NCBI GenBank assembly: GCA_012862575.1
Contig: BLSF01000051.1
Span: 124,001-188,000 of the forward strand
DNA length: 64,000 nt
Source of the DNA: Parietichytrium sp. I65-24A
Lineage: Eukaryota > Sar > Bigyra > Thraustochytrida > Thraustochytriidae
Direction of reading: 5' to 3'
Part shown: one piece after another, positions 1-64,000 of the stretch
How the letters are laid out: each line of letters starts with the position of its first letter
Position numbering within the stretch: the first letter of the stretch is position 1
Notes under the pieces: model-generated
Database searches by the model: none
What the model saw: the letters and a program-made list of their open reading frames with translations, nothing else
Told to the model about the DNA's origin: nothing
Program-made: the position numbers and the translations under genes

Positions 1-1003
1 TGATTTGCCCGGCCAAAGCAGTCAGACCACATACAATAGAGATCGTGAAAACAGTCCAACCGCATGCCTGCAGGGTAATGTACGCAAGACCTCCCTTCCC
101 AGGCTGAAATGCAGCGTAGTTGGACTGGATGTGTCGCCATTTACCGCCAAGAGTGTGGGTGGTTGCGCACGCGCCCGCAATCGTCCACATTGCCAGTGTG
201 GTGGTGGTCATACGAACGAGGACAGACCCTTTGCTAAAGCTTCCAACCATGCAGACCACGAAAGAAGTGATGACGAGACTCACCTGCATGCCAACAAAGA
301 TCCACCAGAAAAAGCTGGGAGAGTGCTCGCTGGAGCGCATAATCACGCTTTTTTGAAGTTCATCGTTGAAGACTGGGGTAACGTAGTTTGACTCGTCATG
401 AAGCTCGTCGTCGTCAGGTACCTTGACCTTGGCCGTTGCACCGCGCTTCTTGGAAGGAGGGTGGTACGCAAATAGGGCACCAAGCATGAGAACGTAAGAA
501 AGTGCTCCAATCATGAACGAGTTGAATGTCAAGAGCGGGTCGTGCAACGCAAAGTTCATCACCTGGACTATCAGCGAGATTGAGTACAGTGCCCACGCTA
601 CTCCATTCAGGGCTATGAACCTCGACCCTCCGACGCCTGGCTGCACGAATTTCCAACCCTTGTTGCGATACAGTACCCAGCCACCCACTGCGTAAGTCGC
701 AGGGATTAGCACCACGAAAAGGCCCATTAACAAGCAAAGCACTCCAACCAGTGCCACTCCGACGGCAATGCTGACCTTGCGAGCGGCTTCTCCATTTCCA
801 GTTTCATGAATCCAATCTTCCACAGTCTTTTTGAGCTCCTCGAGCTCAACAATTGTTTCCAACGAATTTGGTTTTGACTTTTTCTTCATCTGGCGCACCT
901 GCGTACTGTCCCTGCCGCTTCTGCTGCTTCGTCGGAGACTCGACCTTGGCTCTGCAGAGCTCGACCTCCTTCGAGACAACATGCCCGGGTCCCGAGCAAC
1001 CAT
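1..1003 (-). CDS. Multi-pass membrane protein, 3' part beyond window edge
   Basis: A frame open from ATG at 1003 down to base 1 was read by translating the minus strand; it is cut by the window edge. About 80 hydrophilic residues, rich in Arg and Ser and then charged, precede several hydrophobic segments (for example IAVGVALVGVLCLLMGLFVV). A charged loop (SKKRGATAKVKVPDDDE) lies between membrane groups. Two stretches resemble each other: FVQPGVGGSRFIALNGVAWA and AFQPGKGGLAYITLQACGWT, which suggests an internal duplication. I do not recognise the family with confidence. A vague resemblance to the membrane region of some stramenopile acyltransferases is only an impression. Met 1003 is the first ATG after an in-frame stop upstream; a second Met (MKKKSKPNS) lies about 45 codons in. 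Confidence 0.7.
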   Translation of the reverse strand, partial: MVARDPGMLSRRRSSSAEPRSSLRRSSRSGRDSTQVRQMKKKSKPNSLETIVELEELKKTVEDWIHETGNGEAARKVSIAVGVALVGVLCLLMGLFVVLIPATYAVGGWVLYRNKGWKFVQPGVGGSRFIALNGVAWALYSISLIVQVMNFALHDPLLTFNSFMIGALSYVLMLGALFAYHPPSKKRGATAKVKVPDDDELHDESNYVTPVFNDELQKSVIMRSSEHSPSFFWWIFVGMQVSLVITSFVVCMVGSFSKGSVLVRMTTTTLAMWTIAGACATTHTLGGKWRHIQSNYAAFQPGKGGLAYITLQACGWTVFTISIVCGLTALAGQI

Positions 1004-1981
1004 TTTCTCCTCGCGAAATAGTTCTGGTCGTCTCCCGTCCCCTGCCCTTGGTTGATTGCCTCGCTCTTTGGTCCGGATTCGGGTCTGTCGCTTTGGTGCT
1101 GTGGCCTGTGCCACGTCAGGAACTCAAACTTTAATCTTGTCTGATCAACCGTCCTACTTTCTCATGCAAACAGGTATTGTTCACCGTTCCCAGTGCACGA
1201 GCAGATGACAGCAAACCCCCCCTTACTCAAGTCAAAGCTCCCAATCGACAATTTGTCTGACAGTAAAAGCTTTTACGTGTCACGACAAAGGTTGGCGATT
1301 TGGCAGCTTCTCTTTGCACCTTTGCCATACCTTGACAGTAACTTTCCAAACACATCCCTGCAAATCCAATGTCCTCCCTCCCGAGACGCTAGGCAAGTAA
1401 GACTTGGCTGCTGCTTTACCCGAAAGTCAGCAACCTCCCACTCTCCCCTACCCCATGGGCTGGCTACTTACCGGTACGCCCTTGTTTTCTTTTGCCCAGT
1501 GCCCTCTCCCCTGCCTGCCATGTGTGCACTGCACTAGCGCTCCGGGCGCCACAGTGCCACACCAGGCAGCCACAACATGAACGTGAAAGAAAACCTTTCG
1601 TAAGCTTATCGAGTTTTGCTTGCGTGCTTGCTTGCAGTCTTTGTGGAAGAAATTTAATAAAAAGAACTCGGAGCACACACATATTTGACTGTGAACTGTG
1701 TCAAACAGCGGATCGTTGGACATGTTCAACAATCAGTTCAACGTTCGTGGCACTTGTTCCGCGATGGACCGCCTACGGGGCAGGTGGTACTGAGTAGCAA
1801 CGTCGTAACCAACGTGCTGCCGGGCGTGTGTCCAGTGTGTCCTTCCTTCTTTCCTGACTCTGCACGTATCTCTGCCGCGACGACTCCGGACCGTGTCGCG
1901 AAGACAGGACTGACCGTTCTCAACAACACCGACGTCACCATTGGATATCATTGAATCATTCAATCGTTGAATCATTGACGC

Positions 1982-2136
1982 GCAGAGTGCAGAGTGCAGA
2001 GTGCAGAGTGCAGAGTGCAGAGTGCAGAGTGCAGAGTGCAGAGTGCAGAGTGCAGAGTGCAGAGTGCAGAGTGCAGAGTGCAGAGTGCAGAGTGCAGAGT
2101 GCAGAGTGCAGAGTGCAGAGTGCAGAGCGCAGAGTG
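1982..2136. repeat. Minisatellite (GCAGAGT)n, about 22 copies
   Basis: About 22 nearly perfect head-to-tail copies of GCAGAGT are seen, with one C variant near the right end (GCAGAGC). The unit of 7 is not a multiple of 3, so all frames stay open and give spurious repeat ORFs such as AECRVQS and LCTLHSA. A short degenerate array of the same unit lies at about 6380-6418. Confidence 0.97.
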
Positions 2137-2316
2137 CCGTGGACTCCGGGTGCTGAATGCCACATTGTGCTGAAAGATAAACGGCAGGATTGTGTTTCGC
2201 AAAGTTGTTCTCGATCGCAAACAGTAATCACGGATGAGCGCATTGGTTGTTGTATTTGTTGGTTGGTTTAGTCGTCACATTGCCGTCCTTTGACAACCAT
2301 CGCAGCTGCTACTCGA

Positions 2317-2333
2317 GTACTCACAGTCAGTAC
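2317..2333 (+). promoter_or_regulatory. Dispersed motif GTACTCACAGTCAGTAC
   Basis: This 17-base sequence has short inverted ends (GTACT / AGTAC). It matches TCACNGTCAGT exactly and recurs with small changes in other spacers (5497, 26627, 43922). Its role is unknown; a start-site or promoter element is inferred from its placement. Confidence 0.35.
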
Positions 2334-2737
2334 GCAACGCCACAATTGAAAGTTTTTCACAGAACGGACACAACTTCGCTTTCGCCCCACCTTCAGTCCT
2401 CTCTTTCAGCTTCTCCGAAATCATCGCATAAATCACTCCGTACACCCCACCTGGCGCTCACACGGTAGTGCGATGTAGCACTCCACGAAAGCGCTAGAAC
2501 TAGTCTACCACTCTGTCCATGCATCGTCGTATCGATTGATGGGGGGGGCATGCAAGATCCTTCAGGTCAGGCTGTTTAGATTAGGTTGTCTAGGCTTTCA
2601 TCTTATGGTTGGTACTATATATGCAGTATATACACAAGCTTATTGCAATAAAGGAAGAGAAGAGAGAATTGGAAAACAGCGGCGTGCAAAGAACAAGACA
2701 GTTTGTCGAGAGATGTCGAGAGGAAGGAACCCGACAA

Positions 2738-3088
2738 TCAAGAACCGGGCGTCACGGTATGGGAACGGAAGGCGGGAGTGTTTGGGGTCATTGGGTTCCA
2801 AATAAGACCGTCTGAAGATCGTCTACGATTGTGATAGTGGGCAGTCAAGGCCAACGTTGTACACCATTGCAACAGATTCGTTTTAATTGAAAATGAAGAG
2901 TATCTCTGCATGAACTGAGGCACTACATGAAAAGCCACCCACTCCTCTCTCGAGAACATCGAGTGTCTTGGCTGGTTCTCAAGTTCCACCTCGTTAATAA
3001 ATGCCCTAGCATAAAACTCCCCTATTCTCAGATTGTGCCAGAATGATCCATCAAGTCTAAAACTTTCGATTCGATCGAGGTTTGCCAA
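2738..3088 (-). mobile_element. Possible Ty1/copia gag-like relic
   Basis: A 116-codon minus-strand frame has a pattern loosely like the N-terminal gag region of copia-type elements: an aromatic 'L-G-S-x-W' start, a helical stretch, then a W-x-x-x-H region. No accompanying protease, integrase or reverse transcriptase was seen nearby, and no terminal repeats. If real it is an isolated, old, broken fragment. It could equally be a chance frame in AT-rich spacer. Confidence 0.2.
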
Positions 3089-4176
3089 ATTTTAAACCAA
3101 GAGAAAGCGCACTGCCAACTAAAAAATCATGCTCTGAGATTGCTGTTGATTGACTGTGAAAGAGCTCTTTTCATTATCTCGAAACAAAATGGTACTCCGT
3201 CAAAGCCTATGCAGGTAAGATGAATCGAGTTCAGAATTCAGAAGGATTAAGTGTTGACGCACCATGAAGAAAAAACTGACGGCGCGAAGTCTGATTGGAC
3301 CCTGGTGATCCGGGCCCATGTTTTAGATGAATCTTCATCTCAAAAAGTGGAGTAAAAAGAAAGTGAATGATTTATCGAGATGGCACTGTGGTTTCAATCG
3401 CGACTTTGCCGAGTGACGCCGGTTTTGACTTAACATGAGTCGTCGTGCAGTGCACTTCGTCGAGCTCGGGAGTGAAGGACAAGTACGACTGTACACCCAA
3501 GGATAGCAGCAGTCTTGGCGCTGATGTTGGGCAGCACTAGAGTTTGAAGGCGATGTGCTACCCTGGGGCTGAGCACTTTTCGATGCTCCGTAACCATTTT
3601 CCTCCCCAATTCATTCAATGCGCACTTGAAATACGTGTTCTTCCGATGATTTGGAGGAGCTGGCGATTCCACACGTCTTCCTTGGTACTCTTAGTGGCTT
3701 CATGGTCGATCACAAAGCGTTCGTGAAGCCCGCCGCTGCCGAAGGAGTTTTCATCATTATCCTTTCAAAATTGCCAAATTCCTCTCCGAAATGGAATGGA
3801 ATGGAATGGGGGCGATGGCAGGAGCATCAGTCAAGTGCAGAGGAATGGTGGGTATGTCCAGTTAGAGACGGTCTTTGAGTACTCGAAAACATGTTTCTGC
3901 TTTGACCGAAAATCTGTGTGTGAGCTATACAGCCGTTTAGAAAGGCAAGAGCAATCCTTGCACAATCTGAGATTGACCATGCTCGAAGATGCGCGTGGCA
4001 GGCTAAAACACTCGAGTTATTTGTGCTTCATTACGTGAATAAAGTACTGTTTTAAGAATACTCCGCTCAAACGTTTATACCAGCTTTCCTGACGGCGTTT
4101 GTTTCATGAAGACAGGCAAGAGATTACATCCATAAAAATTTCAGTTGCAGGCGTTAACAAAGTTTACAGCAATAAT
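3089..4176. other. AT-rich intergenic stretch, no supported gene
   Basis: Only short overlapping frames without recognisable motifs occur here (for example at 3544-4038 plus). A short GGAATG/GAATG run is at about 3793-3808. I see no gene, RNA or terminal repeat that I can support. Confidence 0.5.
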
Positions 4177-4743
4177 TCAAGCCAGGAAATGCGCGTTGAT
4201 ACGACTATCGGGCGCGAGAAATTGGTTTCGTGTCTTTCTGCGCGGGAGTTGAACCTGATCTGCGTCCAACTCTGTGCCACGTGACATCGTTTTCTTGTTT
4301 GACCCTTCGTCTGTAGGAGTATCAGATTTCCGTTTTTTGCTCTTAGATGCCTTCCCAGCGGCTTCCTTTCCTTCACCGCCACCTCCCTCTATATCCTCAC
4401 AACTGGCCATGAAAGAGTAAAACCGAGCGCCTTTTACGGACGTGTCCGACCCCAGCCCTTGCATTGCGAGAACGACATCCTTTGCAGAAATGCTCAGTCT
4501 TGCGTTCTGTGCGAGAGTCCGCTTTTTATAAGCACAAATATCCAGGATGATCTTGTGGGCTGCCATATCCACCGCTGCCTGAATCGTGGGATGTATGTCT
4601 TGCAGTGCACGCTCGATCTTGCGCGCCAGTGCGATCTCTTTGATGTTTTCCAACGCCAGCAAGTGCGGCACCTTGCTGCTTTTGCTGGGCGTGGAGGCGG
4701 ATGCCCCCGTGCTTCTCTGCGGCGTAGACATTTTCCCGCTCAT
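4177..4743 (-). CDS. Histone-fold protein, divergent
   Basis: A protein of about 188 residues if started at MSGKMSTPQRS (ATG 4743; a second in-frame ATG is at 4731). The frame is open further upstream to 4968, but that part looks like spacer. Residues about 30-115 form a histone-fold pattern: helix ALARKIERALQDIHP, long helix IQAAVDMAAHKIILDICAYK, then RLSISAKDVVLAMQGLG, which resembles the loop 2/helix 3 'T..DV..A....G' of H2B, H4 and NF-Y-type folds. A Gly/Glu linker and a Lys-rich, nuclear-localisation-like tail (SKSKKRKSD) follow. It is not a canonical core histone. It could be an H2B-like variant, a CENP or CHRAC/NF-Y-type subunit, or a TFIID component. It presumably acts in the nucleus on DNA with a partner histone-fold protein. 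Confidence 0.65.
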   Translation of the reverse strand: MSGKMSTPQRSTGASASTPSKSSKVPHLLALENIKEIALARKIERALQDIHPTIQAAVDMAAHKIILDICAYKKRTLAQNARLSISAKDVVLAMQGLGSDTSVKGARFYSFMASCEDIEGGGGEGKEAAGKASKSKKRKSDTPTDEGSNKKTMSRGTELDADQVQLPRRKTRNQFLAPDSRINAHFLA

Positions 4744-5496
4744 CCCTTTGCGCTGGCAAGAGACGAGAATGATCGAATTCCAAAATGTCAGATTTTCCCA
4801 AACCTGGCGCACCGCGCGCTGTCTGAGATGAGAATCTCGGGCGAAATTTATTCTTTGACGCCTGTAATTGAGACTCGATAAAGCCAACCAAGGGCACTCC
4901 CCTACTGACCTCTTGATGGGTTGCACCTCCGGCACGCCAAAGCCTTGCAATTTCTTTTTTACAAACAAATCAATTTACACCGAGCGCGCTTGCCCTCCAG
5001 CCTCAAGTAACACGCACACAATTTGTGACACAGCCCAGTCGTCTGCGTGCAACTCGAGCCCGCTATCTCCGTTGATGCCTGTTTTCTTTCTCTCTCTCTC
5101 TCTCTCTCTCTCCCGCAACACCCACCGCAAACTGCGCACCGCTAGGCGTCCCAGCTCGGTGCACGCGCGTGAGTGAGTAGTCAATCTCTTCACGCACCGT
5201 GCACGCTCGACCCCCAGCCAGCACCGCGACTTAGTCGCCAGTTCGAGGACTCGCGGCGTACTGTACGTGTTCACCGTCAGTCCTCCGAGCTCGCAAGTCA
5301 GTCGCTGCCTCCTGCCACTTCTGCCTTTTACAGTCAATTAACATCAGCGCCAGAGTATGCACTCGATCACGAATGTCACGACCGTGCCCCATGTCACAGT
5401 CGATTGATTGATCGATCGATCGATCGATGTCACTAAGTCACGCTTTTCACCGGTGTTACACAACTGAACTTAGACCATCTCATCGATGAGGCCCGG

Positions 5497-5515
5497 CTAC
5501 TGACGGTGAGTACGC
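5497..5515 (-). promoter_or_regulatory. Dispersed motif, minus-strand GTACTCACCGTCAGTAG
   Basis: The plus-strand text CTACTGACGGTGAGTAC is the reverse complement of the motif also seen at 2317 and 43922. It lies in the spacer between two divergent genes. Function is inferred only from recurrence. Confidence 0.3.
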
Positions 5516-6040
5516 AGTCTACGCGGTCTACGCAGTTTTATGGAGGGAAGGAGGGCAGGGGTGGCAGGGGCGCCAATCGATTCGAAGCGAGTGCCAAGAG
5601 AATGCTACTCTACGCACGCGGTAAGTTATCTTGCTGACGTGACTGAGAGTGAGGAGAACTAACCACAACGACACATCCATCGCGATCAATCCATCGCGCG
5701 ATGAAAACGGCCACGGGAGATGGGTGATGGCGAGGATTTTGCTTTCACATGTTGTGTTTTGTTGTTGTTGTTGTTGTTGTTGTTATTGTTGTTGTTGCCG
5801 GGAAATTCGGGTTGGCGGGACCGCGCTTGACGAGAAAAGCATAAGGTTGCACGCGGTTCCAGGTTGCTGACGTTGTGTGGAATACTCTCGTTTGCGCGGG
5901 TTCTCAGAAGGTGGCGAAGGCCAGCGCCCCGCTTGATGATGTTGCGATCCGTGCAAGCCAGGTCCCGACCTCCCGTTTACATCAAAGCGCCAAAATCAAC
6001 AAGCTAAGAGATGAGGCCAATCAATCGGTAGCCAACGCAC

Positions 6041-6081
<41 letters not shown>

Positions 6082-6609
6082 CCCATCGATCCCGGTCTAT
6101 TCTTTCAAGCCAGCTCCCGCGCGCAACTAATTCAAAGCCCTTACCAGCCGATCAACACTGACACTCTCAATCAATCAACAATCCATCAATCATTCATTCG
6201 TCACATTCGCCGCCGGCCAATCTGCCAATCTTCCAATCGGCCAACCGGCCCGTCTCCAATCGCTGGCCCCAACGAAGCGCTACTCCTCCATAACCCTCTT
6301 CTACTCAGCGCCAGCTCCGGCCGACCGCCTCCGCCGGGCGGTATTTAAAAGTTTAAAATCATCAGCCGGGCAGACTTGACCGCAGAGCGCAGAGCGCAGA
6401 GTGCAGAGTGCAGAGCGCGCGCACGGAGAGGGTCGCGCAGTCAGTCACGGCACGCGGGAGGGGTCAGTGATTATTGAGCAGTGAGTATTGAATATTGATC
6501 ATTGAGCATTGAGCATTGAGTAGTGAGCAGTGAGTAGGCGGGGAGGGAGGCCTGGGATTGTGTGGGATGTGGATGTAGTCAAGGGCTGTTGTTTGTTGGT
6601 TTGTTTGGT

Positions 6610-6668
6610 TGTTTGTTTGTTTGGTTGGTTGGTTGGTTGGTTGGTTGGTTGGTTGGTTGGTTGGTTGG
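6610..6668. repeat. Tetranucleotide repeat (TTGG)n / (GGTT)n
   Basis: About 14 near-perfect units are seen. They yield spurious frames of repeated VGWL on the plus strand and NQPT on the minus strand. The array sits about 300 bases before the start of the PWWP/PHD gene. Confidence 0.9.
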
Positions 6669-6960
6669 ATGCATGTTTTGTGTGGGGTGAACTGGTTCGC
6701 GTTTGGTGATCACATGGAGCTTGGACGTGGGTTGGGATTTGAGGCGGTGGGCGTGGTGTGGTGTGGGGGTGTTGTGGCGAGTGTCTGCGTGGCTGGACAC
6801 TGCGATGCGGGAGAATGTGTTGCTGATAGTTTTCTACGTGGCTCTTTGGATGCGTGGACAAATTGGAAATTGCGTCAAGGCTCTCTTGTGGGAAAAAAGA
6901 TAGAAAGAAAGAAAGAGGCGCTCTTGGGAACAGTGCAAAAAGGGCCGGGAGGTCGAGGGC

Positions 6961-9564
6961 ATGGAGAGTAGAAAAGGCAGGAAACACACGATGCCAGAGG
7001 AAGCGCAGAAGAAGTTTCCGCGGTACTTTATTCAGGGTAATGCGGAGACTGTCGGCACGCCAAGGAGCGGAAGAGCGTTGAGGAGAAAAGCAACACAAAG
7101 CCTACGTAGTAATCGAGTTCAGCCAGCGCAGGCGGAGGATGAAGACTCCGTCTCTCCCAAAGATGACCCATACAAGGGACTGATCTTTTGGGCCAAATTC
7201 CGAAACCATCCGTATTGGCCGGCTACGAAATGTACGCCACAGGAAATCGAAGATCTTGAGAAAATTGATGGTGTGTCAATAGCCAAGATGGAGCAGAAGC
7301 TTGGCAACTGCCCTGTGGTTGCAGTCGTATTTCTTGGAAGCAACAACAAAGGGGTGGTTCGAGAGTCCGAAGTTGTGGATTTCTCCGAAAATTATGATCT
7401 TTTCACAAGGAAGAAATGCGGCAAGCACTTTGACTTAGGTTTGGAACTTGCGGATGAAATTGTGCTGCGCAAAAAGAATTTGGATACAGAAAGTAGCATT
7501 TGCCTTGGATGCCAGGATCCAGTAGTGAGCGCTCTTGACGAGGGCGGGAATAGTTTAGCTGATCGTCTAATTTGCGATCGCTGCTTCGCCCCCGCTCACG
7601 CCAAGTGTGCATCAGCCTCAGGAGAACTGGTAGTCTCATTCGGCGAGCTCAAGCCACCCGTCTGGTTCTGCAAAAGATGTGTTCAAGATGCGCCACTTAC
7701 GTTTGCTCAACGCAAGACTTCGGAGGAGCGTGCTTTGAAAAAGCTTGCGAAAAGTGCAGCATCAAATAAAAGGAGGCTGTCGACATCCACCCCTCGCAGC
7801 CCAGCTCCCGTGTCGTCCGAAACGCCCACAACGAACCCGTCCACTTCCAAACCTGGTCGCAAAAAGCGTCGTACTTCTGGGGCACACCTGAATGGTGGCG
7901 CGCCGCCATTTCTGACTCTGGACAGTGCGCCAGCCTCACCGATTGCAGACGCAGATCATCTTGGCCCATCGAAGGATTTCAGCGACAATTATTGCTTTGT
8001 TTGTGGGGACGGAGGCACTTTGATGATCTGTGATTTTCCGAATTGTCAGCGCTCATACCACCGCTATTGTCTCGCTGGAATAGATTCACAGCCTTTCCAG
8101 GAAGAGGGCGATACTCAGCACGAAGACACCCCTTGGAACTGCCCTTGGCACTACTGCGCCGTCTGCGGTGATTGCGAAGCTGATCAGTCGCCTGGCCTTG
8201 AGCGATCTGGTTCAAACTCCTCCGCAAGCTCCACTCAGGCGCATGTGCTACCAACCGGAGGGAAGTTGCGTAAACTCGTGTTACCCATGACTCCTCAGAT
8301 CTCTGGCGTTCCCCCGGTCCAAGTGAGTACTGTGGAGACTAAATGTGCGAAAGAAAGTCATGGGGCAAATTTTATTCGTTGTGCGACATGCCCAACCTGC
8401 TTGTGTCCGAAACATCGCAATGAACCAAGGCCTGTTATGGATAAACACGGGTCAGTCGTGTTCCCGGTCAGCCAGACTCGGACGGATAAGAAGGGTTTTT
8501 TCAGATGCGTGCAGTGCCACGGCGCTACAGTAGACGGAAATGAGTGCGACCCAGAACCGTTGGGAGCCTTTGCAAGGTCACTGCAACGCGTTTGGAGCAG
8601 AGTTGTAAATGGCCATGACCACCTTTGTAAAATTTTCTTGGCTGGGGTTGACAAACGAGATGTTCCGAAGGAGGCTATGTCGCTTTGGCAAGACTTGGGC
8701 CAGGAAAAATCTAACAACATGTTTGACATCCGTCAGAAAATTTGGGGGCTCAAGTACACGTCTGTTCAAGAGTTCGCAACTGATATGGAAAGAGTTTCGA
8801 ATCTAGTCAAAGCGATATATGGTAGCTCAAGCTCTGTTCTATTCGAGACGGCGGAGACTTTACCCATGTTGGTCGCCTCTGCTCTTCAGTCGCTGCAAAA
8901 AGAATGTCCCGACGGACTGAAGCCTCCTAGCTCCTCTCAATTACAACAACACTTGAATATTGCGAGAGCACAGGTCACGGCGTTTGGAAAAGGCGAGCTC
9001 TTCTTATCCGTCCTGGCCAAAGGAAGAGAATCCCCTTCCCCAAATATATCCTCCTATGCTAAGTCCCAGGTGGAGTGGGAGAGACTTTATTCTCAGGTTC
9101 CGACAAAACCGAGCAAGCAAACTGCGCCTGATCTAAAGAGCGGCAAGGCCCTTCTTCCAAGCCAGGAATGCAAAGGAGTTTCTGCCTCGCTCTTGGCGGC
9201 TGTTGACTCGATAGGAAACTTCGACGACAAGCTACCACCTTCCAAGGCGACCTTAAAGGTCATGTTGGAACAACAGTCCACCCTTCTTCGGTCGGCACTG
9301 AGGGGCGCTGCAATGCTGCGTGATGCAGTGGATAAAACAATCGCTCGCTATGATGGTGAATTCAGCGAATCGGGCGATGACGGCGACGAAAACGTCGTTA
9401 CCCTTGGCGAGATGCGACTCGCCGCGGAGTATAGACTCTCGAACCAGTCTTGGAAAGCTCGTTGCGCAAAGGTCACTACCTTGCTTCAGCTTGAGCGCCA
9501 AGCTCGGAGTGATGCAGAAGAACGCATCAAAGAGTTGGAAGCACAGCTTGCGAAAAGAAAGTAG
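6961..9564 (+). CDS. PWWP- and PHD-domain chromatin reader, 867 aa
   Basis: Residues about 66-165 are a PWWP domain (KGLIFWAKFRNHPYWPATK, with the PYWPA core). Residues about 178-240 hold a PHD-like zinc finger (CLGC...CDRC...HAKC...CKRC). Residues about 343-405 hold a second finger (CFVCGDGG...CDFPNCQRSYH...CPWHYCAVCGD) of the C5HCH type found in NSD-family proteins. A further Cys/His cluster (CATCPTCLCPKHR) follows at about 470-485. The last 45 residues are coiled coil. A basic Ser/Thr linker (KPGRKKRRTSG) may be a nuclear signal. No SET domain is present, so it probably reads histone marks rather than writing them. The start MESRKGRKH is the first ATG of the frame; a second (MPEEAQKK) lies 10 codons later. 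Confidence 0.85.
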   Translation: MESRKGRKHTMPEEAQKKFPRYFIQGNAETVGTPRSGRALRRKATQSLRSNRVQPAQAEDEDSVSPKDDPYKGLIFWAKFRNHPYWPATKCTPQEIEDLEKIDGVSIAKMEQKLGNCPVVAVVFLGSNNKGVVRESEVVDFSENYDLFTRKKCGKHFDLGLELADEIVLRKKNLDTESSICLGCQDPVVSALDEGGNSLADRLICDRCFAPAHAKCASASGELVVSFGELKPPVWFCKRCVQDAPLTFAQRKTSEERALKKLAKSAASNKRRLSTSTPRSPAPVSSETPTTNPSTSKPGRKKRRTSGAHLNGGAPPFLTLDSAPASPIADADHLGPSKDFSDNYCFVCGDGGTLMICDFPNCQRSYHRYCLAGIDSQPFQEEGDTQHEDTPWNCPWHYCAVCGDCEADQSPGLERSGSNSSASSTQAHVLPTGGKLRKLVLPMTPQISGVPPVQVSTVETKCAKESHGANFIRCATCPTCLCPKHRNEPRPVMDKHGSVVFPVSQTRTDKKGFFRCVQCHGATVDGNECDPEPLGAFARSLQRVWSRVVNGHDHLCKIFLAGVDKRDVPKEAMSLWQDLGQEKSNNMFDIRQKIWGLKYTSVQEFATDMERVSNLVKAIYGSSSSVLFETAETLPMLVASALQSLQKECPDGLKPPSSSQLQQHLNIARAQVTAFGKGELFLSVLAKGRESPSPNISSYAKSQVEWERLYSQVPTKPSKQTAPDLKSGKALLPSQECKGVSASLLAAVDSIGNFDDKLPPSKATLKVMLEQQSTLLRSALRGAAMLRDAVDKTIARYDGEFSESGDDGDENVVTLGEMRLAAEYRLSNQSWKARCAKVTTLLQLERQARSDAEERIKELEAQLAKRK

Positions 9565-10149
9565 TTGTCGCTGACGTGGTGTCTCCGCCGCTTCTTTTGG
9601 AATACGAAATGCGTCAGCTCTGGGATACCGCTCCCTCGCGTACTTTAAAATGAATGTGGGATCCATTTGGCTGATCGAGGATTTCTTCTTTGACATCTTC
9701 TCCCTCTTTCTGAAGAGGGTAAGTAAGAGAGAAGCGTTTGGCGCACCTTCATGAAACCCTAATTCGTTTCCCCATCAACTCACCTTGTGAGACTGTGTGC
9801 TCCGTTGCCTGCGCTCACTGTCAGCACCATTTCGCTTTTGAGAAGTGACTGACAAGCCCAAAATCTTATAGAGAAGAACAGGAGCATGATTAGCGGAACG
9901 CATCTGAAGAACTTCATTGTTCGAATCAACTCGGATTACTCGGATTCGGATCGTTTCGGGAAGAAAAATTGTGGAATCAGATTATCTAATATTGCATATG
10001 GAACCAGAAGATCAAGTTTAGAGTGTCTTTGGAGACCATTTGAAGGTTTTAAGAATCGCTTTCTATATTTGAAAGAAACTCGGGGCCTCACGCAGCCCGA
10101 TTGTCACCTATTTGTTCGCTTTGAGCTTTGAGCATTACGACAGTTTCAT
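9565..10149. other. Intergenic stretch downstream of the PWWP/PHD gene
   Basis: No gene is supported. A TCACTGTCAGC motif variant lies at about 9815. The frame at 9886-10131 has no recognisable motif and adjoins the decayed element. Confidence 0.45.
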
Positions 10150-13100
10150 TGGCCGTTCCCATTGCAAGCAGACATGTCCTTCAGTCGAGTGAGCTGTTTA
10201 CAAGTTGCAACACCAGCTTTCCAAAAGGATGAACACTGGAAACGCGCACGAGAACATCGACGAGCTGATCGGGAAGGTCCACGTTCCGCACAACGGAGAG
10301 TCCCACGAAAATGCCTTTTGCACCTACGAGGAACAGGCGAGCGTACAGACGTTTCCTCATCACGCTTCGTTATCAGCTGCGCGTCCGCCATGAGTATTCG
10401 AAAGAAGAACCCAGCAGGAACGTCGCTTTGGCGATGAACTTGCCTTCATCGAGACTCAGGAAGCTAAACTAGTTGGCCACCTCGGTGTCGCGGTCATACA
10501 TGTGGGCCGAACATAGGCGTCAGGATCCACTGATAGAGAGAAATTCTACGAAAAAGATGCGCTCTGATCCAACCGGCATCTCGAGAAATGACAGTGATGA
10601 ACTCTTTGGAAGCGGTGGCAATTTAAATTTAGATTTAAACGGGCTCTACGAAGGTCATACTCTTACCGAGAGCCGCGGCTTGGAGCCGCTGTGACCCAAT
10701 CAGGGCTGCTGAGCAACGAGCTTCAGATCACCGATAGCGCCTGTGCGAAGTTGCGAAACAAATTTTCCCTTTTGACATAGACCCCGCCAAGCATTCAAGT
10801 CTCGAGAGGTCGCTGACGCGTTCGCCAAAGTGCTCCACAGCATATATTGCTTCGTGAGGATGAAAGTTTTCAAATCAATGCCAAGGCGCAGTCCTCTTCA
10901 AGTCTCCATTTCAAAGCGCTCCTGGCTCACGTTGACCTCTTGTATGCTTTAGCTTGTAGGTGGCAGCTTCGTCATTTGGAACCGGCGAAGCGTTGTTATT
11001 AGCAACATTGATGAGTTTTCGAGCGCCTGCTCACTGAACCCAGTACTAATACATCCTATGAAGACTTGCACTCTGATGACTTCAATGTTCTTGAGATGTA
11101 GAGTTAAATAGCTTTGTGGCCACTTCAGCCAGCAAAAGCAGCCAAACTGTACAACTGAGTCAGTAGAGCGCCAGTCTCGGGAGTTACGCATGCTCCGATA
11201 ATCCGCGGCTCATATTAGACACCATCGCGTGTTTACGGACGCAAGATTTGTAGGTTTTCCAGCGGAACTCGCAACTTTGGAAAGACGGCATTAGAAGCTC
11301 ACTCCTTGCCTCTGCAAAAGGGCTTTGGAATTTACTGTTAGGCCATGCGGCTTTCTGCAAATTCAAAGTTTTCGAAACACCCAACGTGTGTCAGTTTGTA
11401 TAGTTAAACAGGGTACGCACGAAATCAATCGAAGAAGCCCGAAACGTTGTATTAGACAGTCTCCCCAAGTACAGTTCGCTTCTAAGTGCTCGTCTAGCTG
11501 GTCTGCTCGAAACTCGCTGGCTCTGCAGTTGAACAGTGAAGAAAAACATCCCTGACCCAAACTTGCGTTATGATTTAGCCGCAGCACTGCCCTCGTCGAA
11601 AATGTGCCCGCTTTGTAGCATTGTGTCAAAGGGAGTAGCTACACCAGCTTCAATTTATAGCTTAGAACGATGGAATCTGCGCATCTCTTGCACTTCTCTG
11701 AATGCGGTGTTTTGGACTTGTTTAGAAGAAGGACCGTTGGCCAGCCAGACTTTCCTTTTTCTTGGTATTGACCGGGCTCGGTTTGGGATAACGGCTTGCG
11801 TCCATGTCCTTTTTTTGACCCAACCTAATTTCTTGGTGATGTTTCAAGACCTTTCAGGCAGCCTGAAGACTGGCGTCCAAGCGGGTTCAGAAAAATTCCG
11901 ATAACTAAGTCTAATTCGAACTATAAGACATTAGAAGATGAAAGAGGCCAGATCGGTAATAGTACTATCCTCCTTCTTGGCATCTCTTTCGTGCGGGCCC
12001 GTCCCTAAACATCCTGACCCTTCAAAGTATAGGCACAGGTGGTTTTTGCACGTTCCTTTCATATCAGTGATACCAAAAATCGGGAGGATGGTGGAACCAG
12101 ATGCAACGGTTGATGTTTGGCAACGTTCTCCGGATTTGGCGTTCGAACCACACGATTTACAACGGTGCGGAGTGCCATTTTTGCAGCTTTGCCATAGAGC
12201 GTATTCATCAACGATGCGCCTCATTCGTTTTTTGTCGCGTATCGGGAAACTGTATCTATCATTCAGCAAGCAAGCTCGTTTCGACTTTTGAAAGTTCTCT
12301 ATTCGACCAGTCCGTATGAACTTGTCAGAACGCTTTTTATTACTGGCGTCGGCACTACCCGTGCTGTATTCGTCCACGCTTGGAGCAGTTTCGTGAATCT
12401 TTCGATCTGTGAGTCGCGCAGACTCTGGGATTTACTTGCATGTGCCTCAATGGGCACGATGTGGTGGTGGTCCAAAATGGAGAGTCCAAACTCCCCCCAC
12501 CCACCACCTCCTCACTCCCACATCTGTTTCGCTCATATCCCCTCGATAGTAAGCAACGGTCTCTGCATTTGCCTTCGCAGCACTGACGGTTAGTACGAGT
12601 ACCCGTACTCGTTAAGCTGCCCTGCACAAAGGTCATACGACTGGAAAGCCGGAAGAGTCCTCACAGTCCTCACTGTCTCACCTCTGGCTCCACTCGCGCC
12701 ACCTATGTTATCACCTTGCTAAACGACTGCCCGTTCGGCTTCTATCATTTGTGCTACCAAAATGCTATCACATGTGGCAACATCGCATTTATTTTGCTTC
12801 ATTCTCGCTCAGCTGACACGGGTACTGGCCCCCATCATAAACCTGTAGTAGTATCCGTTCGATCCCTTCGAGACTCGGACCCAAAATCGGGAGTCAATGG
12901 AGTTATGGTGTACTAGTACTTCAGTGGCAGGTTTCGAAAAGAGAAAGTGGGCTTGAAAGGACTGAGGACACTGCGGCGCCCAGATGAGTCATTTCGAGGA
13001 AATGCATTATAAGCTCATTCCTCTCCATCTCCTAGTGCTGAGGAGAGTGAAAAATGAGTGGCGTAGAATGGAAAAGATCGTTTAAGAAGGCAACCTGTAA

Positions 13101-13260
13101 AACCCGCGAAGGCCCTTTGACCCAGCACATCTCCTTCTACTACCAGGTTTTGTACTCGATGTCCCCCTATAGCCCTGAAATCGAATGAGTTTGGGTCAAA
13201 AAAGTGAACGTGGCGAGAAGCTTTCTTTTTTTCCTCAAACCCTGGAATTCCCAATCTGGA
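10150..13260 (-). mobile_element. Decayed Ty1/copia (Pseudoviridae-type) element
   Basis: Short minus-strand stretches resemble copia polyprotein parts in the expected order and spacing: a protease-like stretch at about 13100-13220, the integrase C-terminal region at about 12100-12250, the reverse transcriptase C-terminal region around 10950-11190, and the end of RNase H at about 10180-10360. About 3 kb from protease to RNase H matches a full copia pol. It is clearly broken, with many interruptions, and looks old. I could not see flanking long terminal repeats or a target-site duplication, so the outer limits are approximate. Confidence 0.5.
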
Positions 13261-14959
13261 CCTCAGATTGACGATTCACTTGCACAACCGGAATCAGTCC
13301 CATCTCCCGTACTTTAATCAAGCAAAGGCTACGTGTGAGAGCCAACGGGCGAGGAGCAGCACTTTTTTTATATGGAGGAGATCTGCTCGGCGTTGCTCAC
13401 CGTGGCCTGAATATAGATTTGAGTATAGCAGTATTTAAGGACTCTTTTGGTCCCACGTGTTTCTCTATACTGAAACTATTAATGTCACCATTACAAAGTT
13501 ATATAATATGTAATAAAGAAAGCAGTACGGTAATCACAACGGTCATGCAATTGGGATCTCCATCTTGGAGTATGGTAGGGTCCAAAAGAGTCACACGGTA
13601 GAAATTCATAGGAGTAATGGGACTTTTTAACGTTCAACGCATTGGTGCCCCCCCGTAATGAAACAAATTGACCACCGCTTGAATCGAATTCACTCATCCA
13701 TGTTCTTCTCGATTTTCTAAACTCCAGCCCAAAATGCCTCAACGGAGCGTCCGACTTTTCCAGGAAGGGGAAGCAGGAGACAATTGTTTGGATACGTGCG
13801 ATTCTTCACTGTATTGATAAGCTTCGGGCAATGAAAGATTTACGGGCGGAAACACAGTTGCAATCATCTGCCCAGCATGAAGCCGTGGTACTTTCATCGA
13901 GTACCTCAGCAGAGTGTACTGCACCGAATTCTGGGGAAGAACAGCTGTGCTGCATCTTATAAGCATTAAATTTGCTCGAGTGGGAGAAAGCTGCAGGAGT
14001 TGTTTTTTCGCCAAGTGAGGAATGCATTGAAAAACACAACCTCCTTACGAACTTGTAAACTCTTCAATCTCAAACTTCTGTAAAACAAACAATACCACCT
14101 ACCTCTTAGACATGAGTTTCAACTTTTCTCACAACCGCTGTTGTCCGAAACCAACCGATGATTAAGCCAGTTTAGCGCGTGGCCCAAATTTCCTGTGCAA
14201 CTCGATCTCGCAGATATACTAGAAGCTTATCTCGGCCATGGCGGCCCAAGGGCGGCCATTGTCATTTAAATTTCCTGGAAGTTTACTAGAGGTTTCGCTT
14301 TGGCGAGCTGCATCATATGTGTTTACATTTAAGTCGTTGAAACAACAGCGCAGAGAGATTGACGTGCACATAGAGTTACGAGTACCGTCACCATTTTCAA
14401 GCAGCCTGGTGGCGCTCACCGATGACAAGCAATCCCAGAACCCAATCAAGAGGTGAATCACAGCGAGATACTAGTTTCTGCTAGCGAAGGCCATCTGACT
14501 GAAAGCTGTATTCGATCAAACTCACTGGTTTGTCGTTGCCAAAGCACATACAGCTTTAACGGCAGAATTGCAAACCAGAGTGAGATAGTGGAGAAGGGAG
14601 GAAGGAGGGTGGAGGTGAGAGAGAAGAATTAGAGAGAGGGCAAGTGTATCGACTCATCGAGCAAAAGTGTGAGGTAGGGCAAACAGTAACTCGGCTCTTC
14701 TTCCTGCCAGGCACTGAAAGGCACGTGGGATCAGGAAAATCACCACTCTACTTACCAAAACCAGTACCCATCGCTATCATTTTGCTACGAATACTGTCGC
14801 TCACTTCTGGGCTGCTTTTTCCAAAGAATCCATTTGCGGCTGTAAATCCCAAACGGCGGTTGAGTGAAGAAGAGGAGTCGTTTGTCTTCTGATCCTCTTC
14901 ATTTGACTTCGAACAGACGTCAGGGCGCGAAGTATTTCCTTTGAGCTTGTGCGAGAGAG
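13261..14959. other. Intergenic stretch beyond the copia relic
   Basis: AT-rich at first, then a purine-rich tract (about 14580-14640) before the next gene. Frames at 13491-13742 and 13739-14014 (minus) could include gag remnants of the neighbouring relic, but nothing recognisable remains. No gene is supported. Confidence 0.4.
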
Positions 14960-16768
14960 ATGGCTAGGTTTAGTTTCGCCGTCAAGGCATTCTGCGCGGT
15001 TGTCGCTACAGCAGCGACCCAAAGTGCCGGCCAGGCGCTTATGCGATCAACCTCGGAGTGGAGCTTGTACGGCGGTACAACCGAAGGTGTCCAGTTCGAT
15101 ATGTAAGTTCACGATTCTCGGGAGCGAGCCATCAAGTGGTGGAATGACCACCTTCGAATGCAGAATGCTGACACTGACAATCCCGTCTTTCCTGTTCCGA
15201 ACAGCTCAACGAGCATTGTCGACATCAATGCGAACCCGCGCTGGGCGCGATTCGTTATTACTATGGGAGCAGGCTATGACGTCCAGCCTATGATTCGTGG
15301 AATGGGTCTTTACCTGATGAACCCGAACCTGTTTTGTGGTAGCGGCAGTGGTTGCGTCCCAACACCAGATTCGTCATCGTATCCATCGGGGTCTTTCTAT
15401 CCATACCAGGCTTCAAGAAAGATGTTCGTTTCCATGAACAATGGGAATGCAGGAAGTGGTGTGTCGTATTGCCGTGTTGCACTGTACAATGATTACTGCA
15501 GCACCAAGAGTACTTGCGATGCACTTGGATGGACTTCTGCAGCTACTCGTTTTGCATCTGACACCACGAACACCGACTACCATATCGTGAAGGGTGCAAA
15601 GCTCAACGGGTTCACCATCAATTCTCTTACCAAAACTCGCACAACCGATTCCAATGGCTTGAGACAGTACACGAACGTGCTCGACATCAGTATTCCCGAC
15701 GACTTCTTTCTGTGGGACTCGAGCGAGGACGACACTTACCTTTTGGGTCTGACCAGCGGGGAGACCAGGTACCTTACCTTTGGACTTTGGCTTTCCACCA
15801 GCACTCAATCCTCGTGCACTGAAAGTGATCATAGAGCAGTCTTTGGGGCATTGCCAGATATCACATTCTCATTTCCTTGGACTGCTACGAGAGAAGATCA
15901 GTTTGAAGGATCCTTTGTCGCGCTTCCACAACCAACTGTGGCGCCATCAAAGAGTCCAACAATGGCACCGACCAAGGCTCCAAGCAAGTCTCCAACGAAA
16001 GCACCAACTACCGCTTTCCCAACAAAAGCACCAACCACTGGAGTTCCAACCAAGGCACCTACCAAATCTCCGACCAAGGCGCCAACCACTGCTTTTCCAA
16101 CAAAGGCACCTACAACTGGCGTGCCTACGAAGTTTCCAACCGAGTCCCCGACCAAGAAACCAACCACTGCCAGCCCAACCAAATCCCCAACGACTGGTTC
16201 TCCAACAAAGTCCCCGACGAACTACCCGACATTGGCTCCGATCCCGTTTGTATGCCCAGAGGAGCGCAACTGGGAGCTTTGCACACGTATCAACACTTGG
16301 TACAAGCACATTGACGATCCTGAACGCCGTGCCAAAAACATCGAGCGTTCCTGTGAAAGCTACAACTGCTACTACTGCGGCTTTGATGTCGGCGAGGTGA
16401 ACTGCCGTCCGAAGAAGCCATCGGACACCACTTACTACGGAAAGTACGCCTTTCTCCAAGTTTGCCCGAACGACCAGAGCGATCCTTTTCTTGCCGCAGA
16501 TTGCGAGCAGTTTCCGAACTGCCCAACTGCAGAGGAGATGACTGGATGTCGCATGATCAACGATGAGGGTGGTCCGTCGTACAAGAAGTCTCGCTGCGAG
16601 GGCGAGTTTACCCAGACCATCAATGGTGTTGAAGTCACTATCGAGGCGAAGAGGTGCGCATACAACAACGGTATTTGCCGTGCCGTCGGCGAGTATTACT
16701 GGGCGAGGAAGACCGTCACCAACATCCCTGGATTCTTCGACAAGATCAAGGGGTGTGAGTACGCTTAA
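14960..16768 (+). CDS. Secreted protein with PT-repeat linker and Cys-rich C-terminus, one intron
   Basis: Exon 1 is 14960-15102 and exon 2 is 15205-16768, about 568 residues in all. The 102-base intron starts GTAAGT, ends AACAG and carries TGCTGAC as a likely branch site. Splicing joins an N-terminus with a signal peptide (MARFSFAVKAFCAVVATAAT) to the main body, which otherwise lacks a good start. Residues about 48-300 form an unrecognised globular domain with paired cysteines. A linker at about 310-410 is built of Pro-Thr units such as PTKAPTKSP and PTTAFPTKA. The C-terminal 150 residues are rich in Cys (CPEERNWELC, CESYNCYYCGFDVGEVNC), probably disulphide-bonded. PT-rich linkers of this style are common in secreted and wall proteins of stramenopiles. 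A role at the cell surface is inferred. Confidence 0.8.
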
Positions 16769-16987
16769 GCTGTTGCGCTGGACGGATTGGTTGAGCAGCG
16801 TTGTATCTCAATGAGTAGTGTGGATTGTTTGTTCCTCCAGAGTTGAAAAAAAGCCGGTGCGAGAGAACATCGAAAGAAACAGATTTTACTTTCATATATA
16901 CAGAAGAAAAAAAAATAGATCTTATGATGACAAATTTTTTCCGTTCTGCGGGATGCGAGATATGTACTGCGTTAGCTTGGGGTGATG

Positions 16988-19435
16988 TCACGGGGGGTTG
17001 GCGTCGCGCTGATTCATGTGGAGGAAGAGAAACAACTCACGGGGGGAAATCGCGACGCTCTTGAGGTCTTCAGAGATAGCCGCCAGGATCTGTACAATCT
17101 TTTCGCGAGAGACTTTCGATTGCCAGAGTACGACTGAGTGATGGAGCCATTGGCTGCGTTGCCTGACTTGCTCAGTTGAAGTCGGAATTTCGATGTTTGA
17201 CCGAATACACTCGAGTATTATCCAATGTCGAATTGTCAAGGGAACAACCTTCTTCTCCTCGTTTGCACATGAATGACCACTGCTCCACAATTGATATTCC
17301 AAGTGATAAGCTTGCACAGAGCTACATATTGCTTGAATATGAGGGGGGAGTTTGACGATGGTGGCGGCCAGAGCGGAGAGGCAGACGTTTGAACGGTCCA
17401 AGTAAAGAAGAAGACATTTTAGCAGGGCTCCACTAGCCCTTGCTGAACTGTGCTCGGCTTCATCTCCTTCAAAAAACGGCGTAAGCGCACAGATGCACTT
17501 GAGCGGTTCGGTGTCGACAAATTCAACAGCAGCGTCGAACACCAATTTTGAGAGTGCCGGGAAGGCTCCGAGGCTTTTTATAGCGATAGTCGCGATTTCT
17601 ATATCACTTGCGAGATCAAGGATATGGCTGGCAAGAGATTCCGGAGATATGCTTTTGCTGAGATGTTTGCGCAATATATTTCGAGTCGTTCGAATCTTGG
17701 ATTTCTCGTCTTGAATTTGAGTGACTGCCAAGAGCTGGTTGGTGAAAGTCTCTTGATCGAGTTGATGTATGCCCGGGTTGCTATCCAGACTCAGAAGCCT
17801 CTGAAAAGCAGATGCTTCGCACTGCTTGTTGTCCGTCCTTTTTTTGGTCCTCGCAAAGTAATTACTGAGCCTTACACGCTTTGGATGAGGAGTGGTGCTG
17901 GCTTCCCCATCCCATCTTCTGCGGGAGTAGTTTTCAGATTCTAGCCACGCATCTTGCTCGTTCTGGTCAACAATCGACTCGTTGAAGATATGCTTGACCA
18001 GGAGGAACCGTGACTTTTCTAGTACCTGAAGATCGTTGACACTAACGTTCGGCAGGGATATGTTGGACCAAGCTTTTGTCCAAAGTAAGCACGGCAAAAA
18101 AGAGTGTCTGAAGTACTGTGGCTGAAACCTCATCATGCGCTCAATTGCCCATAGCGGTATCCTGTCGTTTATTGCTATGTACCGTAAGGTTTTGCGAACG
18201 TGGTCGACTGTGGACGGGGAGCACAAGTCTGGTGCTTTGCTTTTACTTACTGCACCAGCAGCGGCGCGAAGTAACTCAATTCGAGTTCGAACACGTTCTT
18301 TTGCTACCTCTATGACAGATGCTGGCCAGCACGTTGAGAGTACGTCACAATTTGCTAGAATGCGTTGATGTGCCTGAAGCGCATAGGTTGATAGGTGCTC
18401 GGCTAGCTCATTCCAAGCATCTGCAATCCGTGCGGAACTCTCTGCGTCCTTCAAGCAACTTTGATATGCTTCATCAGCCACCATTTCTCGCAGCCACGAC
18501 GCGTAAATTCGTTTGTCGGACGCCGACGCCAGATCGACAACGAGGTGAGAAAACAGGAACAGATCCTCATCTTTTAACGATTCACCAAGTGCCTCACGCA
18601 CGGCACAGGAGACTTGTGCAAGCAGTTCATGCAGCAATGAGCTGTTGGGTTGTCTTGTCTCCCCAAAGTATGCTTCCACAGCCACCGTCGCGCACCTCAT
18701 AACCCAGCGCACATTCTTCGTCAACCGCATAGCCTCCACACTTGCATCTTGGAACGCTTCCCAACCTTTACACGCCCCAATCCGCTCAAACACCACGTTG
18801 AGGGTCTGCGCTACAGCTCTTTCACCCTGCAGCCCGTAGCGCTCGTCCGCTTCTCCATCTGGCAAACAGTCGACATTATCTGCAGAGCGAACAGAGCTTG
18901 TAGAACGTGCAGCATTAGCTCTTTCTCCGCTCTCGTCCATTTCATCACCCCCCACCTTTTCCACCTTTGCCACACTTGCGACTCCGACCCCGTCACAGAG
19001 CACCTGCTCCAGCCGCCACACCGCCGCCCACTGCGCCACGCTGCTCCTCGCAGCGTACTCGGTAGCCAGCGCGCTAGAAATCGCCCGCGCGCACGCTTCG
19101 TCGCTTGCTACCGCGCAGTCGCGGAGCGCTTCCCACGCGCCGCCATGCCGTGAACCACCGCGCCACAGACGGCGACTTGCGCCAGCGCGCCGGTTCTCCG
19201 CGCCGCAGCTCACCTGCGCGAGAACCGCGAGAACCGCGTCAACCATGCGAGCCGGTTCTTCGCGCGCCGCCGTCTGCGACCGGGTTCCATCTGTGCCAAA
19301 TGTGCCAAATGTGCTAAATGTGCTAAATGTGCTGAATGTGCGAGCCGTGCCAGCACTGACGCGCGAGCGAGCGGAGCGGACGCTGCAGAGGGCGCTAGAG
19401 ACGGCGGAAGAGAGGTCGGGGTCCGGCGTGGCCAT
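16988..19435 (-). CDS. Large helical protein, unidentified, about 815 aa
   Basis: The frame runs from ATG 19435 (MATPDPDLSSAVSSALCSV) to 16988. The frame is open a further 94 codons upstream, but that part is low-complexity (LPLPLSLSL) and spacer-like. Near the N-terminus is a tandem repeat, FSTFSTFSTFGTFGTDG, encoded by 9-base units. The rest is leucine- and alanine-rich helix without clear motifs; a mid-protein segment reads FQPQYFRHSFLPCLLWTKAW. This composition is typical of alpha-solenoid scaffold proteins. A Fanconi-type or Mediator/Integrator-type scaffold is possible but not shown by what I can see. There are no membrane segments or signal peptide. The gene lies head to tail with the PRORP gene on the same strand, about 290 bases downstream of that gene's stop. 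Confidence 0.65.
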   Translation of the reverse strand: MATPDPDLSSAVSSALCSVRSARSRVSAGTARTFSTFSTFSTFGTFGTDGTRSQTAAREEPARMVDAVLAVLAQVSCGAENRRAGASRRLWRGGSRHGGAWEALRDCAVASDEACARAISSALATEYAARSSVAQWAAVWRLEQVLCDGVGVASVAKVEKVGGDEMDESGERANAARSTSSVRSADNVDCLPDGEADERYGLQGERAVAQTLNVVFERIGACKGWEAFQDASVEAMRLTKNVRWVMRCATVAVEAYFGETRQPNSSLLHELLAQVSCAVREALGESLKDEDLFLFSHLVVDLASASDKRIYASWLREMVADEAYQSCLKDAESSARIADAWNELAEHLSTYALQAHQRILANCDVLSTCWPASVIEVAKERVRTRIELLRAAAGAVSKSKAPDLCSPSTVDHVRKTLRYIAINDRIPLWAIERMMRFQPQYFRHSFLPCLLWTKAWSNISLPNVSVNDLQVLEKSRFLLVKHIFNESIVDQNEQDAWLESENYSRRRWDGEASTTPHPKRVRLSNYFARTKKRTDNKQCEASAFQRLLSLDSNPGIHQLDQETFTNQLLAVTQIQDEKSKIRTTRNILRKHLSKSISPESLASHILDLASDIEIATIAIKSLGAFPALSKLVFDAAVEFVDTEPLKCICALTPFFEGDEAEHSSARASGALLKCLLLYLDRSNVCLSALAATIVKLPPHIQAICSSVQAYHLEYQLWSSGHSCANEEKKVVPLTIRHWIILECIRSNIEIPTSTEQVRQRSQWLHHSVVLWQSKVSREKIVQILAAISEDLKSVAISPRELFLFLHMNQRDANPP

Positions 19436-19727
19436 GCTGCTCTTGCGCGTCGAGCGTTTGGGACTCCCAGTGAGTGAGTGTACGCGGACGAGACCAGCCA
19501 GGTTTGGAAAATGCCAAAAATGCCAAAGCTCTGACAACGAGGGAGGGAGCTCGTCGAGGTGAGATGGCTGCGGGCTTGAATGGGCTTGAATGGGCTTGAC
19601 GGCAAAGCTGGCGTATGGGGAATTGGTAAAGAGAGAGAGAGAGAGAGGGAGAGGCAAAGACAGATTGAGTTGTTCGACGCATGGGTGGAGAGGTATAATG
19701 AAAAATGGTGTAAACATGCCCAGGAGA

Positions 19728-21458
19728 TCAGGCGCTACTAGAAGATTTGCGATGGATGCAAGTCCATGTGAAAGAGGCTAAACTTCCAGCCTCGCGAGTC
19801 TTCAAGTTTTCTTGCTTTTGAGCTGCGCGAGCGGCGTGGTATTCAGAGGCCTTGTCTTCCTTTGACTTTCCTTCAGAGTTCTTAGCCTCTTTTGCGTCCA
19901 GAACCGCCTGCGCTTCAGCCGCCGTCCATTCGGGAATGTGCATGGCTAGCACCCTGCCATTGTCGTCCACGGCAGCTTGACCTCGTTTACTGTAGTAGGT
20001 CGGAATATCGAGTTCGATGGAATGCACTGCATTGGAGGTTCGCGACTTGCTAAAGTCAAATTTAATTTGCGATCGATCCTTCCATCTCTCGAAGAAACGA
20101 GGATGAAGCATTTGAAAGTTATGGTCACGCATGTTATCGTTGGACAAAAGATACGCCTTGTCGCACATGAGCGTGGCATACAGCCAAAACCAGTCGTCGT
20201 TTGCTCCATGCGGGACCACATACAGTCGCCCAGATTTCTCCAGATAATCCACAACCTCTCTATCCTTAGCGGTTTTGATGTCTTTGGCGTTCATGTGGCA
20301 GCGGTGAATGAAGATTACCCACTTCATTCCCTTCTCATCCAAGGTTTTGAGAATTTGCTCAATGCTATTGAAGGAAAACAGGCGCCCAAAGTGTTGCTTG
20401 TAGTACGCTACGTTTGCGCCATCAACGATACAGTCTATCCCCTCGCCCTGTGCAATTTTATTAATATATCTCTTCATGCCAGCCCACGAGTCTTGAATTT
20501 TCCGGCCGTTGGAAGGGTCATTTCTGATATTCTCGTTTGGGAAGAGGTCCACCTGCTTGAGCAGGTAGTCTTTCGACGCTTCATCAATTTCTACAGAGCG
20601 AAGCTTGTTTGCACAGCACTTGCACTCGCAGGTCTCGCTATCGATTTCATGCCCATCTTCCACTGCCCAGATATCAGGCTGCAAAGCGTAGCGTGCTTTC
20701 ACTGCGTCGCGCAACCCCTCGCCGGGTAAAAGGACGTCCTCGAAAGCCTCCTGGATGACCTTGTCAAACATCTCGAATGCTTTCTCGGCAAGAGCATCCT
20801 CTTTGCTTTCCAAATGCATTTGGGCGACCTTTGTGCAAGCGCTCAGCATCGCCGTGTACGACTCCTCCTCAAGGAACATCACCGTCTGGCCGTTGGCCAG
20901 CGTGTTCTTCGAGTCCTCGTAGAGCTGGTACATTTTGTTCAGATCGTCCATATTACTGACTTTGCTGCGAAACGCATCCAGAACGATATGAAACGTCCTT
21001 CGCCGAGGGACAAAGCCAGCGTCCCTCATCGCCTCGATTGTCTCCGTCGCCCGCGTCGTCAGCCCGTTCTGAGAGTACATTCGCGCTACATTTGTGAAGA
21101 GCGCCTCCGACTCTCGCTTCAACCCCTTCGCCAGGCTCACGAGCTCCTCTGCGGCACCTACATGGCCGCCTTCTCCAAGCAGTCGCACAGATCCTGCGAG
21201 CACATTCTTATCCGAAAGGACGAAATCCCGGTTCTCTTCCAACCACGGGAAGAACTTTTCTGTGTCCATGTGTCTCTGCATCATATTATACTCCTGGAAC
21301 CTCGGATTGTGCTTCTGCCGCTTTCCGCTGCGGCCTTTACCAACGTCGTTGCTCCCGCTACTGCTTGCTAGCGCGTCGCCCGCCTTGGCGCCACCTGCCG
21401 AGTGCAAACTACGCTTGCTAGCCATCCTCGCCAGTCTCGAAAGCATCAAATGTGCCAC
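19728..21458 (-). CDS. Proteinaceous RNase P (PRORP)
   Basis: 576 residues, close to the family's usual size. It removes 5' leaders from tRNA precursors without an RNA subunit. The N-terminus is basic and Ser-rich (MLSRLARMASKRSLHSAGG), compatible with organelle targeting. Residues about 80-260 are helical PPR-type repeats. A Cys cluster (SETCECKCCANKL, about 280) matches the zinc-binding middle region. The C-terminal NYN/metallonuclease domain carries CIVDGANVAYYKQHF (about 345), GANDDWFWLYATL and LLSNDNMRDHNFQML, giving the catalytic aspartates. A basic, Ala/Glu-rich tail follows. The start could be any of the Met at residues 1, 5 or 12. Compartment (nucleus, mitochondrion, or both by alternative starts) is not decided by sequence. 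Confidence 0.93.
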   Translation of the reverse strand: MAHLMLSRLARMASKRSLHSAGGAKAGDALASSSGSNDVGKGRSGKRQKHNPRFQEYNMMQRHMDTEKFFPWLEENRDFVLSDKNVLAGSVRLLGEGGHVGAAEELVSLAKGLKRESEALFTNVARMYSQNGLTTRATETIEAMRDAGFVPRRRTFHIVLDAFRSKVSNMDDLNKMYQLYEDSKNTLANGQTVMFLEEESYTAMLSACTKVAQMHLESKEDALAEKAFEMFDKVIQEAFEDVLLPGEGLRDAVKARYALQPDIWAVEDGHEIDSETCECKCCANKLRSVEIDEASKDYLLKQVDLFPNENIRNDPSNGRKIQDSWAGMKRYINKIAQGEGIDCIVDGANVAYYKQHFGRLFSFNSIEQILKTLDEKGMKWVIFIHRCHMNAKDIKTAKDREVVDYLEKSGRLYVVPHGANDDWFWLYATLMCDKAYLLSNDNMRDHNFQMLHPRFFERWKDRSQIKFDFSKSRTSNAVHSIELDIPTYYSKRGQAAVDDNGRVLAMHIPEWTAAEAQAVLDAKEAKNSEGKSKEDKASEYHAARAAQKQENLKTREAGSLASFTWTCIHRKSSSSA

Positions 21459-22313
21459 CTTTTGTCACCTTTTGCAACCTTTTGTGTATCCTTTGGCCAC
21501 GTCCGGAGTTCAATACAATAAACAATAAACACTTGCAGATGCAGGAACTCCAGCTTTTGCAGCCTCACGCTTACGAATTGTGTTGCAGCACCAGACCAGG
21601 TGTTGATGTGTCCGCGCACCGCAGAGGGTCCTCGCCGCGGACGCCTGTGGGTGCTAGCCAATTCCTTATTCGAGAGCTAGTCTCTCCGTCTCCAGTGTAT
21701 GTGTACATACATAGTCTGTGTCCACAGACTCCACAGTGGATGGTCCACACAGAGGACGGGGAGGTCTTAATATTTTGTCTACGGTTATCTTAATACTACG
21801 CAAGCTCTCCTCCACGCTTCGCGTTTGTTCCTCCGTTCCAGGAACCGAGCCAGAACAGGCTAGCGTTTCCGGTTCTTTGCAGAAGAACCGAAGAGTCTCG
21901 CTTCTTCGCAGTAAACCATAACTGAGGACGCTAGGAAACCATACAAACGGCCGAACTTGGAAAGAAAGGAAAAACTTTGTAAAAATTGAATCAGAGGAAT
22001 CAGAGGGACATGTGGGGAAAGAGAGAGACACAGAGAGAGACAGACAGAGAGAGAGAGAGAGAAGGACGGAGAGTAAAGAATCGCTCTCTTGTTTACACTC
22101 ACACTGTCAGTCGGTGTCTCAAGAGGGACCAAGTGCGGCGTTGTCGTTGAAAAGTGTAAAAAGTCGAAGAGTGTAAGACTGTCAAAGTGTCAAAAAGTGG
22201 ACAAGTTGCAGTTTGTGGATGGCGCTGGAGCAGGCGGCGGGCTGGCTATTGGCAGAGCAGTTGCAAGAGAGATAGAGATAGATAGATAGAGAGAGAGAGA
22301 AAGAGAGAGCAGA
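21459..22313. other. Bidirectional promoter region between PRORP and the HEAT gene
   Basis: This 855-base spacer separates two divergent genes and should contain both promoters. It holds GA-rich runs (about 22018-22070 and 22265-22308), a string of AAGTGTCAAAAAGTG-like units just before the right gene, and ACACTGTCAGT at about 22101, one base away from the dispersed motif. No gene was seen. Confidence 0.5.
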
Positions 22314-25034
22314 ATGACAGATCCGGTGCTCAGCAAGTACCAGCGCGACCTCAACTGCGCGGGAGACGCGGACCGTAGCACGCGCACTCGCGCGCTGAAA
22401 AAGTTGGATGAAGCTCTATTTGGCCGTAGGAAAGATGAGCTGTTCGAAGCGCCTGGATCCGTGTCCAAGTTCATGCAGGACGGGCTGATGCAGGCCCTGA
22501 TGGAGCGGCTGAGCGACCCGATCGAGAAGAACAGAGAGCTGGGACTTGGAATTTTGAAGAAGGTGATAGAAGGGGATGAGATGGGCGCGACGAAAGATGC
22601 GGCTTCGCGTATGGAGCCGCAGGTTTTGGATGAATGCGCATCGAAGCTGGTGCGCGCGGCGGGCGAACGGGTTGGGGAGAGTCCGTTTAAGGAAGAATCG
22701 GAGGAAATACGACTCATGTGGTCGGAGATGTTGACTTTGCTAGTAGCTCATCCGGCGACGCGGCCGGCCGTGGTGCGCGATTTGATCGCGTTTGTCCGTG
22801 CAATCACAAGGTCCGCGACGGACTCATTTCCCGACAACAAGCGACAATGCGCGGAATGCGTGGTCAAGCTCTGCGAGGTGTGCCCGGAGCAAATTCATTT
22901 ACATCTCTCGACTTTGCTGACTCCAATGTCTGCGAACGCAAGCCACCAACATTCAAAGGTGCGCCAACTCTCGCTGGAGGCGATCAAGAGCTTGGTCATG
23001 CGTTGCGCGGGAACGTCCTCTACATTTGAAGAGAACATGAGGGAAAAGATTATTCCTATTTTGCGTGGCATAAACCATGACCGGTCTTCGGCGGTGAGGA
23101 TCCAAGGAATGAATCTCGTTAGCGACCTTCTCCTCAACATGCCCAACTCGGAGAGCTACAGAAAGGATCTCTTGCCCATTATTCTTTTCGGACTCGCGGA
23201 CACAGCTCGCCAAATCCAGGAGCTGACGCTGCAGACCATAGAAAGCGTGGGCCAGTCTTTAGCGGATGTTTCCGTTGGCACTCCGCCTCAGCCACCAGGC
23301 ACACCAATGGATGTCCTACCCGAGCCGTTCACGCAGCGACCCGGTCCAGGTGCCAGGGCTCTCGTGGTAGAAATATTGCCGGGTGCACTTCCCACAATTC
23401 TCCGGGAGGCTGAAGACTGGACGGCACAGGAGCGATTCCGCGCAGTGGCACTGCTCCGCTCAATGCTAGTCTATGCCGAGGAGAACGCGGAACGCTTTCT
23501 CTCGGACATTTTGAATACGCTGATCATCGTCGCCATGGACGAAGAGCAAACCGTGCGAGAGGTCGCCTTAGAGTGCGCCAAACTTTTGGGACGGTATGCC
23601 AGCATTGAGAAAGTGCTGCAACACCTGCTCTCGAAGCTAATCCCGCAACATCAACCTCAGAAGGACGATGCTATCGAGGAGGCGCCCTCCAACAGGCTTG
23701 GAGCACTTTCTGTGTTTGGCGCTGTCATCAACGGATTTCCCACATTACCTAGCCTAGGGGTACATCTCGGCAATTGCGCCGAAATTCTTGCAAACCGTGA
23801 GCTTTGTGACGGGGATAATATTGCCGTTCAAACACAATTGTTAGTCGGCATTCAAAGTATTTTGGAGCGTTATTTAACTGGGAAGGAGTCGTTCGGGGAC
23901 CACTTCACATTAGAAGTCTCTACAACCTGTTCGCTGGTCCGAACTCTCTTCATTCTGTGCACGAGCTCGGATGATTCAACGGCGCAACTCTCTACTGACG
24001 CAGAGGATTGTCTGAGTTTGCTTGCAGCTTGCTCAGGGCTGCTCTCTGCAGAAGGGGAGCCCAACGTCCAAGCGCTTGTAGAGTCCTGCGCGGCAGCGCT
24101 TTTGTCAGACACAATCACGAGCAGTGCGGGATCAAGTCCAGCTGATTCCAGTGACGTCTCTTGTGCTGCAAGGTGGACAAAGTCCTCGCCCAATCGCCGC
24201 GTTTTCGACCAGGTAGCTCGCCGGATTGGTCTGGACGGAATGTCAAGGACGCAAACGATGGATACCGTGATTCGTGTGCTTGTTGTCACCTGCCCGGTGG
24301 ATCGCGATCCGGAACTTCGGCTAAGTATGCTCGCCTTGCTGGAGACCCTCATTTCGACGTTCAAGAGCCCTCATAGCGAGGAAAATGGGGAAGGCGAAAT
24401 TGTTCGGTTCTCTGGAACCATCGTTGATGATATTCTTTTACCAGGTCTTGTTTGGCGCGCCGGGAAAGTGGCGGCGACTATTCGCAAAGTGAGCGTCTAC
24501 TGCTTGAGCCATTTTGTTGGTTTGAGCGCTGCTCAAGCAGAGTGGTTCTCTCGGGAGATGCAGCGAATTGTACCAACTCTAAAAGCCTGTTTGGATGACA
24601 TGGAGGTTGATACTAGGAGGTTTACGTGTCAGACTTTTTTCAACATCTTCGCGCTGCTTGCCCTACACGGAAAACGCTTGGACCAAATTTTGGTGGTGGA
24701 GACATATCATGACTTTACAAAAAGACTAGACGATGCAGACGATCGCGTTCGCCTTGCCGGCACTTTTGCGCTTACGGAAATGATTAAAATATCGCCTCCA
24801 GAGATTCTGCGAGGCACGCCTGCGGACTACATTACTGATATTGCCTTTGTTCACATGGACGACGACAAAGAGGAGATACGAATTGCCGTGACCAATATGG
24901 TCGTGCAGCTCGTCAAGCAAGACGTTGACGTAAAGAAAACGCTTGAGAAAGCTCAAAGCCACCGCCAAAGGCATCGAAACCCTGCTCATTGCCAGAGCGT
25001 AATCGAGCTTTGCGAACAGCGATCAGTTTCGTGA
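22314..25034 (+). CDS. DNAAF5: HEAT-repeat dynein axonemal assembly factor 5-like protein
   Basis: 906 residues of HEAT repeats; vertebrate DNAAF5 (HEATR2) is about 855. DNAAF5 helps preassemble axonemal dynein arms in the cytoplasm. Recognisable segments are the N-terminal repeats (LSKYQRDLNC, ENRELGLGILKKVIE-like), HQHSKVRQLSLEAIKSLV followed by DRSSAVRIQGMNLVSDLLL, WTAQERFRAVALLRSMLVYAEE in the middle, and a C-terminus with YHDFTKRLDDADDRVRLAG and HRNPAHCQSVIELC, which matches the 'HR.PA.C' ending of the family. The start MTDPVLSKYQ follows a GA-rich leader. If the call is right, the organism builds motile flagella. Other HEAT proteins are possible, but the C-terminal match argues for this family. 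Confidence 0.75.
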   Translation: MTDPVLSKYQRDLNCAGDADRSTRTRALKKLDEALFGRRKDELFEAPGSVSKFMQDGLMQALMERLSDPIEKNRELGLGILKKVIEGDEMGATKDAASRMEPQVLDECASKLVRAAGERVGESPFKEESEEIRLMWSEMLTLLVAHPATRPAVVRDLIAFVRAITRSATDSFPDNKRQCAECVVKLCEVCPEQIHLHLSTLLTPMSANASHQHSKVRQLSLEAIKSLVMRCAGTSSTFEENMREKIIPILRGINHDRSSAVRIQGMNLVSDLLLNMPNSESYRKDLLPIILFGLADTARQIQELTLQTIESVGQSLADVSVGTPPQPPGTPMDVLPEPFTQRPGPGARALVVEILPGALPTILREAEDWTAQERFRAVALLRSMLVYAEENAERFLSDILNTLIIVAMDEEQTVREVALECAKLLGRYASIEKVLQHLLSKLIPQHQPQKDDAIEEAPSNRLGALSVFGAVINGFPTLPSLGVHLGNCAEILANRELCDGDNIAVQTQLLVGIQSILERYLTGKESFGDHFTLEVSTTCSLVRTLFILCTSSDDSTAQLSTDAEDCLSLLAACSGLLSAEGEPNVQALVESCAAALLSDTITSSAGSSPADSSDVSCAARWTKSSPNRRVFDQVARRIGLDGMSRTQTMDTVIRVLVVTCPVDRDPELRLSMLALLETLISTFKSPHSEENGEGEIVRFSGTIVDDILLPGLVWRAGKVAATIRKVSVYCLSHFVGLSAAQAEWFSREMQRIVPTLKACLDDMEVDTRRFTCQTFFNIFALLALHGKRLDQILVVETYHDFTKRLDDADDRVRLAGTFALTEMIKISPPEILRGTPADYITDIAFVHMDDDKEEIRIAVTNMVVQLVKQDVDVKKTLEKAQSHRQRHRNPAHCQSVIELCEQRSVS

Positions 25035-25279
25035 AACAAAAATTGTGTGGTAGATTTCGTGTGAATCTCGAAGGAAAACATAATTTAAATTCTTGGTTTG
25101 TCAATTTGTATGTAATCTGCTTCTTCGGCCATGAGATTTCATTGCTCGAAGGTCGCCAATTTCCCACTTGGCTCCAATTGAACCCACAATAAGCTCGCTC
25201 TCCACTCCCCGTCGAAAGCCTTTCATCGATTGACAAGACCGAACGCCAGAACAAAATGCTCGCAAGGCTCTCTCGCCAG

Positions 25280-25588
25280 CTAGAAACGAAGCCTCTTGAG
25301 CCCAATTGCGACAAGTTCGTCGTCCAGAGCCCTTTGTTCATTCTCAATTTGAGACTTTAATGAAGATCGTCGCTCAGCCAACTGTTGCGCCCGACGCTGG
25401 GCTGCAATCTCGCGATTCGAGGCTCTTTCACGCGCCTCCTCATCCAGTTTGACCTGGTCATTGCTGATGTCGAAGCGCTTGGCTTCCCAATCCGCACGAG
25501 CTTCAGCTGATCGCTGCTCTCTGATGGTTTTGATAGCCAGATTTTGCTTGAGCTCTCGCTCGATCATCTTCTGGGTGCTCCGCGACAT
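25280..25588 (-). CDS. Small coiled protein, CFAP141-like ciliary candidate
   Basis: A 102-residue, highly charged helical protein (MSRSTQKMIERELKQN to the end GLKRLRF). The C-terminal pattern RRAQQLAERRSSLKSQIENE, then DELVAIGLKRLRF, resembles small microtubule-inner proteins of cilia such as CFAP141, which end in an E-x-EL..(M/L)G....R pattern. The resemblance is moderate and by eye. It is convergent with the DNAAF5-like gene, 245 bases apart. A TCACTGTCAAC motif lies 227 bases upstream of its start. Functional assignment is inference. Confidence 0.5.
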   Translation of the reverse strand: MSRSTQKMIERELKQNLAIKTIREQRSAEARADWEAKRFDISNDQVKLDEEARERASNREIAAQRRAQQLAERRSSLKSQIENEQRALDDELVAIGLKRLRF

Positions 25589-27065
25589 GTCTTCCTTCTC
25601 GCCGTCACCTTCACCCTTCTAACGCAGTTGCCTCTTCTATCGCACTTGCTTCGGTTGTTCGAATGTGGTCTGTGTTGCAAACATAAACCACGGGGAGCTC
25701 TTCTTTTTGATTCTGCTATGTTAACCCTCATACATTCACTGCACCGGTCTCGATGCCAAGACTCTCCGAGCGCCAAATAGCTAGGCGAGACCTCAATGCT
25801 AGGGAGTTTCACATTCACTGTCAACACACTGCGCCGACATGCGGACAAGAAGGGGAGAAGGAGAAGGCAGAGCTCGCCTCGGCTCAAAACGCGGAAACCT
25901 CTCTTTCTTCAGCATCCAGGTTTTTGTACGCCGTTCGGCATCTTTCTCTCTTTTTTTCTGCAACATAAAAAGAAAGGAAAATGAGATGCCAATCCTATTC
26001 GTGATCGAGAAAACCTACTAGAAACCAGATGTGCTCAGAACTCAGAATTTGGAATTTACTGTTAGCAAGCTGTGATTCCAAGACTGACTGACAGAACGAA
26101 TACATAAATGAAGGAATGAATAAAGGAAGGAAGGAAGGAAGGAAGGAAGGAATCCCAACGCTGCTCCGAACTTTGGAAGTTGACAGTGAACTTGGATAAA
26201 CTCTGGAAAAAGATGGAAAAGATGGAAAAAGAAATCCGGTAACGGATCCTTTTTGCGTCACCAAGGTATCCCCTGTGACGTGCATTTTGCCGTTGAGAAG
26301 GAGACAAGGAGAGATCATGAGAGATCATGAGATAGAGAAAGGAGGGTTGCGAAATGATGGAAGGAGTACTTGGCCAGAGATACTTGCCACCAAAGAGAGA
26401 TTAAAAAGTTGTGGAGTAAGGCAGCGATCGTGAGCACCGACTGTGTGGATTGGGTTGTTTGTCAACAGTGTCGTAGCAGTCAAGTCAGTCTGTGACGACA
26501 CCAGACGAAAGAGGAAGCGCTGCAACAGTGACAATACTACACTAAACTCACGGTCGGAACGCAGCTCAGTCTGTCCGCGATTTATTCATGCTCTCGACGC
26601 CTGGAGCTCCTGCTGTTGGTACTGTGTTAGTACTCACTGTCATTCAAGACTGTGGCGGGGCAGACAGGCTCTGGCTGGCTTGGGCCGTGGCCATGTAAAG
26701 AGCTGGTGCCGGTAAGAGATTGTGTGCAGAGCGATACTGTCTGTGAGTATACCACGTTGTGACAGCGAGCCAAGCTCGGCAAGAGCTACAAGGACCGGCA
26801 AGCTGGTGGTCCGGAGATTGAGGAACACAAAGGCTCTCGCAGCTTGCGCCGCTGAGCGCTGTTCGAGCAAAGTTTGGAGCGGCAAGCACAGACACAGACA
26901 CAGGCGCACAGACACACACGAGCTGCACCGGCATCGTCGGGCCGAGTTGCTCAATTGGCCGTTCTGTTCTGCCAGCACGACCACGGTGGATGCCAGACGG
27001 TCACACGCTGCGAGCTCCGTCCTTCACTCGTTAGCCGAATTGACGAGGCGGCCAAGGCGTGCAGA
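25589..27065. other. Intergenic region between divergent small coiled gene and EF-hand gene
   Basis: It contains a GAAG run at about 26127-26151, and copies of TCACTGTCA at 25815 (plus), about 26181-26189 (minus) and 26632 (plus). Frames in 26640-27065 are open on several strands because stops are rare there; they look like leader sequence of the EF-hand gene. Confidence 0.45.
26627..26645 (+). promoter_or_regulatory. Dispersed motif TTAGTACTCACTGTCATTC
   Basis: It shares AGTACTCACTGTCA with the copy at 43922. It lies about 430 bases upstream of the EF-hand gene start. A regulatory role is inferred from recurrence in spacers. Confidence 0.3.
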
Positions 27066-29105
27066 ATGTCACGGCGGGAACGGCGGCCGCAGTCGGGGCA
27101 GACGAACAGGAGACAACGCAATTCAGAGCTGGCGAACAAGACTTCGGATGGGCTGGTGCTGAGGCCAAGGAGCGCGGTTGCAAAGTTGCAAAAGGCAAGG
27201 TCGGCGACCATTTTAAGGCCGATCCCAAAGAGGAGGCTCTCGAGAGCGTTCGCTCAACAAAAGGAGACGTTCCCTCTGGCGCTACAGAACGGGAAGAATG
27301 TGGTGCTTGATGCGCTCATCAACTCCATCTCGGAGAATTTGAGACAGAGGTACACCGGGAAGCGGTCGCTCCGCCATGTGTTCTTGGCGTGGGACGTGAA
27401 TCGGGATGGTGTTGTGGACCCGTCCGAGCTTGAAGCTATTTTCCGCAAAGTCGGATGCAATATTTCCCCAAAGCAGGCGAGCGAGATCTGCCGATATTTT
27501 GGCGACGGCGTTTCAGAGCACATCCCATACGACGGGTTTCTTGACCTTATTTTTAGAGAAGAAAAGGTCTCAGAGCCGCGCACCGTCAAGACGGAGGTGG
27601 AAGAGCTGAGGGTGCGTCTCCGAGACCTCGGTGTGGACGAGGCAGAGATTGAATATGCTGCCTCACACCACCTGCAAACGCTGCCGATCGAAGAGATCAT
27701 CAGGCGCCTGAAAATTAAGTTCCAAGCGAAGCGGTCACTGCAGAAAGAGTTTCGTATGATGGATGATGACAAGAACGGATACGTGTCAACCGATGAAATG
27801 CAAGCGTTTTTGAGGCGTATTGGACTGGATTGCACGAAGGAAGAACTCTTAAAGCTCTTTCAACGATTTGACCGAAACCCGGATGGCGAGGTAGAGTATC
27901 GGGAGTTTATTAATGTGGTGTTTCCACAATCAGATATTGGAGCGTTCAAGCGCCTCACGCCGCGAAGCTCGGATTCCGAGGAGGAGCCAGAATTTGACAT
28001 CGAGGCGAGTAAAGGGGTAAACGACGCGAAAAGGGGCCTCTCTCGCCAAGGATCTGTGAGCACGAGCGATCTGGGCGACTCGGTCAAAGGCGGAGTTCGA
28101 GACGCCGTTATTACCGCCAGGATAAGGAAGAATATTGCAGACAAGCTTTCGAAAGAGTTTAGCAGCGTTTCGTCGGCATTCTCGGCAATTGATGCAAACG
28201 GCGACGGTCGAATCTCATACTCCGAGTTTAAAAATGCATTGCTAGGCTTGGACATGCAAATTAAGTCTTCGGAAGTTGACATATTTCTCCGCTATATTGA
28301 CCGGGATGGGAGCGGATTCGTGGATTACGACGAATTTAGGCGCTACGTTGACACACGGCCGGACGATAGCGGTGGATGGGCGTTCGCCAAAGCGCTCAAG
28401 AGAGGTGAGGCCGCCAGTACAAGTATTCGGCAGAAGGCATTCGAGGAAGCTGATGAAGAGGAGAGCCGGAAGCAAAAAATGAAGTCCAACATGAGAACAG
28501 CAACAACTTCCAACATCGGTTTGGCACTTTCCAACAAGATACCAAATCATGTTGAAGCGTCGCGGATTAAAATGAAGCGGAAGCTGTTTCCAAGTGGCAC
28601 GAAACCAAGCTTGGGGTCCAAGGCCAGTGACAAGCAATGCGAGGACGTGCGCGTTGAAGGCGGACTGCGCCGGGGTGCTCGTTTGGCCCAGTCTGCATTT
28701 GATATTTCGGATCTTCATCGAATTGAAACTGCCCCAAGACCCATCAAGCCAATCTCCGACACAACTTATTTGATTCGCCCGCGACCGGAAGAGAAAGGTG
28801 TGCAAGGGGTGTACACATACAAAGGGGGGGAGGAAGGAAGGTTTCTGTCAGAGTCCAAATCTGCATACTCCTTGTCGCTACAATCCGCCTATCACCAAAG
28901 CGAAGAGGCTATTCTCAAGCGGGATAGATATGCAAAGAGGCTGGAGAATAACTTTGCTGCACAAAACATGTGGAAGAAAGATTACGTCCCTCCTCCAGAA
29001 GACCCTGACCGTCACTTGAAGACAATGCTGAAGCAACGCCTCGGATATTACTCAAGGCTGAACACGAAGCTGGAAAGAAAAGCTCTCCGCAATTCGCCAG
29101 CGTGA
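27066..29105 (+). CDS. Multi-EF-hand calcium-binding protein, about 679 aa
   Basis: Five canonical calcium loops can be read: DVNRDGVVDPSE, DDDKNGYVSTDE, DRNPDGEVEYRE, DANGDGRISYSE and DRDGSGFVDYDE. They are arranged as pairs, with one degenerate partner after the first (CRYFGDGVSEHIPYDGF). The C-terminal 200 residues lack EF-hands and end in a basic helical region (YAKRLENNFAAQNMWKKDY...RKALRNSPA). No membrane segment or signal peptide is present. I chose ATG 27066 (MSRRERRPQ), because the preceding 64 codons look like leader; the open frame begins at 26874. Long EF-hand proteins of this type occur in flagella, and the two neighbours to the left also look flagellar, so an axonemal calcium sensor is a reasonable inference. 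Confidence 0.82.
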   Translation: MSRRERRPQSGQTNRRQRNSELANKTSDGLVLRPRSAVAKLQKARSATILRPIPKRRLSRAFAQQKETFPLALQNGKNVVLDALINSISENLRQRYTGKRSLRHVFLAWDVNRDGVVDPSELEAIFRKVGCNISPKQASEICRYFGDGVSEHIPYDGFLDLIFREEKVSEPRTVKTEVEELRVRLRDLGVDEAEIEYAASHHLQTLPIEEIIRRLKIKFQAKRSLQKEFRMMDDDKNGYVSTDEMQAFLRRIGLDCTKEELLKLFQRFDRNPDGEVEYREFINVVFPQSDIGAFKRLTPRSSDSEEEPEFDIEASKGVNDAKRGLSRQGSVSTSDLGDSVKGGVRDAVITARIRKNIADKLSKEFSSVSSAFSAIDANGDGRISYSEFKNALLGLDMQIKSSEVDIFLRYIDRDGSGFVDYDEFRRYVDTRPDDSGGWAFAKALKRGEAASTSIRQKAFEEADEEESRKQKMKSNMRTATTSNIGLALSNKIPNHVEASRIKMKRKLFPSGTKPSLGSKASDKQCEDVRVEGGLRRGARLAQSAFDISDLHRIETAPRPIKPISDTTYLIRPRPEEKGVQGVYTYKGGEEGRFLSESKSAYSLSLQSAYHQSEEAILKRDRYAKRLENNFAAQNMWKKDYVPPPEDPDRHLKTMLKQRLGYYSRLNTKLERKALRNSPA

Positions 29106-29638
29106 AAGCCGTGCTATCTTCCCTGAAATATTTAATTAAACGAAAACAGTAAACTGACAAAGATGGTCATGAAAAAAGAAAACTGAAAAGGTCAAAGATG
29201 ATTTTGATGCTTGTCGCGAACTACGAAGTTTAAAAATGAAGGAGATCACTAGCAGATTCGGAATGAGAAGCCAGGCGAGTTGGTTCCACTCTCTTCTGTG
29301 CAGGGCAAGGTAAATCATGTATTTTTTCTGTCAGACAAAGAGAAACAAAGAGTAGAGAACGGCTGTTGCCTCCAAATCATCTTTCATCACAAAAAGTTCA
29401 ATTTTCTGAATTCAAAATAAAAAGATTCAAGTTTATCATCCCCGGTCAGACACCGCGCAACTTTTGCAAATGATTCTTCTGTACATGTCGCCTGAGAGAA
29501 TTCTCTCGGTCTTAAATAAAAGAAGCGTGATCGAGGTATGCAGCAATAAAAATATGTGAACAAGAACAAGTCACATCGAGCAAGTCGCTTCATTGCCCGG
29601 GGCAGCGGGCGAGCGGGAGAGCGCCACACCTTCTCCGT
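29106..29638. other. Intergenic stretch between convergent genes
   Basis: This AT-rich 530-base spacer holds the 3' ends of both the EF-hand and phosphatase genes. AATAAA-like sequences occur on both strands (for example near 29515 and 29545). No gene is seen. Confidence 0.5.
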
Positions 29639-30682
29639 TTAATCCCTTCCCATCACCATTCCAAGAACCACCACAACGTCGTCGGGTTTCCCGCCTTCGA
29701 AAATAAGCCCGGCGCGATGGCATTGCTTGCGAAAGGGTGTCTTTGCCGTGGGGCTCATGCCGACAATATGGGCCTCGTCCACAAGTTTCTTTGCGATGGT
29801 CTGAAGCCATTCAGACACTTGGCCGTTGCTGTCCATATCGAATGTAAGCTCTTCAAGGTTTTGCGAGCTTGCCCCTCCTCTTAGATGCGGGGTCCATTTC
29901 TTCAAGAAGACACAAATTTCAGTATCCGAAAAGTTATCGAAGAGTCCGTCACTAGCGACGATAACGATGTCGCCCGGAACTACGGGAAGGGAGTAAGTTT
30001 CAGCCCGGGCTGGCCTATCTGGGCAAGTTGGCCCGAGCTGGTCAGGGCAGTTGAAAAACTTTTGCATATCCGTGGACCGGTACACGACATCCCACTGAAT
30101 GCTCGGAGACGGAGTGGGCTCCTTGCGCTTAAGTAGGGAAGAGTACGGTTGTTCACGCTGACCGCCGGCTCTCAGGACAATAAAGCCAGAATCGCCCAAA
30201 TTGGCAGCCCGCAGAATCCCATCTTCTTGCAGAGAAACAACGCATGCAGTGCTGCTCCCCATGGTATTGAGCGAGTTCCTGTAAGCTAGGTCCAAGATAT
30301 GCTTTGGGTCAATAGGTTTGCCGCTCTCGCCCAGCTTGATAGTCTCATCATAGCAATTGTTCATCAGCAACCTCGCGTAGAGCCCAGCGTCGATCTTGTC
30401 ATCCACCCACATGCTCACCCCATCTGCCACGCCAAAGGCATTTTCTGCCTGCGCTATGAAGAATGCATCTTCTCCGAGCGCATGCTTGACCAACTTCTCC
30501 GGGTGAGCCCTGCCTGCTGCGGCTGTCAGGAAACCCACCTTCCTCGCGCGCTCATGTAGCTCCTGAACCTCCAATGCTCCTCCTGGCAGCGTACCAAGCA
30601 GCCTGCGACACCGCACCACGCCGCGCCGCATCTGCTGTCCTGCGCACTGCATCTTTCCCGATCCAAAGTAAAAAAAGAACAA
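29639..30682 (-). CDS. PP2C-type protein phosphatase, PTC7/PPTC7 family
   Basis: 347 residues. It has the family's acid metal-binding motifs: GEDAFF near residue 70, GVADGVSMWVDDKIDAGLYA, TACVVSLQEDGILRAANLGDSG, IVIVASDGLFDNFSD and GKPDDVVVVLGMVM at the end. The 'DGV..W......AG.YAR.LM' form marks the PTC7 branch, which in yeast and animals acts in mitochondria. An N-terminal basic segment (MQCAGQQMRRGVVRCRRLLG, starting at the second Met, 30652) fits a mitochondrial presequence. It removes phosphate from Ser/Thr and needs Mn/Mg. A TCACAGTCA motif lies 236 bases upstream. Confidence 0.88.
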   Translation of the reverse strand: MFFFYFGSGKMQCAGQQMRRGVVRCRRLLGTLPGGALEVQELHERARKVGFLTAAAGRAHPEKLVKHALGEDAFFIAQAENAFGVADGVSMWVDDKIDAGLYARLLMNNCYDETIKLGESGKPIDPKHILDLAYRNSLNTMGSSTACVVSLQEDGILRAANLGDSGFIVLRAGGQREQPYSSLLKRKEPTPSPSIQWDVVYRSTDMQKFFNCPDQLGPTCPDRPARAETYSLPVVPGDIVIVASDGLFDNFSDTEICVFLKKWTPHLRGGASSQNLEELTFDMDSNGQVSEWLQTIAKKLVDEAHIVGMSPTAKTPFRKQCHRAGLIFEGGKPDDVVVVLGMVMGRD

Positions 30683-33591
30683 CTAGATCCCACAATCGCA
30701 GCAACGTTGCTGAACGCGCGCTCTATACTCTCCAACAACGCCCACTTTTGAAACCACAGAGAACGGAACAACGGGACACAGCACCGCCGATATGAAGATC
30801 AAAATCGAAATCGAAATTGAAATCGAAATTGAAATCGATCTCGAACAACAGAAATAACAACAACAACAACACTAGCTGTTGAGAACGCCGAACAAACGCA
30901 CTTGTAACCAGGTGTATTGACTGTGACTCCTTGCGCGCCTTCTTCCTGGCTTCCCTTACTTCCTCCACTCACAACGTCACAACTTCACAACTTGAGGTAA
31001 TTTCTCGTTTTCCCACAGAGCAGTCCCCGCGTTCTTCCGATCCTTGAACAACGCCACAGCGTCTCCGATTTCCACCCACGTATCTCCGCTCGCGGTTCGC
31101 GTACGCCACTGTCCTCAGCCGAGCGCGCGCACGTACGCACTCTCCTAGCTGCTTGCTACACAGCGCGGTAGAACTCCTCCAGCTGCGAGACGTTTCTTCC
31201 GCGGGTCCGGGAGACGTACGGAGAGCGCTAGCGCCGCGCGTAGAACACGTGAGTTGCGAGACGATGCGAGACAATGCGAGGCGGTAATGCGAGACGATGC
31301 GAGGTGCGCGCGGACTGTCTCGTTTGTGAGGGCAGCTTCCAGACTCTCTCAGACTCCTTGCCGAAACTGTGAGCTTTTTCTGAACTGGGTTGTGAGGGAG
31401 CTGGTGAGAGGGGAGGGGAGCTTGTGAGGGAAGCCTGTCTCATTCGCTGGGAGGAAAACACGCCCTCTCCCATACCCCTCTCTAAATGGATAGCTGTTTG
31501 TGGTAGAAGGCGCTACGCTGTGGCAACTTTTCCTCAACGGGTACGAGAGGGAGGAGGAGAAAGGAGGAGGGCGGTGAGAAGAGTGAGGAGAGGAGTGGAC
31601 CACTAGCGTACTATACGGAACTGATTAGATGTGAAGTAAGTGAAAGTGGCGAACTGAGTTTTGGCGCAGTATCGGAAGGGCTATTGTTTGTGGTAGAGTA
31701 TGTGGTAGCTGACGGCTTCCGGTGGTGCGTCGCCGTTCGTTCAGTAGTATGCGTTTCCTAAAAGACTCTCCATTTACATTATTGAAAACAACACGTTGTA
31801 CACGTATTCTGGTATTTGGTTCTGTGGCCCTTGTTTCTGTTCGTCGCCAGAATGTGCTCTGGAACGAGACCAGGCGGATTTACAGTTCTTGTGCGAAGAA
31901 CCAATGTGTCCGCGCTTTGTAAGAACCACAAAAATTAATTTTCTAAAGACAAAGTCACCCAAAATATTGAATTAATTTACTTCGAGTTTGTTAAACAGTA
32001 GACATCAAAGGAAAAGTCTGTTGAAGACTCGTTAGACTGAATTGGTTCCTTGGGCTCGCAAAGTGGTGCGAAGGCGACCCAGCGCACGCATGTCGCGTCA
32101 CGACGAACGGCTTCGCTGTTCTTCGATTGTGAACAGCTCATGGTTCGCGTTCTTCACTTGTAGGACCTCCTATGCGGTGCTAGATACTGAAATTTCTCGA
32201 GCGCCTGCTACTAACACTCCAGCTAAGGTGATGCGTGGTACTCCAGTCACGCACAGATTTTCTATATTTGGAACCGAAACCACCACCACCACCAGTCGGT
32301 TCTTCACTACACTAGTAGCCTACTGTTCAGTTCATGTTCATGTTCATAGCAACTTACTGTTCATGTTCAAAGTTTGTTGAATTCTGTTCTTGTTCAATGT
32401 TCATAATGAAAAAAGCTGCAAGCCAAGTGCCAAATTGGGCATTTCCAAAACAGAACAAGCAAGAGATTGACGGCCACAGTTCCCATTCCGCCCCCGAACA
32501 AGTCTCCCATCTCCAACCAAGCGGGCCTGAACTCAGTTCTCAGTACTCAGTACCACGTACTGTAAATTGGCAGGATAGTGTACTCGCGGACAGCATGTAC
32601 CGACTCGTGTGCGGCAAATTGATCCAAGTCTCCACAATGTTCATTTGAAATGAACTGAATGAAAAGTCCATTGAAACGATTGAAACGATCGGCGGCCTTG
32701 AAGGTGTGCTTGGTGTGGAACGCAGTAGGACAGGGGGGGATCAGGGGGTTGCAGAATCAGTCAAGTTGACCGTCGCAGAGAAAGAGAGAAAGACAAACAG
32801 AGAGAGAGAGAGGGAGATGGAGGAAGGTCAATTCCAATTCTTGAATTACTGCTCAAAAAGCCTTTCGCGTTCACCATCGGTGGACCATGTGTGCGATATA
32901 TCGCACTCACTCATCAAGAAGTTTGTTTCGTTACGCTGCTCCCACACTTGATTGACTCGCGCAATATCCCGCGTTCAAACTTCCGGCTCTACAGACCTGC
33001 GCGCGGACGTCCAGCGCCAAATCGCGCAAGATTGCCTACGGGTTTCTTTCACGGACGTCACTAAATCCGCGTATGCACGTCGCAGGGCGTTTCTACAGCG
33101 AACGGACACATCCTCACCTATCACTGATATCAGCCAGTCGCACGGGACCGTCAGCGGAAACGCGTAAGCGCGTCGAAGGGCTAGGCAGGCTAGACGATCG
33201 ATGGCAGGTTCTATCGAGGAAAAGAGTACGAGCGATCAAGTCGATATCCATCTTCGTTGATGCAATCACTCACTAAACTTATCACAGCACATCACAGCCA
33301 TCACAACCACAATTGCAATCACAATTGCAATCTCAATCACAAACAAAACATCCAGGAGACAGGAAGCCAGGAAGAAGGAGACTGCTGCGAGACTTTGGTG
33401 GTGCGGCGAGGTCGGGCGAGAGGCAGTAGTGTGGGCTTCGTCGTCTGCGAGGCACTGCTGCCAGTGACAGGTGCGCGTGCGTGTACTCGGCGTGGGCTGG
33501 TAGGTCCAAGTGCGTTTACTTGCGTGGTTATCTGCCCGGCAAAGAGGCGGCGAAGAGGAGTCGTTTGCTGCAGGCGTCACATTGGTCGGAA
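30683..33591. other. Long intergenic region, no supported gene
   Basis: Nearly 3 kb between divergent genes. It holds a GAAATC/GAAATTG run (about 30796-30836), purine-rich stretches (about 31540-31590), GTTCAT repeats (about 32330-32360), GA runs (about 32780-32825) and CACAATTGCAAT repeats (about 33305-33335). TGACTGTGA, the dispersed motif on the minus strand, is at 30918. Short frames show no recognisable protein. Confidence 0.45.
30918..30926 (-). promoter_or_regulatory. TCACAGTCA motif upstream of the phosphatase gene
   Basis: A minus-strand copy of TCACNGTCA lies 236 bases before the phosphatase ATG and is oriented toward it. It is short, so it could be chance; its repeated placement in spacers is what makes it notable. 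Confidence 0.25.
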
Positions 33592-33960
33592 ATGGCGGAA
33601 AAGGGCGGGTCTAACAGCGTGAGCGGAAGCGGCGATGGGAAGGTGTGTTTCACGATTGCAGGGTACAATGGGTGCGCGTACTTTGAGCAGGCGAAGGCGG
33701 ACGGGAACAGGGTCAAAGCGGCGCTGGGGGAGAAGTCAGAGGTGACCGTGCACAAGTTCTCCCGGTCAGAGTATTTCAAGTACATCAAGACACACCTGAA
33801 CGACAAAGGGTTGGCACACCGCACGAGCCCAGCAGTATGGATTGGCAACCCGGAGAACGGACAGTTTATTGGCGGAGCGAGTGAGTTTGCGAGGTATCTC
33901 ATGGTGGAGTACCCTGACCTTCCTCGTTCTCAGGAACCGTATTGCTGCGTCATCTCCTGA
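33592..33960 (+). CDS. Thioredoxin-fold small protein with C-terminal CaaX box
   Basis: 122 residues from MAEKGGSNSV. The core VCFTIAGYNGCAYFEQAKAD resembles the start of a glutaredoxin-like fold: strand, then a loop with a single Cys in place of CPYC. It continues with VTVHKFSRSEYFKYIKTHL and a TSPAVWIGN segment, like the cis-Pro region of thioredoxin folds (here SPAV), then GGASEFARYL. The last residues are CCVIS, a CaaX-type ending (Cys-Val-Ile-Ser) that would be farnesylated, with an extra Cys that could be acylated. A membrane-tethered redox or binding protein is inferred. The open frame extends 37 codons upstream of the chosen Met, but that part looks like leader. Confidence 0.65.
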   Translation: MAEKGGSNSVSGSGDGKVCFTIAGYNGCAYFEQAKADGNRVKAALGEKSEVTVHKFSRSEYFKYIKTHLNDKGLAHRTSPAVWIGNPENGQFIGGASEFARYLMVEYPDLPRSQEPYCCVIS

Positions 33961-34655
33961 TTTAGGAGCTTGGTCTGGCCTGCAGCTCTCGAACCGGACA
34001 TTGATGGTGAGGCTCTAGTCGGTGCAGGCAAAGCGGCGACCCTTACGCTCTGCCAAGTGAAATAAGAAGAGAGCAAAGAACAGAAGACGGAACGAATTGT
34101 GATTTCTAAGTCGGTGGGGAGGGCTCAGAGCTGCCTCGGCCGAACTTGTTTCAGTGAACGCTCAAAACCTCTAGTCTAAAATGTACAATGAACAATACAT
34201 GGTTTTATAATTTTTTGTTATTTTTATAAGTTCTACCCTTGAGCAGACAACGCATGCGGCAGCAGAGAAGTCAGTCTCAGAGACCTGCCACAAGGCTGTC
34301 GCGCTTCACCAATCAATGCTTGACTGCGAGCTGCGTACTGGTATGGGGAAGGCCACGATGCCATTGGCGTTTGTGACCAATGTGAGACCAGTGACCCTGC
34401 CCCGTCCACTACGACGGCAGTGACGCCGCCCAAGCTTCGAACACAAACGTTTGGCTACTAGAGAGGGAAACGGCCTATTTAAAGCGAAAGAAATAGTGCT
34501 CTTCACATCTGCATCGACACCAGCTGCCATCAAGCATCCCATACTCTGTGCCAAGCAAGGAGGCGTATATGTGGGCTTCCAATTAAGCAGGTTCTCGCAT
34601 GGTTCCGAGCGCGGTGCCAAGGGACGAGCACAGAGCAGGGGGCGGGGGGCGGAGG
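33961..34655. other. Intergenic stretch between convergent genes
   Basis: About 700 bases. An AT-rich stretch around 34180-34230 suits 3' ends. I see no gene; frames on both strands at 34233-34707 lack recognisable features. Confidence 0.4.
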
Positions 34656-35786
34656 TCAAGTATCCGCCCAGACAGACTCTCCCGTCCGAGCGTTGCAGTA
34701 ATACCACAGACCGCTACTTTCGTCAAAGTGAGCCACCCACTCTTCGCCCGGCTCCGTGTGGGCGTCAGTCTCTCGCTCGCCCGGCTCATTTCCGGCATTC
34801 ACGGGCGCCGGAGATGGCGGCAGCGCAGCATCCAGCCACACCAGGCCGCGATTCGGGACATTCCCCGCGTCCATGTCCATGTCCATCTCCATCTCCAGGA
34901 GCATGAGCATCTCGTCCATGAGCAACCGCACGTGCAACTCGGGTACGGCCATCTCGCTCGCCGTTCTCGCGTCGCTCTCCGCGTTCCTGAGCTCCTTGGC
35001 GGCCTCTTCCATCGCGCGCCACGCAAGCGCCAGTGCGTCTTCGCTCGTCATGCCGCTCCTCTCCCGCTCCAGCGCCCTCGCCGCCGCCATTCTCCGCGCC
35101 CACTCATCGTTATCGTGCTCGGCCCTGCTCTCCCTGTCCGCGGCCGCCATCTCCTGCTGCTCCGCGCTCTCCGCCGCGTACTCTGCCGCCCCGTCGCTCT
35201 GTCCTCGCGCGTCCCCATTCCCCATCCCCATCGACATCGGCATCGGCAGCCGCATCGCCTCTCTCGCCAACCGCGCACCCCAGCGAGGCCCATGGAAGCG
35301 CGCGCACGCGCGAGATGTCCGCGTCGCGTACGGCCATTCTGTCCTGTATTGCGTCGGGGACGTCGCGCGAGATGGCGTCGTCGATGAGGATCGGCAGCCT
35401 TGGGAATGCCATTCTGGCGGCGATGGCCACGTCCAGGACGCGCGGCCCTGCGCCCACGACCACGATGGCGCCGGGGCGCACGACGCCGAGCCACTGCGCC
35501 GCGCCCGTGGCGGCGTGGAGCCCGTGCGCGCTCAGCCTTGCGTTGGCGGGGGCGAATGCCGCGGGGCATTCGGCATCCCATGCGTGCAGCGGCGCCGACC
35601 CGAACGCGATGCGCAGCGCCGGCAAACCGCGCACGTGCCGCAGAACGTTCCGCGCGCACTCCTCCGCGTACGCCGCGCCGCCGTCCTCGCCTTCCTCGCC
35701 GCGAGGGAACGTTGCGAGAACGGCCGCCGAGGCCAGCAGGTCCTCCATGTCCATGTCCATGTTCATCTCCACGTCCATGCAGAAGC
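34656..35786 (-). CDS. Downstream part of WW-domain locus, reading frame changes
   Basis: Two overlapping minus-strand frames look protein-like. The first (about 35786-35300) includes a Met-rich acid repeat (MDVEMNMDMDMEDLL) and a hydrophobic GxG stretch (GAIVVVGAGPRVLDVAIAAR, then FPRLPILIDDAISR). Near 35300 sense moves to a second frame, which reads REAMRLPMPMSMGMG, a long Ala/Glu/Arg helix, another EMEMDMDMDA repeat, and a C-terminal WW domain: EWVAHFDESSGLWYYCNART ending GESVWADT. The GTG/GTC-rich ATG-CC repeats (GTCCAT) encode the Met/Asp runs. Together with the gene just upstream this may be one protein whose frame is disrupted by assembly indels or by introns I could not place. No good GT-AG pair was found. 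Confidence 0.45.
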
Positions 35787-37438
35787 CTAGGCGCCGGGTA
35801 AGCTGCTCGATAGCACGATAAACGGGCGTCCGCGAGGACACTTGGCGTACGCGCACGCGCGCGCCACCCGCAGCAGCGCGGCGGCCTCCTGCGCGGAGAG
35901 ATTGGTGGCGGCGACGGACTGGTCCAGGACGGCGAGAATGTCGCGGCGCGAGAGGCGGAGCAGGTCCGCGCTGAGAGGGCGCAGGAGGTTGCGGTCCAGG
36001 TGGTCGCGGGACGGCGCGGAACGGGAGCGGAAGGCGCGCTTGGCCCAGGCCACGAGCGTCTCGCGACTGTGGTGCAAGTGCAGCTGGGGCTCCGACACGC
36101 ACGGGTGCGTGAGCTGCTTGGCGTTGAGCATGGACGCGCTCACCTGAATGTCCGCGCACAGCTCCTGGATCTGCCCGGCGACGGCGATGGTTGCGTTCGT
36201 CAGTGGCCGACCTAACACGAGGCGACAGTGGAAAACAAGTGGCGAGATGAGGTTGTGTGTGTGGAACTTACCATGTTGGCCCCGAACCACTGCGGGAGAA
36301 GCTGCTCGAGGAGGCCCCTGGCCCAGACCGCCTTGCTGCGGTTTGCCGCGTCCGCGCTGGAAGGGTCGCTGCGCATGGAGACCAGGATCTCCTCGAAGGA
36401 CTGGAACTTTGCCGGGTCCGGGAACACCTGTTCCAGCATGGTTTGCAGGGCTTCCAGCTTGGCGTTTAGGTCTCGCTTGTGGTCCTCGATGGAAGACTCG
36501 CCGCCGTACAAAGGAGAGACTCGCCCTACGCTCAGCCCAACGCACGTCAGGTACCGCGTGGCGATCTGCAAGAACTCTGCGCGCACTGCGGTCAAAGCGG
36601 CCTCCTTCTCCGCGAGCTGTTTCCGAAGACGCTCGTAGCCGACGGGCTTTATAATCTCGTCGAATCGCTGGTCCACGTCCGCGCTTCCTGGCGCTGCCTC
36701 AGCGCCGGAAAGGTCGGTAACAAGGCCATGCCTCGAAGGACTCTTCTTGCTCGAAAGCGAGACCTGCGCGGAGGCCAGCGTGCTCGTTGAGGTACTGCTC
36801 TGCAACGAAGCGTTTGGGGCAGAGCGACTGATCTCTTCTGATGATTTCTTCTTGATGCCCGAGACGTGGTGCTGCTGAACGGGCACCGGAGGCTTGCGCT
36901 CTGGTTTCTTTACAGCCTCCTCATGTGCGCTAGTCGCCGGTGGCTTTGTCGTGGGTGACGACTTCTTCGCCAGCACCTTCGTTGTGGGCGGGTTTATCGT
37001 CGTTGAGCTCGTCTTCGATGCGTGGGTCGGCGCCTTCGGCCTTCGGCCTGGAACTGGCGCTTTCCTTACCCTCGGGGGTGGCTTGAGCACTCTTGTACCG
37101 GCTCGCGCGGGCTTTGGCTCGCCAGTTGAGGGCGACTCTCCCTGCGCTTTCGCGGACGCGGGTAATTCGGACGGCCTTTGATTTGGCACCTCTGGCGTCC
37201 CACCAAGCGATTTGTCCACATCTTTAGCAACATCTTTTGCGCTCGATCCGGCTTGCGCCTCGAGCGTCCAAGCCTGAGCAATCTCCAATGCCCTCTTCCG
37301 CTCCGCCTCGCGCTTCCTCTGCTCCTGCCTCTCACGCAGCATCTCGTCCCTGCGCTCCACATATGCTGGGCGCTCGAGGTACCACAAAGTCTCCTGCTCG
37401 TTCGCAACCCGAACATTGTAGACACCGCCCATTAACAA
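35787..37438 (-). CDS. Unidentified protein, two exons, possibly continuing into WW-domain part
   Basis: Exon 1 is 37438-36272 (389 codons) and exon 2 begins at 36170; the 101-base intron 36171-36271 starts GTAAGT, ends GGGCAG and has CACTGAC as branch site. Splicing is phase 0 and gives QWFGANM followed by IQELCADIQ. A nearer TTAG acceptor would meet a stop at once. The N-terminus holds a charged helix (RRDEMLRERQEQRKREAERK). A long disordered Pro/Ser/Lys segment follows, then a helical region (VGYERLRKQLAEKEAALTAV, LNAKLEALQTMLEQVF). Exon 2 continues as helix (DILAVLDQSVAATNLSAQEA) and stops at 35787 after a poor-looking 15-residue tail. A better continuation (TPVYRAIEQLTRRLGF) lies in another frame. 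I do not recognise the family. Confidence 0.6.
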
Positions 37439-37572
37439 TCACAGGTCCGCCACGATTTTTTCGTTTTTGAGCGTTCGCGCATTTGATCAGAAGGAGATGA
37501 GAAGAAAAACAACAACAAAAACAACAACAAACACATCACACATCACACATCACACATCACACACGGCACGTA

Positions 37573-37866
37573 TCATTTGTCAAACGTCAGTCCCCTTTCT
37601 CTTCTACCCCAAGCTGCGCCGCCGCGATATGCACGCCCAAAACCCTCACGCACCTCCGCCTTGGCGCACGCGTTCTGCACCCTGCTGGACAGCGAGTCTA
37701 CCGCGTGCCGCATCGCCCGCGTCCTCTCCAGCGCCGTCGCCAACGCGAGCTTGAGCTCGGACTTTCCATCTTTGGCGTATGAGCCAAAGCCAGCCTCGTC
37801 ACCAGCGTCAGCGTCAGCGTCAGCGTCAGCGTCAGTTTCAGTGCCCGCGAAACGCACGCGCCGCAT
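37573..37866 (-). CDS. Possible small protein, 97 aa
   Basis: MRRVRFAGTE is followed by a run of Asp-Ala repeats, encoded by a (GCGTCA)n hexamer array on the plus strand at about 37803-37834, then a helical part (LKLALATALERTRAMRHAVD). The frame opens further upstream to 37989, but that part looks like spacer (SFFFFEQ). Composition after the repeat is protein-like, and the gene would sit head to tail with the RibB gene. There are no known motifs. It may be real or an accident of the repeat. Confidence 0.35.
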   Translation of the reverse strand: MRRVRFAGTETDADADADADAGDEAGFGSYAKDGKSELKLALATALERTRAMRHAVDSLSSRVQNACAKAEVREGFGRAYRGGAAWGRRERGLTFDK

Positions 37867-38496
37867 GACAGCCCACACTCCACCCGAGCGCGTACACTTG
37901 TGCACTTGTACGCGTTTCAAGTCGGATTTTTTGTTGGTGTCGTTGTTACTCGCCTGTTCAAAAAAAAAAAAACTATTTGTATTGGGCAATGTATGATGTA
38001 TGATGTATGATGCATGATCTTGGTTGTGAACGTGAATGTGAACGTAGTGAACGTACGAAATGTACGAAATGGACGTCCCGGATGGATTGGTTCCAAACGC
38101 AACTGGACCGCGCAGGAGAGGGCGCTGTTTTTGCTTTGTTAGGCGATGAAGGAAACAGGAGACAAGAAGTGGAGGAGTAGTTGGTGGGAAGATGAGGAAA
38201 ATGCCGGACAGACTTGCAGAGAAGATGTAGGCTTCGATTTCGTTTCGTTGTTTTTGCAGTGCTTTTCTCTAGATATATGGAAATAAGTTTAATCGTGGAT
38301 ACGTTAAAGAAGGAAGACTGGTGGAAGAGGCAAGGGTCGACGGGACGGGAGCAGGGGCGGGTCGCGGCATTCACTGATTCAGTCGTGCATGTGCGCGTTA
38401 TATAGGCAGCTCGCTTGGCTGCTTGCATGACACAAAAGCACAAGCGCAGATACTGGCTCGAAGGGGCATGCAGGGGTTGTTGAAATTTAAAAAAGT
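37867..38496. other. Intergenic stretch, no supported gene
   Basis: It holds an A run (about 37961-37972), ATGTATG/ATGATGCATG repeats (about 37989-38015) and otherwise unstructured sequence. Frames spanning 37973-38686 on the minus strand overlap the RibB gene and look spurious. Confidence 0.4.
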
Positions 38497-39288
38497 TTAC
38501 TCGGTCTTTTGGCGCTTGTTGGCCTCGGCCTCGGCCTCCTCGTCCGGGCGCGGGAACCCGTGCGCCTCCAGAAGGTCTGCTCCAGTGACCATAGGGATAC
38601 CGTGCTTGGCTGCGTACTTGCGAGCCGCGTCCACGGAGAGCGCCTTGTCGCCGTCTGGCTGAAGCATTTCTGCGCCAATCACGCAAGGGGACACGCCAGC
38701 AAGACGGGCGATGGACACGCTCAGTTCAGTGTGGCCCTTGCGCTTTGCCAATCCGCCCTTGGTCTCGCGGCACACTGGGATGTGGCCTGGAGTACGGAAC
38801 TCTTTCCCGAGCGCCGTGTGGCATGCATCCTCGTCCGCGCCAGACTTTTCCAGCTCGTCGAAGAGCTCCGCGAAGCGTTTCGCGGTGAGGCATCTGTCTG
38901 CGTCGGTGATCCCGGTGAAGGTTTTTCTGTGGTTGATGCTGAGCGTAAAGGCGGACCTCGAGTCGTACTGCAGATCAGAGGTCACCATCTTGGCGAGGAT
39001 CGGGTGCTTCTTCATGAGCTCCTCGTCCGTGTGAAGGTCCTGCAGGTACGGCATGCCAAACTTCTCGCCGACCTCATCTCCGATGGCCAGGAACAGCAGT
39101 CCTCCGCAATCGTTTCTGAGCTGCCTAATGCACGCCGGCGTGATGGAGCTCGCCGCCCACAGCAAGTCCGTCTCGCCCTCTCTGAAAGCGCTGTCGAACA
39201 CCATCACTGGCTTGCCCTCCTTGAAAGCCTCGATGCACTCCTTCACGCCAGCTGGCATCGTCGTCTCTGTGCTCCCGCTCTCCGTCAT
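38497..39288 (-). CDS. ribB: 3,4-dihydroxy-2-butanone 4-phosphate synthase
   Basis: 263 residues from MTESGSTETT (ATG 39288; the frame is open to 39333). It converts ribulose 5-phosphate to dihydroxybutanone phosphate plus formate in riboflavin synthesis. Family signatures are in order: VMVFDSAFREGETDLLWAAS (the D..REGE..L metal and substrate site), RNDCGGLLFLA, SAFTLSINHRKTFTGITDAD followed by R, FRTPGHIPVCRETKGGLAKR followed by KGHTELSVSIARLAG, and CVIGAEMLQPDG. The acid and His residues needed for two metal ions are present. It stands alone, with no fused GTP cyclohydrolase II, like the fungal enzyme (RIB3) and unlike the plant and many bacterial fusions. The C-terminal tail is charged. 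No targeting peptide is evident, so it is probably cytosolic. Confidence 0.93.
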   Translation of the reverse strand: MTESGSTETTMPAGVKECIEAFKEGKPVMVFDSAFREGETDLLWAASSITPACIRQLRNDCGGLLFLAIGDEVGEKFGMPYLQDLHTDEELMKKHPILAKMVTSDLQYDSRSAFTLSINHRKTFTGITDADRCLTAKRFAELFDELEKSGADEDACHTALGKEFRTPGHIPVCRETKGGLAKRKGHTELSVSIARLAGVSPCVIGAEMLQPDGDKALSVDAARKYAAKHGIPMVTGADLLEAHGFPRPDEEAEAEANKRQKTE

Positions 39289-41374
39289 CTTGACACGCTC
39301 AATCTCCTCCTGCCTCGCTTTGATGATGCGCACCTCCCGATACTTTTACTTTTCCAATCCTTTACCTTTATCGATCCGGGTCTGCTTCCTTCTTTCCTTC
39401 TTTCCTTCCTTCAACCTTCTTGATCCTTCTTGAGCCTTCTTGGCTGCTAAACTGATCTCCTGCTTTCGCCACCATCATGATTATCATGATTATCATGATT
39501 ATGATTATCACGAGTAAACTGAGTAAACTTACTTATCATGATGATCATCAATGATGATCATGTTTATCATATCCTCACATTCCTCCTGCCTAACAGTATC
39601 GTGGGTATCTCCAAATCCCCGCAAACGCTAGTAAAAGCTCACCACCCGAGCCTATCGTTTAGAATAGTTCGACCGTACCCTCGATTACGCTGCCGAGGAG
39701 TAGGAATAGCTATTCGGGGGTAGGACTCGGTGGGGCAAGGTGTTAGACGACCGTGGGGATGTACGGTTGAATGTGGGGTGAAGTAGGAGTGGTTAAGGGG
39801 TGGAACCTATGGCGCAGAGAGCAGTTTGGCGATGGTTCGTACAGGACTAGGCGAAGGAATGGTTGCTAGAGTGGATTATGAGGTGGTATAGGTCGTCATC
39901 TGACGTCATCTTTGTTTGGGATCACACATTTGTGTGCTCTTTCAGACTACCTGGCCGGACTAGCAGTCTGTTATTTGTGGTACCCCGTGATAGGTAACAG
40001 TTGTCAGTGGGAAGACTAAGAGTTGGACTCGGAAGAAACGTTTCGTCGAGTTTTTCCTTCCTATTTTTCTTTGAATTCCCACTTTACATTCGCGGGCGTC
40101 GTTTTCACGGTCGCTTTGGCAAAGACGACCAAAGTCGGAACGATAAATTCTTTTTGTGTAATGCGTGATGCATAAAGCATTTATTAAACTATCAAATGTA
40201 TGACAACAGAGAATAGAAAGACGTAAAGCTCCACAACGCCCAAGAGATCACCCTTCCGGAAACGAAACCAGCTTCTCCGATCCCTACCGCACCACTACCG
40301 TGGAGCATAGTAGTTGAACTTGTGCGTCTCTGCGTTTGCGCGGGTCTTTCCGCTCTTTTCCTTCCCAAATCAAATCAACATTTGTTCATTGATTGATTTG
40401 ACTGCCAACATCTGTGAACATCTGTGAACAGTGATTTCACTGTCAATCAAAGTTCAATTGAAAGACTTGAAAGGATGGATGAAACCGACAAAAGAAACCG
40501 ATGAAACGCACACTGTAAAGCAAAATGGCTCGGAGCTTGGCCAAAAAGCTGCGATCGCCGATGCTCCGTTTCGATCGGACACACAGATGTCTGCTTCCGA
40601 GGTTGGTTGGCAACGCGACCTTGGAGACTGGTACGCAGTGCTCGAGTACTGTACCACAGATATTCTGCAGACTCGTGCACTCGTAGACTCAGGATTTGCA
40701 AGATGCAGAGTGGAATCATTCATCAGAATTCATTTCAGAGTTCAGATGGTGAGAGGATGGCGAGGCCAGTCGTCACAAAAGGCGGCTGCCTGAGTCGAGT
40801 GTGCAATGACTTTTGTTTGTGGATTGGGCAAAAGCTGTGCAGTGGACGGCGACTGCATCAGAGCGCGAGCCTCTCCTCCGAACTAGGAGGTGAAGAGAAC
40901 ATGTCCAAGATTTTGGGAAGCAGTTTGTAAGGTCTTGAGACCACACCTAGTTTCCTTCACATCTAAGCAGGTGTTGCTTCGTTTTCCACAAGTATCAGCT
41001 CGATCCACAGCTCTCACATAGGTGCGACAGTACATGTGTGCATGACGAACGCAGGATTGAAACATGCCGTTTGTCTAAAAGTTCGAAAAAAAGAAAAAAA
41101 GGGCGCAAAAGGTACTCGCCAACATCTTTGCGATGCAACTCCGCCGCCGGCACGGGAGGAGAAGAACCGAGTACTTGTGTGCAAGAGTACACGATGTGGT
41201 CCAGAATATGGACAGCAATGGACCGGAAGAAAAACTAGTTTAAAAAAGAAGTTAAAAAAGGCCAAATCTTCATATCTGCTTTTGATTCGATGGACAGGCA
41301 AAATAGAGAATCTAGGACAGCCAGGAAGACCAAGTAGTAGTCGTTGAGTTGAGGACGGGAAAAGCAAAGAGAGT
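39289..41374. other. Intergenic region, no supported gene
   Basis: It contains TTCC/TTCT runs (about 39385-39440), an ATCATGATTATC array (about 39474-39510) and GATCATCA repeats (about 39538-39565). A TCACTGTCAAT motif lies at 40437. The frame at 40431-40793 begins inside that motif area and has no recognisable domain. The region holds the promoter of RibB and the 3' end of eIF3j. Confidence 0.45.
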
Positions 41375-42112
41375 CTACATAAAATCGCCATCCACATCGT
41401 CATATTCGCGGGTGACGCCTGCACCAACTCCGCGACCCTGGGGCTCGAGGTCGAAGTCGCTGCGCCCGACGTTGGCGAACTTTTTGCCTCCCTTCTTCTT
41501 CTTCTTATTGAGCTGAATCTTGACCTTCTCGTTCTTGACCACACCGAGCACACTAATGATCTCGGCAAGGTCCTCTCCTCCCAGGGAGCGCCCCACGCTG
41601 CGGCACACCTCCTTGAGGAACTCCTTAGCCAAGTGCGGCTTGTCCTCCAGCTCCACGCGCCTGCCGATGGCCTCTGCGAGGTTCTTGTAGTCCTGCTCGT
41701 CCGAGAGCGGCACATTGTGGATGAGCCCCTGGATGGCGTCCACGTCCACCGCGCCCTCCTCCTTCTTGAGCTGAAACATCTCGGCCATCTGCGCCACCTC
41801 CTGGTCCTCCACGAGCTTCTGCAGCCGCAGCTTCTCCGCGTTCTTCTCGTCCTTGCTCAGCGGCTTGGCGTTCTTGGCCTCCTCGCGCGCGCGCTCCATC
41901 TCTTCCTCCAGCTGCTTCTGCTTCTGCTTGCTCAGCGCCTTCGCCCGCACCTTGCCGTCGTTCGCGGCGGCTTTGCGCGGCTTGGTGCCCTCCACTGCCT
42001 CGCCATCGTCGTCTTCCACCACCTCCTCCTCGTCAGAGAACGTCTCTGCCACTGCGTCCTCGTCCGCAGGAAGGTTCGCACCAGCCTCCCAGTCATCGTC
42101 GTCCCACGACAT
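41375..42112 (-). CDS. eIF3J: Translation initiation factor eIF3 subunit J
   Basis: 245 residues from MSWDDDDWEAGANLPA (ATG 42112). Upstream codons to 42235 are a Lys/Glu run from a CTTTTT-type repeat and look like leader. The acid N-terminus with the repeated D/W start, then KALSKQKQKQLEEEMERARE, LSKDEKNAEKLRLQKLVED and a Lys-rich stretch (NKKKKKGGKKFANVG), follow the eIF3j/HCR1 plan. The end (EYDDVDGDFM) is acidic, as in the family. It binds the 40S decoding site and helps recruit eIF3 and recycle ribosomes in the cytoplasm. It is of usual length. Confidence 0.9.
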   Translation of the reverse strand: MSWDDDDWEAGANLPADEDAVAETFSDEEEVVEDDDGEAVEGTKPRKAAANDGKVRAKALSKQKQKQLEEEMERAREEAKNAKPLSKDEKNAEKLRLQKLVEDQEVAQMAEMFQLKKEEGAVDVDAIQGLIHNVPLSDEQDYKNLAEAIGRRVELEDKPHLAKEFLKEVCRSVGRSLGGEDLAEIISVLGVVKNEKVKIQLNKKKKKGGKKFANVGRSDFDLEPQGRGVGAGVTREYDDVDGDFM

Positions 42113-44507
42113 CTTTCTTGCTTTCTTGCTTTCCTCCTTTCTCTCTCTTTCCTCTTTTCTCTTTTCTCTTTTCCCTTGTGTCTGTTCCCCTTTTTCTTTT
42201 TCTTTTTCTTTTTTCTCACTCTCTCTCTCTCTCACTCACTCACACAGTAAGTCTCTGCCTTGCTAGATGGATCGCTAGATAGTCTTACGTCGGACAACCG
42301 TGCGCGGTGTCCTCGGTGAGTCCGTGGGAGTGCGCGTAAGCAAGGCGCACAGCCACGAGGGGGTGTTAGGGGGGAGGGTAGGTGCGGGGGTAGGACTCGA
42401 GGGGAGAGAGTGGGGTGTTCGTGTTGTTCGTGTTGCTCGGTCGGTTCTACTGGTTCGGTTTGGTTCGGTTTGTTCGGTGAGTTGGGAGTGTGTGGAAGGA
42501 ACTGTGTGGAGGTGGGAGAAGGGGACTGTCAAGTGTTTGATTGACAGACTGAAAGTGTAGTACGGTGTATGGGAAAGTGCCGCGGAACCATGGGCGAGAG
42601 AAGTAATGGGAGTGATTGATGTATGGATACGGTATCTGGATCCGGGGAGAAGAACTGAGAACCGGTTCTCCACAGGAGAACTGGTGGTTCTCGGAATAGC
42701 TTCAACCAAGAATCACCTTTCACGTCACTTGGACGTTCGTGTGACGTACTGTCTCGCGTCATCACCGACTTGGCTGCATTGATTCAGACTAGCACAATGG
42801 TGCAGTTACCCAATTCTCTGATAGCTTGCAACGCCAGTCCTAGCGACACACTCCCACACTTACTCCCTACGCTTTCCCCTATCCACACCTTAACTCAAAT
42901 CAAATAAGCACTCTTACTGCCTTCTCAGGGGAGCGCTCGATTGCACAGCTCGTTTGCCTCAGAGGAAAGGAAGAAAGCGAAAACGTCCTCTCTGTGTGGC
43001 GCAGAGAGAGGGAGGAAGAAAAGAGAAACCGCCTCACACCAATATCGTACAGCTGCTGTGGCGGCGGCTCTTGTGAGGGGGCACAGTCCCAGCGCGTCAC
43101 GGTTAGGAAAGAGAAGGAAGACAGAGAGAGAGAGAAAGAGGAACAGACAAAAGACGACAAGAGGAAAGAAAGAAAGAAACAAACAAACAAAGAAAGCGCG
43201 ACCACCTCACTGACCCCACTGAACCGCAAGGCTCGTCATCCTCCGGGCTACCGTCTACTACCTTAAACCGTAGCACTTTCCGGCGAGAACCGGAGAACCG
43301 GCGCGAGAACCCAAGAGGTTTAAATTTTTCGCTCGTTTGTTTCGTTTATTTGCTAGTTTGGAGAATTGTGAATTTGCATTTGTCTATCACACACCACACT
43401 GCCAACGTCTTGGCCGGACAGATCCTTTGCAAAGCCCAGCAGAAACAGAGCGCTCTAGCCCATCATCAACCGTCAATTCGTCAATTCGTCGATCGTTCAC
43501 GGTGCCAATTTGTCAATTTGTCGATTTGTTGCTGGACACGTACTTGCGGTCCCGTCCGGACTCTCCGGACTCTCCGGACCCATCTTCTTGCCCTTCAAGT
43601 TCACTCCATCCATACCGGTACTGAGTACCATCCATCGTCCCGCGGGTTTCGTGCAGCATAAGCGCACTTGGGTTACTTGAGTTTGTGGTGTTAGGTTTGC
43701 TAGCGCTGGCCCACTCCGACGTCTGCGCTTCCGAGCCAATTAGTTAATGGCACTTGCTCTCTGCGACTTTGGCTGTGAGCTGATTGGTCCCTGCTGGCAA
43801 GAAAGTCAAGAAAGTCAAGAAAGTGCGAATTGCAGTGCGCCCGCTAGCTGAAATAGAAGGCTCAGAAGGCCAGAAATTGTAGACCGCAAGCGTTGGGGAG
43901 CTCTTTTCTACTGGTGTAACAGGTACTCACTGTCAGTACTCAGTTTAATCAGAGTAGCGCTCTGCTGGCAACTCTTTTTCGCAAGTTCGTCTCCGCCGAT
44001 TCCAGGACCGCAAACGTTGTTGGAAGCAAACTACCAAAAGACGAAAAGGGACCGACCGATCCGGGGATCTGCTTCGCGTGCTCTTTTGTTTCGAGATATT
44101 GGCAGTGGAGTAAGTTTGTAGAGCCTGCTGCAGGCGAGAGAGCGACGGGATGAGAGCCTCATCGAAGGCACTAACTAATTTGCCAGTATGCTGCTTTCGT
44201 GTTCATGAATGAATGAATGAAAACGAAACGAAGATTGGAATCGCTCTAAAAGTGATCTTGACTATCTTGACAGTGGAAATCGGAATTTGGATCAGCCGGC
44301 CTGCTAACCACGGCTATTGATGGTATGCAATAAATACCGGTCAAAGGTACATGGCACAAGTCACGCACAGGTCTGCGAGGCTTACCAGGGCGGCAGCGAG
44401 TACTAGGCAGTAGGAGGAGCCAAGAGAGAGAGAGAGAGAGACCACGGGACAACCGAAAGTTGGTCGGGATTAGGAGAGAGTACCGTAGAGGGATCTGTGG
44501 GAAAAAG
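42113..44507. other. Intergenic region between divergent genes, no supported gene
   Basis: 2.4 kb. It starts with a pyrimidine tract of CTTTTT/CTCT (about 42113-42240). Later come GGTTCGGTTT repeats (about 42445-42478), purine runs (about 43105-43190), TCAATTCGTCAATT repeats (about 43470-43520) and GGACTCTCC repeats (about 43558-43580). A clear GGTACTCACTGTCAGTACTC motif is at 43922. Several mid-size frames exist but have biased, unprotein-like composition. Confidence 0.45.
43922..43943 (+). promoter_or_regulatory. Dispersed motif GTACTCACTGTCAGTAC
   Basis: The full form, with inverted ends GTACT/AGTAC around CACTGTC, lies about 585 bases before the LRR gene start. The same form, differing at one base, is at 2317. 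Possibly an initiator or promoter element; inference only. Confidence 0.35.
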
Positions 44508-46145
44508 ATGGAAAGCAAATGGAAGCTCGACGCAGTCCCGAAACCTGCAAACCAAGTAGTGGTGATCATGGAGCTCCGCGGCCACGAAGACGCGGTTTTT
44601 CTAGCGGTTGCCACGGGGTGGTGCCCAGCGGAAGAGATCATCGCGGTGCGCAAGACCTGCAGGAGGCTGTACTCGCGGTGCTACGAGTACCTTGTTCGGG
44701 TGCAGAGCTATGTGTCGCTGGTGGACCTCCCCAAACTGCAAGCGGTGCACTTGAAAAGAGCGCTCTTGGAGCCTTGCTCGAGGATCGAGCACCTGGAGAT
44801 TATAAACTGCCCGCAGGTATCGGACGAGAGCATCGGACTCGTTGCTCAAAAGTTTGCCCATTCCTTGTCTGTGCTGAAAGTCATGGATTGCCCGCTTGTG
44901 TCCGCCATTGCCATCAAGCGTCTCGCCGAAGTTTGCTTCAACTTGAAGGAGCTCCATGTTGATGTGGACTTCTCCGATGTCCTGGACGGCCTCTATGGCG
45001 TTCGAGCGCAACGAAAAGTGCCTCTGCGCGCACTGACATTGCACGGGCAGAACGATGTGGCGGACACAACTCTCCTCTATAGCATCAGCCCCTTTCTGGG
45101 CGAGCTAGAGGAACTTACCCTCAACTCCTGCTGGCTCTCTGTGCTTCAAGATTTTTTCGCGGTGCCCATGCGGCTAAAAGCCCTCAAGATCTGGAACTGC
45201 TTCTCTCCAACCAGCTTTGACAGACAGTATCAGGTCACTGACTTTACCGACATCGTGGCGGATCAGATAAGCGTGACCGGTCTCGAGTCTCTAAGTCTCG
45301 AAGGCTTTCTTGCGGCGGACAGTATTCTCATTCAGATGCTATCTGAAAACGGCCCAGAAGCCCTGCAGCGCCTCCACATCGGGGAGCAAGCGCGTCTCAC
45401 CAACCTCAACATGGTCGGGCAGCTTTGCAAAAAAATCAAGCAAGTTGTCGTGGACGGATGCAAGTTGTTGGGTGACACTGCCGTTCGGGACATGGTCACA
45501 AAATGCGTTGAACTCGAAAGCGTGGCTTTGCGGAACTGCCCTGGCATCTCTCGGATTACTGTTGACCGACTGGCCAGCTACTGTCCCAACCTCAGAGAAC
45601 TGGATCTCGGCCTCTGCCCGCTCATAGGCGATGATATCTCCTCCGGGCTATCAAAGTGCCTAAAGCTTACCAAACTAGACCTCTCTGGTTGTCGATCCTT
45701 ATCTAACTCTGGCCTCAAAAGCATATGCAAAAGCTGTCCGCAGCTGCGTCATATTGCTCTGTCCAACTGCTCGGCAATTTCCGACGAAGGAGCACTCGCG
45801 ATTCCTCGCTGGCTCAAGTGGGTGACCCTGGTGGACCTGAGCTGGTGCTTGCGAGTAACCCCGCTCTCTTTGGAGATGATCGTGAGAGATTGTACAATAT
45901 TGCGCTCCCTGCAGCTATTTGGCTGCTCTCACGTTTCCGAAACGGAAGCAGTCATCCTGGCAAATAGCGCGCCGAACCGTGTTGAGATTCGCCTTGATGC
46001 TCAAAGCATCTGGGGTCATGGCACAAATTCTCGGTTCAAGGCCCCGGCAAGGCCTTCAAAGCCAAAAAGCGCTTTAAAGAAGAAGAGAAAAGGGCCTTCA
46101 AAACGCGAAATAGCCATGCTTGAGGAGGCCCTGAAATCTTTGTGA
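44508..46145 (+). CDS. Leucine-rich-repeat protein, cysteine-containing (GRR1/AMN1-like), 545 aa
   Basis: I start at MESKWKLDAVP (44508); the frame opens at 44460. After about 80 residues with an F-box-like helical pattern (AEEIIAVRKTCRRLYSR), some 14 repeats of the cysteine-containing type follow, for example IEHLEIINCPQVSDES, LRELDLGLCPLIGDD, LTKLDLSGCRSLSNSG and LVDLSWCLRVTPLS. The C-terminus is basic (KPKSALKKKRKGPSKRE), like a nuclear signal. Such proteins commonly choose substrates for SCF ubiquitin ligases, but the F-box is weak here. It is convergent with a second LRR gene, 358 bases between stops. Confidence 0.82.
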   Translation: MESKWKLDAVPKPANQVVVIMELRGHEDAVFLAVATGWCPAEEIIAVRKTCRRLYSRCYEYLVRVQSYVSLVDLPKLQAVHLKRALLEPCSRIEHLEIINCPQVSDESIGLVAQKFAHSLSVLKVMDCPLVSAIAIKRLAEVCFNLKELHVDVDFSDVLDGLYGVRAQRKVPLRALTLHGQNDVADTTLLYSISPFLGELEELTLNSCWLSVLQDFFAVPMRLKALKIWNCFSPTSFDRQYQVTDFTDIVADQISVTGLESLSLEGFLAADSILIQMLSENGPEALQRLHIGEQARLTNLNMVGQLCKKIKQVVVDGCKLLGDTAVRDMVTKCVELESVALRNCPGISRITVDRLASYCPNLRELDLGLCPLIGDDISSGLSKCLKLTKLDLSGCRSLSNSGLKSICKSCPQLRHIALSNCSAISDEGALAIPRWLKWVTLVDLSWCLRVTPLSLEMIVRDCTILRSLQLFGCSHVSETEAVILANSAPNRVEIRLDAQSIWGHGTNSRFKAPARPSKPKSALKKKRKGPSKREIAMLEEALKSL

Positions 46146-46503
46146 ACTTTAACATTGTTCCTATTTTTTTAACGACTCCCCCACATACATGCCACAAATA
46201 CATACATTTTGCGGCACGCGAAAAGGAGTCAATTATTGATAGCTCTTTTGTACACATGGGCAATTTTGAAGAGAAAATGCTATCTTTTTGTTTTTGGTTC
46301 ATCTCATTTTGACCTGTCGAAGGGATACAGCTTTGCGCCTTTCGACTGCAACCTTTCAAAGAATTTGAGGGGTCTTGTGGTTATCAGGATCGGGGAAGAG
46401 CTCCGTCTCAGAGTCAAATTTTATGAATCCGAGTTCTGAATTGTGTGAATATGCGAAATAATTGCTGGTAAATAGGAATAAGTTAACTTATACATAAACA
46501 CGT
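46146..46503. other. Short spacer between convergent LRR genes
   Basis: AT-rich sequence without a gene, expected to hold both polyadenylation regions. Confidence 0.5.
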
Positions 46504-48894
46504 TCACGATTTGGACGAAACGGACGCAAAGGCACCGAGACGGTCAAAATCGCGCTCTTCATCACCAAAACGGCGATGTAGAAGGCCTTCGCGGACTGCA
46601 GCACTCCCTGATTTGAGTCTTGCTGCAGGATCCACAATGTACACTGACAAACCCGACGTCCAAGCGTGCTGGTCCTTGTCCAAACGCAAGTCTTCGGCAT
46701 CCGCATTAAGGGGTAAGCCGTTTTCGAGCTTCTCCAGCGCAGAGAGCGAAAGCCGCTTTCTGAAGAGCGCCGGATCCTCATCCTTTGCTAATACGCGAAC
46801 GGATCCCGCGCTCTCTACACTCAGCGCGGAACCTGGTTCGTCGACATTAACCGAGGTTACATCCTCTTCTTCGTCTTCGGTTTCGACCTCGTCAATACTT
46901 CCGCTTCGGGCAAATGAAAGATGCCTTGAGGAGGACCGCGCGGATGCACCGGAAAATTGTCGCAGCAATACCTTTCTTTGTGATGGCCGCCGCGAGAGCT
47001 TGCCGTGATCGCGCCCATTGCACTCACTGCAAGCCGTGGATTGCGAAGACTCGCTGGGCGACCGCGACAATTTACGAACCACGGCAGCAGGTTCCCATTT
47101 CGACTCTTCGCAGTCTTCGTGATGAACTCCGGACACGACCAAGTCTGACGCATAGCTTCTAAATTGGGTCAGGTCAATGCCTGTAAGATGGTCCAGGCCT
47201 TCAACGCAGAGTTCTGTCAAATGGGTGGCCCGTCGAACGAGCTGTGCTAGGGTAGACGCCCCGACGCTAAAGCAAAAACTGACGTCTAAAGCTAGTAGAC
47301 GACTAAAGCCATAGGGGAATGCATCTAGAGCATCCTCGATCCCCTTGTCGTTGATGTTGTAACAATAGGAGCAGAACAAGTATCGCAGAGATTTCAGGGA
47401 AGCAAAATGTAGCAAACTGGCACTGGTCACCTGCATGCAATTACTCACATCGATGTATTCCAAGCGGCGGCAGCCTTCGACCACCCGGGCGACGCCAACA
47501 TCAGTGATTCGCGGGCATCTTCTCACTCCCAGCTTGGTAACCGATGGACAGAATTCTGAGACGGCAGCCAAGAATACATCTGTCACTCCTTCGCAACCAT
47601 TTACGACAACGCTTTTAAGCTTGGTACAAAACTGTGGGATGTCGGAGAATCCCACAACATCGCTAAGCTCTCGGCAGCCCGTCAATTCCAGCTCGGTCAA
47701 GTTCGCTCCGCACCTATGGAACAGGTTGAGAAACAGCTCGGGATCAGGAATGTTTGGGCAGTCTCCAAGTCTCAGACTGGTGAACGGAGGTTCCATCGTG
47801 TGAAACTCACGCATTCCGTTCTCATCAAACGTTTCGTACGCGATGTACTCAGCAAGAGCTTCAAAAAGCGACCCAGATGGACGAAGGCCAAGACAGGCAA
47901 AAGACTTTATGGCCTTAAATTCACTGATGCACCCGGCAACGCCGTTCTCGGTCAGGTCCTGCCCACGCTCATGCTTGACGTCCATGCAATGCGATATATC
48001 AAGCTTCTCAAGGACCTCGTGAATAGAACCTAATGAGCTCAATTTGCGCAATTGGGTATCCGAAAGGCAGCAGCCCGCGAGATCGAGCTCCTTGAGACGC
48101 TTCACGCGCGTGGCCATCGAAAGAATACCATTTCCGGTGAGGTACTCGGAGCAGCCGCGGCACGAGACGACCGAGAGAGTCTCGCTGCATGTTGTGCCGA
48201 GGACTTGAATGGACTGGTCGCAAAGCGCGTCGGTATCGATCTTTTTCAGTAACTTGCACTCGCGCAGCAACGTCAGCATGGGAGACAACAATGTTCCTTC
48301 ATCCATGCGAGGAAGCATAAAGGAGCAACCACGGATGCAGAGTTCTGTGAGACTGTGCTGCAAAACTCTCTGAAACGAGGGCACTTCCTTGAGGGGAAGC
48401 TCCTCTCCTTCAATGTCATCTCCACAGTCTCTCAGCGTAAGTGTTTTCATCTTTTTGAATAGCCCCAATGACGCCACCAGACCGCGGACCTTTGCATCCG
48501 GAGCGCCCGCAAGCCCGGCAAAGTGCACGTTCTCCCTGCGAGCAAGACTCAGCTCTGCCCAGACCTTTAGCTGCGAAGAGGCGACCCTGACGTTCAGCAC
48601 ATCGATGATCTCGAGATACCCGAGCACATCGTCCTCCCCCACCTGCTCTGGGAGTGGAATGGGTACGCTCCTCACCACGCCGGCCAGCACGGCCGTTGCA
48701 AAACTGATCTTGCTCCTTTGCTTCTTTGCGTCGTCCTCGCTCGCAAGCTGCAACCCGCGGCACTTGCTGCTGCCATGGCCATGTCTGCACGAAGGGTGAT
48801 GCTGGTGGTAGTGATGCTGGCATTGCTGCTTCGTCGCCTGCCCGTGGGCCCCCGACAGCTGCAAAGCGCCACTTCCACCGCCCTTTCCCCGCAT
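46504..48894 (-). CDS. Leucine-rich-repeat protein, cysteine-containing type, 796 aa
   Basis: The N-terminal 60 residues are rich in His, Gln, Cys and Gly (QHHYHQHHPSCRHGHGSSK). Repeats run from about residue 140 to 590: LKELDLAGCCLSDTQL, LTELELTGCRELSDVVG, LKSVVVNGCEGVTDVFL, VTKLGVRRCPRITDVGV and LEYIDVSNCMQVTSASL. A C-terminal region of about 200 residues is rich in Ser and charge (LSRSPSESSQSTACSE, EVETEDEEEDVTSV), with several R-x-x-S sites that suggest phosphorylation. There is no clear F-box. It shares the repeat type with its convergent neighbour, but the two differ in length and flanks, so they are not a simple recent duplication. ATG 48894 (MRGKGGGSG) is the first Met; its neighbours upstream are repeats. 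Confidence 0.82.
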   Translation of the reverse strand: MRGKGGGSGALQLSGAHGQATKQQCQHHYHQHHPSCRHGHGSSKCRGLQLASEDDAKKQRSKISFATAVLAGVVRSVPIPLPEQVGEDDVLGYLEIIDVLNVRVASSQLKVWAELSLARRENVHFAGLAGAPDAKVRGLVASLGLFKKMKTLTLRDCGDDIEGEELPLKEVPSFQRVLQHSLTELCIRGCSFMLPRMDEGTLLSPMLTLLRECKLLKKIDTDALCDQSIQVLGTTCSETLSVVSCRGCSEYLTGNGILSMATRVKRLKELDLAGCCLSDTQLRKLSSLGSIHEVLEKLDISHCMDVKHERGQDLTENGVAGCISEFKAIKSFACLGLRPSGSLFEALAEYIAYETFDENGMREFHTMEPPFTSLRLGDCPNIPDPELFLNLFHRCGANLTELELTGCRELSDVVGFSDIPQFCTKLKSVVVNGCEGVTDVFLAAVSEFCPSVTKLGVRRCPRITDVGVARVVEGCRRLEYIDVSNCMQVTSASLLHFASLKSLRYLFCSYCYNINDKGIEDALDAFPYGFSRLLALDVSFCFSVGASTLAQLVRRATHLTELCVEGLDHLTGIDLTQFRSYASDLVVSGVHHEDCEESKWEPAAVVRKLSRSPSESSQSTACSECNGRDHGKLSRRPSQRKVLLRQFSGASARSSSRHLSFARSGSIDEVETEDEEEDVTSVNVDEPGSALSVESAGSVRVLAKDEDPALFRKRLSLSALEKLENGLPLNADAEDLRLDKDQHAWTSGLSVYIVDPAARLKSGSAAVREGLLHRRFGDEERDFDRLGAFASVSSKS

Positions 48895-51004
48895 TTCGCC
48901 CGATGCTCTATCGAGATATATGTCGTATCCAGCGCAAAATCAAGATTACATGAACCACTTCTTATCGACGACGCACGCCACCGTCACACAACGACACCGC
49001 CAACGCCAACGCCAACGCCAATGCCAATTCCAATTCCAATTCCAATGCCAATGCCAATGCCAATGCCAATGCCAATGCCAATGCCAATTTCAATGCCAAC
49101 GCAGCCACAATCTACAGCTGCTTCCCGCCACTACTTGCACACAGAGTCCACAATCTGCTCCAACTTTCGCCACACCAAAGCCCAAAGCCCAAACAAAGCC
49201 CGAGACCTAACGAAAACCAACCTCAACGTAACCCGTTGCAAACGTTGGCAACGTTCGACCAAAGCGACCGCGAGGACACCTGCGTATGCGACCGGGCAGT
49301 TGCGGGACTGCTGCTTGTGAGGGACGTGCGAGGGATGTGAGGGGTGAAAAAGGTGTGAGAGGGAAGAGGTTTGTGGTTTGTGGTTTGTGAGAGGCCCGTT
49401 GGCTTTGCTTTGGTGCATTTGCACCTGCCTTAGTGAGGAGTAGCTTTTGGGATAGATGATGGTGAGCTCAAGTTGTAGGTGGAATTTGCGGGTGCTTTTG
49501 TGAGGGGAGAAGATCGGGGGTGGTAGTCAATACTATCCGCTTCTATTTGAGATAATGTGGGGGAGAATAGACTGTTAAAGTTTAGGATACAATTGAATTA
49601 ACTGACTGGGTGTGAGGGTAAATGAGGTTGTGCACTAGGACTCTTATGAATAGCTTGTCGAGTGCTAGAGAGCTGGCGGAATATTTGTGAGGCGCTGGTG
49701 ATTCTGGACTATTGTTTCGGCTGGAGTTTCGGAAAAGTTCCAAGATCAATAACACCATCTAATGTACGTGGTAGGCCTTTCTCGAGAGGGAGGTCACGGA
49801 CTATAGATTCGCCTGATCAATCATCAACGGCGAGGGTCTTTTGCAAATGGCATCGAGTGTTAGAAACTATATATCCATCGCTAAGGACACGAGACAGTTT
49901 GATCCCCCTTAAATTGTGAGGTGCGGAGGATATTTCCTGGAGCGTTTCCCCTCACAGAAACCTGGCGAATGTGCAGCTTGTGAGGGCAGACTTGGAAAGT
50001 CCCACCTTAAGGCCAGCTTTCATTAGTCATCAGCGCATGTTTTCCTATGTTTCTGTATATATAAAAGCGCGTGACGTCAGCGAGAGAAGCGATCTTTGTA
50101 CGATCCAACACGATCTTTCTTCGTCCGACATACTTTCCCTCTGACTCCTCTCTCTCCTCTCTCCACTCTCTCTCTCTCTCTATCATTCTCTCACTCACTC
50201 ACTATCTTTCCACTCTGTCTCTCTTTCTCTGGAAGCTGTGTATCCATCTCCATCTCCAAGATGATGACTCTGAAATCAATTATACAGTTAATTAAAAACT
50301 TCTGAATTCTGAATACTTCTGATCTTGAAAGAGACTTTAAAAATTCAATCTTGTTTATCATAAAAAACAACGATGAATTTAGTTTAGAATTCTGAATCCA
50401 AGGCAAATTCGAAATTCAAAGTTCAAATAAGTCATCACTGGCTTTTAAAATGATTCGCCAAGCTTTGGAGTGGGGAAATATGTAACCCACCAATGCGAGC
50501 CACAAGGAGTTACACGACAACACGTCTCATCGTCGAACCAAAATTATTGAGCGAAAAGCAATCCAAAATAGTTTGCAAACGCCGATGGAAACTTCGGGTC
50601 GCTCGAATTGCTCGCGACTTAAATGGTTGGCATCTTTGAGACCACAGCCTGTCGCGGCCATCGCCTTCTTCGCTCTTCGCTCTTCGCGCAGAGAGTAAAA
50701 CTGGAATTGGAACCTGAGGCTTGGGCCGACGCGTGGCCATGCGTGGCTCTGATGGCATTGTGGCGCGTTCTGCATTACTAGTCTAGAGAATGTGGGGAAC
50801 GTCGGATTACGAACGATTGCGATCACGATACAGGGGTAGATTGTGCAGATTGGAGAGCGGAAGATGGTTGTTGAGCGACTGCGAGGCAAGAAGCAGGTAC
50901 AATCTGCCTCAATGGTCTTTGCGCAAGTGTTCCGCTCGTGAGGGCTTGACTACGGAGAACGCAAAGAGGAGAGCGTGAGATGGGATGCTCGGCACTGCCT
51001 ACCC
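48895..51004. other. Intergenic region, no supported gene
   Basis: It begins with the CCAATG hexamer array (48998-49101). A TC-rich run is at about 50135-50230. The AT-rich part near 50260-50470 has repeated GAATTCTGAAT-like units. Frames at 49662-49919 and 50527-50889 have no recognisable content. Confidence 0.45.
48998..49101. repeat. Hexamer array (CCAATG/CCAACG/CCAATT)n, about 17 copies
   Basis: The array moves from CCAACG to CCAATG to CCAATT and back to CCAATG, showing local spread of variants. It lies about 100 bases upstream of the 796-residue LRR gene start, so it may fall in that gene's promoter or leader. It contains many CCAAT pentamers, the core of NF-Y sites. Confidence 0.9.
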
Positions 51005-52639
51005 TCATGACTTGTGCTTTCCGAGACGAGGCAGTGAGTATGGGGAGGACTTTGAGAGGAGGGACTTCTTGCCCTTGAGCTTACGGCGCCGAAATGCCGC
51101 CGAAGTCTCTTCTTCTTGACCGTCTTCGCCGAATTGGAAAAACTGATCGGCGTTTACCTGCACGCGAGGATCGCCTGCGGGGGCTCGAGTTGGAGACCCA
51201 CCGGGGTCGCGGAATGCTGACTGAGCAGCTCGTTCGATTTCCATCCGAATTCTGTTCGCCTGCTCTGTCAGGTTGTTCCTGCTCTCTTCGTTATCCGATT
51301 CTGGTTCCAAACCAGTTGTGAAGACGGGAAGTTGCTGCTGGACGCTCGTGGTTTGTTCAGGATTCGCCGCCCCCGAAGAAAGCGCATTATTTCGCAGGTT
51401 GATCGACTTCATGTTTTTGAGGACATTGTTTAAAGTCTGCTCCAGATTGGAAATTCGCTCTTGTGACTCTTTGTCGTCCTCCGCCGCTTGCTCCCGGGTT
51501 TGTGCGAGCTGATGCTCCATCAGATTCATCTTTGCCTTCCATTGTTGCTCCTTCTGCTTGCTAGCTTCCAGGCGAGATGAAGCATCTTGGAGCTTCTGTT
51601 CTTGCTCTCGAAAGGCCTCCACGCGAGCCTTTTCTTGCGACTCGAGCTTTTGGAGGGTTGTGTTCAGCTGCTCAGCCATTGAATCCTGACGCTTTTGCAA
51701 TGTCCTATTTTCTAAGAGCGCCTGCTCCAGTTTCAACCGAGTGCTTTGCTCAACCTCTGTTTTTTCCTCCAACTCCAACAATGCAGCACGAAGCTTTTCC
51801 TCTATCACTACAATTTGTTCCTTCGCTTCCTGCCGATGTTTTTCTTGCAAAGTTCTGAGCTTTACAGCTTGCTCCAAGTCGCGTTCGAGCACTTGCAATT
51901 TCTCCATGGCCATGATCTTGTAGTCTCGCAGTCCCTGAACTTCTTTGGTCAGAGCCGACATTTCCGCCCCGAACTCTTTGGCTTTACTTTGCGTTGACCG
52001 TCGCCATTGCACGATTTCGCGCTCCAGTTTGTCCTTGTCATTGCGCAGAGCCTCTATTCGGGCCTGACTCTCTTCCAGGTCTCCACGATAATCCTGGACG
52101 GATTGCTGTAGCCCCTCCCGTTGCGTGCGTAGCTGAGAACACTCCTTTTCCTTATTTTCTACTTGCATCTCCAGTTCCTCCACCCTGTGCTTTGCTGAAG
52201 CGTCGTTGTGGCCCGCAGCAGCGCTGCTCAACTGGGCATGAAGACGCTCGTTCTCTAGCTGTAGTATCATGTTCGCGTCCCGAGCCTGATCGAGGGATGT
52301 GCTCAGCTCTGATTTTTCCCGAGCAAGGGCATTGGCCGTTTCCGCCAGCTGTGCAATCTTTGCCCAGGGGTCGTCGCCGAGCGCCTCTCGGTCTTTTTCC
52401 CTTCGCTTCATAAAATCATGCAAGAGACTGCACAGTTCATCCTCTTGCTTGCACCTTGTTCGGCATGCGCTCGAAAACGCTGCAAGAGATGCAGTGTCCA
52501 ACGTCACGACACCATCCGCACCTTGCACATCACCATCGACGGCATCTCCGGGGTCCGCCAAGGTATCGTGAATCGCCGCAAAGGCTGCTCGGGGCAGAAG
52601 CGACTTGGCCCTGTCATCGCTCTGCATGCTTGCCCGCAA
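51005..52639 (-). CDS. Coiled-coil protein, 544 aa
   Basis: The N-terminal 90 residues are mixed, then a heptad-like coiled coil runs from about residue 95 to 430 (AREKSELSTSLDQARDANM, LEDEK-type repeats, KLESQEKARVEAFREQEQK). A loose C-terminal tail follows with SPTRAPAGDPRVQVNADQF, an EEETSAAFRRRKLKGKK basic segment and a final GKHKS. There are no catalytic motifs. Basal-body, Golgi-tether and cytoskeletal proteins share this look, so the role is open. An alternative start is MQSDDRAKS, five codons in. Confidence 0.75.
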   Translation of the reverse strand: MRASMQSDDRAKSLLPRAAFAAIHDTLADPGDAVDGDVQGADGVVTLDTASLAAFSSACRTRCKQEDELCSLLHDFMKRREKDREALGDDPWAKIAQLAETANALAREKSELSTSLDQARDANMILQLENERLHAQLSSAAAGHNDASAKHRVEELEMQVENKEKECSQLRTQREGLQQSVQDYRGDLEESQARIEALRNDKDKLEREIVQWRRSTQSKAKEFGAEMSALTKEVQGLRDYKIMAMEKLQVLERDLEQAVKLRTLQEKHRQEAKEQIVVIEEKLRAALLELEEKTEVEQSTRLKLEQALLENRTLQKRQDSMAEQLNTTLQKLESQEKARVEAFREQEQKLQDASSRLEASKQKEQQWKAKMNLMEHQLAQTREQAAEDDKESQERISNLEQTLNNVLKNMKSINLRNNALSSGAANPEQTTSVQQQLPVFTTGLEPESDNEESRNNLTEQANRIRMEIERAAQSAFRDPGGSPTRAPAGDPRVQVNADQFFQFGEDGQEEETSAAFRRRKLKGKKSLLSKSSPYSLPRLGKHKS

Positions 52640-53581
52640 TGCGCAGTGTTTTGCGCGTCAGTGGTCCGCGAATCACGCGCTACTTTGCATCTCGCATTCA
52701 GCCGGAGCCCCTCGAGGTCGCCTCCTCCACGTTGAAGTCAACGTTGACGTTGGAATGACGCTTCTTAGCGAAGCCAAACTTCTCGAAACTCACAATGTCA
52801 ATTCTACGATTACATCTGACAGTTCGCGCTCGACGAGATCTTCATCTCATGCTTGTTCTATCGCTTCATCTCGACGATGGCATACGATGTCCAGCCGCAA
52901 TCGTATTTTGCTTTGAATGAATCGATGTGAATTTAAAGAAAGGAGCAGCTACAGCGTGGACACAATTGCTTCGTTCCCAAACACCTCGCGTTTCCCAAGT
53001 CATCACAATAACGTTTCTCCAAAACAGGTTGGTTTGCAAAGGCAAACAAATAAAAAATTTTATCGGTGTGCACTGCTCTTCCAGGCACAGTACTACGTAA
53101 TAGCCTATCTGACGACCCTCTTTTTGTACTTGGCTGGCTTACGAGCTGGCTTAGGATCAGACTAGAGGACGCCACAACGGATAGATTGGTCATTGCCAAT
53201 TCCGAAGGAGCGGTTGGCGATGAAAGGAAGGAAGGATGGAATGAAGGATGGAAGGCGTTCGCAGTGGTCGTTATCATTGACCGTGGCGTTGTGGTAGAGT
53301 TTGTGGCCATTCATCCGGTGGCACAGACCCCGTGTTCACTCAGAGCTCAGAGGAATCAGTACCGATAGCTGCAGAAGCAATTAGAAGACAATGTATGTAC
53401 CTTCCACCGAAGCACTTTGGTGTTGAATGACATCAGCTAGCGAGCTAGCGAGCCAGGCAGCCAGTCCTCCATCATCTTGTGAGACCGACCGCGAGCGGAG
53501 AGGGCAGACCGGAAACAGCAAACAACTGCGTTGCTCGAACTGCCTGCCAGGAGAACAGGAGCAAGGGAGAAGAAAGGCACC
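52640..53581. other. Intergenic region between divergent genes, no supported gene
   Basis: Contains GGAAGGAATGG repeats (about 53224-53250) and AGCTAGCGAGC near 53440. No gene is seen in about 940 bases. It should hold both promoters. Confidence 0.45.
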
Positions 53582-53800
53582 ATGTCCTCTGATGATTCGC
53601 TCTCTGCGTCGCAGCTGCGACAGAGGTACAGGAGCATGCCAGACGACCAGCTGTCGGCATCACAGCTCCGCGCGAGGAACGCGATCCCGGGCAATAAATT
53701 TGAGCACAGCGAAGGTGGGCTTGGCTCCAATATGTTGTACGTAGCGATGCTGCTCTTGCTTGTGCTCAGCGCCGGGCTTGCTCTTCAGCGTCTTGGTTGA
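53582..53800 (+). CDS. Small single-span membrane protein, 72 aa
   Basis: MSSDDSLSASQLRQRYRSMP is followed by a second copy of the same motif (QLSASQLRARNAIPGNKF). Then comes a hinge and one C-terminal hydrophobic helix (MLYVAMLLLLVLSAGLALQ) with a 3-residue tail, so it is probably tail-anchored with its N-terminus in the cytosol. The layout, with short QxxR motifs before one C-terminal helix, is loosely like the animal ER protein TRIQK, but I cannot claim homology. ATG 53582 sits in the context GCACCATGT, a good eukaryotic start context. Confidence 0.65.
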   Translation: MSSDDSLSASQLRQRYRSMPDDQLSASQLRARNAIPGNKFEHSEGGLGSNMLYVAMLLLLVLSAGLALQRLG

Positions 53801-54026
53801 TCCGTTCGCACACACCAATATCGTCTCTAGAGACGGCTATTCCTGTACTCCAGTTTCGCGGCTCTAACTTCGCGCCGCGACAGGATGTGTTAGTTTTAGA
53901 CCTCTTGAATTCATGTAATCTTCCAACGACGAAATTGCAACGCAATTGACTTGGGTTCGCTTTTCAAGTTGAAAGCTAAGAGTAAGAATTGTGAAACGAG
54001 AGGCAATTAAAAAAAGGAAAGAATGT

Positions 54027-55603
54027 TCACTTTTGATGTGTTCTCATGTCAAATACAACTTCGCGCAGCCTATGTACAAAAGGCCGTAATCCTCCTCCGT
54101 ACTTTGCGCTGACCTTAAAAATATTTGAAGGCAACGGAATGGGTATCTGAGGTGGCTGAGGTTTCTCGACATCTGCATCAGCGCCGGCCTCTCCTTCGGA
54201 AATCTTTTTAGGCTCTGGACTATCGACTTTTAGAAGCCCTGCATTGAAATCCAGGATCGACTGCAAAAGATCGCTCTCCTCGACTTGGACCGCTCCAACT
54301 CGATCCATTTTATTGAGCAAAAGCATGGACGGACGAGCAGAGAGCCCGTCCATGTACATGTCCAGCTCAACCACCAGTTTGTGGAATGTGGAAATGATGC
54401 GCTTGTGGACTTCGATGGGCTCCAAGGCGTCTATCAACTCCTGATTCTCTGCAAGTTTTGGCCGATCGGGGAACAAAGAGTGGAGTGAACAGTCAAGCAC
54501 GTAAACGAGTAGCCTGGTCCGCTCGATATGGCGCAAGAACCGGTGGCCAAGACCGCGGTTCTCGTGAGCACCCTCCACAATTCCAGGTATATCAGCAACC
54601 GTAAGTCTCTTCCCGTCGGTGAAATCCACCATACCTACCGTTGGGCTTAAGGTCGTAAAAGGATAGTTTGCAACTTCTGGCTTGGCCCGCGAGAGGGAGC
54701 CCAGGAGTGTAGACTTTCCAGCATTCGGAAAGCCGACGAGCCCAACTTCTGCGATCGCTTTCAGGGTCAATCGCAGCTCAAACTCTTCACCAGGTTTCCC
54801 GGTTGCTCTGGTTTTAAATTTTTCGCGATCATAAAACTTATCAGAGAGGGACACGAGGTCGATATTGCCTCTTCCACCCCTCCCCCCTCTTGCTACTGTC
54901 ACAGTCGCGTTCTCCACCTCGAGGTCTGCGAGGAACTCTTCCTCCACCTTCGGGTGGAGGTCGTCCTCAAACAAATCCTCGTCGCCAACTGTCCCATCCA
55001 GGGTAGTGTCCTCCTCGTCTTGCACAAGCTCGTCTGGATGCGTATAACCGTCGTCATCTTCGTCGTCTCGGTTCAAAAGTACCATACCACTCCCGAGCTC
55101 ACTTATATTTGGCATTTCCTCGAGAAACTCGTCCTCAAAGTCCCCTTTACTTGGCAAGAGCAGCTTGGTGACTAATGTGCCTGGAGGAACAAGGATCTCT
55201 GTTTGTGTACCTAACCTCCCTGAACCATTTTGTCTCCCTCCGTTCCCGCCTCTCCCACCTGTGTACTTTATTGTCGGCAGCGAAAGGGTCTGAACTGCGT
55301 GCGTTGCCCGGATGAGCACATCCCCGCCTCTTCCGCCATGGCCTCCGTCCGGGCGCTTCTTCGTAGAAATGATGTGCTGGTACGATATAGCCCCATTTCC
55401 CCCTCTGCAGCAAGAAGTGCAGCAAAAACAAAACATGGATGGAATGTCTTTCGTTAGCGGCCCTCGAACAGTCAGTCAGCCCACCAAGCAAAGAAAAATT
55501 TCCCCGCCCGCATCGCAGCAGGAAGAGCCTTCGCCCACACGTACCTTCCGCCAACTACGCGGATGCGCACTGTGTCCACAAACCTAGCCGTGCCCTTGCG
55601 CAT
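54027..55603 (-). CDS. Obg-family GTPase (CgtA/ObgE-like), two exons, 478 aa
   Basis: Exon 1 is 55603-55545 and exon 2 is 55404-54027. The 140-base intron begins GTACGT, ends TGCAG and has GCTGACTGACT as branch site. Splicing gives MRKGTARFVDTVRIRVVGGR joined to GGNGAISYQHI, which rebuilds the glycine-rich Obg fold (RPDGGHGGRGGDV follows). The GTPase part has G1 GFPNAGKST, G3 ADIPGIVEGAHENRGLGH and G4 LLNKMD. A long acidic insert (about residues 105-170, DRDDEDDDGYTHPDELVQDE-like) sits inside the Obg fold before VARGGRGGRGNIDLVSL; I do not know this from bacterial members. Obg proteins assist large-subunit ribosome assembly. An organelle or nucleolar role is likely; no clear targeting peptide is visible. 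Confidence 0.87.
55405..55544 (-). other. Intron of the Obg gene
   Basis: Minus-strand donor AAG|GTACGT at 55544, acceptor TGCAG|AGG at 55405, branch-like GCTGACTGACT inside. The spliced frame restores the conserved GGRGGNG motif, which supports it well. Confidence 0.85.
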
Positions 55604-55876
55604 TCTCCCCTCTCCCTTCTCTCCCTTCTGCTGCTAACAATCCTGCAGCGCTCGTCTGCGACCCCGCGGCTGCCCACTCACTCGGCCACACACTGCGCTC
55701 TCACTCCCAGTAGCGAATACAGTTACCGGACGGGCGCTACGCAAGCCAATACGCTGTCTTACCAAGGCGGGAGAGGGGAACAGCACTTGTTCACCGGGTC
55801 CTTTCGCTATATATCATTTGCTGTTTCACTCAAAATTTTACTCAGGTATGAACATCTCAACAAGAACATCGCATGC

Positions 55877-57139
55877 CTACTGCTGAACTTGTGCGGTAGC
55901 GTCCGAGGATTGCGGCGGGAAGCTCTGCATGGTCTTCTCGAAGTCGTCCATCGCAGCGCAAAATTCGTCATCTTCGTCGAAGTCTTCGTCAGGATGGCTT
56001 GAAGACACGGTTTGCTGCCTTCCAGCGTGCTTGGCTCTGCTCGAAGGCTGTCCACTGGTGGAGCTCGCGCTGGAGCGCTGACTATCGCCAATAGCCGCGG
56101 ACTGCTGTGGCTGCACTGGCTGCGCTTGCTGTGGTGCTTGTTGCGGGGTCTGCTGCGCGAAACGGTTCGTGGGACCTTTCACTGCAGAGAGATTCAGAGC
56201 TCGTCTTGCTGCAAGCGCTGGAGTGCGATGGAAGTCAGGGTTTCCCTTGGTGACTATGGAAGGTTGCTCTGAAATCTTTGTGTTCGATATATCCCGCATA
56301 ACTTGCGGTGGTTGTTGTTGTTGCTCACTGGTTGCAGAAGAGACATCTGGCGCTGTCGGCGCCGTGCGTGTAGCTGGAAGAGGTGTTTGGTTTGGTGGTT
56401 GCTGCACAGCTGTTCCATTGAATTGCTTCTGGTGGGCACCATTTTTAGCTTGAGGGTACCCATTCGACTTCCCATTGTGCTGTGTCGCTGGTACGCTCCC
56501 GTTTGACATCGCTCGCGGCTTGGCCTCCCCGTTTCCAAGGTGCTGCCGCTTTGCGCCAGGAAAGGAATCGCGCGAAGCTGTGCCGTTGGGCATATTAAAA
56601 ACTGGAGCTACGCTTGCCGCCTTGCGTTTGTTAGACTCAATGTCTTCTAGATAACGCTTATCATAGAGGCTGAGTCCACAACTGCGACCGAATATTCTGA
56701 GCGCGCGCTTTCTGGCGTCACTAGCGGCCTGCTTGAGAGCCTTCTCCACGGCGTCACCTCGGTTTGGCATGTTGGACGAGTCGCCCCAGCCAATATCCGA
56801 GTGCTTGGCCCCATTCGGCAGCATGATTGTGAGCTGGACGTACACCCCGACGTCCCACCTCCCACTATCATTCGGGTTCAGATAAACAATCTTTACGTTG
56901 TCAATCGTGTCAGACCATCCCGTCGAGCCAAAGATCTTGTTCGCAATCTCACAAGCTTTATGATGCTCGATGTAGCTCAGCTTGCTGCTTCCAAACCCCT
57001 TGCGCTGCTGGATGTCCGCTGGATCCACGTCCTCCTGCAAGTCCCCGTCAATCCTATCCCTCTCTGTCGCTGTATACTGCCTCTTCCCAAACTCGACACT
57101 CTCCGGCCGCTCCTCCATCCTGTCCCCATCTTCGCTCAT
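55877..57139 (-). CDS. RAD52: RAD52 recombination protein
   Basis: 420 residues. RAD52 anneals single-stranded DNA and loads the recombinase during repair of double-strand breaks in the nucleus. The conserved N-terminal domain (about residues 30-195) is clear: DVDPADIQQRKGFGSSKLSY with IEHHKACEIANKIFG, GWSDTIDNVKIVYLN, WDVGVYVQLTIMLPNGAKHS, then IGWGDSSN, GDAVEKALKQAASDARKRAL and RIFGRSCGLSLYDKRYLEDI. The C-terminal half is Gln/Pro/Asn-rich and disordered, as usual, with an acid patch (PDEDFDEDDEFCAAMDDFEK) near the end, possibly for RPA or recombinase contact. A telobox-like sequence sits about 90 bases upstream. Confidence 0.95.
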   Translation of the reverse strand: MSEDGDRMEERPESVEFGKRQYTATERDRIDGDLQEDVDPADIQQRKGFGSSKLSYIEHHKACEIANKIFGSTGWSDTIDNVKIVYLNPNDSGRWDVGVYVQLTIMLPNGAKHSDIGWGDSSNMPNRGDAVEKALKQAASDARKRALRIFGRSCGLSLYDKRYLEDIESNKRKAASVAPVFNMPNGTASRDSFPGAKRQHLGNGEAKPRAMSNGSVPATQHNGKSNGYPQAKNGAHQKQFNGTAVQQPPNQTPLPATRTAPTAPDVSSATSEQQQQPPQVMRDISNTKISEQPSIVTKGNPDFHRTPALAARRALNLSAVKGPTNRFAQQTPQQAPQQAQPVQPQQSAAIGDSQRSSASSTSGQPSSRAKHAGRQQTVSSSHPDEDFDEDDEFCAAMDDFEKTMQSFPPQSSDATAQVQQ

Positions 57140-57227
57140 CTTGCCAGCCTCTCGCCCCTTTGTCTCCTTCCCGCAATGTATGTATATATATCGTCAAAAT
57201 CAAAATCAACTGATTTCACCCCAACCC

Positions 57228-57242
57228 ACCCTAACCCTAACC
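57228..57242 (+). promoter_or_regulatory. Telobox-like ACCCTAACCCTAACC
   Basis: Two and a half TTAGGG-type units on the minus strand lie about 90 bases upstream of the RAD52 start. Interstitial telomere-like units are known in promoters of replication and ribosome genes of plants. Here they could be a site of that kind, a scar of break repair, or chance. Confidence 0.35.
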
Positions 57243-57749
57243 GGCAGATCTCCCGTGCCGCACCGCCTTCGCGCGCTGCACTACGCGCCAGTCGCTCGCC
57301 TTAACGGTTCCCCGCACCTAGATCCTTGGTTTTTGCGTAACGAAGTGTCCTCGCAACTGCTTCCTCACCTCGAGCGTTTCCACGTTTCGGTTCTGCACAG
57401 TTAGAACTCAGAAAACATTTTGAACAGTGGTGCTAGGAGGAGCTGTCAAGCCGATTATGGTTTCCGTAGAGGTGTGCTATGAGTTTATTATCAGAGTGGA
57501 GTAGCTCGAGTGCAGTTTTCTGTGTCATTTGGGTTCCCGATAAAGTCTTATGGATGAATAGCGAATATTGATGATTCAAGAAAGGTGGTGGAGTAAACAG
57601 TAGTAGGATTAGGCCGGCAACCCAGAACCCGCGGTTGAAATATATATTTTTCGAACAGGATTCGTATTCGAATATTCGCGGTTCTTCCTAACAAAAAAAA
57701 AGCATGCAAACCACTGATTCAGAGTAAAAAAATAAATGCATTCAAAGTT
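57243..57749. other. Intergenic stretch, no supported gene
   Basis: AT-rich toward the right, with TATATATTTTTCG and an A run near 57692. No gene is seen. Confidence 0.45.
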
Positions 57750-58034
57750 CTATTTTTCAGTAAATCTTGTAAAAAAATTCACGACTTTCTTTACAAGAGT
57801 TTCTTTTTTTACTCGATCATAAAGTACAGACAGCCTTCGGCGGTCGTCGTGCTTGAGAGTGGCGGCTACCAGAGCCAGGGTTGTTGTGAACTCTGTAAAC
57901 TCAACGTTAGTTTTACTATGCAGAAACGTTTGCGTGCCGCGAAGATTCAGCAGCAGCTGCCTCAGAGAAGAGAGGTTCATATATTGCATTGGTGCCCCGT
58001 TGGCAAGTTCGAAGCTCTGCAGCAGCATGGCACT
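57750..58034 (-). other. Open frame continuing after the TGA of the fused actin
   Basis: After the actin TGA (58037-58035) the same frame stays open for 94 codons (SA, then MLLQSFELANGAPMQYMNLS...) to a stop at 57750. It is charged and helical in its second half (DDRRRLSVLYDRVKKETLVK). It could be a tail made by stop read-through, a separate small gene starting at 58028, the remnant of an earlier longer protein, or chance in a 3' region. No family is recognised. Confidence 0.3.
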
Positions 58035-58101
58035 TCACGTTATGACAGTCAAACAGTCAGCGCACTTGCGATGGACGATGGATGCGCCAGACTCGTTGTA
58101 C

Positions 58102-58135
<34 letters not shown>

Positions 58136-60311
58136 GGTGGGAAGCAACGATGGACCCTCCGATCCACACTAAATACTTGCGCTCTGGTGGAGCGACGACC
58201 TTGATCTTCATGGTGGGAGGAGCAAGGGAAACCATCTCCTTTTCGAGGCGAGCAGCGAAGCCCTCGAACATGGTGGATCCACCAGACAAGACGATGTTGG
58301 CAAACATGTCCTTGACGATAAAGATGTCGCACTTCATGATGGCCTGGAACAAGGTCTCGTGGACTCCGGCAGCCTCCTTTCCGATAAAGCTTGGCTGGAA
58401 AAGAACCTCTGGGCAGCGGAAGCGCTCGTTTCCGAGGGTAACGACGTTTCCGTCATGGAGCTCGTAGCTCTTCTGGAGGGAAGAGGATTCAGCAGCGAGC
58501 TTCATGTCATCATCGAAGTCAAGAGCGACGTATGCGAGCACCTCCTTGATGCCACGCGCATTCATGAGGTCAGAGGTGTTAGTGGTGTTGCAGCGGTAGC
58601 CCATTTCGTTGAGCAATCTAATCATGAAATCGGTAAGGTCGCATCCAGCAGCTTCAACCAGCATGACAGCGTGTGAGATGACATAGCCGTCGTAGACTGG
58701 CACGGCGCAGGTCACACCATCACCCGAGTCAAGTACAACACCGGTGGTACGGCCGGAAGCGTATAGGGAGAGAACTGCCTGGATGGCGACGTACATGGCT
58801 GGCACGTTGAAGGTCTCGAACATGATCGTAGTCATGCGTTCGCGGTTAGCCTTTGAGTTGAGAGGAGGCTCGATGAGGAGAACTGGCTGCTCCTCTGGGT
58901 TCACGCGGAGCTCGTTGAAGAAAGTGTGGTGCCAGATCTTCTCCATCTCGTCCCAGTTGGTCACGATTCCGAGCTTGACTGGATCATTATGCAAGTGTCT
59001 GAGCCCATGCGGTCCACGCCCGGACAGAGCCTCATCACCGACATAGGTGTCATTACTTTGATTCCTTGCCCTGTCCACGATGGTTCGGAACACCGCGCAA
59101 GGAGCGTCATCTCCAGCGAATCCGGCCTTGCTTATGCGGGATCCGATCTCGATGACGAGTGCCTGGGCCTTGATCTCTTCGTCAACGATGGATGGGTCAC
59201 ACTTCTTGTACTCCTTCTTGGAGATCCACTTGTGCAGGAAGGTGGGGAGGGAAGCAACGATAGACCCTCCGATCCAGACTAAATTCTTGCGCTCTGGTGG
59301 AGCGACGACCTTGATCTTCATGGTGGGAGGAGCAAGGGAAACCATCTCCTTTTCGAGGCGAGCAGCGAAGCCCTCAAACATGGTGGATCCACCAGACAAG
59401 ACGATGTTGGCAAACATGTCCTTGACGATAAAGATGTCGCACTTCATGATGGCCTGGAACAAGGTCTCGTGGACTCCGGCAGCCTCCTTTCCGATAAAGC
59501 TTGGCTGGAAAAGAACTTCTGGGCAGCGGAAGCGCTCGTTTCCGAGGACAACGACGTTTCCGTTAGGGAGCTCGTAGCTCTTCTCGCGGGAAGGGGACTC
59601 AGCAGCGAGCTTCATCTCAGCATCGAAGTCAAGAGCGACGTATGCGAGCTTCTCCTTGATGTCACACGCAATCTCGAGATCAGAGGTGTTCGTGGGGTTG
59701 CAGCGGAAGCCCATTCCCATTCCGTTGAGCAATAGCAATTCAATCATGAAATCGGTAAGGTCGCATCCAGCAACTTGAACCAGCATGACAGCGTGTGGGA
59801 GAGCGTGTCCTTTGTAGATTGGCACGGCGCAGGTCACACCATCACCCGAGTCAAGTACAACACCGGTGGTACGGCCGGAAGCGTATAGGGAGAGAACTGC
59901 CTGGATGGCGACGTACATGGCTGGCACGTTGAAGGTCTCGAACATGATCGTAGTCATGCGCTCGCGGTTAGCCTTTGAGTTGAGAGGACGCTCGGTGAGG
60001 AGAACTGGCTGCTCCTCTGGGTTCACGCGGAGCTCGTTGTAGAAGGTGTGGTGCCAAATCTCCTCCATGTCGTCCCAGTTGGTTACGATTCCGCGCTTGA
60101 CTGGATAATGAAGCAAGTGTCTGAGCCCATGCGGTCCACGCCCGGACAGAGCCTCATCACCGACATAGGTGTCATTACTTTGATTCCCTGCCCTGCCCAC
60201 GATGGTTCGGAACACCGCGCGAGGAGCGTCATCTCCAGCGAATCCGGCCTTGCATATGCGGGATCCGTTGTCGATGACGAGTGCCTGGACCTTAATCTCT
60301 TCGTCGGCCAT
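58035..60311 (-). CDS. Tandem actin fusion: two divergent actins in one frame, 758 aa
   Basis: Residues 1-376 and 377-758 are each a nearly complete actin. The first begins [17 protein letters not shown] and ends [14 protein letters not shown]; the second starts at once with [20 protein letters not shown] and ends [18 protein letters not shown] plus eight residues. Conserved parts are present in both halves: [23 protein letters not shown](Y/F)[29 protein letters not shown] then [22 protein letters not shown] and [10 protein letters not shown]. Changes from ordinary actin include a DNase-I loop shortened by about 7 residues ([12 protein letters not shown]), Arg for Gly in the first phosphate loop (GSR), Cys for His after GDGVT, and in half 2 Glu-Ile for Asp-Asn before GSR. 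Polymerisation may be altered. There is no linker. Confidence 0.93.
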
Positions 60312-60968
60312 TTTCCAGTGTATTTCTCACCTGCCCTGCGACTTGCTGCTGTCTTTGGCTCTCGTTGCTTCTTTGTTTGCGTTTATGCGGTGGTGCTTGA
60401 ACTAGGATTCTCGCTCTTCTCATTCATCCGTCATTGCTTTCGAGCGAGCTCACCTTCTCCAGCGTTGCTGCTCTGCTCCGCACATGTTAATCCAAAACCC
60501 TGAAAACTTAAACCTCGCGGTCAATGTTCCTCTAAAATATACTTGTGAACGATAGTCTTCCCTTATCAGCGTTTCTGGACCGTGCGTCCGCGTGCAAAGT
60601 CTTATATCCAAGCTGTTGTGATTCTACTAGGAATGCAGACAGCAAGCTGTTTATCGTGCACACGTTTGTCTCCATCCTCACACCTTCCCACCTTAGCGCA
60701 TTCCATATCCATACACATAAGAGCTCAGCAAGATCTTGTTTTGAGCATTCTTATACTGCCAGTACGATAGCGTTTAGTAGCTCGAATTCCTCCTACATTC
60801 ATACACACACTCAAGGATGCTCATGTGCTCGACTGCCGACGTTATACATTGGATACTCTTGGAGTAGACTTCGCTGGAAGAAATGTTGTTCAATTTGGCA
60901 CATTACGTGATCGTGCGCTCTCTCGCTTCGTTTAGTTCACAAAGATTCAAATTGTGCGGATTTGTGAG
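60312..60968. other. Intergenic stretch, upstream of the fused actin
   Basis: The promoter region of the actin gene. No conserved gene is visible; the frame at 60545-60910 has no recognisable content. Confidence 0.45.
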
Positions 60969-61130
60969 ATGACGTACATCTTCAATGCCCTGCGAGCGCA
61001 ACTGGACGATCCAAGGAGTGCAAACGTTGACGTGGTGAACTTCACTTGTCCGAGCAAGACCGAGACGACGTTCAGAACTCGCGCGCTTGGTGAATTTATG
61101 TTAAAGCAAGCAATTATGGACTCTCTTTAG
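60969..61130 (+). CDS. Possible very small ORF, 53 aa
   Basis: MTYIFNALRAQLDDPRSANV continues to GEFMLKQAIMDSL and ends in TAG. The composition is balanced and protein-like, with an amphipathic start, and the frame is open 12 codons upstream of the ATG. It ends about 45 bases from the stop of the convergent carboxylesterase gene. It may be a micro-protein, a relic of a larger gene, or chance. No match is recognised. Confidence 0.25.
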   Translation: MTYIFNALRAQLDDPRSANVDVVNFTCPSKTETTFRTRALGEFMLKQAIMDSL

Positions 61131-61175
61131 ATTTTGATTGTGTGTTCACTGAAAAACAAAGACACAGCATAGAAA

Positions 61176-62879
61176 TTAGTTCTTCTCGTAACCAAACTTG
61201 TCAAACATGTTGCACTCCGGCGAGCGGAGACCGACGCGCTCCGAGGACTCCGGGATTGCAAACTGGAACACATTTCGGCGTCTGGTGTCGTACGGATTGA
61301 GGCGCGGTACATCCGTCGCGCCATCTTGGGCGGGTATTTTATATGGCATATTGGGATCTCCGCTCTTGGCAAAGTTGGACCACACGGTCTGCATTTGGCT
61401 GGATAGGACTTCTTCCTCGGGCGTGGGCGAGGGATGGTCGCTCTCGGCTGAGAGATAGACGGTATCAAAGGCGACGGGTAGATCTGTACCGTGGCAAATG
61501 TAGGGCTTGCACTCCGGGATCTTGTCCGTTTGCAAGTATTCATTATATGACAACAGATGGTTAAAGTAGTACACGTACACTTGGGAAGAAGTGCTGGCCA
61601 TTTGTGCAAACTTCTGAACCGAGCAGGTGAAAATGTAGTCGGTACCAAGATTGGCCAGGAAAGGACGTACATCCCCTTTGTCGATCAGCTCCCGCGGAGG
61701 CTTTCCGTAGTGCTTGAAAATTTCAAGCGCGGGCAGAAACCCGAAGATTGCAGCCACGAAGAGCTCGTACTTTGTTACCGGCATTGGTTGTGGGGAGGCC
61801 TTCCACACAAACTGGACGGACTCGTTCGCAACAGTTCCCATCAAAATCGGGACTGGCGCGAGCTTTCCTTGTTTTGCGGCTTCCATCGGTGAGAGTGGCA
61901 TTTCGCTTTTCGTGATCACGGGCGTCCACGGCATGAACTTGTGCAAAATCATTCCCGCTTTTGTCGGGAACGCAACCTTCTTCTGCACCGCAAGAATCTC
62001 CGCAGCAGAGGCATTGCGAAGACATGCATCCTCTTCCGCTTCGTGCGATCGGTTGCACCTGAGCTCCTTGACCACCAACTTGGACAAGGTCTTTGACTTT
62101 TTCGTAGTTTCCGCTGGCAAAGCAATTGGGTCCGACATAAGAATTGCGCGGTGGAAGTACGGCCACGACTTTGGACTCGCAAGATGGCTTGCCACCGAGA
62201 AGGCGCCTGCAGATTGGCCCATTATCGTTACCAGGTCCGGGTTGCCGCCAAAGGCTTTGATATTTCGCTGAACCCACTGTAAGCAAGCTCGCTGATCTCG
62301 CAGCTGAAAGTTTCCTTCCATGTCCCCGCGCTCAGTGAAAAGCCCGCCAAGAATCCCGAGACGGTAATTGGTGGTGACGATGACAACTCGCTGATTGGAT
62401 GCCCATCGACTGCCGTGGTAGAGCTTGGCCCCGCCACTTCCGCCAATGTAGTTTCCACCATGAAAGAAAACCATCACTGGGAGCAACTCGCTCTTCTGAT
62501 TGCTGGTCTCCGGTGTGTACACATTCAGCGTCAAACAATCCTCGGAAAACGTCTTGGCGCACGTTAGATCAGGATGCTGCAACCCGCAGTGCTGAATGCA
62601 TCCGGGGCCCCACTCAGTCGCCTCCAATCGCCCTCCCGGGAAGGGGCCAGGCCTTCTCGGCGGAGCAAACCTCAGCTCGCCCACGGGGGGCTTAGCGAAT
62701 GGAATTCCCTTGTACGTGCATGTAGGCCAAGGGTCATAAAATTCACCGACCAACCGCCCTTGCTCGACGTCCACCTCGCAGTCCGCCGTGGCGTCCAGTT
62801 GCGACGGGTCCACCTCCAACTCTTGCACACCGCTCGCGCCAGCGCCGAGCGCAGCTGCGACCAACATCCAGGCCCTCAT
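61176..62879 (-). CDS. Secreted type-B carboxylesterase / cholinesterase family, 567 aa
   Basis: It has a signal peptide (MRAWMLVAAALGAGASGV) and the usual length. The alpha/beta-hydrolase signatures are YKGIPFAKPPVGELRF, SEDCLTLNVYTPE, VMVFFHGGNYIGGSG (oxyanion hole) and VTIMGQSAGAFSVASHLASP. The catalytic triad is probably Ser223 (GQSAG, where most members have GESAG), Glu353 (VANESVQF) and His463 (ICHGTDLPVAFDT). Paired cysteines (CIQHC, CEVD, CAKTFSEDC) suit disulphides in a secreted enzyme. It would hydrolyse carboxylic esters or lipids outside the cell; substrate is unknown. The C-terminus has no anchor or retention signal. A minus-strand TCACTGTCAAT motif lies about 270 bases upstream. 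Confidence in the family is high, in the substrate nil. Confidence 0.93.
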   Translation of the reverse strand: MRAWMLVAAALGAGASGVQELEVDPSQLDATADCEVDVEQGRLVGEFYDPWPTCTYKGIPFAKPPVGELRFAPPRRPGPFPGGRLEATEWGPGCIQHCGLQHPDLTCAKTFSEDCLTLNVYTPETSNQKSELLPVMVFFHGGNYIGGSGGAKLYHGSRWASNQRVVIVTTNYRLGILGGLFTERGDMEGNFQLRDQRACLQWVQRNIKAFGGNPDLVTIMGQSAGAFSVASHLASPKSWPYFHRAILMSDPIALPAETTKKSKTLSKLVVKELRCNRSHEAEEDACLRNASAAEILAVQKKVAFPTKAGMILHKFMPWTPVITKSEMPLSPMEAAKQGKLAPVPILMGTVANESVQFVWKASPQPMPVTKYELFVAAIFGFLPALEIFKHYGKPPRELIDKGDVRPFLANLGTDYIFTCSVQKFAQMASTSSQVYVYYFNHLLSYNEYLQTDKIPECKPYICHGTDLPVAFDTVYLSAESDHPSPTPEEEVLSSQMQTVWSNFAKSGDPNMPYKIPAQDGATDVPRLNPYDTRRRNVFQFAIPESSERVGLRSPECNMFDKFGYEKN

Positions 62880-64000
62880 CTTCAGGGCTCTCAGCGCTCA
62901 GCGCTCAGAAATCAGAAATCAGCAATCAGCACTCAGCACTCAGCTCTCGCACTCCCACACCGCTCCGACACTCTGCAGAGCGCCTGCTCATGCAAGTGCC
63001 GCCATGATCCGAGAGGCTCTCTCTCTCTCTCTAACGCTCAATTATTCCGCCGCTTTTAGTGGCAGTAGCGTCTCCCAAGGGTGGTGCGATATGGTCCGAT
63101 CTTCGTGTCATTCGTCAATCATCGTCAATCATTGGCATTGTTGATTGACAGTGAGATCGAAAGATTGAAGCTCTCCCAAAATTTTCCAACCTTCTAAAAC
63201 GCCGCCGATTCCTATAAGAGTTTGTGTGGTGCATGGTTACGTGATTGTTATAGATGATTTAATGGAGTAGGAGCGCCACTCTCACCTGACAGAGGGTCAA
63301 GAGGGCTCTATGCCGGATGGAGTCGTCATGTGGCGACTTGCTCCTCGCGGATAGATCGCTGTGCATGGTGGGATGCATTGCTCTATGTGGAGGCGCGCTT
63401 TCGCCACACCGCGACTCTGACTCTTGCGTTGGACGAGGTTGCGGGTTGATGTTGTGGTGTTTTGCTTGCGTGACTTTGCTTTGCTTTGGGGTGGCTACTT
63501 GGAAAGGTACTCTACCGGAGGTCGCTTCTTTGGCCGGCATGTTCACTGGAATGGCGTGCCCCTCTCGGAACAGTTGTCATCCAAATTAACGAACTAGCGG
63601 CAGGGCTGTGCGGGGCGAAAGGTTTGTGGTGGGTCAAGTGCAGTGGCAGCTTCGCGAATAATCCTTCGGTGTGATGATGCACGCATTCTTACCGATACTG
63701 ACTTGGGCGCACACGCCCAACTGATTACTTGCTGGTTCTCTGTTCTGCTTTGGAATAAAGTCGACTGTACATGATCGTCTTCGCACGCAGCGCAATGGAG
63801 AAGCCATGGAGAAGACCCGAGGTTTAGCGTTTTTGGAATGGCGATCTCTTCACTTGGCTCTTTCCAGAGAGGGGTTGTTTACTCCCGTCGAGAGGGAATA
63901 CTCACCGGTACATTTCAACAGCTCCTCTTAGCCATGAAAGTTCAGGAACCCCCCTTTGATAAAGACATGCACAGTCGTCCTGAGGAATGAGAAAGTCCCC
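62880..64000. other. Right-hand spacer, no supported gene
   Basis: Starts with CAGCGCT/CAGAAAT/CAGCACT units (about 62890-62945) just before the esterase gene, then a CT run (about 63018-63032). TGACAGTGA, a minus-strand copy of the dispersed motif, is at about 63146. Frames at 63259-63674 have no recognisable motif. I see no gene up to the window end. Confidence 0.45.
63144..63154 (-). promoter_or_regulatory. TCACTGTCAAT motif upstream of the esterase gene
   Basis: It differs from TCACTGTCAGT at one base and points toward the esterase start about 270 bases away. The same variant occurs at 40437. Confidence 0.25.

Follow-up and report, generated by a model that had tools for sequence, protein, structure and literature searches.

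A 758-codon frame with two actin domains in Parietichytrium sp. I65-24A and its likely origin by internal duplication

Few known proteins are as strongly constrained as actin. In its conventional form, represented in the genome of Parietichytrium sp. I65-24A by the loci L001 and L002, it consists of one domain with a full D-loop. Some predictions with two actin domains are listed in protein databases, and the parts of the open-licence PMC literature that were searched yielded no account of a tandem actin in nature. The Fgr transforming protein of feline sarcoma virus, which presumably carries a piece of actin, is a natural fusion of a partial actin with a kinase, whereas the gene described here joins two actins; the viral protein gave a weak fold match (TM 0.29, 48% identity over 189 columns). 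Another divergent actin is ActM of Microcystis, which we take to be single-domain. This actin, transferred to cyanobacteria, assembles into short, ribbon-like polymers rather than into ordinary filaments, but it is of the ordinary type and is not described as doubled in the consulted sections of the report (PMC3254629). Chlorarachniophytes have natural ubiquitin-actin fusions, which are likewise in-frame fusions with actin in the excerpted account (PMC6332867). The partner is ubiquitin in those fusions and a second actin in the present gene, and no Pfam match to a ubiquitin domain was found in the double actin frame at E 0.001. Finally, the cross-linked actin dimers Q41-C374 (cited in PMC7664232) and 191-374 (PDB 2q36) are covalent too, but they are held by laboratory side-chain links and not by a peptide bond from C- to N-terminus.

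The window analysed here is a stretch of 64,000 nucleotides (C51:124001-188000) in a genome of 42,540,916 bases and 172 contigs. On its minus strand, an open reading frame check showed that positions 58035..60311 form a single frame of 758 codons, with an ATG start at 60311 and a TGA stop at 58035-58037. The Pfam Actin profile PF00022 matches this frame in two separate segments (788.3 bits in all, E 1.5e-237), in agreement with the original prediction of two actin units in one frame, and each half scored alone reaches 391.7 bits (half 1) and 401.7 bits (half 2), which excludes a chance match. Half 1 (59184..60311, minus strand) comprises 376 amino acids and is an actin domain without its final HRKCF, while half 2 (58038..59183, minus strand) comprises 382 amino acids and is an actin domain without its initial Met-Ala, followed by an eight-residue tail. 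The two halves abut directly, as predicted, at residue 376/377, with zero bases between them on the minus strand.

The findings that were expected to speak against a true double actin were a stop or an intron between the halves, or the collapse of two separate genes during assembly. At the sequence level, no stop lies between the halves, and an intron at the junction was rejected because there are no extra bases. Tandem near-repeats are prone to error, hence an assembly or read artefact that fused two actin genes has to be weighed. However, the join connects codon 370 to codon 3, two non-homologous places, which is unexpected for repeat collapse. In addition, 77 of 1110 bases (53 of 370 residues) differ between the halves, which is enough to distinguish them, and the frame continues through the join. 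Repeat collapse is thus not favoured, and an artefactual fusion of any kind appears very improbable. Judged as sequence, the feature is real and unusual.

A PF00022 profile search of the whole genome returned at least 19 actin-family matches. By match ranges, there is no second frame with two complete actin domains among the 19 scored PF00022 matches of this 42.5-Mb genome. A DNA search of the whole genome with the double gene and its flanks recovered at least the gene itself, L001, L002 and two weak matches. The ordinary actins L001 and L002 encode identical proteins and have four synonymous differences. These two loci (on C127 and C11, respectively) share 99% DNA identity over about 1.2 kb and differ in their outer flanks, which suggests recent copying or conversion. 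The 5′ flank of the double gene (60312..60355, minus strand) has weak similarity to the ordinary actin on C11, on which the DNA match and a MAFFT alignment agree and into which BLAST does not extend; the 3′ flank (57999..58034, minus strand), to the end of which the BLAST match does extend, resembles that of L001. Among the frames of the window near the double actin are matches to an Obg-type GTPase, to Rad52 and to a carboxylesterase, which together with the genome size point to a eukaryote; a frame at 15158-16768 of the window carries repeated KAPTKSPT-like stretches and perhaps encodes a cell-surface protein. The same contig contains, outside the window, an actin-like domain within a 1430-codon frame (L011, G000:C51:61015-62394), of which about 1220 codons are contained in the retrieved locus; its actin part was scanned against the profile, and its N-terminal part resembles calponin-homology and SAM stretches as judged by eye. 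Elsewhere in the genome, L007 (G000:C21:226386-227417) encodes a divergent actin-related protein whose C-terminal tail is rich in proline.

Like conventional actin, each half matches PF00022 over its whole length, and much of the ATP pocket is kept. Conventional actin is a single domain of about 375 residues, whereas this protein has 758 residues in two domains. It is closer to actin than to the three actin-related proteins compared, since half 1 is 77% identical to the ordinary actin protein L001 (75% for half 2) and 47, 37 and 44% identical to the proteins of L003, L007 and L009, all from the same genome. Relative to actin, both halves are longer by two residues behind E4/V5, by four behind K68 and by two close to position 200, and half 1 alone has four more inserted residues. 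The shortened D-loops of the original prediction were found in both halves: of the full loop (residues 39-51), seven residues (actin 42-48) are absent, leaving AGNQSND in half 1 (60171..60191, minus strand) and ARNQSND in half 2 (59049..59069, minus strand).

The phosphate loop is also altered, as had been noted, with G15R in both halves and D11E and N12I additionally in half 2. Both halves further carry H161C (codons 59829..59831 in half 1 and 58707-58709 in half 2, minus strand), R177L, R183C, D288F and R290V, and the halves have R or L at H73 and R or P at A108. Conventional actin thus differs from the double actin at G15, H161, R177, D288, A108 and H73. Kept in both halves are S14, N111, Q137, D154, G156-G158, K213 and K336, as are residues 251-277, which are unchanged and which we take to include the filament plug region. 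The pocket residues D11, S14, Q137, D154, G156-G158 and K213 are all kept in half 1. In the available portions of the structural literature, Q137, D154 and H161 are linked to hydrolysis, R177, N111, H73 and G74 to phosphate exit (PMC9646518), and A108 to the flip of H161 (PMC10062479). Of the six residues Q137, D154, H161, R177, H73 and A108, the first two are kept and the other four are replaced. Muscle actin with G15R, according to the part of the source consulted, still incorporates into stress fibres (PMC1779783). As a group, 12 listed hydrolysis and back-door residues showed no enrichment of change (4/12 in each half, p about 0.5; p values throughout are single-test values, uncorrected for the number of tests).

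The longitudinal contacts of the filament were compared with the rest of the protein by means of a contact list taken from the accessible part of PMC7664232, of which 23 of 24 residues were usable, with residue 375 left out. Contacts were changed more often than other sites in half 1 (13/23 against 76/345, p=0.0006) and in half 2 (12/23 against 84/345, p=0.006). When deleted residues were skipped, the enrichment fell to 9/19 in half 1 (p=0.02) and 8/19 in half 2 (p=0.10). As controls, three actin-related proteins encoded in this genome gave p values of 0.67, 0.08 and 0.14 at these contacts; the second and third point in the same direction without reaching significance. Because longitudinal contacts are changed more than other sites, the double actin is unlikely to be a normal filament subunit, which supports the likely failure in ordinary filaments that had been proposed from the letters.

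With respect to the fold, a model of half 2 built on a 15-row actin alignment reached a pLDDT of 82.8 and a pTM of 0.82, with pLDDT below 50 only at the ends and in residues 33-65, the altered subdomain 2. Its best Foldseek match was rabbit actin 2aso, with a TM of 0.89 (query) and 0.95 (target). Half 2 is the more damaged half, yet it is predicted to fold as actin. A model of the 758-residue protein built on a five-row alignment had a pLDDT of 43.9, unusable for placing the halves.

The structure of the repeat bears on how the gene arose. The doubled unit corresponds to actin codons 3-370, with copy 1 at 59184..60305 (1122 nt) and copy 2 at 58074..59183 (1110 nt), both on the minus strand. 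Copy 1 includes an in-frame insertion of 12 nt specific to half 1 (approximately placed at 59721..59732, minus strand), because of which the spacing of the unit, otherwise 1110 nt, is 1122 nt in its 5′ part. ATG-GCC is missing from half 2, as are HRKC and the stop from half 1. Given the ends missing from each half, one internal duplication explains the structure in one step. The original prediction that the stop and start of a tandem pair had been lost is less likely, since a gene pair followed by a deletion needs two steps. One in-frame internal duplication of a divergent actin is thus the best-supported origin and accounts for the repeat more readily than the fusion of a gene pair. Relative to L001, a 9-nt deletion removed the stop, a 1-nt deletion occurred further along the tail, and the protein now ends in the eight-residue read-through tail ADCLTVIT (58038..58061, minus strand), which matches the 3′ flank of L001 in alignment.

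Compared with L001, 83 of 364 residues differ in half 1 and 90 of 367 in half 2. Among the derived bases, 110 are common to both halves, 33 are private to half 1, 36 are private to half 2 and 4 are three-state. The excess of shared over private bases argues for a divergent single actin first and a doubling after. The two halves share 54 residue changes; at these sites, most of nine outside actins match L001 in 44 cases and the double gene in 9, with one tie. Most of the change appears to have occurred in a single-domain ancestor or to have been spread between the halves by exchange. Codon columns 262-347 contain only 2 half-to-half differences in 255 nt, as extreme as in 0/5000 shuffles, and the longest identical run between the halves is 141 nt (p=0.001). 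Such alike stretches suggest exchange between the halves. A run test of half against half on third positions alone was not significant (p=0.23), hence constraint may contribute to their alikeness. Conversion by an ordinary actin is not favoured as the source of the conserved parts: nearly every 25-codon window contains synonymous differences to L001 (between 0 and 6.5 per window), and there is no long stretch without them.

It was also proposed originally that the fused protein could act as a filament nucleator or capper. In such a role the two halves would mimic two subunits and start or stop the growth of ordinary filaments. The unchanged residues 251-277 would be compatible with this role, and a protein with one damaged end would be expected to cap. 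However, the linker between the end of half 1 and the first strand of half 2 has about seven residues (DEEIKAQ), and the N- and C-terminus of actin both lie in subdomain 1. With this geometry, the linker looks too short for neighbouring positions, so the halves are unlikely to be neighbours in one filament. Furthermore, each half has an altered D-loop and an altered residue 288, so that damage falls on both longitudinal faces. A cap or nucleator is accordingly without support here and improbable.

The junction itself adjoins a cluster of changes specific to half 1, at actin positions 353-366 (59196..59237, minus strand), where 8 of 14 residues are affected (scan permutation p=0.0001). The eight half-1-specific base changes of this cluster are all nonsynonymous (8/8), and the net charge of residues 350-370 in half 1 went from -2 to +3. 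A second, weaker half-1-specific cluster lies at 191-210 (p=0.004). One reading of the cluster at 353-366 is an adaptation of the new internal junction; another is a local cluster of mutation or exchange. It could also fit an asymmetric covalent dimer in which labour is divided, half 1 having the better pocket and a remodelled basic junction segment and half 2 keeping the segment with a damaged pocket (D11E, N12I), and which would bind filament ends or actin-binding proteins without polymerising. This division of labour is an unlikely reading. If true, such a dimer would be a one-chain counterpart of the two separate actin-related proteins that cells usually use.

Whether the double actin is under selection or drifts was addressed from several sides. 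The pseudogene hallmarks of a premature stop or frameshift are absent: all 758 codons are open, and in a protein-guided alignment all net indels are multiples of three. In a simulation of neutral substitution with three transition biases, no stop arose in 0.27, 0.51 and 1.3% of 20,000 runs; for the stage after doubling only, the corresponding figures were 6.7%, 9.7% and 14.9%. Under assumed indel rates, 2.6-9.8 frameshifts were expected after doubling (P 0.08 to 5e-5), and no net frameshift is seen. Ka/Ks was 1.00 between the halves (Ks 0.073) and 0.71-0.79 against the ordinary actins. Nonsynonymous to synonymous changes stood at about 78:32 (about 2.5) on the shared branch, 27.5:9.5 (2.9) in half 1 and 31:9 (3.4) in half 2, the neutral expectation being 2.5-3.3 to 1. 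These ratios are near neutral, so even the early constraint was slight.

The placement of changes refines this picture. Shared changes favour the less conserved sites among the nine outside actins (MWU p=0.0016), and a test restricted to invariant sites was not significant (8/90 against 46/271, p=0.087). When three in-genome actin-related proteins served as yardsticks, shared changes gave p=0.015, 0.19 and 0.0004. Half-1-only changes avoid conserved sites (p=0.019), falling on invariant sites in 1 of 17 cases against 72 of 254 for unchanged sites (p=0.048). Half-2-only changes showed no avoidance of conserved sites (p=0.73), with 7 of 24 at invariant sites, the chance level (p=1), and the 12 sites where both halves differ showed no clear avoidance (p=0.14). 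Half-to-half differences do not avoid sites conserved among the nine outside actins (p=0.3), and they weakly avoid those conserved with the three in-genome yardsticks (p=0.084, 0.047 and 0.046). The early stage reads as lightly constrained and the late stage as relaxed in half 2, perhaps not in half 1. As read from substitutions and indels, the evidence for selection on the double actin is mixed.

A decaying duplicate, with an earlier role, redundant and drifting since the doubling, its frame a leftover and half 2 degenerating first, is a close rival, nearly as likely as the best functional reading and a serious if tentative possibility. It would account for the Ka/Ks of 1.00, for the disregard of conservation by half-2-only changes and, in the outside-actin test, by half-to-half differences, and for the open frame, since the late stage stays free of stops in an appreciable share of neutral runs. 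Moreover, exchange between the halves, as in the 255-nt stretch, can mask damage. Against decay stand the aligned halves without net frameshift (the expected number depending on assumed rates), the avoidance of conserved sites by half-1-only changes, the weak avoidance seen with the in-genome yardsticks (p=0.046-0.084) and the half-1 cluster at the junction.

No relatives were found in scans of the viral contig collection. Among prokaryote assemblies of the genome contig collection, 11 loci carry actins, which are contaminants or transfers; none has a matched frame longer than 444 codons, and none is double in that frame. L035 is truncated at a contig end, and the matched stretch of both L036 and L037 contains stops; the alignment (A4) covers 9 of the 11 loci, L036 and L037 being left out and L035 and L039 being incomplete. 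Shorter D-loops also occur in L030, L031, L033 and L038, H161 is absent in L038 and L039, and R177 is absent in L033 and L039. Single lesions of this kind thus occur elsewhere, and it is their combination, doubled, that is unusual. L030, L031 and L033 are actins with shortened D-loops in bacterial assemblies, L031 lying on a 2-Mb Thiosymbion symbiont contig and L033 in Spirulina, and they may be transferred actins in which D-loop loss was independent.

The functional reading that we tentatively put first, at somewhat less than an even chance, is that the double actin derives from a divergent actin doubled in frame, hydrolyses and polymerises poorly, and perhaps serves as a scaffold or competitor beside ordinary actin. 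A copy of an ordinary actin gene would have given rise to a fast-changing single-domain actin, which would have lost seven D-loop residues, acquired changes in longitudinal contacts as well as in several residues for hydrolysis and phosphate release, and had its stop read through. Codons 3-370 (1110 nt) would then have been tandemly duplicated in frame, giving two domains in one frame; the order of these steps and the single duplication event are themselves inferred. The protein would fold as two actin domains and hold nucleotide at least in half 1, as the kept pocket residues of this half suggest. Nucleotide hydrolysis would be poor or absent, and ordinary filaments would not be built. At a guess, the protein could act as a non-polymerising partner of the two ordinary actins, its kept surfaces being offered to actin-binding proteins or filament ends.

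From a natural tail-to-head double actin one could learn which contacts are dispensable in a fold that polymerises, and such a protein would show how easily mutation can lead to a fixed actin dimer, through one internal duplication. If decay is all that is happening, the gene nevertheless illustrates how an actin copy escapes constraint in ordered steps.
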